From: an uncultured Flavobacteriales bacterium
Lineage (GTDB): Bacteria; Bacteroidota; Bacteroidia; Flavobacteriales_D; Parvicellaceae
Reading direction: 5' to 3'
Length of the DNA stretch: 42,625 bases
NCBI GenBank assembly: GCA_913030835.1
Contig: CAJWDP010000026.1
Location: forward strand, 1 to 42,625
Made by a program: the position numbers and the translations under genes. The notes beneath the pieces are model-generated. The model was given only the letters and a program-made list of their open reading frames with translations. It searched no databases and had not been told where the DNA came from. Below, one piece after another: positions 1 to 42,625 of this stretch (positions are counted from its first letter, which is position 1; every line of letters begins with the position of its first letter).

Positions 1-1166
1 CCAACAAGAATTAATTTGAGCTCATCCTCCTGAAAAACCGGACGTAGAAATCCGACAAACTCAGGTGGCGATAGGTTGAGCATTCTATTCCGCATCACAT
101 TTTCCAGATCCATCGACTCTTCCGCATAGGAAAATGCGGGTCGCACGGACTTAGGCAACTCTCGGATTACCTTTCTCGAAGCAATTTCTTTGATCCGGGT
201 ATAATTTTTTTCTCCACCAACAAGTTTGATCATGGGCTTTCCCATACCCACCGCATCATCAAAGGCTTTATGGGTATGTTTTTCGATCAGGCCAACAAAT
301 CGCTCCTTCGTAGGACCATTGATAATAGCGGCAAATATTCTATCGAATGTGAGAATGTCATTGGCAAGAATATGTGCATATTCGACTGACACCTCAGGTT
401 GTCGTTTAATAAATAAACCCTGAAATGTCATACCCAAAATTCGTTTTGGTTTTATTGGTGCAAAAATTAACTTCAGCGCAAGCCAATTCGTTCCGTAACC
501 AACCATAAGACCGAAAAGCGGAAGAATCCACCATTCTGGGAAGAACCACCAGACAGCCATTTGGATTAGTCCGAACAAAAAGCCGAAATAAAGGCCCGAT
601 CGTTCAATGAATTTGAACTCTTCTTTGCCGCACTTAAGAAAGATCTCATTCATCGTTGCTTTATCGGTGGTAAGTCGCTGAACGATCATTGCTTTAAGGT
701 CAAAAACATCTTCAATATTGTCTTTTACATCCTGCATAATGTCTGCGACTATAAAGGGCAAATCCTTGGACATCCGGCTATACACCATGGTTTTTGCCGC
801 TTGTGGAACTTTAGCCCATATTTGTGGCATTTGATCCTCCATAACTTCGTCCATCATTTCCATGGCGATCCGATCGAATTCAGGCCGCATCTCCTCGGCA
901 ACTGCCTCGGGCTTAATCCTTGAAAACATTTCTTTTACATTGATGAGTTTTGTGGTCCACAGGTCAACTGAAATTTTTGACATTTTGGCTGCCTTGGAAG
1001 GTATGATGCCCTGCCATCCTAAGAATGGTTTTATTCCAATGAACTCTAAAGGGTAGAATGTCATTTTTAAAGCAATGACATTGGTAATCCATCCTACAAC
1101 GGCACTCGTTATTGGAATGGATAGGTACAAGAAAATTTCTGCATTTGATTGGAGCCAATCCCACAT
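1..1166 (-). CDS. DUF445 family membrane protein (partial, 3' end outside window)
   Basis: The reading frame is open from an ATG at 1166 to the window edge (388 codons), so the C-terminus is missing. The protein starts MWDWLQSNAEIFLYLSIPIT and has an N-terminal membrane segment followed by GWITNVIALKM. A second hydrophobic pair near residues 190-225 carries a matching GYGTNWLALKLIF motif. This repeated G-x-x-TNxxALK signature is typical of DUF445 (YheB-like) membrane proteins, as known for the family. The stretch between and after the membrane segments is acidic, helical and probably cytoplasmic. The function of DUF445 is not established. A GTG two bases inside the ATG opens a short overlapping frame that is only a shadow. 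The gene is divergent from the small lipoprotein at 1225. Confidence 0.8.
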   Translation of the reverse strand, partial: MWDWLQSNAEIFLYLSIPITSAVVGWITNVIALKMTFYPLEFIGIKPFLGWQGIIPSKAAKMSKISVDLWTTKLINVKEMFSRIKPEAVAEEMRPEFDRIAMEMMDEVMEDQMPQIWAKVPQAAKTMVYSRMSKDLPFIVADIMQDVKDNIEDVFDLKAMIVQRLTTDKATMNEIFLKCGKEEFKFIERSGLYFGFLFGLIQMAVWWFFPEWWILPLFGLMVGYGTNWLALKLIFAPIKPKRILGMTFQGLFIKRQPEVSVEYAHILANDILTFDRIFAAIINGPTKERFVGLIEKHTHKAFDDAVGMGKPMIKLVGGEKNYTRIKEIASRKVIRELPKSVRPAFSYAEESMDLENVMRNRMLNLSPPEFVGFLRPVFQEDELKLILV

Positions 1167-1224
1167 ATGGTAAAAATGCGATTTTTTAAGTACAAATGGC
1201 TATATTGTCCAATAAATTGAATTC

Positions 1225-1677
1225 ATGAAAAGGTCCATTTTATTTTTTGCTATTTGCAGCATGTTGGTTTTAACCGGATGTTATAAAGTGCATCGGTCAT
1301 ACATCATTAAAGGAAAGTGGTACCTGAATTCATTTGAAATTGATGGTGGATCAACAAATCAGATGCATGGGTTTTTGGAAGACTATTTGACAAGTGATGG
1401 AACCTACGTGATCTATATGTTAGACAATGGAATTATGAGAGGTGAGTACTATACAGCGGATACGATCAACTACTTTGCAACGGGAACTTGGTCATTATTG
1501 GACACCAAGACGATTCAAATGGACATGGATCAGTTTGTGGATGGAGACTTTACCATTGAATTGATCAACCAATCTGAAATGCTTCTGAATACTTCAGCAA
1601 ACCAAATCGATTTTTTCAATATGGGAGAGGTGAAAACTGTTCTTCGAATTTCTCGGGAAGGAAAGGTAGAATCTTAA
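1225..1677 (+). CDS. Small hypothetical lipoprotein
   Basis: This 150-aa protein starts MKRSILFFAICSMLVLTGC. The lipobox LTGC puts the lipidated cysteine at residue 19, so a lipoprotein exported to the inner or outer membrane is predicted. After the cysteine comes a beta-rich sequence (KGKWYLNSFEIDG, FATGTWSLLDTKTIQM). It resembles the small lipocalin-like lipoproteins with 'GKW..' and 'GTWsl' strands that are common in Bacteroidota, but no catalytic motif is visible. Its stop codon overlaps the stop of the convergent lipoprotein gene (shared TTAA at 1674-1677). No function is assigned. Confidence 0.75.
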   Translation: MKRSILFFAICSMLVLTGCYKVHRSYIIKGKWYLNSFEIDGGSTNQMHGFLEDYLTSDGTYVIYMLDNGIMRGEYYTADTINYFATGTWSLLDTKTIQMDMDQFVDGDFTIELINQSEMLLNTSANQIDFFNMGEVKTVLRISREGKVES

Positions 1678-2309
1678 TTTTCGTTGATCAGTTTTACATC
1701 AAGATCCAAAGTCGCTTTAATGATCGCAGTTTCGGAAGTAAAAGTCTTGTCAATTTCCATATTCATGTAAATCTGAAAATCGTTATCGTGAATGAACTCG
1801 TCTAGAGTTACATTCGGATCAACAGTAGGGTACAATGTGTTTCCAACATCGTTTCCAATGTTAGAAACAGAACCGATGAACTTGGCATTGTAACTATTGT
1901 CAGGTAAGAGGGGATCATATACGACTATGTCGCTCATGTTCACCACATCTTTCTTTACAATATAAATGTCCACGTTATCCAGCATTGAAAAGTCACAACC
2001 TTCTACGTTCATGAGCTCCATTTTTATGGTTTTAGGCTTGATATCCTCTACTAAGTAAGCATAAGGGTTTGGATTGCTTGCAGACACCATCTGTTCGTAA
2101 TTGATTTCAGCCCCAAAAGGGATATCCCAGCAAGCTGTAATAAATGAAATTCCACTCAGCACGGTATTAGGAATAGTGAGTGTAATTCGCTCTTCCAGCG
2201 AGAAGTGAGTGGCTTCAAAGGTAACGTTGTTGCCTTCCAGATCTTCCTCTTTTGTGCAAGATCCAATGAATAATAGAGACGTTATAAGAAGAATGCCTAG
2301 TTTTCTCAT
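1674..2309 (-). CDS. Hypothetical lipoprotein
   Basis: This 211-aa protein starts MRKLGILLITSLLFIGSC, with a lipobox ending at Cys18 and an acidic KEEDLEG linker after it. The rest is a beta-rich sequence without recognised motifs (for example FSLEERITLTIPNTVLSG and IKMELMNVEGCDFSMLDN). It could be a calycin- or Ig-like fold, but that is only an impression. The gene is convergent with the upstream lipoprotein, with a 4-bp stop-codon overlap, and divergent from ctlX. A surface or periplasmic role is inferred from the signal only. Confidence 0.72.
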   Translation of the reverse strand: MRKLGILLITSLLFIGSCTKEEDLEGNNVTFEATHFSLEERITLTIPNTVLSGISFITACWDIPFGAEINYEQMVSASNPNPYAYLVEDIKPKTIKMELMNVEGCDFSMLDNVDIYIVKKDVVNMSDIVVYDPLLPDNSYNAKFIGSVSNIGNDVGNTLYPTVDPNVTLDEFIHDNDFQIYMNMEIDKTFTSETAIIKATLDLDVKLINEN

Positions 2310-2404
2310 GATTGTTTATATTCGTTTTGCTCGCTAAACATGACCAAATTATCGAGCATTCGTATTGTTAAATATAGGGTATTTTTTAGGTATATCTGGG
2401 TACA

Positions 2405-3289
2405 ATGAGAACAAATCAGGTAGTGATGGTAAGACCCGCTTCATTCGGGTATAACGAAAAAACAGCAGGTTCAAATGTTTTCCAAAACGACATCGAGTTT
2501 GATCAAACAGAAATTATTGATGAATTTGATCGTTCGGTCTTAGCGTTGAAAGAATGTGGAATAGATGTGCTAGTTATAGAGGACACTCCATCACCTGTTA
2601 AACCGGATGCAATTTTTCCAAACAATTGGTTGCAATTGAGAAGTGACGGGACAGTTGTGTTGTTTCCTATGGAGAGTCTAAATAGAAGAATAGAGCGACG
2701 ACCGGAAATAATTCAGAAAATCGCATCCGGATATGCTTGCCGAAGATTACTGGATTTATCGTCAAAGGAAAAGGAGGGCGTCTTTTTAGAGGGTACAGGA
2801 AGTATTGTTTTTGATCATTACAACAAGGTGGGGTACGCATGCCTGTCTTCCAGGACGAACAGAAACCTTGCTGAAAGTTACATTAAGAGTATCGATTATA
2901 CCCCGATGGTCTTTTCTGCATCTTCAGGAGGAAAAGAGGTGTACCATACGAATGTTGTTTTGGCAGTAGCTGAAGAATTCATTGTAGTTTGTATGGAAGC
3001 ATTGGACGAAGTTGGCAAACAGATATTCAATACTTCAAACAAATCGATTCTATCCATTTCGATCGATCAGATGCATAACTTTGCCGGCAACGGATTAGAA
3101 CTTGCTGATACTAAAGGAGAATCCCTTTTTGTACTAAGTGAACGAGCATCTCGAAGCCTGCGTTCAGACCAGCTGAGAATGATCGAGAATTACAGTTCCA
3201 TGTGCATACTGCCACTAGATAAAATTGAGCGGGTCGGAGGCGGAAGTGCGCGATGTATGATCGCAGAAAATTTCTTGCCCTTAAAATAA
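2405..3289 (+). CDS. ctlX: CtlX-like citrulline/arginine guanidino-group hydrolase
   Basis: This 294-aa protein has the layout of the guanidino-group-modifying (amidinotransferase/deiminase) superfamily, and the closest family I recognise is CtlX (citrulline utilization hydrolase). Visible motifs are MVRPASFGYN (residues 8-17), KPDAIFPNNW (66-75), FLEGTGSIVFD (127-137) with the family Glu/Asp, VYHTNVVLAV with the catalytic His181, and GGGSARCMIAE with the nucleophile Cys284. The fold is a cytosolic five-bladed alpha/beta propeller. The exact substrate (citrulline, arginine or a related ureido compound) cannot be read from sequence. The ATG at 2405 directly precedes MRTNQVVMVRP, the usual N-terminus. 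The gene ends in a hairpin terminator shared with the convergent T9SS gene. Confidence 0.82.
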   Translation: MRTNQVVMVRPASFGYNEKTAGSNVFQNDIEFDQTEIIDEFDRSVLALKECGIDVLVIEDTPSPVKPDAIFPNNWLQLRSDGTVVLFPMESLNRRIERRPEIIQKIASGYACRRLLDLSSKEKEGVFLEGTGSIVFDHYNKVGYACLSSRTNRNLAESYIKSIDYTPMVFSASSGGKEVYHTNVVLAVAEEFIVVCMEALDEVGKQIFNTSNKSILSISIDQMHNFAGNGLELADTKGESLFVLSERASRSLRSDQLRMIENYSSMCILPLDKIERVGGGSARCMIAENFLPLK

Positions 3290-3290
3290 A

Positions 3291-3316
3291 AAACCCCGAC
3301 CAAGGCCGGGGCTTTT
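3291..3316. terminator. Bidirectional intrinsic terminator between ctlX and T9SS gene
   Basis: The hairpin has CCCCG pairing with CGGGG and an inner C-G pair around a CAAG loop. It has an A-run on its left and TTTT on its right. It lies between two convergent genes and can serve ctlX on the plus strand and the 655-aa T9SS protein gene on the minus strand. Confidence 0.75.
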
Positions 3317-3338
3317 ATATATTTAGGTCTGTTCGAAA

Positions 3339-5306
3339 TTACTTCGCCACAGCCATTCTCTTCGTTGATCTGATGCCATCTACAATTACAGAGTAATAGT
3401 AAATACCATCGGAAAGATCATTTGATCTGAACTCAACATTGTGCTTTCCGGATTGAAGCGTTCCCAATTGTCGCTTTTCAACAATTTTACCGGCAACATC
3501 CATTACAACAAATTCTACATCTGCTGAGTTGATCAATTCAAATGGAATCATGGTTGAACCATTAAATGGGTTAGGAACGTTTTGTCCCAAATTTGCACCA
3601 CTTTCATTTTCCGCAATACTTGTATTGACTTGTGCTACATTCAATCGTACCATCCAGCAGCTTGTTGTGTAATAGTCTTGTGCTGAACCATCCAATGGAT
3701 ACCACGAAACTCCTGCTGTCGTCCATGAACCGCCTACTGCCGGCGCATCACCTGAAACACCTATAAATAGCGAGTCAAAGTCATGTGTGATAGAGACTGT
3801 CCATATCTCTCCAAGAGCCGGATCGACAGGGTATCCTGCATTTCCAGTCAATGGATCGACAAGAGGTAAATCTACCCAAACTTCACTTCCTGCTCCTGAT
3901 GTTAGATCAGCTGCAGTCAGTGTATAAGTTGGAATTGGCGCGGTCACTCCATCATAAATTGGGTTTCCGGCCGGATCGTAGATGTTGTATTTCAACTCAA
4001 GTCCTGCTGTGTTTCTGGTTCCACCAGGGAATACAGCGGAAACTGATCTGATCGTATCTGCATTGTAGAATTGGTAATCCAAGAAGATTTCAATTGGATC
4101 AATTAATCCATCTGCATCAAAATCACGAGCACCAAAAGTTCCACCATAAGTGCCTTGGTCCCTTGCGTATAGTGAATTCGTGACTTCAAAATCCCATCTG
4201 TTGTCTGCAATTACATTATCCGCGGGAGTAAAATCGGTTGAGTCTGAAGCTACAGACCAAGCCACCTGATAACTCCCCACAGATGAACCTGGGCCAACCA
4301 TAGGTCCTGAAATTACCGTATCTGACGTTTGAGGAGCCATGTTGGTCGCAGTTGATGCAAATGTCGCTGACGCTGCACCACTAACGGTTGCCGTCATAAC
4401 CGTATTAGGCTGAGTCATACCACCATTGTTTCTTACAACACTGTAGAAATCGATATCGTTCAATTGGTTTAATGGCATTTTTGAATACGGGATGTATGGG
4501 GTGTTTCCACCTGGTGTGTTTGCCCACCAACCGTCTAACAACTTAAGGTCGTTATTTGGTGTCTCCAACATAGCGATGTCGTCAACCATCCAAAAGTAAT
4601 GGCTGTTTTGTCGCTGGTGAAATCTGATGTAGATGTCTCCGGTATAATTTCCACCTGCTACAGCTGAAATGTCAACGGCAACAGTCATAGGGTCATCAGA
4701 AGAGTCATTGAAATCAATGTATTGGTTTGCTTCGTATTCAACAGTTGTCGGTCCAGGAGCGAATGTCGGATCTTGAGAAACGATAACAACAAAAGCACCT
4801 AAGTCAGCCGTACAGCAGAAACGCATCTTTTGCTCCCACTGAAGTGAAACAGCATTATAGCCTGGAGCCATTGAAATTGCTGCAGTTTGAAAATAGGAGT
4901 CCATCTCAGTGAACGAAGGAAGGGGAACTGTTCCACCTGAACCACCGTCAGTATTATAACCGTCACCAAAAAGCAGCATGTGGTTGCCACCTGAAGTTGA
5001 ATTAATTGGAGATCCATTTGTCCCTGTGTACGCAGCTGTTACAGCAGTGTTGTTTAGGATCCAGTCGTATCCCATTCCATTGTTATCCATAACACTCCAA
5101 CCCGCGGGAATTCCTCCTGTGAAATCTTCGCTCCAAAACACGTCCCCAGGACCCTTTTGCTGAGCGGTAGGGTTGGCGGTAACCAACGCCTTTTCACAAC
5201 GCTCAAGACTTGCAGGAACTCGAGAAAGCTCGGCTTTGTCTGTGATTTGAGCGTTAATACTTAAAGTTAGGGCAGCTAATCCGCCCAAAAGGTATAGTTT
5301 TTTCAT
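3339..5306 (-). CDS. T9SS-secreted surface protein, paralog 1 of 3
   Basis: This 655-aa protein has a signal peptide (MKKLYLLGGLAALTLSINAQ). An N-terminal beta-sandwich-like module (about residues 55-245) holds WSEDFTGGIPAGWSVMDNNG and ends in FWMVDDIAMLE, as in MAM or cleaved-adhesin type jelly rolls. A long middle region starting at NDLKLLDGWWANTPGG is shared with the next two genes. It carries DFDADGLID near residue 395, a DxDxDGxxD calcium-binding loop pattern. The last 80 or so residues are a T9SS type A sorting domain: LGQNVPNPFNGSTMIPFEL, a 'DVAGKIV' strand, GIYYYSV, and a basic end (KRMAVAK). Export through the Por/T9SS machinery is therefore predicted. The biological role is unknown. 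The gene is first of a tandem paralog set and has its own promoter-like box and terminator. Confidence 0.88.
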   Translation of the reverse strand: MKKLYLLGGLAALTLSINAQITDKAELSRVPASLERCEKALVTANPTAQQKGPGDVFWSEDFTGGIPAGWSVMDNNGMGYDWILNNTAVTAAYTGTNGSPINSTSGGNHMLLFGDGYNTDGGSGGTVPLPSFTEMDSYFQTAAISMAPGYNAVSLQWEQKMRFCCTADLGAFVVIVSQDPTFAPGPTTVEYEANQYIDFNDSSDDPMTVAVDISAVAGGNYTGDIYIRFHQRQNSHYFWMVDDIAMLETPNNDLKLLDGWWANTPGGNTPYIPYSKMPLNQLNDIDFYSVVRNNGGMTQPNTVMTATVSGAASATFASTATNMAPQTSDTVISGPMVGPGSSVGSYQVAWSVASDSTDFTPADNVIADNRWDFEVTNSLYARDQGTYGGTFGARDFDADGLIDPIEIFLDYQFYNADTIRSVSAVFPGGTRNTAGLELKYNIYDPAGNPIYDGVTAPIPTYTLTAADLTSGAGSEVWVDLPLVDPLTGNAGYPVDPALGEIWTVSITHDFDSLFIGVSGDAPAVGGSWTTAGVSWYPLDGSAQDYYTTSCWMVRLNVAQVNTSIAENESGANLGQNVPNPFNGSTMIPFELINSADVEFVVMDVAGKIVEKRQLGTLQSGKHNVEFRSNDLSDGIYYYSVIVDGIRSTKRMAVAK

Positions 5307-5330
5307 TATTACATGTTTAGTTAATACCCT

Positions 5331-5339
5331 GCAAATCTA
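5331..5339 (-). promoter_or_regulatory. Bacteroidota-type -7 box for T9SS paralog 1
   Basis: On the minus strand the sequence reads TAGATTTGC, an exact fit to TAnnTTTGY. It lies 25 bases upstream of the ATG at 5306. A TGTG about 20 bases further upstream is a weak -33 candidate. Confidence 0.55.
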
Positions 5340-5466
5340 TGAAATCGGTTGTAATTTGCCACATATCTGCCCTAGTTTTGGAGCAAGGGTTAAAATTTTA
5401 ACAACAACGGTAACTATTCATTGTATTCTTATAAGCACTGATTCGTGCCTTTTTTCTAGATTTTGA

Positions 5467-5500
5467 ACAAAAAAATACCCCGTACAATCTGCACGGGGTA
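5467..5500 (-). terminator. Intrinsic terminator of T9SS paralog 2
   Basis: The 8-bp stem TACCCCGT/ACGGGGTA encloses a 9-nt loop. It is followed on the minus strand by a T-run (A-run at 5467-5475 on plus). It sits 24 bases after the stop codon, at the same place and with nearly the same sequence as the terminator of paralog 3. Confidence 0.8.
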
Positions 5501-5524
5501 CCTAATTTAGTATTGATATGGGGA

Positions 5525-7444
5525 TTATTCCACCACAAACTTTTTAGTTGATCTTTTTCCGTCAACATTCAGTGTGTAATAGTAGATACCACTAGCCAAC
5601 TCTGATCCGTTGAATTCAATGGTTTGACTTCCCGCACCCAAAACACCAAGATTTCTGTTTTCAATCACCTTTCCGGTTACATCTGTAACCATAAACGCAA
5701 CATTTCCTGATTTTCTTAGCGTGAATGGAATAATGGTATTGTCATTGAACGGGTTGGGTCTGTTCTGACCGAGAACAGCATCCAGTTCAGTTTCACTGAC
5801 ACCCGTGCTCGATGCAGCTAGATTTAACCTCATCATAAAGCAGTTGGTTGTATAGTAATTTTGATTTGAACCATCAAGAGGATACCAGGATACCCCAGCA
5901 GTTGTCCAAACACCTCCGTCTGCTAAAGCCTCACCTGAAACCCCAACATACAGGGTGTCAAATTCGTTGCTGATAGAGAATGTCCACACTTCTCCAAGCG
6001 CAGGATCAATAGGGAATCCAGGAGTACCTGTCATTGGGTCAATAAATGGTAGGTCCACCCATACTTCACTACCCGCACCTGCCGTGAGGTCAGCAGCTGT
6101 TAAGGTATATGTTGGCACCGGCGCAGATACTCCATCATAAACTGCTACTCCGGATGGATCGTAAATGTTGTACAACAACTCCTGACCAACTGTATTGTCA
6201 ATGGGGAAAACCGCAGACAAAGACATAATGGTATCCGGGTTGTAGAATTGATAGTCCAAAAAGAATTCCACCGGATCGGTCAATCCATCAGAATCAAAAT
6301 CTCGTGGTGAGTAGGTACCATCGTATACTCCAGGGTCTCTTGCGTAAAGCGAATTCGTTACTTCAAAATCCCAAATACTATCGACCGTATTATCTGCCGG
6401 GTTGACATCCGTGGAGTCAGAAGTAACCGTCCATGTGACCATATAGTTCCCATTGGCCATACCTGAACTGTACATTGGTCCAGAAGTAAGGGTGTCAATG
6501 CTTCCCTGGTTAACTGTCATTCCAACTCCAGAATAAGAGCCAGAACCAGCTCCGGATACGATCGTTGTCATAACTGCGTTGGGCTGGTCTACTGCTCCAC
6601 TGTTTTTCACTAAACCATAGAAATTGATGTCATTCAATTGGCTCTGTGGCATTTTTGAGTAGGGAATATATGGAGTTCCTGCTCCTGTTGTATTGGCCCA
6701 AAAGCCATCTAGCATGGTCAGGTCATTGTCTTCCAATTCCTCAATCGAAACATCGTCAACGGCCCAGTACCATCCCCAGTAATCGTTATCAAAATAATAG
6801 AATTGAACCAATACCTGAGATGAATCACCGGCTATTGCGGAAATATCAATCACTTCAATTTGAGGGTTCAATGAATTCTGATCTCCAGGATAGCCGGCAG
6901 CGTCTGTCATGTAAAAGTTAGTCCATGTTGCTCCATTATCTCCAGATACTCTTACTTCTCTCGTGTCCTGCCACCATCTATAGTTGTGGCTGAACTTAAG
7001 TGCTACCGCAGGATATCCCGTTAAATCAATTGGGGTAGCTGTGGTTGCGAAAACCTCATTTGGCGTTCCGTCCAAATCACTCCCTCCGATGGCATCAGAA
7101 TTGATAAACAAAAATCCGTCAGAGGCGGACGCAGATCCGAAAGGAGAAAGCGCTCCAACCGGAATGGCATTTGGATCCGGCTCAATGAACCAATTCGTTG
7201 GTGCAGGAAGACTGTTATTGGTGAAAACCCAATCACCTGCATTACTGCACGTATTGCTCCAAATAACTGCTTTTTCCGTACTATTAATAGCAGAAGTATT
7301 AAGTGGCTTGGTTCGGCTCGGCCGATCATCAAACCTCGAATCTTTAAGCATGCTGTTTTGCAAAACAGGACTTTTGCCATTTTGCGCAACTGCGAAACCC
7401 CCAACAAAAAGCGTTGCGAGAACTACGGTGTAAAATCTTTTCAT
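5525..7444 (-). CDS. T9SS-secreted surface protein, paralog 2 of 3
   Basis: This 639-aa protein has a signal peptide (MKRFYTVVLATLFVGGFAVAQ). Its N-terminal module (IWSNTCSNAGDWVFTNNS ... YWAVDDVSIEE) differs clearly from paralog 1 but keeps the VDD beta-strand end. From NDLTMLDGFWANTTGAG onward it is collinear with its neighbours, including DFDSDGLTD near residue 381 (DxDxDGxxD, probable Ca2+ loop). The blocks GAGSEVWVDLPF and WTTAGVSWYPLDGS are also shared. It ends in a T9SS type A sorting domain (LGQNRPNPFNDNTIIPFTL ... GIYYYTL ... KKFVVE). The constant C-terminal two thirds with a changing N-terminal third suggests a shared scaffold with different ligand-facing modules, which is inference. 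Confidence 0.88.
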   Translation of the reverse strand: MKRFYTVVLATLFVGGFAVAQNGKSPVLQNSMLKDSRFDDRPSRTKPLNTSAINSTEKAVIWSNTCSNAGDWVFTNNSLPAPTNWFIEPDPNAIPVGALSPFGSASASDGFLFINSDAIGGSDLDGTPNEVFATTATPIDLTGYPAVALKFSHNYRWWQDTREVRVSGDNGATWTNFYMTDAAGYPGDQNSLNPQIEVIDISAIAGDSSQVLVQFYYFDNDYWGWYWAVDDVSIEELEDNDLTMLDGFWANTTGAGTPYIPYSKMPQSQLNDINFYGLVKNSGAVDQPNAVMTTIVSGAGSGSYSGVGMTVNQGSIDTLTSGPMYSSGMANGNYMVTWTVTSDSTDVNPADNTVDSIWDFEVTNSLYARDPGVYDGTYSPRDFDSDGLTDPVEFFLDYQFYNPDTIMSLSAVFPIDNTVGQELLYNIYDPSGVAVYDGVSAPVPTYTLTAADLTAGAGSEVWVDLPFIDPMTGTPGFPIDPALGEVWTFSISNEFDTLYVGVSGEALADGGVWTTAGVSWYPLDGSNQNYYTTNCFMMRLNLAASSTGVSETELDAVLGQNRPNPFNDNTIIPFTLRKSGNVAFMVTDVTGKVIENRNLGVLGAGSQTIEFNGSELASGIYYYTLNVDGKRSTKKFVVE

Positions 7445-7616
7445 AATAATAATTGTTTGACCTTAATGTGAACTATAAATATAAAAAGTCTTCTTCTTTA
7501 ATACAAATAGATGGCTCTAATACCTTAATTAGCAAGGTCGATTCAGGAGTACAAAAATTATCTTATCATCTGGAATTCCAATTGCGATTATGGATTTTGA
7601 ATCGAATAATTAGGGC

Positions 7617-7648
7617 AAAAAAATACCCCGTGCGATCAGCACGAGGTA
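7617..7648 (-). terminator. Intrinsic terminator of T9SS paralog 3
   Basis: The stem TACCCCGTGC/GCACGAGGTA (10 positions, one C-A mismatch) has the loop GATCA. A T-run follows on the minus strand. It lies 31 bases past the stop and resembles the terminator of paralog 2, as if copied along with the gene. Confidence 0.78.
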
Positions 7649-7678
7649 TTTAAAATTTTCACGTCTACTTACTTCACA

Positions 7679-9562
7679 TTATTCAATAATGAATTTTTTA
7701 GTTGATCGTTTTGCATCAACTGTCAAGGTGTAGTAGTAGATTCCACTTGCTAGATTAGAACCGTTGAACTCGATATTTTGACTTCCGGCACCTAATACAC
7801 CAAGGTTTCTGTTTTCAATTACTTTACCAGTAACGTCGGTTACCGTGAAGGCTACATTACCAGCATTACTTAGCGTGAATGGAATAACGGTGTTGTCGTT
7901 GAATGGGTTAGGTCGGTTTTGCCCTAGATTCACTGAAGTTGAATTTTCACTGATTCCGGTAGAAGCAGCTCCGGTTACATTTAACCTCATCATAAAACAA
8001 TCCGTAGTGTAATATGCTTGATTTGAACCATCCAACGGATACCAGGAAATTCCTGCTGTTGTCCAAGAACCACCAACTGCAGGGGCATCACCAGAAACAC
8101 CTACAAAAAGGGAATCGAACTCGTTGAAAATTGAAAAAGTCCATACCTGACCAAGTGCAGCATCTATAGGGAATCCGGCACCACCTGTTAATGGGTCTGT
8201 TAATGGTAATTCTACCCAAACTTCACTACCTGCTCCTGCTGTTAAATCAGCAGCAGTTAATGTATACGTTGGCACAGGAGCAGTTACTCCGTCAAATACT
8301 GCATTTCCAGCTGGGTCGTAAATGTTGTATTTCACTTCTAGACCCGCAGTATTTCTTGTTCCTCCTGGGAATACGGCAGCAATTGAATAGACCGTATCTG
8401 AGTTGTAGAACTGATAATCCAAAAAGAATTCTACTGGATCGATCAATCCATCAGCATCGAAATCCTGTGTATTGTAAGCGCCAGAATATACCCCCTGATC
8501 TCTTGCGTACAGATTATTCGTCACTTCAAAATCCCAAACACTATCAATCACATTGTCGGTTGGATCAGTGTCTGTCGAGTCCGAGTTTACACTCCAAGCT
8601 ACTGCATACGAACCATTTGTTAGGCCAGATGCCGCTAAAGGCCCTGCCGAAAGTGTATCTTGGACACCTGTTCCCGCAAGAGAAGTATAAGAAGTTGATG
8701 TGTAGGTTCCTGATCCTGACCCTGATAACGTTACGGTCATAGCACAGTTGGGTTGATCAACACCACCCGCGTTAAGAACCGTTCCAAAAAAGTTGATGTC
8801 ATTCAATTGATTTTGAGGCATTTTGGAGTATGGAATCCATGGTGTTGCAGATGCTGGAGTATTGGTCCACCATGCATCTGTTAGCTGCAATGAATTGTTT
8901 GGAGTTTCAACAAGAGCTACATCATCAACCATCCAAGCATAATCGCATCCGCCAATGTATCTAAACCCAATGTAAGCTGTTGCACTGTTCGCAATAGTTG
9001 GGCTAACATCAATTGTTACGACCTCTGGATTTGCAGAAGCATCATTCGTTGCAAGGCTAGTATGTACTTCGTATTCAGTCCAAGTAACACCATCATTACT
9101 GGCGATAACGTAAACAGCACCTACATACTTTCTGTAGTACGATTCAAATTGAACAGCTACTGCACCATATGCGGAAGCATCAACCGGGTTCACGATCGTT
9201 ACATCAGCATTCTGGCTTCCTGAGCACATAAGGTCGGAATCGTATAATGCGAAACCATTTGCTACTGTAGTGGATGCAATTCCGGCAATAGCGTAAGCAC
9301 CTGAAGGTACACCTGTTCCTATCACCCAGTTGTCCCCAGATCCGGCATTATCTGTAAATGTCCAATCCGATGGAGTTCCAAAGTCATTCGTCCAAATAAT
9401 TGCTTTCTCCTCGCTACTAACCGATTGAACGGAAGACAACGGTTTTGAAAACGGTTGTTTTGTTTTTGTTACAAACAAGTTCTCACTTGTTCTATTGCTT
9501 TGAGCATAGACTGAGCCAAATGCCGTTCCTAAACACAAAGCAAAAAGGTAGAATTTTTTCAT
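7679..9562 (-). CDS. T9SS-secreted surface protein, paralog 3 of 3
   Basis: This 627-aa protein starts MKKFYLFALCLGTAFGSVYAQ (signal peptide). The N-terminal module (IWTNDFGTPSDWTFTDNAGS ... YAWMVDDVALVE) is again distinct. The middle region starts at LTDAWWTNTPASATP and holds DFDADGLID near residue 366, FFLDYQFYNSDTV and WTTAGISWYPLDGS. The sorting domain LGQNRPNPFNDNTVIPFTL ... GIYYYTL ... KKFIIE is closest to that of paralog 2, so these two look like the more recent duplication. The protein is predicted to be secreted by T9SS and surface-attached. Frames on the opposite strand here are shadows. No enzyme motif is visible. Confidence 0.88.
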   Translation of the reverse strand: MKKFYLFALCLGTAFGSVYAQSNRTSENLFVTKTKQPFSKPLSSVQSVSSEEKAIIWTNDFGTPSDWTFTDNAGSGDNWVIGTGVPSGAYAIAGIASTTVANGFALYDSDLMCSGSQNADVTIVNPVDASAYGAVAVQFESYYRKYVGAVYVIASNDGVTWTEYEVHTSLATNDASANPEVVTIDVSPTIANSATAYIGFRYIGGCDYAWMVDDVALVETPNNSLQLTDAWWTNTPASATPWIPYSKMPQNQLNDINFFGTVLNAGGVDQPNCAMTVTLSGSGSGTYTSTSYTSLAGTGVQDTLSAGPLAASGLTNGSYAVAWSVNSDSTDTDPTDNVIDSVWDFEVTNNLYARDQGVYSGAYNTQDFDADGLIDPVEFFLDYQFYNSDTVYSIAAVFPGGTRNTAGLEVKYNIYDPAGNAVFDGVTAPVPTYTLTAADLTAGAGSEVWVELPLTDPLTGGAGFPIDAALGQVWTFSIFNEFDSLFVGVSGDAPAVGGSWTTAGISWYPLDGSNQAYYTTDCFMMRLNVTGAASTGISENSTSVNLGQNRPNPFNDNTVIPFTLSNAGNVAFTVTDVTGKVIENRNLGVLGAGSQNIEFNGSNLASGIYYYTLTVDAKRSTKKFIIE

Positions 9563-9652
9563 GATTTAATTTTATTGATTTTGTTTCATTCTAAATTGGC
9601 TCGTGAATGTACAAAATCTAGCATCTCAAAGCAAACAAAGTGAATACTTGGT

Positions 9653-12511
9653 CTACGATTCGACTAATTCTTCCACATACGTAGAGAGTGGGCGGCAATC
9701 ACAAACCAAATTTCTGTCGCCATAGGCATTGTCTACTCTCCGAACAGATGTCCAAAACTTGTTGTTTCTAAGACTTTCCAAAGGGTAGGCCGCTTCTTCT
9801 CGAGAGTATACTTCATTCCAGCTGTCACTGATGACCATGGCTGCTGTATGCGGGGCATTTTTTAGAATGTTATTCTCTGCTGGTGCTTCTCCCGATTCAA
9901 CTTGTCCAATTTCCTCTCGTATTTTGATCATGGATTCTGCGAATCTGTCAAGCTCTTCCTTGGATTCACTTTCAGTGGGCTCGATCATAAGTGTCCCGGC
10001 CACAGGGAATGAAACCGTAGGCGCGTGGAAACCAAAGTCAATTAACCTTTTGGCAATGTCTTCTACTTCAATCCCGCAAGATTTTTTGAACGATCTGCAA
10101 TCTACGATCATCTCGTGAGCAACCGTGTTGTTTTCACCGGTGTAAAGCACGTTATAATGACCTTCTAATTTTGCTTTGAGGTAGTTTGCATTTAGAATTG
10201 CAATTTCCGTGGATTCTCGCAGACCTTCTCTACCCAACATTTTTATGTATCCATAGGAAATCAAAAGAATGAGGGAGCTGCCCCATGGTGATGCCGATAT
10301 TCCGGAAATTGCCTGATCACCACCCGATTCAATCACTGCATTTCCGGGAAGAAAAGGAACCAGATGCTTGGCAACTCCGATTGGGCCCATGCCCGGTCCA
10401 CCGCCTCCGTGTGGAATGGCAAATGTCTTGTGCAAGTTTAAATGACAAACGTCAGCTCCGATATTCCCCGGATTAGTAAGGCCTACCTGGGCATTCATGT
10501 TAGCGCCATCCATGTACACTTGTCCACCGTATTGATGAACAATCGACGTAACTTCTTTTATTGCTGATTCATACACCCCATGTGTGGAAGGGTAGGTGAC
10601 CATTAGCGCTGCAAGATCATCTGCATACTTTTCGGCTTTGGATTTAAGATCTTCCAGATCAATGTTGCCTGCATCGTCACACTTGGTTACGACCACCTTC
10701 ATTCCTGCCATCACAGCAGACGCTGGATTTGTACCATGCGCAGACGAAGGAATAAGACATACGTTCCTGTTAAAATCACCATTTGCTTGATGGAATGCTC
10801 GAATGACCATTAGTCCTGCATACTCTCCTTGTGCACCTGAATTGGGTTGGAGGGAAACTTTTGCAAATCCAGTGATTTCGCTGAGGTCTCTGTCCAATTC
10901 TTCAATTATTTGCTGATAGCCTGCTGCTTGGTCCACTGGCACAAATGGATGAACATTGGCAAATAGTGGGTTGGAAAGAGGTCCTAGTTCACTCGCTGCA
11001 TTGAGCTTCATCGTGCAAGAGCCCAAAGGAATCATACTATGAACCAAAGACAGATCTTTATTTTCCAAACGCTTCAAATAGCGCATCATTTCGGTCTCCG
11101 AATGGTATGAATTAAATACATCAGCGTTTAGTATTTCAGACTTTCTGGCATGCGCTATTTCCGAATCCTGTATATCTTCTATTGTGGTACTCGTTTTTCC
11201 TCCGGCTTTGGAAAAAATCGCTAAAATGAGGTTCAGATGTTCTACTCGAGTTGTTTCATCTAGAGAGATGCCAACTCCCTGTGCGTCGTACCTGAAGTTA
11301 ACCTCGTGTTCAAGAGCGATCTCTTTCAGGTTTTCCGGAGGATTGGTGACCAATATCGTATCGAAAAAGTCAGTGCTTTCTAATTGGAAGCCCATTGCGG
11401 ATAATTCCGAGCCCAATTTTTTAGTTTTTGCATGAATGCCTTTCGCTATACTTCTGATCCCTTCCGGGCCGTGATAAACGGCATACATTCCTGCCATAAC
11501 CGCTAATAGCGCCTGTGCAGTGCAGATATTTGAAGTTGCTTTATCCCTTCGAATGTGCTGCTCTCTGGTTTGCAGAGCCATTCGCAATGCGGGATTGCCG
11601 TCTGCGTCCTGGGAAACACCAATAATTCTTCCGGGAATATTTCTTTTGTAATCCTCCTTGGTTGCAAAATAAGCAGCATGTGGGCCTCCATAACCCATTG
11701 GAACACCAAATCTTTGAGTATTCCCTACTACCGCATCTGCGCCCCACTCTCCAGGAGGTGTAAGCAGCACTAAGCTCATAATGTCTGCAGCAACGACTAC
11801 TTTGGTTTCGACATCATTGGCCGATTTGACAAAGTTACTGTAGTCTTGAACTGCTCCGTTTTTTTCCGGGTATTGAAGTAATGCTCCGAAATAAGACTCG
11901 TCTAGTTCAATAGAATCAAAGTCTCCTACAACTACCTCGATATTAAGAGGTATAGCTCTTGCCGTAACTACATCAATTGTTTGTGGATAACAGGCATCGC
12001 TTATAAAAAACTTGTTGTGACCTGCTTTTTGAGAAGCCCGCGATCGGGTATTGAAAAACATAATCATGGCTTCCGCTGCTGCCGTGCCTTCATCCAGTAA
12101 TGACGCATTTGCAATCTCCATCCCGGTTAGGTCCATGACCATGGTTTGAAAGTTAAGCAGTGCCTCAAGTCTACCTTGAGCGATCTCAGCTTGGTAAGGG
12201 GTGTAGGCTGTGTACCATCCCGGATTTTCAAAAACATTTCGCTGTACTACACTTGGAACAATGGTGCCATAATAACCGAGCCCTATAAAGGATGTGTACC
12301 CTTTATTCTTAGATGCCATGGTCTCCATGTGTTTCAGATAATCTACTTCCGTCATCCCCGATGCAATATTTAGCTCGGAGTTGAGCCTGATTTCAGCAGG
12401 AATGGTTTTGTCCAATAAGCTTTCTACGGAAACTTCTTTCATTTCCTTTAACATTTCCGAAACCTTTCTATTGCTAGGACCTATGTGCCTTTGAGAAAAT
12501 ACTTGAGCCAT
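9653..12511 (-). CDS. gcvP: Glycine dehydrogenase (decarboxylating), glycine cleavage P-protein
   Basis: This is the single-chain (P1+P2 fused) P-protein, 952 aa from the ATG at 12511 (MAQVFSQRHIGPSNRKVSEM), the usual length of the fused form. It is the PLP enzyme that decarboxylates glycine and loads the aminomethyl group on the H-protein lipoyl arm. Visible motifs are FIGLGYYGTIVPSVVQRNVF and ENPGWYTAYTPYQAEIAQGR in the N-terminal half, and HLNLHKTFAIPHGGGGPG, with the PLP lysine near residue 695, in the C-terminal half. A TTG nine codons upstream is also in frame, but it overlaps the -7 box at 12535-12543, so the ATG is chosen. gcvT and gcvH are not in this window. Confidence 0.96.
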   Translation of the reverse strand: MAQVFSQRHIGPSNRKVSEMLKEMKEVSVESLLDKTIPAEIRLNSELNIASGMTEVDYLKHMETMASKNKGYTSFIGLGYYGTIVPSVVQRNVFENPGWYTAYTPYQAEIAQGRLEALLNFQTMVMDLTGMEIANASLLDEGTAAAEAMIMFFNTRSRASQKAGHNKFFISDACYPQTIDVVTARAIPLNIEVVVGDFDSIELDESYFGALLQYPEKNGAVQDYSNFVKSANDVETKVVVAADIMSLVLLTPPGEWGADAVVGNTQRFGVPMGYGGPHAAYFATKEDYKRNIPGRIIGVSQDADGNPALRMALQTREQHIRRDKATSNICTAQALLAVMAGMYAVYHGPEGIRSIAKGIHAKTKKLGSELSAMGFQLESTDFFDTILVTNPPENLKEIALEHEVNFRYDAQGVGISLDETTRVEHLNLILAIFSKAGGKTSTTIEDIQDSEIAHARKSEILNADVFNSYHSETEMMRYLKRLENKDLSLVHSMIPLGSCTMKLNAASELGPLSNPLFANVHPFVPVDQAAGYQQIIEELDRDLSEITGFAKVSLQPNSGAQGEYAGLMVIRAFHQANGDFNRNVCLIPSSAHGTNPASAVMAGMKVVVTKCDDAGNIDLEDLKSKAEKYADDLAALMVTYPSTHGVYESAIKEVTSIVHQYGGQVYMDGANMNAQVGLTNPGNIGADVCHLNLHKTFAIPHGGGGPGMGPIGVAKHLVPFLPGNAVIESGGDQAISGISASPWGSSLILLISYGYIKMLGREGLRESTEIAILNANYLKAKLEGHYNVLYTGENNTVAHEMIVDCRSFKKSCGIEVEDIAKRLIDFGFHAPTVSFPVAGTLMIEPTESESKEELDRFAESMIKIREEIGQVESGEAPAENNILKNAPHTAAMVISDSWNEVYSREEAAYPLESLRNNKFWTSVRRVDNAYGDRNLVCDCRPLSTYVEELVES

Positions 12512-12534
12512 GACTACATTGTAATTTTGAGACT

Positions 12535-12543
12535 GCAAATATA
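12535..12543 (-). promoter_or_regulatory. -7 box of gcvP promoter
   Basis: The minus strand reads TATATTTGC, a perfect TAnnTTTGY, 24 bases upstream of the gcvP ATG. No clear -33 TTTG is seen. The box rules out the upstream TTG as the gcvP start. No glycine-riboswitch-like structure is seen in the short leader. Confidence 0.55.
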
Positions 12544-12619
12544 AATGAAAACAACATCCGAATTAGCCATATTTGTGTGCAATTTTGAAACAAACACCTC
12601 TACTGAAATCGTTAAATGT

Positions 12620-12627
12620 TATATTTG
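12620..12627 (+). promoter_or_regulatory. Possible -7 box before the 12633 gene
   Basis: TATATTTG matches TAnnTTTG and lies only 6 bases before the chosen ATG at 12633. If it is used, the transcript would be almost leaderless. A second, one-mismatch box (CATATTTG at 12568-12575) is an alternative. Confidence 0.35.
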
Positions 12628-12632
12628 ATCAA

Positions 12633-13319
12633 ATGGTAGTTAAAAAGATCCAAATTTTCGTTTTAATTAGTTCAGTAGTACTGAGCTTCTGTTTTGTATC
12701 CTACGCTCAAGAGAATGAGATCTTGCTGATCAATGGTAAACGCATTGAAGCTACCGTAATTCAGAACGACGGGGAGTTTCTAAAATACGAGTTTAAGAAA
12801 AAGGATAACTTATTTGTAAAAGAGATAGACCTGCTGCGTGTTTATTCTTTCACTAAGAATAAAAACGAAACAGTCGTTTACAAAAAGGATACAGCTCTTG
12901 GAAACGTTTTTTCTCAAGACGAAATGAGGATGTTTATATATGGTGAGTCTGATGCCGAAGAAACAATAAAATCCTGGCCTTATGTTGTCAGTGGATTCGT
13001 GGTAGGGTATGGAGTGTCCATTCTAGACACCTATTCAGGAAAGGATTTACCAGAAACGAGTATCAATGAAAAAGGATTTTTCAAGTCAGCACCAAGTATG
13101 GTTCATTTCGCAGTGCCTTTCGTTTTTCCCATTGTTTGTGGAAAGATCAAGCCAAAGGTAAAATCAAAACACGTTTCAGATGATCTGTTTTTGGTGAATG
13201 AACAATTCCTGATCGGGTTTCAAAAGAATGCTCGATTCAAACGAATAATGGGAGGTTTGGTCGGAAGTCTCTCGGGCACAGTTCTTGGAATAGTAACGTA
13301 TGCAATGGCTAGAGAGTAG
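12633..13319 (+). CDS. Hypothetical exported/membrane protein
   Basis: This 228-aa protein starts at the ATG at 12633 (MVVKKIQIFVLISSVVLSFC ... YAQE), chosen because it gives a standard signal peptide. A frame extension 20 codons upstream would bury it. Residues 28-85 read NEILLINGKRIEATVIQNDG and LKYEFKKKDN, a strand-rich domain like the small 'NGK.i.a.v...' modules of Bacteroidota envelope proteins. Later hydrophobic stretches (YVVSGFVVGYGVSILD, VHFAVPFVFPIVCGK, GGLVGSLSGTVLGIVTYAM) could be two or three membrane helices or glycine-rich hydrophobic hairpins. The stop shares one base with the GTG start of the next gene (13319), so translation may be coupled. Function unknown. Confidence 0.65.
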   Translation: MVVKKIQIFVLISSVVLSFCFVSYAQENEILLINGKRIEATVIQNDGEFLKYEFKKKDNLFVKEIDLLRVYSFTKNKNETVVYKKDTALGNVFSQDEMRMFIYGESDAEETIKSWPYVVSGFVVGYGVSILDTYSGKDLPETSINEKGFFKSAPSMVHFAVPFVFPIVCGKIKPKVKSKHVSDDLFLVNEQFLIGFQKNARFKRIMGGLVGSLSGTVLGIVTYAMARE

Positions 13320-14191
13320 TGTCGGTCATTACCGACATATTTCGGTTGTTGGTTTTCAGTAATTTTTGGATTTCCATCGGAGCGGTGGCGTATAGCATGG
13401 TAACAGTGCTTCAGCTAGATCTTGATGTGCCGGTCGAATTTTATTGGTTTGTTGGATGCTGCACTTTATGCTCCTACTCTTTACAACGATTTATACAGTT
13501 TTCGTATCTCAAAAAACAATCTGCTAGGCAAAAATGGCTGGGGGGCAACCGACTTTATGTGGGTGGAGCTGTTCTGTTTTCCGGTTTAGGAGGAGTAATC
13601 TTAGGTTTGACGGTGCTCACCGCTTTTCAAATCTTGTGCTTTGTTCCGGTAGCACTAATTAGTCTTTTCTATTCAACCAGGGTGTTAGGTAAGACTAGTG
13701 CGTCAAAGACGAAAGAAAAAAAAAGCCTAAGGGATGTTCCGGGAATCAAGATCTTCATGGTCGCAATCTCATGGAGCTTTCTATGCGGATTAATGCCAAT
13801 ATGGCTTTCGGGTTTCTCTTCCATTAATGTGGGACAGGTGATTCTTGTATGTGCCGAAAAACTCTTTTTTATCGTTGCAATCACGATCCCTTTTGATATT
13901 CGGGACTTAAGACATGACAAAGAAAGCAACAGTACAATTCCCCAGGTTTTTGGCGTTAAGAAGAGTATCTACATAGCTATTGGCTTGCTTGTTTTTGGAT
14001 CATTTTGTTTGCTATTTACTTCTTCGGTGTCGGCAGAGGCAGCTACTGGATTAATGCTTTCTTATGCAGCAACTCTAATTCTGTTGCTTTTTGTTGAAGA
14101 GGATAAACCCGAATTGTATTTCTCCGGGTTCATTGATGCCACAATGGTGCTTCAACTGTTGTTTGTATGGGGTGCGATCAATTTACTTTGA
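13319..14191 (+). CDS. UbiA-superfamily-like polytopic membrane protein
   Basis: This 290-aa protein has about eight or nine hydrophobic segments and starts at a GTG overlapping the previous stop by one base. The second half has IPFDIRDLRHDKESNSTIPQ (Asp193, Asp196, Asp200) followed by VFG. This strongly resembles the second aspartate motif of UbiA prenyltransferases (D-x-x-D-x-x-x-D ... K/TIP..fG). The first motif, normally NDxxDxxxD, appears to be replaced by SLQRFIQFS around residues 54-62, so ordinary prenyl-diphosphate Mg2+ binding may be lost. It could be a divergent UbiA enzyme or a non-catalytic relative. The last 14 bases overlap the 3' end of the convergent hemL. Confidence 0.6.
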   Translation: MSVITDIFRLLVFSNFWISIGAVAYSMVTVLQLDLDVPVEFYWFVGCCTLCSYSLQRFIQFSYLKKQSARQKWLGGNRLYVGGAVLFSGLGGVILGLTVLTAFQILCFVPVALISLFYSTRVLGKTSASKTKEKKSLRDVPGIKIFMVAISWSFLCGLMPIWLSGFSSINVGQVILVCAEKLFFIVAITIPFDIRDLRHDKESNSTIPQVFGVKKSIYIAIGLLVFGSFCLLFTSSVSAEAATGLMLSYAATLILLLFVEEDKPELYFSGFIDATMVLQLLFVWGAINLL

Positions 14192-15485
14192 CTTCACTAA
14201 ACGCAATATCTAACGATTCTATAAAAGCATTGGCAGCCAATTCCAAGTCGTTTTCCGTGTGTGCCGCCGAAATAAAACCAACTTCAAATCCTGAGGGACC
14301 GAGATAAATGCCTCTTTCAAGAAGTTCTTTGTGAAGAACAGTAAAGTAGTTCATACTTTCCGGGTCGATCTGGCTCGATTTTCTGACTGAAACTTGATCA
14401 CTGAATGTCAGCCAGAATATAGATCCCATTTGGTGGATATTAAATAAGTATCCTTTCGACCGAGTGTGAGTTAGGATTTTGTCTATGAACAGCTTTGTTT
14501 TACTTTCCATTTTTTCATAAAATCCATCCGTCAGGCATTCTTTCAATGCCGCAGCTCCTGCTGCCATAGCAACTGGATTTCCACTTAGTGTCCCTGCTTG
14601 ATACACAGGCCCCATTGGACTTACTTTGTTCATTACCTCTGCAGAGGACGCATATGCTCCTACGGGCATACCGCCACCAATCACCTTGCCAAAAGCAATC
14701 ACATCGGGTTTGATGTCGTAGAAACCTGCAGCACCTTCGAAACCAATTCGAAATCCGGAAATCACCTCGTCGAAGAACAGTAAAATGTTGTTTTCTGTGC
14801 AGACTTCTCGAAGGAATTGCAAAAACTCTCTTCCTTGAATCAGCAGCCCGTTATTGGCCGGAATTGGTTCAATAGCAATACAGGCGATTTCATCCTTGTA
14901 CTCGGCTATGGCATTCAATACAGCCGTTTTATCATTGAGTGGTAGAACAATAGTTTCCTGAGCAAAGGATTCCGGCACACCAGCAGAAGTGGACGTGCCC
15001 AATGTGGCCAATCCTGACCCTGCTTCAACCAAGAGAGCGTCAACATGCCCGTGGTAACAGCCTTCGAATTTGATTACTTTGTTCCTTCCCGTGTATCCTC
15101 TAGCCAATCGTAAGGCAGACATTGCCGCTTCAGTTCCGGAGCTGACGAAGCGTATACGTTCCACAAACCGATGGTTGGAAAGAATCAATTCGCCAAGTTC
15201 ATTCTCCTGAACAGTTGGTGTTCCGAATGAAGTTCCGTTTGAAGTGGTTTCTATAATCGCTTCCCGCACCTGCTTGTTGTTGTGTCCCAAAATTAGAGGT
15301 CCCCAGGAACAACAGAAATCAATGAATTCATTTCCATCCGCATCCCAGATTCTGCATCCATCCCCTTTTTTAATAAAAAGAGGGGTCCCACCAACTGATT
15401 TAAAGGCACGCACCGGGGAGTTTACTCCACCGGGAAATAATTGTTTTGCTTTAGAAAATAGCTTTTCGGAATTGACTTTTATCAT
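14178..15485 (-). CDS. hemL: Glutamate-1-semialdehyde 2,1-aminomutase
   Basis: This 435-aa protein has the full length of HemL. It is the PLP/PMP enzyme that turns glutamate-1-semialdehyde into 5-aminolevulinate in the C5 tetrapyrrole pathway, in the cytosol. Motifs seen are [18 protein letters not shown] at the N-terminus, [56 protein letters not shown] and [18 protein letters not shown] with the PLP lysine at about residue 267. These separate it from ornithine/4-aminobutyrate class III relatives. It starts at the ATG at 15485 ([10 protein letters not shown]) and is divergent from kynU across only 66 bases. Its 3' end overlaps the UbiA-like gene by 14 bases. Confidence 0.95.
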
Positions 15486-15507
15486 ATTCTTGGCTTCTCT
15501 GAATTTT

Positions 15508-15516
15508 TATCTTTGT
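15508..15516 (+). promoter_or_regulatory. -7 box of kynU promoter
   Basis: TATCTTTGT fits TAnnTTTGY and lies 36 bases before the kynU ATG at 15552. It overlaps a possible earlier in-frame start (15513), which supports the downstream ATG. No good -33 element is seen. Confidence 0.5.
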
Positions 15517-15528
15517 CCACTACTAAGT

Positions 15529-15537
15529 GCAAAATTA
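15529..15537 (-). promoter_or_regulatory. -7 box of hemL promoter
   Basis: The minus strand reads TAATTTTGC, a perfect TAnnTTTGY, 44 bases upstream of the hemL ATG. It faces the kynU box 12 bases away, so the two promoters overlap head to head. Confidence 0.5.
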
Positions 15538-15551
15538 GGATTTGTTATCTT

Positions 15552-16823
15552 ATGGAATATCAAAACACATTAGAATTTGCAACAAAAGCAGATCATAATG
15601 ACGAGCTAAACGCAGTCAGAGATAGGTTTCATTTTCCTGTTATAGAAGGTAAAAAGTGTTTGTATTTCACAGGAAATTCATTGGGTCTTCAGCCGAAGTC
15701 AACCAAAGAATTTGTGGATCAGGAGCTGAGCGATTGGGCTGCATTCGGCGTAGAAGGTCATTTTCATTCGAAGAGACCATGGTATGCTTACCATGAATTT
15801 TTGACAGACAAAACAGCGAAGCTGGTGGGCGCACAACCCGATGAGGTGGTTGTTACTCACAGCTTGACAACTAATTTGCATCTTCTTATGGTTAGCTTTT
15901 ACAGGCCTACAAAGGAACGGTACAAAATTATTTGTGAGGCGAAAGCTTTTCCTTCCGATCAATACGCTCTTGAATCACAAGTTAAGTTTCACGGATTTGA
16001 TCCTGAGCAGGCAATAGTCGAGGTTCACCCAAGGGAGGGTGAGAATACGATTCGAAACGATGATATCATCGCCAAGATCAACGAATGCGGAAATGAGCTG
16101 GCATTGGTTATGATCGGAGGAGTGAATTATTTTACCGGACAGGTATTTGATATCCCACGAATTACTAATTCAGGACATGCTGTTGGGGCAAAAGTGGGTT
16201 GGGATTTGGCGCATGCTGCTGGGAATGTCATATTAAAATTACACGATTGGAATGTTGATTTTGCTGCTTGGTGCACATACAAGTATTTAAATTCAGGTCC
16301 CGGAGGAGTCAGTGGAATATTTGTCCATCATCGACACGTCACGAATAAAAACTTACCGCGCTTTGCAGGTTGGTGGGGTCATGATAAGGAAACACGATTC
16401 TTGATGGAAAAGGGGTTTGATCCGATGCCTACTGCAGAATCTTGGCAGCTTAGCAATGCGCCCGTATTGTCCATGGCTGCGCATTTGTCTGCGCTTACCA
16501 TTTTTGATGAGATCGGGATGGAAAAGCTTCGACACAAAACAATACGATTGTCGGGATATTTGGAATTTCTAATTGATGAAATCTCATCCGAATTGAATGT
16601 CAATCTTGAAATTCTTACGCCGAGAAACTGGGAGGAACGGGGGTGTCAATTGTCGATCGTCGCACATGGCTATGGCAAAAAACTATTCGAGAAACTGATG
16701 ACGGAGGGAGTAATTGTGGACTGGCGAGAGCCTAATGTGATTAGAATGGCTCCGGTGCCACTATATAATAGTTTTGAGGATGTGTATCGTTTCGGACAGA
16801 TATTGAAAAGCGCACTACAATGA
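15552..16823 (+). CDS. kynU: Kynureninase
   Basis: This 423-aa protein from the ATG at 15552 ([20 protein letters not shown]) is the size of bacterial kynureninases. It is a PLP enzyme of aminotransferase fold type I that cleaves kynurenine or 3-hydroxykynurenine to (3-hydroxy)anthranilate and alanine. Motifs are [57 protein letters not shown] (PLP Asp) and [19 protein letters not shown] with the Schiff-base lysine at residue 244. The stop overlaps the next ATG (ATGA at 16820). Together with kmo downstream, it completes 3-hydroxyanthranilate formation, which fits tryptophan breakdown or the kynurenine route to NAD. Tryptophan dioxygenase and 3-hydroxyanthranilate dioxygenase genes are not in the window. 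Confidence 0.95.
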
Positions 16824-17149
16824 GTTCGGAAAACAGAGATAGTTTGACAGAAATTGGCGCAGAAAACAAAACCTGGTTGGATTCTGTTTATGAAATGGAT
16901 TCTACCATATCGGTTGATACTATCGGTGTGCAGGATTCGGTGAACTTAGCATTGTCGAACCAATCTCAAATTGATTTTGAATCGATTCAAGGAATGGCGG
17001 CGATCAACTTGATGTTAAAAGTAATGCTGATACTTATCGCAGGCATTATTATTTGGAGAGTAATTATCATTATAAACAAAAGAAATTCAGCACCAAAAGG
17101 CGGGAAATATTTTCAAAGGAAATACAGCGATAAATGGAAAAACAGATAG
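16820..17149 (+). CDS. Small single-span membrane protein between kynU and kmo
   Basis: This 109-aa protein overlaps kynU by ATGA and kmo by 16 bases, so it is a coupled member of the operon. Residues 1-60 are hydrophilic, acidic and Ser/Asp-rich. Residues about 64-84 ([20 protein letters not shown]) form one strong transmembrane helix, and the tail is basic ([17 protein letters not shown]). By the positive-inside rule the tail should be cytosolic. I recognise no family. Its position suggests a link to kynurenine metabolism, perhaps as a membrane anchor for Kmo, but this is inference. The two overlaps make it unlikely to be a spurious frame. Confidence 0.75.
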
Positions 17150-18480
17150 TCATTGTTGGAGCCGGACTTGTAGGTTCATTGTGGGCAGTATATATGTCAA
17201 AGCGCGGATACAGTGTCACCGTGTACGAGCGCAGGTCGGATATTCGTAAAGCTGAAATTGTCGCTGGAAAATCGATTAATCTGGCGTTGTCGGACAGAGG
17301 ATGGAATGCACTAGAGAAAGTTGGAATTGCTGATGAGATAAGGAGCGAATTGGCGATACCGATGACGGGCAGAATCATGCATGGAACAGATGGTCAGCTG
17401 ACCTATCAGCCGTATGGCAAAGAAGGACAAGCAATTTATTCGGTTTCAAGAGGTGGAATGAACAGTAAAATGATGAGTCTTGCTGAACGGTCTGGTAACG
17501 TTAAAATCGTATATAATCATGCTTGCAAAGGGGTTGATTTTGAGAAAAGTGAAGCAACATTTTTAAATACCGATACGGGAAAGGAAATACATGTAACGGC
17601 TGACGCCATTTTTGCTTGTGACGGAGCTTTCTCTGCCGTGAGATACGAATCTATGCAAAAACAATCCAGGTTTAGTTATGAGCAACGATTCATCGAGGAT
17701 GGTTACAAAGAATTATTACTTCCCGCCAACGAGGATGGGAGCTACAAGCTGGATAAAAATGCTTTGCATATTTGGCCAAGGGGACGATTTATGCTGATTG
17801 CATTGCCCAATGAAGATGGGTCATTTACCTGCACCTTGTTCATGCCATTTTCTGATGGGAAATACTCTTTTGATAATTTAAAATCAGACGAACAGGTTGT
17901 AGAGTTCTTTCAGGAAGTTTTTCCGGATTTTTATGCCCTTATGCCTGACCTGGTAAAAGACTGGAATGAACATCCGTTGTCTGCTTTGGCAATTATCAGG
18001 TGCTTCCCATGGAGCTACAATAAAACGGTGCTAATGGGAGATGCAGCTCATGCTACAGTTCCGTTTTATGGCCAGGGTATGAACAGTGGGTTTGAAGATT
18101 GTTATGCAATGAATGAATTGATCGAGGAACATGGCGATGATTGGCCGACAGTTTTTGATGCCTTTCAGTCGGAGCGAAAACCCAATGGGGATGCGATTCA
18201 GGATTTGTCGATTCACAATTACTATGTGATGAGAGATTTTGTAGGCGATGCAGATTTTCTATTACAAAAGAAGATTGAGGCTAGGTTGTCGGAAAAATAT
18301 CCTGAGAAATGGATGCCACTCTATTCACAGGTTACCTTTAGCTCAATTCCATACAAAACAGCATGGGATACAGGAATGAAGCAGGAGGCAATCATGAAAG
18401 AAATCATGAAGCAACCGAATATTCGTGAAATCTGGGAGACGGAAGAATTGGAAAGAAAAATATTAGCCCAATTGGAGTAA
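17134..18480 (+). CDS. kmo: Kynurenine 3-monooxygenase
   Basis: This 448-aa FAD- and NADPH-dependent hydroxylase of the PHBH class converts kynurenine to 3-hydroxykynurenine. The N-terminal dinucleotide-binding motif is [17 protein letters not shown] (GxGxxG at residues 8-13). Further motifs are AGKSINLALSDRGWNALEKV, typical of Kmo, YSVSRGGMNSKMMSLAE, and the FAD/ribityl motif GDAAHATVPFYGQGMNSGFE around residue 303. The C-terminal part lacks an obvious hydrophobic membrane anchor of the eukaryotic type. It is coupled to the upstream 109-aa membrane protein by a 16-base overlap and is the last gene of the kynurenine operon before a 30-base gap to an outer-membrane-type protein. Confidence 0.95.
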   Translation: MEKQIVIVGAGLVGSLWAVYMSKRGYSVTVYERRSDIRKAEIVAGKSINLALSDRGWNALEKVGIADEIRSELAIPMTGRIMHGTDGQLTYQPYGKEGQAIYSVSRGGMNSKMMSLAERSGNVKIVYNHACKGVDFEKSEATFLNTDTGKEIHVTADAIFACDGAFSAVRYESMQKQSRFSYEQRFIEDGYKELLLPANEDGSYKLDKNALHIWPRGRFMLIALPNEDGSFTCTLFMPFSDGKYSFDNLKSDEQVVEFFQEVFPDFYALMPDLVKDWNEHPLSALAIIRCFPWSYNKTVLMGDAAHATVPFYGQGMNSGFEDCYAMNELIEEHGDDWPTVFDAFQSERKPNGDAIQDLSIHNYYVMRDFVGDADFLLQKKIEARLSEKYPEKWMPLYSQVTFSSIPYKTAWDTGMKQEAIMKEIMKQPNIREIWETEELERKILAQLE

Positions 18481-18510
18481 CCTTGAATGTGTAACTTCGT
18501 AGTGACAATT

Positions 18511-19308
18511 ATGCGACTTTTAGTTTCCATTTCTCTTATCTTAATTACCGTGTATAGCTCGGCTCAATTCAGGTCGGGCAATATGAACCAAAGGAAGCAC
18601 TTGCCATTAGTTGATTTTGGAGGTCGATACAAGATGTCCGGATGGATGATTGAACCGGGTATTACTTGGAACAGTTGCAGGTTGCTTAATCCGGAAGAAG
18701 AATACGACGACCAGATGATCAAAATTAATCCTGGAGGAAAGTTGGGCGCATATTTCGGTATTGGCAGGGACAATATTTTTTACAAAGGGGGCAATATTTT
18801 CAATTACTTGGACTATAGTCTAGCCTACAAAATGTTAAGGGGTAAGGAAAAGATCACAGGAGCTATCGAACGAAAAGGCAAATACAGTCACAATTATTTG
18901 CTGGGGAATTTTAATATCAATAATGTAATCCAATTTGCGGACAATCTTTTCCTGCAAAATAGTCTAGGTCTAAACCTGGACTGGAGGTTCATTACAAGAC
19001 AGGAACACAATGGTCCTAATGCATCTGTTATGCCTTCTAATGTTGTTGCAAATATCCACTACAAGTTTGGTATTGGTTTCAAACTAAACGAGCGATTGTT
19101 TGTAATTCCAACCCTTGAGACTCCGATTTTAAATCTGTACAATTTCGATAAATTCAAATCCACTTGGGGAATATTCAGTAGCCGATACAGACCGATTATT
19201 TTTTCGGTTCGTATTGCCTGGTTAAGACCAATTGGTAGAGGTGATTGCCCACCCGTTTATGCGAGTCCTGACGATAAGAAAGCGCAGGAAAATTTCCAGA
19301 TGAGATAG
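18511..19308 (+). CDS. Hypothetical outer-membrane beta-barrel-like protein
   Basis: This 265-aa protein starts from the ATG at 18511 (MRLLVSISLILITVYSSAQF), chosen for its clean signal peptide over an ATG eight codons earlier. The mature part alternates hydrophobic and polar residues with many aromatics and glycines (GKLGAYFGIGRDNIFYKGGN, NYLDYSLAYKML, LFLQNSLGLNLDWRFITRQE, NIHYKFGIGFKLNERLFVIP), which looks like strands of a small barrel of the porin/OmpA-like kind. It ends in a hydrophilic tail. It lies 30 bases after kmo on the same strand and may be read from that operon, though nothing ties it to kynurenine. Family not recognised. Confidence 0.65.
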   Translation: MRLLVSISLILITVYSSAQFRSGNMNQRKHLPLVDFGGRYKMSGWMIEPGITWNSCRLLNPEEEYDDQMIKINPGGKLGAYFGIGRDNIFYKGGNIFNYLDYSLAYKMLRGKEKITGAIERKGKYSHNYLLGNFNINNVIQFADNLFLQNSLGLNLDWRFITRQEHNGPNASVMPSNVVANIHYKFGIGFKLNERLFVIPTLETPILNLYNFDKFKSTWGIFSSRYRPIIFSVRIAWLRPIGRGDCPPVYASPDDKKAQENFQMR

Positions 19309-19373
19309 CTCTGCGCAGGTGTGCAGCCAATTCCATGGAAAGGTAGCATTCCAAGTATATACCTACATAACGT

Positions 19374-19404
19374 ATTGAAGTTTTTACTCGGATGTGTATA
19401 TTCG
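19374..19404 (+). promoter_or_regulatory. Promoter of the Omp28-like T9SS gene
   Basis: ATTG, then 19 bases, then TATATTCG (one mismatch to TAnnTTTG). The spacing is the canonical Bacteroidota one. It ends 21 bases before the ATG at 19426, which supports that start rather than in-frame codons further upstream. Confidence 0.5.
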
Positions 19405-19425
19405 TTGCTCTTAACTTATACTATG

Positions 19426-21492
19426 ATGAAAAACTTTACTCTAATACTACTTTTGATTTCTGCTGCATCGTTCAGCTCAAAGGCGCAAATATTTACTGAT
19501 AATTTTGACAGCTATACTGTTGGACAAGGATTGGTAGCTCAAAATCCAACGGATTGGGATACCTGGACACCTTCAACACCGGGTGAAGACGTCCTTGTTT
19601 CAGATGCGAATTCAAACAGTGGAAATAACTCTCTTTACTTCTCTTCTGTAGGAGGCGGTCCTGAAGATATAATTCTCAGATTTGATCAGGTTTATAATTC
19701 AGGCAACTTTACTTTAGAAGCAAACTTTTATGTTGAATCGGGAAAAGGGGCATACTTCAATTTGCAGGAAACTTTTGTTGTAGGTGGTGTTTGGGCCATT
19801 GACTGTTTCATGTTGGATGATGGAACATTAAAGCTATCCAATTCAAGCACACCCTACCTAACGACGGTTTACCCGACCGGACAATGGTTTAATTTGAGAT
19901 TAGAAATTGATCTAACAGCTAATGTTTGGGAGCTTTTCCTTGATAATGTTAGTCAGGGTAGCTTTTCCAACCCGACAGGTTCGATCGGTATATTGGATCT
20001 ATATCCTACTAACCCTACATCAGAAGGTGGGAATAACCAATCCGGATTTTATGTGGACGACGTGAGCTATGATCACATCCCTGCTTCGTTACCTCCTGTG
20101 AACGGAGGAGTTACTTTTGTAAATGCGATTAGTGGTATCCTGGGCCAGTCTCTTGATGTGAGTGGTACGGTAAGAAACTTAGGATCTGATCCGATTACTT
20201 CATTTGATATTGAGTACGAATACAATGGTGTTCCAGTAGCGGAAAGTGTTGGTCCGATTACGCTTGCATCGCTAGCAACTTATGATCATACATTTAGCAC
20301 GCCTGTAACATTGGTCGCGGGTGCGAATCCATTGTCAATAACCATTTCTAATGTGAATGGTGCTGGTCCAGATGCGGATGCATCGGATGACATGAAAACG
20401 ATAACAGTGGATGATCCTGTTGTGCCTGGGGCAGGCAAACTTGTAATCGGTGAAGAAGGTACCGGAACGTGGTGCGGATGGTGTCCAAGGGGTGCTGTAG
20501 CCATGGAAGAAATGGCAACGAAGTACGATGGTTTTTGGCAGGGTATTGCAGTGCATAATGCTGATCCAATGGCAGTAGCAGATTACGATGCTGGTTTGGG
20601 AGCATTAATTTCTGGTTATCCAAGCGCAATAGTTGACCGTGGTGCAGATATAGACCCTTCAGCTATGGAAATTGACTTTCTTCAAAGAATTGTTATTGAC
20701 CCAATGGCAACTATGTCCACAGGTGCGAACTTTAATGCAACAACAGGAGTTTTGGATGTGTCTCTTACAGTAGATTGGGCTTCTTCGACTTCGGGATCAT
20801 ACAAGATTGCATGTGTACTCGTTGAAGATGGAGTGACAGGAACAGGTTCAGGCTACGCTCAATCCAATTATTACAGTTTCTCTTCAAATGACATTCCTTT
20901 GGTTGGTGCCGGTCTTGATTGGCAGGCAGCAGCTAATCCGGTTCCTGCCTCCTTGATGGTCTATGATCATGTGGCACGAGCAATTTGTCCAGGATTCGAT
21001 GGACATGCAGGTTTCCCTGGTTCAATTTCTGCCTCAGATCAGCATGTGTTTAACTTTGAATTTACGTTAGATGCATCCTGGGATGATACGAAAATGCACA
21101 TTGTTGGTTTGTTGATCGATCCGTCAGGAAGAATAGATAATGGTTCTACCTCTTCAGTTGCTGATGCGGTTGCAGCAGGATTTACCGCTGGTGATATTGT
21201 TAGCTGTGGAGCACCTACTGTTATTAATGGGGTTTCGTCCATAAGAACATTGGAAATTTTCCCTAATCCGGCAAGAACGAACGTAACATTAAAAATTGGT
21301 CTGGAAGAGTCGAACAATGTAATTGTAGATGTATTCGATATTTCTGGTAAAATAGTTGCTTCACAAGCCTATGACCAACTAGAAGGGACTCATTTTCTAG
21401 ATATGGACATTAGTGGCTTTGCTTCAGGAATGTATACCGTGAACGTTCAAGCTGGTGAGTTTATCACTACCCGTTCGCTGGTCGTAGAGTAA
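19426..21492 (+). CDS. Omp28-like thioredoxin-fold protein with T9SS sorting domain
   Basis: This protein is 688 aa from the second of two adjacent ATGs (MKNFTLILLLISAASFSSKA, signal peptide). Residues about 20-220 form a LamG/jelly-roll-like module (IFTDNFDSYTVGQGL ... GFYVDDVSYDH). Next is a CARDB-like strand domain (VSGTVRNLGSDPITSFDIEY). A thioredoxin-like domain follows, with EEGTGTWCGWCPRGAVAMEE (Cys350-Gly-Trp-Cys353), as in Omp28-related proteins. The end is a T9SS type A sorting domain (LEIFPNPARTNVTLKI ... ITTRSLVVE). A redox function is possible from the CxxC pair but not shown. The gene has its own promoter and a strong terminator. Confidence 0.88.
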   Translation: MKNFTLILLLISAASFSSKAQIFTDNFDSYTVGQGLVAQNPTDWDTWTPSTPGEDVLVSDANSNSGNNSLYFSSVGGGPEDIILRFDQVYNSGNFTLEANFYVESGKGAYFNLQETFVVGGVWAIDCFMLDDGTLKLSNSSTPYLTTVYPTGQWFNLRLEIDLTANVWELFLDNVSQGSFSNPTGSIGILDLYPTNPTSEGGNNQSGFYVDDVSYDHIPASLPPVNGGVTFVNAISGILGQSLDVSGTVRNLGSDPITSFDIEYEYNGVPVAESVGPITLASLATYDHTFSTPVTLVAGANPLSITISNVNGAGPDADASDDMKTITVDDPVVPGAGKLVIGEEGTGTWCGWCPRGAVAMEEMATKYDGFWQGIAVHNADPMAVADYDAGLGALISGYPSAIVDRGADIDPSAMEIDFLQRIVIDPMATMSTGANFNATTGVLDVSLTVDWASSTSGSYKIACVLVEDGVTGTGSGYAQSNYYSFSSNDIPLVGAGLDWQAAANPVPASLMVYDHVARAICPGFDGHAGFPGSISASDQHVFNFEFTLDASWDDTKMHIVGLLIDPSGRIDNGSTSSVADAVAAGFTAGDIVSCGAPTVINGVSSIRTLEIFPNPARTNVTLKIGLEESNNVIVDVFDISGKIVASQAYDQLEGTHFLDMDISGFASGMYTVNVQAGEFITTRSLVVE

Positions 21493-21509
21493 ACACGAAC
21501 ATGAGTTTT

Positions 21510-21542
21510 AGCCCTTCTGACTGTTCAGAAGGGCTTTTTTTT
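21510..21542 (+). terminator. Strong intrinsic terminator after the Omp28-like gene
   Basis: A perfect 11-bp stem AGCCCTTCTGA/TCAGAAGGGCT with the 4-base loop CTGT is followed by a run of T. It lies between this gene and the convergent recJ. Confidence 0.92.
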
Positions 21543-21557
21543 GTCCTGAACTTCAAG

Positions 21558-23294
21558 TTAACCCACTTCTGTAAATTTGATGTCTTTAACGTTTAGCTGA
21601 AGGCTTACGTTGTTGTTCCACTCGTTCTCCTCCAAGGTATATGCTATTGAAAAAGGCTGCCCCGTTTTAATTTCCTCAGCTAAATGGCCCAGATTAAAGC
21701 CTATTCCACTCAATACGGTACTACTGTTTTGTTGTTTAATGTTTAGCCGTAAGTGTTTGCCTTCTTCGCCTATGGCCTGAGAATATCCATTGTCAACTAC
21801 TCTGTGGGTCACAAAAATGGGACGCAAATTGAACGGTCCGAATGGAGAAAAACGGCGTAGTAGCCGATACAATTTGGGAAAAGGATTCCCTTTAATATCG
21901 GGTGTGAGTTCGGTAAAATCCAATTCAGCATCAATGTCTAAAAAAGGGATCAGCTGCTTGGGGTTGATGGAACTACTTACCACCTGCTCAAATTTTAATG
22001 CAAAATCCTGTACTTGATCTTCCTTCAATGTCATCCCCGCAGCATATTTATGCCCTCCGAATTGACTTAATTCTTCCGAGCAGGCTTCCAGTGCATTGTA
22101 AACATCAAAGTCATGAACAGAACGCGCTGAACCCGCTACTAGGTCTCCGGATTTTGTTAACACAATAGTAGGCCGATAATAGGTTTCCATTAATCGGGAG
22201 GCTACAATTCCGATTACTCCTTTGTGCCACTCAGGAGAATACAATACAGTGGTCTTTCGTTCCTGTAGTTCGGGATTGTTTGCAATCATATTCAACGCCT
22301 CGTTCGTAATGGTCTGGTCCAGCTCTTTTCGTTCGCTATTGTAGGCGTTGATCTGTTCAGATATGCTATTTGCCAGTTGACTATCTGAAGAAATTAAGAG
22401 CTCTACGGCTTTTTTCCCTGAGTGAATCCTGCCCGCTGCATTTATCCTGGGAGCAATGGTAAAAACTACATCGTTAACGTTGAATGTTGATTTTTTGGAG
22501 GCTGCGATAAATGGTTGAATGCCAATTCTGGGGGATTCGTTGATCTGTTTTAACCCATAAGTGCAAAGCACCCGATTTTCACCATTCATTGGTACAATAT
22601 CTGCGGCTATTGCGATAGCAACGAGATCCAGGTATTCATTCAGTTCATCATCATTGCGTTCAAGTTTTTTATTGATTGCTTGAATGAGCTTAAATCCGAT
22701 TGCGCAACCGCAGAGTTCATCGTATGGATAAGAGCAGTCTTCTCTCTTTGGGTCTAGGATGGCAACTGCCTCGGGCAATGAATCGCCGGGCCTGTGATGG
22801 TCGCAGATAATAAATTCAACACCGTTATTTTTTGCCCACTTTACATGTTTGTTTGCTTTTATACCGCAATCCAATGCAATAATCAAAGAGAAGCCGTTAT
22901 TTGCTGCGAATTCTACCCCTTTTCGTGATACCCCATAGCCTTCATTATGCCTGTCAGGGATGTAATAATCTATGGATTGGTGAACTTTATGGAGATAAGA
23001 GTAAACCAACGAAACAGCAGTTGTTCCATCCACATCATAGTCTCCATAAACCAGAATTTTTTCATTGTTGGAAATGGCATCTGTAATGCGCTGAACGGCT
23101 CTGTCCATATCTTTCATTAAATACGGGTCGTGTGTATGGCTCCAATCCGGCTTGAAAAATTCTTTTGCAGTTTCGAAGTCTAAAATATTTCGTTGAACCA
23201 AAAGTCGAGCAATGGTGTATGGTATAGATAGTACGGACTGAAGTTGCACTATAGCCTCAGAATTGTCCGTATTACGATGTAGCCATTTTTTCAT
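21558..23294 (-). CDS. recJ: Single-stranded-DNA-specific exonuclease RecJ
   Basis: This 578-aa protein is the usual length of RecJ. It is a 5'-3' exonuclease on single-stranded DNA, acting in recombination and mismatch/base-excision repair in the cytosol with Mn2+/Mg2+. The DHH-family motifs are visible: ILVYGDYDVDGTTAVSLVY around residue 80, then IALDCGIKA, CDHHRPGDSLPEA (the DHH), and in the DHHA1 domain GVIGIVASRLMETYYRPTIV and SQFGGHKYAAGMTL. It starts at the ATG at 23294 (MKKWLHRNTDNSEAIVQLQS). It is divergent from the operon at 23379, with 84 bases between. Confidence 0.95.
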   Translation of the reverse strand: MKKWLHRNTDNSEAIVQLQSVLSIPYTIARLLVQRNILDFETAKEFFKPDWSHTHDPYLMKDMDRAVQRITDAISNNEKILVYGDYDVDGTTAVSLVYSYLHKVHQSIDYYIPDRHNEGYGVSRKGVEFAANNGFSLIIALDCGIKANKHVKWAKNNGVEFIICDHHRPGDSLPEAVAILDPKREDCSYPYDELCGCAIGFKLIQAINKKLERNDDELNEYLDLVAIAIAADIVPMNGENRVLCTYGLKQINESPRIGIQPFIAASKKSTFNVNDVVFTIAPRINAAGRIHSGKKAVELLISSDSQLANSISEQINAYNSERKELDQTITNEALNMIANNPELQERKTTVLYSPEWHKGVIGIVASRLMETYYRPTIVLTKSGDLVAGSARSVHDFDVYNALEACSEELSQFGGHKYAAGMTLKEDQVQDFALKFEQVVSSSINPKQLIPFLDIDAELDFTELTPDIKGNPFPKLYRLLRRFSPFGPFNLRPIFVTHRVVDNGYSQAIGEEGKHLRLNIKQQNSSTVLSGIGFNLGHLAEEIKTGQPFSIAYTLEENEWNNNVSLQLNVKDIKFTEVG

Positions 23295-23378
23295 TTAAAA
23301 AAAGATAGAAAGGAAGAGAAATAAGAGGCAAATGATTGACAACGATTTCTTAATTTTAAAGATAATGTATTGTAAGCA

Positions 23379-24047
23379 ATGAAACAGATAAGTCTATTAT
23401 TTTTAGTTTTTGCGCTGGCGAAATTGGTCAACGCTCAAAACGAATCTGTCAGTGATTTTTATTTCCAAGAAGCACAGCCGAGTCAGGTTGGAGAAATCGT
23501 GCAAATTATTGGTGAAGTAGTGGGTGAGTATACACGGGAAGAGGATGGAAATATAGTGTTGATCGTAGCGCGAGACTCTGTTTATTGCCGGTATCCGGTT
23601 GTTATGTTTTTGAGTATGTCTGAAGTGGACTCTTCAGAAAAAATAGAAATTCGAAAAAATAAAATTTATGGGGTTCACGAATCGCAGGGACTTCCGGTTC
23701 AGGTGATCGACGATACAGCGGTTTTTATACACTATGCCCATGAGCTGATCTTTGCGCCAAAAATATCCGGAGTTATGAAAAAGCAAAATGGAGTGTACTA
23801 TTTCAATTATTTGGAGGACAATGGGCTATATACAACTATAGCGCTCAGTGTAGGAGAGGATGGACTCTTTTTGCATTCATTAGACCATTCATTGGTGATG
23901 CCTCAAATTAGACGCTTTTCTGGGCTCGAGGAAGTTGAGTTAGATGGAGTAAAAACGTTTATAGCTTCGCCTTCTAGTCAGGAGTTGAGTGCGTTCTATG
24001 AAGATTCGGGTTTTCAGGATAAGATTAAGTATGTTCGAAAAAACTAG
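23379..24047 (+). CDS. Hypothetical secreted protein, first gene of a four-gene run
   Basis: This 222-aa protein has a signal peptide (MKQISLLFLVFALAKLVNAQ). The mature part is strand-rich, with VGEIVQIIGEVVGEYTREED (40-60), an OB-fold-like beginning, and later VQVIDDTAVFIHYAHELIFA and RRFSGLEEVELDGVKTFIAS. No cysteine pairs, metal motifs or membrane segments are seen. Only 5 bases separate it from the next gene, and the three following genes overlap by 4 bases each, so it heads an operon. Periplasmic or surface location is inferred. Function unknown. Confidence 0.7.
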   Translation: MKQISLLFLVFALAKLVNAQNESVSDFYFQEAQPSQVGEIVQIIGEVVGEYTREEDGNIVLIVARDSVYCRYPVVMFLSMSEVDSSEKIEIRKNKIYGVHESQGLPVQVIDDTAVFIHYAHELIFAPKISGVMKKQNGVYYFNYLEDNGLYTTIALSVGEDGLFLHSLDHSLVMPQIRRFSGLEEVELDGVKTFIASPSSQELSAFYEDSGFQDKIKYVRKN

Positions 24048-24052
24048 AGGGA

Positions 24053-25087
24053 TTGAACGCACATAAAGTGGATGTACTGAATCTTGGGTTGATGCTTGTT
24101 GCTCTGGCATTGGCTTTCATCCTGCCGTTTTGGCTATTTCTGTTTTCGTACGCCGTGTTGGGCCCTTTGCATTATCTTACAGAGATTGGCTGGTTGAACA
24201 AAAAGCAGTTCTTTACTACCGGTAAGCTGGATTATTTACCATTAGTGCTTGTTGCTATAATCTGGTCGGGATTGTATTTGTTTGTTGAGCTGTTTTATAG
24301 CCTTCCGATTGAGCTGAAGGAAAAATGGCTGGGGACAGATTGGTTTATTGTGCTGAAGTCCTTACAAACCAAACTTCCGGATCTTCTTTTGGCTGCATTT
24401 ATAGCTGCAGTCGTAATGGCGTTTGCAAAAAAATGGTGGGTGAAAATGTTGGCAATCTTAGCTGGCTTTTTCTCGGGAATGGCAATGAGCTATTTGAACT
24501 TAGCTTTATACCATCATTTGATTGGGGTGTTGCTTCCAACTCTCATTCATGTTTTCGCATTTACAGGATTATTTATGCTGTATGGGGCGATTAAGAGTAA
24601 ATCTGTTTATGGATACATGAGTGTCTTATTACTTCTTGCATGCGGGGTTTGTTGTTTTGCAATTCCCTCGGCTTCTGCGGTTCATGAATTTGGAACTGCG
24701 GTTGATGCGTATAGGTCGTCTAATTTTCATTCTGTGAATGCTACAATTCTCAACTTCAACCTTCCTCAGCCTTGGGACTACAGCAACACTTCTCTTTTTA
24801 GTGAGCTGGGAGTTCAGCTTCAGCGATTTATTGCATTTTCATATACCTATCATTATCTCAATTGGTTTTCAAAGACTTCAATCATCGGTTGGCATAAGAT
24901 TCCGCGCAGAAACATTTTTATTTCGATGTTCATCTGGGTTGGAAGTGTTGCCCTTTATCTGTATAACTATAGTATGGGGCTCAAAGTTTTGTTGTTTTTA
25001 AGCATACTTCACGTAATTTTGGAGTTTCCTTTGAACGCCCAATCTTTTGTGGGAGTGGTTCGGGGTGTTTTTATTCGATCAAAATGA
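24053..25087 (+). CDS. Histidine-rich polytopic membrane protein, unknown family
   Basis: This 344-aa protein has about eight or nine transmembrane helices. The start is read as TTG at 24053, six bases after the upstream stop and preceded by AGAGGG; a GTG five codons later is the alternative. Histidines sit in or at the edge of helices at conserved-looking places: GPLHYLTEIGWL (His40), LYHHLIGVLLPTLIHVFAF (154, 155, 166), YTYHYLNWFSKTSIIGWHK (267, 281) and ILHVILEFPLNAQS (320). This spacing recalls metal-binding membrane enzymes such as the Brp/Blh carotene dioxygenases (GxPHGAxD ... HSxRH), but the signature is not exact, so no enzyme is assigned. The stop overlaps the next ATG. Confidence 0.65.
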   Translation: MNAHKVDVLNLGLMLVALALAFILPFWLFLFSYAVLGPLHYLTEIGWLNKKQFFTTGKLDYLPLVLVAIIWSGLYLFVELFYSLPIELKEKWLGTDWFIVLKSLQTKLPDLLLAAFIAAVVMAFAKKWWVKMLAILAGFFSGMAMSYLNLALYHHLIGVLLPTLIHVFAFTGLFMLYGAIKSKSVYGYMSVLLLLACGVCCFAIPSASAVHEFGTAVDAYRSSNFHSVNATILNFNLPQPWDYSNTSLFSELGVQLQRFIAFSYTYHYLNWFSKTSIIGWHKIPRRNIFISMFIWVGSVALYLYNYSMGLKVLLFLSILHVILEFPLNAQSFVGVVRGVFIRSK

Positions 25088-25542
25088 CAAAGTACAGAAG
25101 GCTTACGGTGGAGGAGTTGGATGAGATGCAACAGGAATTTATTCATTATTTGGTCGCGAATGGAATTGAGGCAAAGGATTGGGAGCAGCTAAAAGAAAAG
25201 GATGAGAGCCAGGCGCAATTATGGATAGATTCTTTTAGTGATGTGGTGATTCAAAAAGTGTTGGAAGGGGTGAAATACATCGAGCACAGAACATCCAATG
25301 AGTCTAAATTATTTGAATGCTTACCAGACGAAATTCGGCTGATCGGCCTAAGATCGGAAGAAGTGGATTTGTTGGATTCCGAGGAGCTGGCTGCGGCTTC
25401 TCTCAATCCGGGTAAAGTTGAACTTTTCAAAGGAGTAAAAAAATATTCGAAGAAACGGGAAGACGAATTGTTTGAACTTTTGCAGTCCGGAGGCGAAATC
25501 AGCGATGGAAAAATGTATTTGTTGTTGAAACAAATGGTATGA
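25084..25542 (+). CDS. DUF6495-like cytosolic protein
   Basis: This 152-aa soluble, acidic, mainly helical protein starts MTKYRRLTVEELDEMQQEFI. This matches my memory of the Bacteroidota-specific DUF6495 family (KYRRLT.E.L..l..EFI.fL...gI). The middle has DSFSDVVIQKVLEGVKYIEH, also typical. No enzyme motif is seen. It overlaps both neighbours by 4 bases (ATGA). Its role is unknown. The family call rests on recall, not on a search. Confidence 0.68.
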   Translation: MTKYRRLTVEELDEMQQEFIHYLVANGIEAKDWEQLKEKDESQAQLWIDSFSDVVIQKVLEGVKYIEHRTSNESKLFECLPDEIRLIGLRSEEVDLLDSEELAAASLNPGKVELFKGVKKYSKKREDELFELLQSGGEISDGKMYLLLKQMV

Positions 25543-26654
25543 GGCTATCTATCTTGCTTGCTTGTTGTATTCTGATTACGTCTTGTCACGTTGGAAAATA
25601 TGTGGTCTACAATTTTGCCGACATAGATGATTACAAGAAATTTCATGACAGAACTCTGGAGAAATCAGAGAAGCCATTTTATTTTTTTGACGGACAGCAA
25701 CAGTCGATCAGCTTAAATATGGAGAAATATGGGGTTCAATCAAAAGAAGACCTAAATCGAATAAATGCTGAGCATAAGACAGTAGCTTTTTTGATCATTA
25801 GGAATGATACGTTGTTATACGATTGGTATGCGGATAAGTATGATAGGTCAACAACACTGACTTCTTTTTCTATGGCAAAGAGCTACGTGTCGACCCTGAT
25901 CGGTATCGCGATTGATGAGGGGTATATAAAAAGTGTAAAAGAGCCGATTACGAACTACATTACTGATTTTAGAAATCCGGGATTTGAAATAATTACAATC
26001 GAACATGTGTTGAATATGCGCACCGGTATTTTTTACAAAGAGAATTATTATTCGCCCTTTGGGAATGTTGCTATTGGATACTACGGAAGAAATTTAGATC
26101 GACATCTTCAAAAGATCAAGGTCAAAGAAGATCCGGATAAACGCTTTGATTATATTTCCATAGCAACCCAAATACTAGGCGTAATTCTTGAAAAAGCAAC
26201 GGGTAAAACCTTATCTCAATACTGTGAGGAAAAGTTGTGGATGAAGCTGGGTACGGAGTATGATGCGACCTGGAGTTTGGATCGAAAAGAAGGCCGGGAG
26301 AAGGCGTTCTGCTGTTTAAATGCAAAAGCCATAGACTATGCAAAGATCGGTAGGCTTTATTTAAATGGAGGGAATTGGGATGGAGAGCAAGTAGTATCTG
26401 AAAATTGGGTGAATGCATCAACGAAAAAATCATCTGATTCAAAGGATATGTTTTATGCCTATCAATGGTGGCATTACCCGAAGTACGACGGTGGATTAGC
26501 AGGAAAAAACGTTGATTTTTACATGCAAGGTCATATGGGTCAATACGTGTATATGTCCCCCGAAAAGAACATTATTTTGGTTAGACTGGGAAAGGGAAGA
26601 GCCGGAGTGAATTGGAACGGGTTTTTAAGCGATCTTGCGGATAGAATGAAATGA
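25539..26654 (+). CDS. Lipoprotein serine hydrolase, beta-lactamase (class C/PBP) family
   Basis: This 371-aa protein has a lipobox (ILITSC, Cys16), so it is probably membrane-anchored in the periplasm or outer membrane. The active-site SxxK is SMAK (Ser111, Lys114) in LTSFSMAKSYVSTLIGIAID. The second motif is the Tyr of FDYISIATQILG (Tyr205), in place of the usual YSN. GHMGQYVYMSP near the end stands in the place of the third, HxG-like motif. The family includes esterases, D-aminopeptidases and DD-peptidases, and the substrate cannot be told from sequence. It is the last gene of the coupled run 23379-26654. No convincing intrinsic terminator follows. Confidence 0.85.
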   Translation: MRLSILLACCILITSCHVGKYVVYNFADIDDYKKFHDRTLEKSEKPFYFFDGQQQSISLNMEKYGVQSKEDLNRINAEHKTVAFLIIRNDTLLYDWYADKYDRSTTLTSFSMAKSYVSTLIGIAIDEGYIKSVKEPITNYITDFRNPGFEIITIEHVLNMRTGIFYKENYYSPFGNVAIGYYGRNLDRHLQKIKVKEDPDKRFDYISIATQILGVILEKATGKTLSQYCEEKLWMKLGTEYDATWSLDRKEGREKAFCCLNAKAIDYAKIGRLYLNGGNWDGEQVVSENWVNASTKKSSDSKDMFYAYQWWHYPKYDGGLAGKNVDFYMQGHMGQYVYMSPEKNIILVRLGKGRAGVNWNGFLSDLADRMK

Positions 26655-26707
26655 AAAATGGGAAACCAATACGATCTCCCACCAATTAAATTATCCTTGC
26701 TATTCTG

Positions 26708-26758
26708 ATGTTCGATAAGGAATTGAACCTTTTAATTGACCGCCTTCGGTCCGAACAT
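26708..26758 (-). repeat. Mini-tRNA-like structured element, copy A
   Basis: Read on the minus strand, the element has a 7-bp closing stem ATGTTCG/CGAACAT (26752-26758 with 26708-26714). Next come a hairpin GACCG-AAGG-CGGTC, the linker AATTAA, and a hairpin AAGG-TTCAATT-CCTT whose GGTTCAATTCC fits the tRNA T-arm consensus GGTTCRANYCC. It is 51 nt, the same length as copy B. There is no D arm and no anticodon arm, so it is not a normal tRNA. Strand and expression are unknown. The minus strand is proposed only because the T-arm consensus reads that way. Confidence 0.6.
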
Positions 26759-26776
26759 TTTGTGTTTAGGATTCAA

Positions 26777-26797
26777 TGGGGAGGCTGAGCCTCCCCA
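26777..26797. other. Perfect GC-rich hairpin between the two elements
   Basis: The stem GGGGAGGC/GCCTCCCC has a TGA loop and is extended by a T-A pair to 9 bp. No T-run follows on either strand, so it is a poor intrinsic terminator. It may block exonucleases, or be a pause site or a protein site. Confidence 0.65.
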
Positions 26798-26835
26798 GAG
26801 AATGGATTAACGCCACCTTACATCCTAGTTTTTCG

Positions 26836-26886
26836 TTGTGATAAAGGAGTTGAACCTTTTAAATTGTCGCCTTCGACCAATCACAA
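26836..26886 (-). repeat. Mini-tRNA-like structured element, copy B
   Basis: On the minus strand the 7-bp closing stem is TTGTGAT/ATCACAA. Then come a TG linker, the hairpin GTCG-AAGG-CGAC, the linker AATTTA, and a 5-bp arm AAAGG-TTCAACT-CCTTT directly stacked on the closing stem, as a T-arm is in tRNA. The loops and linker match copy A, while the closing stem shares almost no sequence with it but pairs perfectly. The AAGG-loop hairpin differs from copy A by two compensatory base-pair changes. Confidence 0.6.
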
Positions 26887-26962
26887 AACTAAAGTTATAA
26901 AAAGAACTTAATTCATCGCCCATTTAACTGAACGAATCCAAAGATATAATTATTTACGTAGA

Positions 26963-27011
26963 ATTATCAAAAAAGTAACAAAAATGCATAATAATTATTA
27001 AAAAAGTAATA
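26963..27011. promoter_or_regulatory. Direct repeats 31 bp apart upstream of lrp
   Basis: ATTATCAAAAAAGTAACA (26963-26980) and ATTATTAAAAAAGTAATA (26994-27011) match at 16 of 18 positions and start 31 bp apart, close to three helical turns. They lie 45 bp upstream of the regulator start and could be autoregulatory operators, which is inference. Confidence 0.45.
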
Positions 27012-27055
27012 TATTTAATGATATACTGTTGAAAATACATTAAAAAGGGTTGAAA

Positions 27056-27523
27056 ATGGCAGAGGATTATGAAATTGATAATTTGGATCGTGAGATATTG
27101 AAAATCTTAATGCAGGATGCTAAGGTTCCGTATACTGAGATTGCTAAAAAGCTCATTGTTTCTCCAGGAACAATTCATGTAAGAATGAAGAAATTAGAGG
27201 ACGCTAAAATTGTTCAGGGTTCACAGTTAATGGTAGATCCTCAGAAACTTGGTTATGACCTTGCTGCCTATTTAGGGGTGTTCTTAGAAAAGAACTCTGC
27301 TTATGAGGAAGTTATCTACCGCCTTGAACGAATTGGTGAAGTGGTAGAAGCGTATTATACTACTGGTAATTATGGTATTTTTCTTAAAATATTTTGTAGG
27401 AATACAAAGCACTTGTATGATGTGTTGAATCATAAAATACAACCCATTAATGGAATACAGCGCACGGAAACACTTATATGCCTGGAGGTAGGCTTAAAGC
27501 GACAAATTAATATTTCATTATAA
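27056..27523 (+). CDS. Lrp/AsnC family transcriptional regulator
   Basis: This 155-aa protein starts from the ATG at 27056 (MAEDYEIDNLDREILKILMQ), with an in-frame TTG two codons earlier as a weaker choice. The N-terminal winged helix-turn-helix reads VPYTEIAKKLIVSPGTIHVR and MKKLEDAKIVQG. The C-terminal RAM/ActD-like ligand domain includes YDLAAYLGVFLEKNSAYEEV and VVEAYYTTGNYGIFLKIFC. Regulators of this kind bind amino acids and form dimers to octamers that wrap DNA. Effector and targets are unknown. It stands alone, with AT-rich repeated DNA upstream, and is near the tyrosine-degradation genes. Confidence 0.92.
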   Translation: MAEDYEIDNLDREILKILMQDAKVPYTEIAKKLIVSPGTIHVRMKKLEDAKIVQGSQLMVDPQKLGYDLAAYLGVFLEKNSAYEEVIYRLERIGEVVEAYYTTGNYGIFLKIFCRNTKHLYDVLNHKIQPINGIQRTETLICLEVGLKRQINISL

Positions 27524-27672
27524 TATACTGCTGTTACGATCCATTCTCATGAGGATTGCACCGGGAGTTATCCCAATAATTAGTAGGGAGATATTACTTT
27601 GAGACAAGGAGGACAGGTGCTTCGTGATTGATTGGAACACAATAAAGAAAGACAAAAAGGCAGTATTTTTTC

Positions 27673-27712
27673 ACAAAACGGATTAAAATGTAGTCAAAAA
27701 GTGACAAAACGG
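27673..27712. promoter_or_regulatory. Two ACAAAACGG repeats 31 bp apart upstream of hsp20
   Basis: Identical 9-mers at 27673-27681 and 27704-27712 start 31 bp apart, placing them on the same DNA face. They sit 120-160 bp before hsp20 and may bind an activator or repressor. Confidence 0.35.
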
Positions 27713-27729
27713 CATGTTTTTGGGCAAAA

Positions 27730-27767
27730 ATTCAATTGGAATGTGTTTTGACTAACACAAATTGAAT
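27730..27767 (+). promoter_or_regulatory. Large hairpin in the hsp20 leader
   Basis: The outer stem ATTCAATT/AATTGAAT (8 bp) is separated by a GGAA bulge from an inner stem TGTGTT/AACACA (6 bp) with the loop TTGACT. The last two bases also fit a competing hairpin, ATCGGA/TCCGAT, immediately downstream. The hsp20 start is 66 bases away. It could be an operator or, if transcribed, a leader structure. Confidence 0.45.
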
Positions 27768-27833
27768 CGGAAATTGTATGAATCCGATGCACAAAAAAAC
27801 AATTGATTTATAAAACTCATAAAAGTAAAAGAC

Positions 27834-28259
27834 ATGTTAACAACAAGATTTCATAATACGTCCATTCCCAACTTTTCTAATTTGTTTGATGAACTATTCA
27901 ACCCTGAATTAGTCAGCAAAAACGCACATTCGAACAGACCAGCGGTCAACGTGATAGAACAAGCCGACCAATTTTTAATTGAAGTTGCGGCGCCGGGATT
28001 GGAAAAAGAGGATTTCAAGGTAGAATTGGAAGGACAGAAATTAATCATTTCTTGCCAGAATGAAGAGAAGAAAAACGAGGAGAATCTGAACTACAGGAGA
28101 AAGGAGTTCTCATTCAGCAGCTTTCGAAGAACATTTAATATAACAAATGCGCTAGACGGGGGAAAGATTTCCGCAAAATACGATCAAGGAATTTTAACGG
28201 TGTCAGTTCCAAAAAAGGAAGCTGAAGCGCAGAGTGTTCAAACGATCAAAATTTCATAA
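27834..28259 (+). CDS. Hsp20/alpha-crystallin family small heat-shock protein
   Basis: This 141-aa protein is a typical bacterial small heat-shock protein, an ATP-independent holdase for unfolding proteins in the cytosol. After a Phe/Asn-rich N-terminus (SIPNFSNLFDELFNPEL), the alpha-crystallin domain covers about residues 40-128. It has RPAVNVIEQADQFLIEVAAP, GLEKEDFKVELEGQKLIISC, FRRTFNITNALDGGKISAKY and the conserved DQGILTVSVPKKE (the A-x-x-x-n-G-v-L motif equivalent). A short tail with IKI serves oligomer contacts. It is preceded by a structured 310-base leader/promoter region and followed by an excellent terminator. Confidence 0.93.
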   Translation: MLTTRFHNTSIPNFSNLFDELFNPELVSKNAHSNRPAVNVIEQADQFLIEVAAPGLEKEDFKVELEGQKLIISCQNEEKKNEENLNYRRKEFSFSSFRRTFNITNALDGGKISAKYDQGILTVSVPKKEAEAQSVQTIKIS

Positions 28260-28281
28260 TAGTAGTAATAGTTTGTTTGCG

Positions 28282-28308
28282 AAGCGGCCATTACAGGCCG
28301 CTTTTTTT
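28282..28308 (+). terminator. Intrinsic terminator of hsp20
   Basis: The 8-bp stem AAGCGGCC/GGCCGCTT has the loop ATTACA and a T-run. It lies 22 bases after hsp20 and abuts the end of the convergent ppx/gppA gene. Confidence 0.92.
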
Positions 28309-29197
28309 ATTTGACAAAATGACGATTGTATAGAGAATATATGATGCCATCACTCACGCCAATTTTAGGAACAATAATTTTTTCTGCTCTGCAAATTTCC
28401 ATTACGCGCAGATAGATTTTACCTGCGGGAATAATAACATCAGCGCGGTCAGGTTTGAGGCGAAGTCGGGTTATTCGTTCGTTAGTGGAAAATTCAGATA
28501 TGTAATCAATGGTTGATCGGATTTCATCGTATGTTAATGGCTCTAAATGTTTTTTCTTGTTGAACTTTAAGATCCGGTTGATGTTACCTCCGGTGCCAAT
28601 ACCAATGTATGTTTTCCCATTCCTACAATAGTTATCTACCCATTCTTCAACCTCTTCCCAAACCGATACGTCTTGTTTTTGCTTTAAGGTCCGGAGCGCT
28701 CCAATCCGAAAGGACTTGCTTTCTACTCGAGTGCCCTTCTTTACAATGGTAAGCTCCGTGCTTCCACCGCCCACGTCAATAAAAAGGTAGTCTTTGTTTT
28801 GGTCAATATTTTGCGTTGAAAATGTAGAAAACAAGTAGTTTGCTTCTTCCTGGCCATCAATTATTTCCAGTTTGATACCCGTTTGCTCAAAAAGAATATC
28901 GCACACTTGCTGTCCATTTTTTGCTTCGCGCATGGCCGAGGTGGCAACTGCCCTGTAATCTCGAACATTATATACAGCCATTAAATGCTTGAATGCGATT
29001 AAGCTATTGCAAAGCTGAGCAATCTTGGCTTCTGAAAGTTGTGATTTTGAATAAACATCTTCACCCAATCGAAGAGGGACTCTTGTAAGTGAAACTTTTT
29101 TAATGCTTATGTGGTCTCCCTCTGGAATCGCATAACCGATCAGTAATCGTCCTGCGTTTGTTCCAATATCAATTGCACCAAAATGGTTCACGTCCAT
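28307..29197 (-). CDS. Ppx/GppA family exopolyphosphatase / pppGpp phosphatase
   Basis: This 296-aa protein has the two-lobed actin-like (ASKHA) fold. Phosphate 1 motif: AIDIGTNAGRLLIGYA (residues 9-24). Phosphate 2 motif: LFIDVGGGSTELTIVKKG near residue 138. It also has AVATSAMREAKNG and EIIDGQEEANYLF, all standard for Ppx/GppA. Members cut terminal phosphates from polyphosphate or convert pppGpp to ppGpp, and this short form without the extra C-terminal domains cannot be assigned to one activity. It starts at the ATG at 29197 (MDVNHFGAIDIGTNAG). It is convergent with hsp20, with the terminator between them. Confidence 0.9.
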   Translation of the reverse strand: MDVNHFGAIDIGTNAGRLLIGYAIPEGDHISIKKVSLTRVPLRLGEDVYSKSQLSEAKIAQLCNSLIAFKHLMAVYNVRDYRAVATSAMREAKNGQQVCDILFEQTGIKLEIIDGQEEANYLFSTFSTQNIDQNKDYLFIDVGGGSTELTIVKKGTRVESKSFRIGALRTLKQKQDVSVWEEVEEWVDNYCRNGKTYIGIGTGGNINRILKFNKKKHLEPLTYDEIRSTIDYISEFSTNERITRLRLKPDRADVIIPAGKIYLRVMEICRAEKIIVPKIGVSDGIIYSLYNRHFVK

Positions 29198-29337
29198 TTA
29201 ACAAAAATATAAAGCAACGTTGTAACTTGGAAGAAGGAAAAATTAAATGTTAACAACCAAATCGTTCAAATCGCTAGAAACGTCTTTCAGAGAAAAAGAC
29301 AACAATCTGTGTCGACCTGTTGGTGCTTTGACCGTAT

Positions 29338-29369
29338 AAAAAAAGGTGCTCAAAGTCATTTGAGCACCT
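29338..29369 (-). terminator. Intrinsic terminator of the hmgA-hppD operon
   Basis: A perfect 11-bp stem AGGTGCTCAAA/TTTGAGCACCT with a 4-base loop is followed on the minus strand by seven T. It lies 16 bases after the hppD stop. Confidence 0.93.
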
Positions 29370-29385
29370 GACATAGTTGTACAAC

Positions 29386-30546
29386 TTACAATGTTCCCCG
29401 GTTAGCCTGCTCTCTTTCAATAGCCTCAAAAAGGGCTTTGAAATTCCCTTTTCCGAAAGATTGTGCCCCTTTCCTTTGTATGATTTCAAAAAACATAGTG
29501 GGCCTGTCCACAACGGGCTTGGTAAACAACTGGAGCAGATATCCTTCGTCATCTCGATCGATCAGGATGCCGTGCTTTTTCAGTACTTCAACATCTTCAT
29601 CTATTTCTCCTACTCGTTCGGTAAGATCGTCATAATAGTTTTCCGGAACGTATAAGAACTCAACTCCTCTATCCCTCATCTTGGAAACGGTTGATACGAT
29701 ATCGTCCGTAGCAACTGCTACATGCTGAACCCCAGGGCCATTATAAAACTCAAGGTACTCTTCTATTTGAGACTTTTTCTTTCCGTCCGCTGGTTCATTT
29801 ATGGGAAATTTAATTCGACCATTCCCATTCGACATTACTTTACTCATCAATGCAGTGTATTCCGTAGAAATGTCTTTGTCATCGAAAGAGATGATTTGGG
29901 CAAATCCCATTACTTTACCATAAAACTCGCACCATTTGTTCATCTCGTCCCAACCTACATTGCCCACCATATGGTCGATGAATTTTAAACCAACTGGCTC
30001 TGGGTTGTAGTGAGATTCCCATTTCTTAAAACCCGGTAAAAACTGTCCATGATAGTTTTTCCTTTCCACGAATACATGAACCGTTTCTCCATAGGTATGA
30101 ATTCCTGATTTGATAACGTATCCGTCTTTGTCTTCTGACCGGGTGGGTTGCATATAGCTCTTGGCGCCTCTCTTGGTGGTTTCTTCCCAAGCCTTTGTTG
30201 CGTCATCAACCCACAAAGCGACTACCTTCACACCGTCTCCATGTTCGTCAACGTGCTCATTAATTTTTCCTCCCTCTTTCAATGAGGTGGTTAAGACCAA
30301 ACGGATTTTATCTTGCTTCAGTACATACGATACGCGGTCGGTTACACCAGTTTCCAATCCGGCATATGCCTCACTTTGAAATCCAAAAGCGGTCTTATAA
30401 AAGTGCGCTGATTGTTTCGCATTACCAACATACAATTCAACATAGTCGGTTCCGAGTAACGGTAAAAAATCCTCAGCTTCGGGAAATAATTTTTTCAATC
30501 CGTACTCCGTGTTTTGTAGATCCTTAAGATTCTTTATTTCTGCCAT
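29386..30546 (-). CDS. hppD: 4-Hydroxyphenylpyruvate dioxygenase
   Basis: This 386-aa Fe(II) enzyme of the vicinal oxygen chelate fold converts 4-hydroxyphenylpyruvate to homogentisate, the second step of tyrosine breakdown, in the cytosol. The metal ligands are His192 (LKFIDHMVGNV), His275 (GPGVQHVAVATDD) and Glu354 (RPTMFFEIIQRKG). The C-terminal gate helix region SFGKGNFKALFEAIEREQ is intact. It lies 21 bases after hmgA on the same strand and ends in a strong terminator, so the two form an operon with the enzymes in reverse order of the pathway. fahA and maiA are not in the window. Confidence 0.96.
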   Translation of the reverse strand: MAEIKNLKDLQNTEYGLKKLFPEAEDFLPLLGTDYVELYVGNAKQSAHFYKTAFGFQSEAYAGLETGVTDRVSYVLKQDKIRLVLTTSLKEGGKINEHVDEHGDGVKVVALWVDDATKAWEETTKRGAKSYMQPTRSEDKDGYVIKSGIHTYGETVHVFVERKNYHGQFLPGFKKWESHYNPEPVGLKFIDHMVGNVGWDEMNKWCEFYGKVMGFAQIISFDDKDISTEYTALMSKVMSNGNGRIKFPINEPADGKKKSQIEEYLEFYNGPGVQHVAVATDDIVSTVSKMRDRGVEFLYVPENYYDDLTERVGEIDEDVEVLKKHGILIDRDDEGYLLQLFTKPVVDRPTMFFEIIQRKGAQSFGKGNFKALFEAIEREQANRGTL

Positions 30547-30567
30547 TTTTCTTGTTATAAATGATTA

Positions 30568-31725
30568 TTACTCGATCCAGGAGGTGTGATAATCTCCCGT
30601 GTCTATTTCCAATGCTTGTTTTGTTAATTTCAGTGGTTTAAATGTATCGACCATCACGGCCAGCTCTTTCGTTTCTTTTTGACCGATGCTCCTCTCCATG
30701 GCGCCAGGATGAGGCCCGTGGGGAATTCCGGATGGATGCAAGGTGATCATCCCTTTTTCGATATGATTTCGGCTCATGAAATCTCCGTCAACGTAATACA
30801 ATACTTCATCAGAATCTATATTGCTGTGGTTGTAAGGAGCTGGAATTGCCTCAGGATGATAGTCGTATAGTCTAGGACAAAATGAGCAAACCACAAAAGC
30901 ACTTGTTTCGAATGTCTGATGAACCGGAGGGGGTTGATGTACTCTACCAGTTATTGGTTCAAAGTCATGAATCGAAAATGCATATGGATAATTATACCCA
31001 TCCCAACCTACAACATCAAACGGGTGCGATGCATAAACATACTGATGCAACATTCCCTCTTTCTTTACTTTCACCAAAAAATCACCCGTTTCATCGTGGG
31101 TCTCTAATTCGGTAGGTCTCCTCAGGTCGCGTTCGCAATATGGAGAATGTTCCAATAGCTGGCCAAACCAATTTCTATATCGTTTTGGGGTGTACATGGG
31201 GTGATACGACTCTACAATAAACAGGCGATTGTCTTCATCATTAAATTCCATTTGGTAAATCATACCTCTTGGAATTACCAAATAGTCGCCATATGAGAAT
31301 TCTATGTTGCCTAAGAAGGTTTTGAGCTTACCGCTTCCTTTATGGATGAAGATCATCTCATCACAATCTGCATTCTTATAGAAGTACTCGGTCTGTGAAC
31401 TGCTCGGTGCTGCCAGAACAATATGGCAGTCGTTGTTCACCAAAACGGGAACGCGGCTTTCTAAAAAATCTTCTTTTGCTCTAACTGTAAAACCACTAAG
31501 CGCATAGGCCTTCATGTTTTTCGCAACAGCAATTTCAGGAGAAACATCAACGGACTCAAGAATTTCTTTAACCTGCGTTGGTCTATGACAATGATAAAGC
31601 AGGGAAGACATTCCGTCAAAACCAATGGTCCCGAAAAGTTCTTCATAGTAATATCCTCCTTCAGGCTTTTTAAATGTAGTATGCCTTTTGTGAGGTATTT
31701 TTCCAAGTTTGTGATAAAATGGCAT
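30568..31725 (-). CDS. hmgA: Homogentisate 1,2-dioxygenase
   Basis: This 385-aa double-cupin iron dioxygenase opens the ring of homogentisate to maleylacetoacetate. The first cupin has MIFIHKGSGKLKTFLGNIEF and YGDYLVIPRGMIYQMEF. The second holds the likely Fe ligands in PAPYNHSNIDSDEVLYY (His300, Glu307) and HPSGIPHGPHPGAMERSI (His336 or His339). It also has GRVHQPPPVHQTFETSAFVV and FCPRLYDYHP, typical of the family. It is shorter than the 430-450 aa classical enzymes, a form I associate with Bacteroidota. It is the first gene of the hmgA-hppD operon. The divergent gene is an aminotransferase, with a symmetric site in the 275-base gap. Confidence 0.92.
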   Translation of the reverse strand: MPFYHKLGKIPHKRHTTFKKPEGGYYYEELFGTIGFDGMSSLLYHCHRPTQVKEILESVDVSPEIAVAKNMKAYALSGFTVRAKEDFLESRVPVLVNNDCHIVLAAPSSSQTEYFYKNADCDEMIFIHKGSGKLKTFLGNIEFSYGDYLVIPRGMIYQMEFNDEDNRLFIVESYHPMYTPKRYRNWFGQLLEHSPYCERDLRRPTELETHDETGDFLVKVKKEGMLHQYVYASHPFDVVGWDGYNYPYAFSIHDFEPITGRVHQPPPVHQTFETSAFVVCSFCPRLYDYHPEAIPAPYNHSNIDSDEVLYYVDGDFMSRNHIEKGMITLHPSGIPHGPHPGAMERSIGQKETKELAVMVDTFKPLKLTKQALEIDTGDYHTSWIE

Positions 31726-31813
31726 CTATCTCGTTTTAAAATTTCAATTCTATTTGGATGTTGAACAACGGCCTTTGAATCTTGAATTCAACGAGTCCTT
31801 TTGCTCATTCAGC

Positions 31814-31833
31814 CAGTGTGGTAAATCACACTG
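31814..31833. promoter_or_regulatory. Symmetric operator-like site upstream of hmgA
   Basis: The inverted repeat CAGTGTG-GTAAAT-CACACTG (7 bp arms, 6-base spacer) lies in the gap between hmgA and the divergent aminotransferase gene, with a 10-bp palindrome TTGAATTCAA at 31782-31791 nearby. The spacing differs from a Crp site (TGTGA-N6-TCACA). The binding protein is unknown. Confidence 0.5.
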
Positions 31834-32000
31834 AAACAAATGTATCGAAAAATCGTCTCTCAAAAAGATGATAAATGTCATGTGGAGCAATATTTTTATG
31901 CGTGAACAGGATTTTCATTGATGGGCAATATTTGCAGACATTAGGGGCAATGAAATTTAATAAAACCTAATTTTACACATCTAATGGAGGTCAGTCTAAA

Positions 32001-33143
32001 ATGAGAATTCAATCAAAATTACCAAGTGTGGGAACTACGATTTTCACCAAAATGTCAGCTCTTGCAAATCAATATGATGCGGTTAATTTGTCCCAAGGAT
32101 TTCCCGATTTTGAAGTTGATTCCGAATTAATCGAATTGGTTCAATCCCACATGAGAAAAGGAAATAATCAGTACGCTCCAATGACTGGCGCTCCTGCATT
32201 GAGAAATGCAATTGGTTCGAAGATCGCCAAATTGTATAATGTAAATTTAGATTGCGACGAAGAAATTGTTGTCACCGCTGGTGCTACGCAAGCAATTTTT
32301 ACGGCGATATCTGCATTTGTAAAAAAAGACGATGAAGTGATTGTTTTCACACCGGCATACGATTGTTACGACCCCGCCATTGAACTGAACGGAGGTCGGA
32401 CCGTTTTTGTGAAGTTGAAATCTCCGGATTATACCATTGATTGGATGGAAGTCAAAAACAAGGTGTCGGATAAAACGAGGATGATCATATTGAATACTCC
32501 TCACAATCCCACAGGGTCAGTTTACAAGGAGTCGGATTTTACAGAGCTGTCTGAAATCACGAAAGGTACCGATATCATTGTATTAAGTGATGAAGTCTAT
32601 GAGCACATTATTTTTGAAGAAAATATGCACCAAAGTGTACTAAGATTTTCAGATTTATTCGATCGTTCTTTGGTTGTGGCTTCTTTTGGTAAAACATTTC
32701 ACGTTACGGGCTGGAAGCTCGGTTATATTGCAGGTCCAAAATCATTAATGACAGAATTTACAAAGGTCCACCAATTCAATGTCTTTTGTTGTAATCACCC
32801 AATGCAATTGGCTATTGCAGAATACATTTCTAAAGAAGAAAATTATGAAAGACTAGGTGGGTTCTATGAAGAAAAGCGTGATCTTTTTCTTCAGGCCGCG
32901 AGTCAATCGAGATTTTCTGTCCGACCCTCTATGGGCACCTATTTCCAGTTATTGGATTATTCGAGAATTACTGATGAAAATGATGTCGACTTTGCTATTC
33001 GATTGACAAAAGAGTTTCAGTTGGCCTCTATACCTGTTTCAGTATTTTACAACGATCCGGAACAAGACAAGGTATTGCGTTTCTGTTTTGCAAAAAAAGA
33101 TAGCACCATTGAGAAGGCAGGAGAAATTCTGTTAAAAATATAA
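32001..33143 (+). CDS. Class I/II PLP aminotransferase (methionine / kynurenine-glutamine type)
   Basis: This 380-aa fold-type I enzyme has the order of motifs of YbdL/KAT/glutamine transaminase K. These are YDAVNLSQGFPDFEVDSEL, NNQYAPMTGAPALRNAIG, VTAGATQAIFTAISAFV, FTPAYDCYDPAIELNGGR, ILNTPHNPTGSVYKESDF and VVASFGKTFHVTGWKLGY with the PLP Lys231. This group transaminates methionine, glutamine and aromatic amino acids or kynurenine. It starts at the ATG at 32001, with GGAGG 10 bases upstream. A 6-codon frame (31984-32004) overlaps the start. It is divergent from hmgA-hppD, and an omega-amidase gene lies two genes on, which fits the known glutamine-transaminase/omega-amidase partnership. Confidence 0.88.
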   Translation: MRIQSKLPSVGTTIFTKMSALANQYDAVNLSQGFPDFEVDSELIELVQSHMRKGNNQYAPMTGAPALRNAIGSKIAKLYNVNLDCDEEIVVTAGATQAIFTAISAFVKKDDEVIVFTPAYDCYDPAIELNGGRTVFVKLKSPDYTIDWMEVKNKVSDKTRMIILNTPHNPTGSVYKESDFTELSEITKGTDIIVLSDEVYEHIIFEENMHQSVLRFSDLFDRSLVVASFGKTFHVTGWKLGYIAGPKSLMTEFTKVHQFNVFCCNHPMQLAIAEYISKEENYERLGGFYEEKRDLFLQAASQSRFSVRPSMGTYFQLLDYSRITDENDVDFAIRLTKEFQLASIPVSVFYNDPEQDKVLRFCFAKKDSTIEKAGEILLKI

Positions 33144-33264
33144 GTAGAAAGTAACCAATCGGGACTTTCACCGTTACGTTAATAAGCGCCATTCAACAAC
33201 GGAATATGGAAAGATGTTGTGCACCTTTCCGAATACCATCTTATTATCGAATTATTTTTAACAA

Positions 33265-33290
33265 GGGAATGACCTTTAAGGTGAGTTCCC
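33265..33290 (+). promoter_or_regulatory. Leader hairpin before the lytic transglycosylase gene
   Basis: GGGAA/TTCCC closes an internal loop around ACC-TTTAA-GGT. It ends 22 bases before the ATG at 33313 and has no T-run. It could influence translation, with a weak case. Confidence 0.3.
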
Positions 33291-33312
33291 TGATTCAATT
33301 ATTGTATTCAAT

Positions 33313-34263
33313 ATGTTTAAAGGTCTCTTTTTGTTGAGCGGTTACTTGTTACTCCTGATCAATGCAGTCGGACAGACAACTGGAGTTATTGAGGTTTATT
33401 CTGACAAGGATAGCTCGTATTCTTATTTCGTTCAAAATGAACAGCTGTTCTTCGAGAGCTGGGATACACTGGCTCAGCCTATATTTTGGAGGCGAATTAT
33501 GTCTATGAGCCCTGATTCTGGCCTGGTCAATGTAGCATCAACTAGAGAGGTTTTGTTTCAGACATCCTATTGGGACTATAAGAAAAAAACAACAAAAGAA
33601 CGCTTGAAGTTTAAGGATAGTGTTCGAAAGGAATACTGTCTGGAATATGGAACAAAATTATATCTCACCTCCGGCAAAAAAGAATTTTACAATATCGAAA
33701 AGGTAATGCCCTCCATCTCGAAAGGAGTTGAAGTTTTCTCAGAGCTAAATGTCGACCCGTGGTATGCTCAAGCCATCCTGTTGATTGAAAGTCCCGGGAA
33801 GCTTGCTTATTCGAACACCGGCGCTTATGGTCCTTTTCAGCTGATGAAAAGTGTAGCTCGCTCTCATGGCTTAAAAGTCAATAAATACGTTGACGAACGG
33901 AAGGACTTTGACAAATCTGCGAAAGGAGCTGCTAGCCTGATTTCAAACACATGCATTCCTGAAGCAGTGCGAATACTATCAAAAAATGATATCGAATATT
34001 GTGAGGATGACTTGTGGTTCAAGCTGTTTGTTCTGCACATCTATCATGCGGGCGCAGGAAACGTAAGCGGGTTATTGGGTTCAATCGACGCTTCCAAGGG
34101 AGGAATGGAGCTCATTCAAACGATGTGGCAATCCCAGTGGGGTGGGTTTAAAAATGCTTCACAAAATTATTCACAGGTGGCTTTGGCGTCAATGATCATT
34201 CTTAATGACATCATTGAGGAGAATTCTAAATATATTTATGAGTGTTACATAGCTCATGAGTAG
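33313..34263 (+). CDS. Lytic transglycosylase domain protein (Slt family)
   Basis: This 316-aa protein has a signal peptide (MFKGLFLLSGYLLLLINAVGQ). Residues about 135-280 form an SLT lysozyme-like domain that cuts peptidoglycan to 1,6-anhydromuropeptides. The catalytic Glu159 is in YAQAILLIESPGKLAYSNTG, followed by AYGPFQLMKSVARSHGLKVN and AGAGNVSGLLG. The N-terminal 130 residues, with many aromatics, are not recognised. It is likely periplasmic. It overlaps the start of the omega-amidase gene by 8 bases, a link that seems positional rather than functional. Confidence 0.85.
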   Translation: MFKGLFLLSGYLLLLINAVGQTTGVIEVYSDKDSSYSYFVQNEQLFFESWDTLAQPIFWRRIMSMSPDSGLVNVASTREVLFQTSYWDYKKKTTKERLKFKDSVRKEYCLEYGTKLYLTSGKKEFYNIEKVMPSISKGVEVFSELNVDPWYAQAILLIESPGKLAYSNTGAYGPFQLMKSVARSHGLKVNKYVDERKDFDKSAKGAASLISNTCIPEAVRILSKNDIEYCEDDLWFKLFVLHIYHAGAGNVSGLLGSIDASKGGMELIQTMWQSQWGGFKNASQNYSQVALASMIILNDIIEENSKYIYECYIAHE

Positions 34264-35041
34264 TAAATTAAAATTAGCACTGATACAAACCGAGCTCATT
34301 TGGGAGAGCCCGAAAGCCAATAGAGAAAAATTCGAGGTGCTGCTTCAATTTCTGCCCGGCGAATCGGATCTGATCGTATTTCCTGAAATGTTTACAACCG
34401 GATTTTCGATGAATAGTGCAGCGTTGGCTGAACCATCTGATGGCACTACTGTAAAATGGATGTTGACCATAGCTCAGGAAAAAAAATCGAATGTTGTGGG
34501 GAGTATTATTGTAAAGGAGGGCCAGCAATATTACAATCGTCTCTATTGGGCATTTCCAAATGGAGATTTGAAGTACTACGACAAAAGACATTTGTTTAGG
34601 ATGGCTGGTGAAGATAAGTATTATTCGCCTGGTTGTTCCCGACTCATAGTTGAGTATAAAGGATGGAAGATCTGCCCTCTCATTTGTTATGATCTTAGGT
34701 TTCCGGTTTGGAGCCGGAATGATTGCGACTTTGATTGTTTGCTGTATATCGCGAATTGGCCAAAGCCGAGAATCGATGCCTGGACCGCCTTATTGAAAGC
34801 TCGTGCAATCGAAAATCAATGTTTTTCTATTGGTTTGAATAGGATAGGTCAAGACGGTTCAGGGGTTGCTTACTCGGGTGGATCGGCAGTGTTTAGTCCA
34901 AAAGGCAAATCATTAGCCACATTTAAAGATAACGAGGAACAAATTGTTATGCTGGAATTGGACAAAGACGAACGATTAAAATTTCGTGAAAAATTTCCGG
35001 TTCATCTAGACCGAGATGAATTCAAAATAGAGGGATTGTAG
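34256..35041 (+). CDS. Nitrilase-superfamily amidohydrolase, omega-amidase (YafV/Nit2 type)
   Basis: This 261-aa protein has the Glu-Lys-Cys triad of the nitrilase family: Glu44 (LIVFPEMFTTGFSMN), Lys110 (LKYYDKRHLFRMAGE) and Cys144 (ICPLICYDLRFPVWSR). FSMN after the first motif, HLFRMAGE and CYDLRFPVW are marks of YafV/Nit2 omega-amidases, which hydrolyse alpha-ketoglutaramate and alpha-ketosuccinamate made by glutamine or asparagine transaminases. The gene starts at the ATG at 34256, inside the end of the transglycosylase gene. The aminotransferase at 32001 is a probable partner. Only 4 bases separate its stop from the convergent lipoprotein gene. Confidence 0.88.
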   Translation: MSSKLKLALIQTELIWESPKANREKFEVLLQFLPGESDLIVFPEMFTTGFSMNSAALAEPSDGTTVKWMLTIAQEKKSNVVGSIIVKEGQQYYNRLYWAFPNGDLKYYDKRHLFRMAGEDKYYSPGCSRLIVEYKGWKICPLICYDLRFPVWSRNDCDFDCLLYIANWPKPRIDAWTALLKARAIENQCFSIGLNRIGQDGSGVAYSGGSAVFSPKGKSLATFKDNEEQIVMLELDKDERLKFREKFPVHLDRDEFKIEGL

Positions 35042-35045
35042 AGGG

Positions 35046-36638
35046 TTATTTGAACTTGTCAATTTCCCAGTCTTCATTTAAATTCCAGTTGGAACGAATT
35101 TCAATAACCTTTCCATATTGAAGCACGCGCTCCGGTTGGATTCTTTCTTGGTAATTTCCGGTGTCCCAAACGTTGTTGTAATTATTGTCGAATACCAATC
35201 GAGCTAAATACTTGCCAGGTTTCAGGTCATCAAAGCTAATTGCTTCAGCTCCGTAGAAGCTGTCTGAAATTCTTTTTGAATTTCCTTTTTCATCTAACAA
35301 TTCCAGAAATAAATTGGATTGACTGTTCGTAATTATGTTCATACTCAGATAGCCAAAATAATCCTCTTTATAGGTCGAAAATGAGGTGCTCGTTTCTTCT
35401 ATTGAACGGCCCGCAATATCAATAATACTCGCTGAGTCCAGTTTCAATTTATAGGAGGTGTTTGGTTTTAGGTGACAGGAAATATTCAGCTGGTTTGGAG
35501 CCCTTTCTTTGATTTTAATCTGAATGGGAAGGCGGGTGCTGTCTTCAACGAGATCAATGTCTTCCGACATGAAATCAGCAACTATATTGGAAAAGCTTAA
35601 TGTGAGATCTTCTCTGTAGTCGAATTGATTTGGAATAGAAGACAATTTAAACTTCGGTTGCTTTTTTGAAAAAGGAATGCGAACCGTATCGATTTTGCCA
35701 TCATTTTGTTTCAGTGCTAACTGAATTGATTTCATTTTCCCAGTGCTCATGAGAAACAAGGTGTCCCGGCGATCATTCCATATCGACATTTGGACAGAGT
35801 CCGGTTCTAAGAATCGGAATGCATCTACTTCAACAGGGCGATTGAAGGTTATTCTTGCCGCTCCGTTTTTAAAACCATTTTTGCTTTCTACAGCAAGAAC
35901 TTCCGGAGTAGGATAAAATGCAAACAAATCAACCATAGATGCATTGGAATCCGGTTTGTTGATTTCTATTCGTTCATCAAGGAACCCAATTCCTTCTGAA
36001 TGATTATCGTATTGGTAGTTATTGTTTTCATCAGTAAGCGCAATTATGTGGTACGTTCCATCCTTTATGTTCTCAATGTTGAACCATCCTGCTCCATTTG
36101 AAATCCCGATGTAATTAGGAGGTGAATTGACGACTTGATCCTCTGACAAACCGGAATACAATCCAACAAGAGCCCCCTCAAGAGGAAGACCGCTATTTGC
36201 TGAATAAACGGTTCCTCTGTATTCCAGAGAATCAATAAATGTACCCGTGGAAAAAACGTATTTAAAATTTTTAAGAACATTTCCTTCTGTAATGTCCTGT
36301 ATTGCATCGCCAAAATTGATAGAATAGGTCGTGTTTTCCTCTAATTCATTATTTAATTCAATGAAAAGCCTTTTTCCTTTTACCCTATATTTCGGTTCTG
36401 AATTGAGACCTGGATTGATGGAAATGGTAATCGATTGATCCAGTTTGATATAGTCGTCAAATTCAATTGAAATCCCGTTCGCCTGGAAGTTTGTGCTAAA
36501 ATTAGGAGGAAACACTTTTGCTTGATTCACCACAGGAGGATAGCTGTCTTTTGCGCCACCATCCAATGGTGCAATTTGTGCGCATGACACAGCCAACACG
36601 ATCAATCCCAGCATTAGTATTATTGTGCTAACTCTCAT
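35046..36638 (-). CDS. Ig-like domain lipoprotein (SbsA/Big_5 type)
   Basis: This 530-aa protein has a lipobox ending LAVSC (Cys19). Residues 28-130 match the Bacteroidota family with an SbsA Ig-like domain: PLDGGAKDSYPPVVNQAKVF, ISIEFDDYIKLDQ and NTTYSINFGDAIQDITEGN. The middle has a carboxypeptidase-regulatory-like strand pattern (RGTVYSANSGLPLEGALVGL), and the C-terminal part returns to Ig-like strands. It is probably surface-exposed, and its role is unknown. It is the last gene of an operon with comF and msrC, starting with a 4-base ATGA overlap. The near-universal family in Bacteroidota suggests an envelope function. Confidence 0.85.
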   Translation of the reverse strand: MRVSTIILMLGLIVLAVSCAQIAPLDGGAKDSYPPVVNQAKVFPPNFSTNFQANGISIEFDDYIKLDQSITISINPGLNSEPKYRVKGKRLFIELNNELEENTTYSINFGDAIQDITEGNVLKNFKYVFSTGTFIDSLEYRGTVYSANSGLPLEGALVGLYSGLSEDQVVNSPPNYIGISNGAGWFNIENIKDGTYHIIALTDENNNYQYDNHSEGIGFLDERIEINKPDSNASMVDLFAFYPTPEVLAVESKNGFKNGAARITFNRPVEVDAFRFLEPDSVQMSIWNDRRDTLFLMSTGKMKSIQLALKQNDGKIDTVRIPFSKKQPKFKLSSIPNQFDYREDLTLSFSNIVADFMSEDIDLVEDSTRLPIQIKIKERAPNQLNISCHLKPNTSYKLKLDSASIIDIAGRSIEETSTSFSTYKEDYFGYLSMNIITNSQSNLFLELLDEKGNSKRISDSFYGAEAISFDDLKPGKYLARLVFDNNYNNVWDTGNYQERIQPERVLQYGKVIEIRSNWNLNEDWEIDKFK

Positions 36639-37123
36639 AAACTGTCAGAGACAATTTTGCATATTCGTTCCAGACCGGATTCGTCTTCTTTGGTAAAATA
36701 AGCTAGCTGGTCTGAATCCACATCAAGTACACCAATTATTTGTCCTTCTTTAAGAATCGGAATAACAATTTCAGATTTTGATTCTGCACTGCATGCGATG
36801 TGTCCCGGGAATGTTGAAACGTCCGGAACTATGATCGTTTGGTTTAATTCCCAGGCTTTGCCGCAGACCCCTTTTCCGTATCGAATTCTAGAGCACGCGG
36901 GGGGGCCTTGAAATGGACCAATGATCAATTCATCTGAATTGTGTTTTAAATAAAATCCTACCCAGAAATAATCGAAGTTGGTTTTCAGAACAGCGGCCAC
37001 GTTTGCGAGTTTCGCGTACACATTACTTTCTGCATCAATCAGTGCTTTGATCTGACTTTCAGTGGCGAGATACAGCTGTTGTTTCCCTTCGAATTCTGAT
37101 ATGGTTATTTTCTCAATCATCAT
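36635..37123 (-). CDS. msrC: Free methionine-(R)-sulfoxide reductase (GAF domain)
   Basis: This 162-aa single GAF domain has all three conserved cysteines of fRMsr: Cys77 and Cys87 in ACSRIRYGKGVCGKAW and Cys111 in TFPGHIACSAESKSEIVIPI. The latter is usually the sulfenic-acid cysteine. It reduces free Met-R-sulfoxide to methionine with thioredoxin as donor, in the cytosol. Signal-sensing GAF proteins lack this cysteine set, so the enzyme call is fairly firm. Two adjacent ATGs (37123, 37120) compete as start, and the first overlaps the comF stop by one base (TAATG). The neighbours comF and the Ig-like lipoprotein are not obviously linked in function. Confidence 0.92.
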   Translation of the reverse strand: MMIEKITISEFEGKQQLYLATESQIKALIDAESNVYAKLANVAAVLKTNFDYFWVGFYLKHNSDELIIGPFQGPPACSRIRYGKGVCGKAWELNQTIIVPDVSTFPGHIACSAESKSEIVIPILKEGQIIGVLDVDSDQLAYFTKEDESGLERICKIVSDSL

Positions 37124-37800
37124 TAAGCGGTCGCTAAAGTAGCAATAGAAATTGTAATGTCCTCCACATCGTTAAGAACGGTGCAACAGGATTCTAAAGT
37201 TGATCCGGTTGTGATTACGTCATCAACCAGCAAAATGTGTTTTCCCGTTAAGCATTCACTGTTTTGCAATGAAAAAATAGAGCTCACATTGTTCCATCTT
37301 TTTAATCTGCTTTTATTCGTCTGGGAACTCGTATTTACATTTCTTTTTATTGCATCTTTCAGTACAGGAACTTCCATTATTTCAGCAATGCCCTTACTCA
37401 GGAAATAGCTTTGGTTGTATCCTCTCGCTTTTTCTCGTTTTGGGTGAAGAGGTACAGGAATTATCGCATGGATTTGATCGGGTTCAAACTTACCAACCAT
37501 ATTCCGGCCCATCATTTTGCCCATTGCCTGAGCTAGCTCCGGTTGGTTTCCGTATTTCATTTCTTTTACAATTTTTTGAACCTTTCCACCGCGATAGTAG
37601 TAATATAGTGGCAGACATGTATTGAAATACGTTCTCCCGGCTAAAAGTTGTGAGGCGGGATTTTCGGTGTTCGCTTTATATTGAGCTTCCGGAAGTTCAC
37701 TTTTGCAATGCAAGCAAAGAAAAGTTTCTTGTTTGAAAAGGGCGCGAGAACAACCAATGCATGTCTTGGGAAAAAGAATATTTACAAAGTCATTGAACAT
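37123..37800 (-). CDS. comF: ComF family phosphoribosyltransferase-like protein
   Basis: This 225-aa protein starts from the ATG at 37800 (MFNDFVNILFPKTCIGCSRA), chosen over an ATG 15 codons earlier because the family starts with 'lLFP..C..C'. Four cysteines in two CxxC pairs (CIGC, CLHC) form a zinc-finger-like N-terminus. The C-terminal phosphoribosyltransferase fold has HPKREKARGYNQSYFLSKGI and the PRPP-loop motif ILLVDDVITTGSTLES. ComF proteins support DNA uptake/transformation and recombination in several bacteria, but their biochemistry is unclear. It is the first gene of the comF-msrC-lipoprotein operon. Confidence 0.92.
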   Translation of the reverse strand: MFNDFVNILFPKTCIGCSRALFKQETFLCLHCKSELPEAQYKANTENPASQLLAGRTYFNTCLPLYYYYRGGKVQKIVKEMKYGNQPELAQAMGKMMGRNMVGKFEPDQIHAIIPVPLHPKREKARGYNQSYFLSKGIAEIMEVPVLKDAIKRNVNTSSQTNKSRLKRWNNVSSIFSLQNSECLTGKHILLVDDVITTGSTLESCCTVLNDVEDITISIATLATA

Positions 37801-37866
37801 AAAATAGTTGATAGTGGCCTGTGAATTTCTAGTGGAGCAGCACAATAATATATTGAATTATCGCAT

Positions 37867-37874
37867 TAAATTTG
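37867..37874 (+). promoter_or_regulatory. -7 box before the coiled-coil gene
   Basis: TAAATTTG fits TAnnTTTG and lies 17 bases before the ATG at 37892. No clear -33 box is seen. Confidence 0.45.
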
Positions 37875-37891
37875 AATAAAAGTAATGTATT

Positions 37892-38881
37892 ATGACAGAT
37901 TCTTCAGCATCAACTCCTGAACCGCAAAAGGAAGTTAAAAAAAGAGACCCCCTGTATATTACGATAATTATTGTCCTTTTGGGCGCTGTGGCGTTTTGTG
38001 GATATCAATGGAACTACTATAGCCACGAAAATGCTGTTTCTAAGGCAGAGCTGGAAGAAATGACCTTTTATATGAAAGAAATGGAAGCGGATATTGGCTC
38101 AAGTGGGCTAGAGCTAATGTCGACCGATCTCCGTGAGAACTTGCAAGCCATGTTGGAACAAATGGATACGTTGCAAACGGACAACCAGGCCATGTTGGAT
38201 AGTATAAGTGAGCAGCGAGAGCGGGTTACCGGGTTGCTGGCTGAGCTGGAGGACATGAGAAAAAAAGGGAAGCGAGACGCTCGAACGATTTATAAACTAA
38301 GGAAAGAGACGGAAACATTAAGGAAGGTGATGCGCTATCAGGTCCACAAAATTGACTCACTCAATCAATTGAATATTCAATATAGAGGTGAAATTGAAGA
38401 AAAAGACGCAGCAATCAATAAGAAAGATGATGAAATAAAAGACCTTACAAGCGAGAAACAAGGGCTAGAGGAACAAGTTAGTATAGGCTCTAAATTACAA
38501 ACCTCTGGAATTAAAGCGGATGCATTGAGAGTGCGGGCCTCAGGGAATTATAAAGAAACACCCAGAGCAAAAAGTACCAATATGATTAGAGCGTGTTTCA
38601 CCATCATGGGCAACCCGATAGCGAAAAGCGGTGACAAAGCAATCTACATGAGGATCGTTTCTCCTTCTGGTGGGGTGCTTAATAATGGTAACCCAGAGTT
38701 ATTTCAGGCAGATGGTTCGGAGAAGGAGGCTAGCATAAAACGCGTGGTTAATTATCAAAAAGAAAACATGGATCTCTGTATTTTCTACGATGTCGAGAAC
38801 AAAATCGATCCGGGAGAATATATCGTTAAGATTTTCTGTGAGGGCGTAGAGATTGCAACCACTACTTTTGCATTGAAATAA
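37892..38881 (+). CDS. Coiled-coil single-span membrane protein, unknown function
   Basis: This 329-aa protein has a short basic cytosolic head (KKRDP), one transmembrane helix (residues about 21-41, YITIIIVLLGAVAFCGYQW), and a long coiled coil (about 50-200) rich in Glu, Lys and Leu heptads. These include ELEEMTFYMKEMEADIG, MDTLQTDNQAMLDSISEQRE and IEEKDAAINKKDDEIKDLTS. A compact beta-type C-terminal domain follows (AKSTNMIRACFTIMGNP ... GEYIVKIFCEGVEIATTTF). The periplasmic side would carry the coil and the C-terminal domain. I do not recognise the family beyond similar proteins in Bacteroidota. A structural or scaffold role is only a guess. Confidence 0.8.
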   Translation: MTDSSASTPEPQKEVKKRDPLYITIIIVLLGAVAFCGYQWNYYSHENAVSKAELEEMTFYMKEMEADIGSSGLELMSTDLRENLQAMLEQMDTLQTDNQAMLDSISEQRERVTGLLAELEDMRKKGKRDARTIYKLRKETETLRKVMRYQVHKIDSLNQLNIQYRGEIEEKDAAINKKDDEIKDLTSEKQGLEEQVSIGSKLQTSGIKADALRVRASGNYKETPRAKSTNMIRACFTIMGNPIAKSGDKAIYMRIVSPSGGVLNNGNPELFQADGSEKEASIKRVVNYQKENMDLCIFYDVENKIDPGEYIVKIFCEGVEIATTTFALK

Positions 38882-38910
38882 TTCAAATCCATTGTTTCTA
38901 ACACAGTGAC

Positions 38911-41900
38911 TCAGAAAAATGCTCTTACCTGCACACCGCCGGTATGGATTGCTTTATTGTCTTCCGATTTCCTTCCTAGATAATTTAAGCTGAGCTGCAG
39001 GTTGTTCGAAAGTGTACGTTGAAAGTTTGCATTCCAGGTAAAATTTGTCCCGTTTTTCAATCCATTTAGCATTTCAAATCCCAGAGATGAATTGACTTCA
39101 CCGTCGTATTTAATGTTAATGTAATTGAATGAGCAGTTCATTGATCCTTTGGTTGCTTTGTTTAATCGAAGTTCGATTCCTATGTCGGTGATCTCCGCGG
39201 TCTCTCCTCCAAGATCTGCGGAGTTTGTTTTGCCCGATAGTTCATTGGTGAGTGAGACTCGAAATGAGGTGTTAGGCTGATAAGAAATTTTTGAGTTGAT
39301 GCTCCAGATATCAAGATTGTAATCTCGCCCGGTGGTGTAGTCTGAAGAGTTTGATTTTGTACTGATGGTTTGATTCGAAATAAACGTGAATTTTCGATTT
39401 AAATTCCATCGTATTCTTAGCTCATGTTCTTCTAACGCACGCGAGTCAAATCCCGATGTAAGCAGTGATTTCCCTCCTATATTTTGGTAGGTATAATCAA
39501 TTCCATATTTGGAATGGCTTCGATTAAAAAACAAGGTGTTTCGAATGGATGAGTTTAAGGATACTAAAGAAGATTCTTCAATTGATGTGATGAAGGGATT
39601 GTAAGCTGTTGCTTCGGATTCGTTATTGGTCTTTCTGTCGATTCGGAAGGCGGATTGATTGTAAAATTTCGAGAAAAACTTAGCGGCACCGCTTTTCTTT
39701 TTTAATAGAGCTGACGGACGAATGTTAATGCTCTGATTGAATTGGTTCGAATAGGTTTTCACATACTCATTGGTGGGGGTGAACACCCGAATGTAATCGG
39801 CTTGATCCGGAAAAGCTGAAATTTCAAATTCATTGATGTCTTTTACACCATCTCCATTGTAATCGATCCAAGTATAAAAACCTTGGCCGGCCTGAACTTG
39901 AACGTAGGCAAACTGTCTTCTCAATTCCTGACCGGACCCGATTTCATAGAATGTGGTGCTTTTCACAAATCCTTTTAACAGTTTTAATGAATACTCGAGC
40001 CTTCCTAATAAGGTCTCATCCGGTGTGACAGCTGTTAATGTATCGTTTATAACACGAAGCTGTCTATACTCAACTCGTGCGATTAACTTTTGCTTTGGAT
40101 TTTTCGTCAGACCCATACTGATGCCGTAATGCCTCGCTGCTGTTGCAGGGCTGAGATCATCCTTGCTTACCATAACTACTTGATCGTTTCTTTGACGGTA
40201 GTAAATTTGGAATTGGTTGGCTTTAGCCTGTTCAGGAACATTCGAAACATAAACTTTCCAGTCGTAAAACTGATAGCTGTTGGTAAGGAGTGAATCTGTA
40301 TCGGGGTTATTGAACTGATTGCGTTCGAATTCGTCAATATATCCAATGCGAATCCAATTGATGTCTTGGTGTAGATTTGTTTTATGTCGATAAAAAGAAG
40401 TGGATTCAAATCCGGAGGTAGAGGTAAGCTTCCCGTTGTACTGAAGATTTGTTTTGTTCTTTTTTATGTTGGCCGATAATCCATTTCTAAAACCGGTAAA
40501 CTCATCGAATGAATTGAATGAGTTGAAAGAATATCGAATGGAGCCAAATCCGGATTTATACACTCCGAGCTCTCCTCTACCTAAAAGTTGGTCACCAGTT
40601 AAATTCTTGTCGAGTAAATTCCAGTTCCGTTCAAATTCTACGGGTCGATACCGTTCGATTCGACTAAAGTTTGCTTGTCGATATTCTGCATTGATATTAT
40701 TGGTTAAAACCCATCCATTGGTATCTGCAGAAAGAAATTTTTTAGTGGACCAATGTCCTTCAAGACCATAACCTACATTGTCGTCAGCATCCAGTGAAGA
40801 AAAAGTATTGAGGTCTCTATTGGTGAGGGCAGCTTCAACACCGAATTTAGTGTTTGCTGATATCTGGTAATTGGCACCTAGGGTTACCATCTGCCTTTTT
40901 TGAGGAGGAACTAGTAATATGATCGGTTCGTAATTGCCGTTTCGAATCAGTTCGCCCGAGATCGTGTCGGGCTTTATCCATCGGTAAACTCTACCAAAAG
41001 TTGAAAAATCTTCGAATACATAATTTCCGTTTCCTTGTCCGACTTCGGTAAAGCTAACCTGATAGATAGCGCTATCTGTGTTTGTGCTATACACATAGAC
41101 GTCGCTATAGCCCAGGCTGTCCACCTTTTTGTAAAGGTTTAGGTCTGCTGAATAGCCTATGCTGTCAATTCCCGGGCTGAAGGCCAGATTGATTTGATCG
41201 CCTACCGACGATAGAATAAACTCTTGATCTTCTGTAAGTGTCTGTTGGAGGGGTTGATTCTTGCTGTCTTGTTCAGAATAGGCATTGAAGTCTACAGACC
41301 ACCTGTCTTTTTTATATGCTGAGCTGGTTTGAAACAAGGAGCGCGCATAATTTTTATCGGAATACTGAAATTCAACAATTATACGTCTGTCTTTGGTAAT
41401 GAGATTTTTAGGAGTGAACGTAACTTCTGCGGTGTTGTAATCGATGACGTAATCGTTGTTTTGTCCTCTTGTCAGCAGTCGGCCATCAATAAAGACCCGT
41501 TCCGTACCTGATAAAACGATGATGAATCGCTCATTGTTTGCTCCAACCAACTTATACGGTCCTTGATTGCCTTCAAGTCCCTGTAGGCGATTTCTGGAAA
41601 ATTTACCCTTTGAAAGAGCAAGGCTGGAAGAAACTCGCCAGTAGTCGTTGGTGTTGTCGGGCTTCATTAGCTCTGTGCTGAAAGAGACTCCTTGTACTTT
41701 TTTCTGATAGGTTAAAAAATAGCTCTTCGGCCTCCTCAGCCAAAAGTCACCTGCTGTTAGTTTAGACCGTGAGGAAAACAGTTGTATAAATGCCTGGTCA
41801 AAGTCCTGCAACTGAAGTGTATTGCCTTCCGGTTGAATTGGAATGTTGTCGTCGGTAATAGAGGCCAGAATGCTAATTTCCTCCGAGACTTTTCCATTGA

Positions 41901-42402
41901 GCTGCAAGCTCAAATTGGAATTGACACCTAGATCCTGACTATTCCCAAAGCTGATTCCTCGAGAGATACTTCCTGATTTATTTAGAGATGAAAATCCAAA
42001 AATATCATCGTTCTTATCGTCTTTCGCCGTCCAGGAAAATATCTCATCCGGGTTTTCAAGATTGGATTCGATCGATTCAGGATCTCGTTTAAAATAAATC
42101 TGGTCAAGATTGATTTTCAAGTACCGGTAATTCACGTGAATTTCAGCTGGAAGTTCCCCGAACCAGCGCAGGAATTTCGAACTGGCATTGTAATCGTAAT
42201 ACTCGGTAGAAACCAGTTCATTTCCTTGTTCAATGAACAGGGTGTTGAAGGCGACAATGTTTGAGTCCAGAAAAACACTGTCCGATTCTATCAACAAGGT
42301 TTTAGAAACCACATTCCCTTGGCTATTTTGTCCGGAACAAATAACCGGGTTGCTGAAAACCAAGTTCAGCAATAGAATGGAATATGCAATGAAGGTACGC
42401 AA
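38911..42402 (-). CDS. Large outer-membrane beta-barrel candidate with SprA-like motif
   Basis: This 1163-aa protein has a signal peptide (MRTFIAYSILLLNLVFSNPV ... SGQ). Around residues 155-225 it has GSISRGISFGNSQDLGVNSN, ASITDDNIPIQPEGNTLQLQ and SKLTAGDFWLRRPKSYFLTY. This arrangement recalls a segment of the T9SS outer-membrane protein SprA, but the protein is less than half its size. The rest is long and strand-rich with alternating aromatics. It ends in GGVQVRAFF, a C-terminal phenylalanine as expected of barrels inserted by the BAM complex. It is therefore probably an outer-membrane protein. Whether it is a SprA-related translocon part or an unrelated barrel is unknown. It is convergent with the coiled-coil gene and has its own promoter. 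Confidence 0.78.
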   Translation of the reverse strand: MRTFIAYSILLLNLVFSNPVICSGQNSQGNVVSKTLLIESDSVFLDSNIVAFNTLFIEQGNELVSTEYYDYNASSKFLRWFGELPAEIHVNYRYLKINLDQIYFKRDPESIESNLENPDEIFSWTAKDDKNDDIFGFSSLNKSGSISRGISFGNSQDLGVNSNLSLQLNGKVSEEISILASITDDNIPIQPEGNTLQLQDFDQAFIQLFSSRSKLTAGDFWLRRPKSYFLTYQKKVQGVSFSTELMKPDNTNDYWRVSSSLALSKGKFSRNRLQGLEGNQGPYKLVGANNERFIIVLSGTERVFIDGRLLTRGQNNDYVIDYNTAEVTFTPKNLITKDRRIIVEFQYSDKNYARSLFQTSSAYKKDRWSVDFNAYSEQDSKNQPLQQTLTEDQEFILSSVGDQINLAFSPGIDSIGYSADLNLYKKVDSLGYSDVYVYSTNTDSAIYQVSFTEVGQGNGNYVFEDFSTFGRVYRWIKPDTISGELIRNGNYEPIILLVPPQKRQMVTLGANYQISANTKFGVEAALTNRDLNTFSSLDADDNVGYGLEGHWSTKKFLSADTNGWVLTNNINAEYRQANFSRIERYRPVEFERNWNLLDKNLTGDQLLGRGELGVYKSGFGSIRYSFNSFNSFDEFTGFRNGLSANIKKNKTNLQYNGKLTSTSGFESTSFYRHKTNLHQDINWIRIGYIDEFERNQFNNPDTDSLLTNSYQFYDWKVYVSNVPEQAKANQFQIYYRQRNDQVVMVSKDDLSPATAARHYGISMGLTKNPKQKLIARVEYRQLRVINDTLTAVTPDETLLGRLEYSLKLLKGFVKSTTFYEIGSGQELRRQFAYVQVQAGQGFYTWIDYNGDGVKDINEFEISAFPDQADYIRVFTPTNEYVKTYSNQFNQSINIRPSALLKKKSGAAKFFSKFYNQSAFRIDRKTNNESEATAYNPFITSIEESSLVSLNSSIRNTLFFNRSHSKYGIDYTYQNIGGKSLLTSGFDSRALEEHELRIRWNLNRKFTFISNQTISTKSNSSDYTTGRDYNLDIWSINSKISYQPNTSFRVSLTNELSGKTNSADLGGETAEITDIGIELRLNKATKGSMNCSFNYINIKYDGEVNSSLGFEMLNGLKNGTNFTWNANFQRTLSNNLQLSLNYLGRKSEDNKAIHTGGVQVRAFF

Positions 42403-42432
42403 CGTTAGTAAATGAGCATGTCTCAGTACATA

Positions 42433-42462
42433 CGAAGATATGCCTTAAAAAGTATAGTCAAG
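42433..42462 (-). promoter_or_regulatory. Promoter of the large barrel gene
   Basis: On the minus strand: CTTG, 18 bases, TATCTTCG (one mismatch to TAnnTTTG). It lies 31 bases upstream of the ATG at 42402. Confidence 0.45.
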
Positions 42463-42511
42463 CCTCCATTTATGATAGATTTTTACGCCTGAAATATGTC
42501 GCTATAATTGT

Positions 42512-42520
42512 TATATTTGC
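42512..42520 (+). promoter_or_regulatory. -7 box before the final lipoprotein gene
   Basis: TATATTTGC is a perfect TAnnTTTGY, 32 bases before the ATG at 42552. Confidence 0.5.
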
Positions 42521-42551
42521 ACGGTCCGATAAATAAGAAAACAAAGTTTAT

Positions 42552-42625
42552 ATGAAGAAGTTATTGCCTGCTATTTTGGTTTCGGTTCTATTGTTCTCAT
42601 GCGGAGAGGTAGAGAAGAAGGAGGA
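42552..42625 (+). CDS. Lipoprotein, partial (5' end only)
   Basis: Only the first 24 codons are in the window: MKKLLPAILVSVLLFSCGEV followed by an acidic and basic linker (EKKE). The lipobox LFSC puts the lipidated cysteine at residue 17. A perfect -7 box lies upstream, so this is a real gene start. The product type beyond the signal is not visible. Confidence 0.75.
   Translation, partial: MKKLLPAILVSVLLFSCGEVEKKE

Follow-up and report, generated by a model that had tools for sequence, protein, structure and literature searches.

A tandem array of tRNA-like repeats beside an asnC-type gene in Flavobacteriales, and its probable relation to a tRNA-like RNA family of Bacteroidia with aspartate and amidation determinants

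The array and its conservation within the genus

The window, a stretch of 42,625 nucleotides from an uncultured Flavobacteriales bacterium (contig CAJWDP010000026.1), contains an array of repeats that occupies the spacer between a serine hydrolase gene and a gene for an AsnC/Lrp-type regulator. The features of the locus are as follows; R2 denotes a covariance model described in the next section.

26708..26758, minus strand: element E1, 51 nt, with the local stem ATGTTCGG/TCGAACAT, an AAGG hairpin and a T-arm
26836..26886, minus strand: element E2, promoter-proximal, 51 nt, with the acceptor-like stem TTGTGAT/ATCACAA, an AAGG hairpin and the T-arm GGTTCAACTCC
26804..26825, minus strand: invariant 22-mer GGATGTAAGGTGGCGTTAATCC, which contains UGUAAGGUG
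26778..26796, strand not assigned: GGGGAGG/CCTCCCC hairpin, from sequence and folding
26707..26823, minus strand: alternative, longer tRNA-like reading that bridges the 22-mer and E1, from R2 alignment, with acceptor pairs 5/7
26939..26970, minus strand: probable promoter, with TATCTTTG at 26946-26939 and TTG 21 nt upstream at 26970-26968, directed towards E2 and away from asnC
26654..26681, minus strand: possible weak terminator (TGGGA...TCCCATTTTT), a candidate chosen by eye at the promoter-distal end of the array
27050..27523, plus strand: AsnC-like regulator of the Lrp family, divergent from the array, from its ORF and Pfam AsnC_trans_reg
25539..26654, plus strand: serine hydrolase/beta-lactamase-family gene, convergent neighbour, from its ORF and Pfam

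The asnC-type protein has a Pfam AsnC_trans_reg match and its best PDB match is E. coli AsnC (2cg4, 3.4e-41); its best NCBIfam model is likewise AsnC, at 189 bits, which is below the equivalog cut-off of 227.

An earlier, sequence-only reading had described two 51-nt minus-strand elements, 77 bases apart, with a common fold, and sequence and folding agree on this, as they do on the AAGG-loop hairpin and the arm with a 7-nt loop fitting GGTTCRANYCC in both E1 and E2. The perfect 7-bp closing stem that it gave for each was found in E2, and that of E1 is perfect but has 8 bp. Taken singly, the two elements fold only moderately better than their shuffled counterparts (E1, z -3.15, 2/200; E2, z -1.70, 13/200). 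Since 542/2000 flank shuffles give a perfect stem of at least 7 bp by chance for E2 (65/2000 for E1), the closing stem of E2 is unremarkable on its own. The 77-bp gap between the elements, which the sequence-only reading had passed over, holds the 22-mer and the GGGGAGG hairpin, both of which are parts of the repeat unit. Within the window, ARAGORN found no tRNA and no RNA family reached its Rfam gathering score.

The same spacer holds three repeats of about 130 bp in each of the two other genomes of the genus that were searched (G001 and G002; the window genome is G000). Read on the minus strand, the repeats comprise the AAGG hairpin, the T-arm, the 22-mer and a GGGGAGC-type hairpin. The 22-mer has no mismatch in any of its seven copies across the three genomes. 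A search of 399 genomes from the order, allowing up to three mismatches, found it in four, exactly in G000-G002 and with three mismatches in G113. In genome_contigs, where near records of the window may be excluded, a slightly looser exact pattern matched the records of G001 and G002 alone, and in viral_contigs it matched nothing. Further copies in relatives and an excess of compensatory changes are what a tRNA-like RNA under structural selection should display, and both were observed. Comparison between genomes is better evidence for the structure than the single folds. Over the AAGG hairpins and T-arms of eight elements from the three genomes, with the structure drawn by hand and the closing stem left out, 94.4% of cells are paired and 12 cells carry double changes; the shuffled mean is 4.7 (0/500 shuffles reach 12), and sliding gives 3 at most. 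The pairs that show a double change number four, a figure that 116/500 shuffles reach as well. We regard the array and its structure as virtually certain to be real.

Bacteroidota promoters follow the consensus TTG-N-TAnnTTTG, and the block CGTAAATAATTATAWCTTTG upstream of the array, which is common to the three genomes of the genus with one mismatch in G002, fits this consensus and is presumably a promoter.

Tandem copies and inverted repeats could also be produced by a small mobile repeat of the MITE or REP kind, which the sequence-only reading had listed as an option and which would resemble a T-arm by chance. The searches that were run recovered one locus per genome in the genus, at the same position in three species. 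In the window's own genome, the core pattern AAGGNNTTGAACCTTTT has two exact matches, both at the window locus, and 25 matches at up to two mismatches (19 for the reversed control). These distributions speak against a mobile repeat, which we consider highly improbable.

Several other candidates were set aside. An integron attC site, a T-box, a TPP riboswitch and a CsrB-like RNA were dropped by eye from the letters of the array, and Rfam lent them no support. Sub-threshold Rfam matches on the G001 array (SQ1002, sraA, 6S-Flavo and others) lie far below gathering and were judged to reflect chance or composition. DNA matches were also obtained in G014, G029, G036, G038 and G055; the first three were read and judged by eye to be unrelated.

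A family of longer tRNA-like RNAs in Bacteroidia

A tRNA-like sequence stands upstream of the asnC ortholog in a genome of another genus of the same family (G004); its acceptor, TGTGAG/CTCACA, recurs in those repeats of G001 and G002 that are nearest the promoter. This sequence led to relatives in other families. The full tRNA-like RNA of other Bacteroidia (TL) is 112-203 nt long and often divergent from an orthologous asnC gene, and it has the cloverleaf shape of a class II tRNA, in which the variable domain is very long. The covariance model R2 was built from five TLs and has 25 pairs, all of which are formed in 5/5 sequences. In the order, R2 detected TLs at 96 bits or more in 10/199 genomes, namely the five model sources and G064, G069, G072, G073 and G081; other matches in the order reach at most 62.6 bits and mostly measure about 84 nt, as ordinary class II tRNAs do. 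Across the class, R2 matched 77/395 genomes at E 1e-12 or better and 67 at 73 bits or more, and the ten at 55 to 65 bits were left out of the TL count as ordinary-length matches. These counts are lower bounds, because the filters were strict and 16 or 8 candidates were scored per genome. Tandem copies are common, with at least two TL matches within about 1 kb in 17 of the 67 TL genomes of the class.

Across 57 TL copies, 99.4% of pair cells are formed and 116 cells carry double changes; shuffling gave a mean of 32.3 and sliding no more than 20. Alignment of the rows to the model biases these values towards the model structure. We hold it very probable that TL is a functional RNA family. ARAGORN detected no TL gene in five TL loci (L076, L107 and L109-L111). 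Up to E 1, Rfam cmscan left the TLs of L107 and L109-L111 unmatched, and on that of L076 (G004) it gave one sub-threshold match, on the T-arm (RF04351, E 0.013). Among the matches listed, we recognized no publication that describes TL.

Some further observations concern individual TLs. Three copies stand about 130 nt apart in G600 (L221:7893-8263), where tandem duplication recurs as in the window's genus. TLs occur at several places in G729, two on contig C66 and one each on C14 and C38; three of its loci (L211, L212 and L217) have no asnC within about 8 kb, and the ortholog is on C22. The TL of G051 had no match in plasmids, and its 5' half matches a large uncultured phage record (LR756504.1:133395-133450, 57 nt, 84%), possibly at a tRNA gene. 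The longer variable domains (L189, L195, L201 and L076) share GGGTTGACCAC, and the motif pair GGATAAAC...GCTAAC in the same four domains may be a binding or tertiary module.

The residues of TL were counted in 57 cmsearch matches (56 distinct) from chosen TL loci, a sample that is biased towards the model used to find it and includes the five R2 sources (L126-L129 and L133). U1-A72, G2-C71, G73, U35, C36 and C38 are present in all 57 and G34 in 56. Position 33 is U in 48/57 and G in 9/57, and position 37 is U in 51, G in four and C in two, never A. In the nine copies with G33, the anticodon loop reads UGGUCUC or CGGUCUC, and the U-turn residue expected in decoding tRNAs is lost. A possible extra -1:73 pair can be formed in 54/57.

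According to the excerpted text of PMC9976931, G73, G34, U35, C36 and C38 are conserved aspartate determinants, and U1-A72 is a determinant for the amidation of Asp-tRNA-Asn that is opposed by G1-C72 and U20a. Full TLs, and only these, carry the canonical tRNA-Asp set G34 U35 C36 C38 G73 (56-57/57). The same excerpts state that bacterial aspartate identity also depends on G1-C72 and G2-C71 (PMC9976931); TL has G2-C71, but U1-A72 takes the place of G1-C72 in 57/57, which counts against efficient charging by AspRS. Aspartylation of TL appears somewhat more probable than not, and its amidation is about an even prospect.

The class II shape and the G73 present in 57/57 copies would also suit SerRS, which uses a long variable arm and G73 (PMC7609411, in the part consulted). 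Charging of TL by SerRS or by another synthetase would leave the invariant U35, C36 and C38, the near-invariant G34 and U1-A72 without explanation, and we consider it very unlikely. Other unusual tRNAs with long variable arms, the allo-tRNAs and selC* tRNA-Cys, are described in the same excerpts (PMC7609411); TL differs from them in its 7/5 branch, possible -1:73 pair, GUC anticodon and far longer variable domain.

Association with asnC and with asparagine synthetase genes

All ten TLs of the order are divergent from an asnC ortholog. The 15 genomes of the order with asnC at E 1e-50 or better comprise ten with a full TL, one with a reduced TL (G048), three with the array (G000-G002) and one in which no TL was found (G012). 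Among the 40 TL loci returned by the R2 searches of order and class, asnC lies in the flanks of 28 (order 10/10, class 18/30) and is divergent in 28/28, one of these cases being a 27-residue piece at a contig end. A further 20 loci were widened to about 8 kb or to the contig end, 11 of them picked for the lack of asnC in their flanks and nine not viewed previously; asnC was present in four, all among the nine, and absent from 16. These 16 loci come from 14 genomes, each of which carries an asnC ortholog at another place; in G481, a contig break may be what separates it from the TL. Across 40 fetched regions, 39 around TLs and one around the reduced TL of G048, asnC is the only widely shared gene (24 loci); a neighbour cluster of 12 loci at asnC positions appears to be asnC read on the other strand, and the next clusters have six.

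Genome-wide co-occurrence in the class (395 genomes, asnC at E 1e-38 or better) gave 60 genomes with both, seven with TL alone, 39 with asnC alone and 289 with neither. The ortholog is thus present in 60/67 TL genomes as against 39/328 others (p 3e-36, a value that ignores descent), and one genome counted as TL alone, G506, does have asnC beside its TL. The 39 of 99 asnC-positive genomes in which R2 found no match include the window genome. Upstream of TL or the array, TAnnTTTG occurs at 24 of 31 chosen asnC-linked loci, compared with a mean of 4.9 and a maximum of 10 in composition shuffles.

Two other shared segments were seen on the side divergent from asnC. G012 (L075:2070-2165, plus strand) and G004 (L076:1000-1085, minus strand) share AAGAGGTAGTAGT...TTTTGTAGT downstream of the asnC-divergent promoter, followed by a terminator-like hairpin, and in G012 no TL precedes this segment. 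Three genomes of family f52 with asnC and no TL match (L246, L258 and L250) have TTATAATTGGTTRG and then a terminator-like hairpin, perhaps another small RNA.

We read the asnC-divergent side in 20 genomes that have asnC and no TL match, and it carries an asparagine synthetase gene in six. An AsnB gene is found in L248, L257 and L261 and an AsnRS-related asparagine synthetase in L253, L254 and L262. The pieces in L248 and L257 pass TIGR01536 (glutamine-hydrolysing asparagine synthase, NCBIfam), and L254 exceeds the cut-off of 309 for asparagine synthetase A with 326 bits and also matches the archaeal enzyme 3p8t; the identity of those in L253, L261 and L262 was assigned by likeness, the 117-residue piece of L253 having no Pfam match. 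Reduced tRNA-like sequences occupy the divergent side in L249 (32.8 bits) and L252 (only 8 bits), and neither a synthetase nor a reduced tRNA-like sequence was recognized there in the remaining 12/20.

AsnB-family proteins above the TIGR01536 cut-off occur in 73 of the 80 genomes searched, both with and without TL, most TL genomes among them; no match was found in the full-TL genomes G399, G680 and G719, nor in G001, G651 and G422. Twenty fetched matches, which are part of all the matches of several genomes, score 271-338 bits against an asparagine synthase B cut-off of 499 in the TL-positive and TL-negative groups alike, as compared with 496 and 406 for the partial proteins of L248 and L257, and these twenty are not canonical AsnB. 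Because such non-canonical matches occur in TL-negative genomes too, replacement of asparagine synthetase by TL is not supported by the AsnB counts. A search for GatB in one TL genome (G432), covering 1.6 of the 2.85 Mb of its main contig, located the gene at L356:17513-18964 on the minus strand (Pfam GatB_N, 2e-116), and the tRNA-Asn of this genome carries U1-A72.

Origin of the array and a proposed function

R2, which was built without the array, recovers three of the copies in G001/G002 when 101 kb are searched with filters (E 0.001-0.003). That search yields no match in the window array; with filters off in 461 nt, E2 aligned at 26835-26886 (9.7 bits, E 0.004) as a short tRNA-like sequence whose two acceptor strands are both local, and the bridging reading at 26707-26823 scored 9.5 bits (E 0.0045). 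R2 aligns UGUAAGGUG of the 22-mer to the 5' acceptor strand of TL plus U8 and G9. In the later repeats, the alignment takes the 5' strand from this part of the 22-mer and the 3' strand from the next T-arm unit, and the bridging acceptor has 6/7 pairs in three of the four G001/G002 units and 5/7 in the fourth and in E1 of the window. Given this pairing of the 22-mer with the following repeat, the downstream repeats may be rearranged longer tRNA-like RNAs and not minihelices by origin. The proposal of an acceptor plus T-arm minihelix in the sequence-only reading accordingly fits E2, and the downstream repeats admit this second reading.

By homology, E1 and E2 keep U1-A72 as TGT...ACA. R2 places the G001/G002 hairpin that corresponds to GGGGAGG on the anticodon arm of TL, but this hairpin has no GUC. 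An anticodon arm with GUC and C38 is absent from the window array by sequence and R2 alignment, and the array is for this reason filed as a derivative of TL and not as a full member; 7/8 array copies also lack G73. Reduced TL forms at the same place in G048 (25.8 bits) and G525 (32.8 bits) may be intermediates between full TL and array, which we count in favour of descent. We consider the array to be probably homologous to TL, and read it as a TL duplicated in tandem with its halves re-paired.

We propose, with a probability of roughly 0.55, that the E1/E2 array is a reduced and rearranged tandem TL array, transcribed divergently from the asnC-type gene, and that TL is an asparagine-related carrier. 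For the carrier we infer a mechanism in which AspRS would charge TL with aspartate via G34, U35, C36, C38 and G73, and GatCAB, reading U1-A72, would amidate aspartyl-TL to asparaginyl-TL. The abnormal positions 33 and 37 and the long variable domain would keep TL off the ribosome, and release from TL would yield free asparagine or report asparagine status. Control of TL by the asnC product may resemble that of asnA by AsnC in E. coli. In the window's genus, where U1-A72 is kept and the GUC anticodon arm is gone, the array may be a minimal RNA for acceptor/T-arm enzymes or may be decaying. Charging by AspRS is not expected there because GUC is lost.

Decay could also be the whole explanation. 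The array of the genus would then descend from a TL split by tandem duplication into alternating halves, and would be kept by recent shared ancestry while decaying. Such a relic would be consistent with the absence of the GUC anticodon arm, the imperfect local stems of G001/G002 units 1 and 2, the low R2 scores of the window and the existence of G012, which has asnC without TL. The invariance of the 22-mer in 7/7 copies from three species, the compensatory changes in the AAGG hairpin and T-arm and the conserved promoter block all argue for maintenance, and we consider a relic unlikely, if not markedly so. Alternatively, TL could be a regulatory mimic that binds AspRS, GatCAB or EF-Tu and whose charging state signals Asp/Asn levels, with no role as a metabolic carrier. 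The same identity residues and asnC linkage would be expected of it, and the asnC product is a regulator of the amino-acid type; an invariant U1-A72 combined with the aspartate determinants suggests amidation in addition to binding, and the long variable domain is left unexplained, as it is under the carrier reading. We judge a purely regulatory mimic to be improbable.

Several known systems resemble TL or its locus in part. tmRNA joins a tRNA-like acceptor and T-arm by a long insert; the G001 array matches the Rfam tmRNA model weakly and at T-arms only, and full TL differs in retaining its D-arm and anticodon arm. In E. coli, asnC and asnA are divergent. An AsnC-type regulator there stands beside an asparagine supply gene, as may be the case at the present locus, whose regulator finds its best PDB match in 2cg4. 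The account excerpted from PMC4482635 describes AsnC of E. coli as an activator of asnA; here the divergent partner is an RNA gene, and its control by the asnC product is putative. The tRNA-dependent synthesis of asparagine by AspRS, tRNA-Asn and GatCAB combines aspartate charging with amidation directed by U1-A72, and TL has both determinant sets described for it (PMC9976931, excerpts). The known route uses a decoding tRNA-Asn, whereas TL places an aspartate anticodon on a Leu-like class II body without decoding features.

TL is present in about one sixth of the sampled Bacteroidia genomes (67/395), often beside asnC, and was missed by ARAGORN and Rfam where these were tried, which would constitute a clear annotation gap. 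That TL is made for asparagine supply we consider somewhat less likely than not. The full proposal is about as likely or slightly less so: Bacteroidia may have a dedicated, non-decoding tRNA-like carrier that allows AspRS and GatCAB to convert bound aspartate to asparagine, with AsnC in control and an RNA gene standing in the place of an asparagine synthetase, and this carrier may have shrunk to tandem acceptor/T-arm minihelices in the window's genus. If TL does carry aspartate to asparagine, it would be, to our knowledge, the first tRNA-like RNA for making an amino acid rather than for decoding. If true, this would bear on the source of asparagine in bacteria that have GatCAB and AsnRS and no asparagine synthetase, a question raised in the excerpts of PMC4206432.
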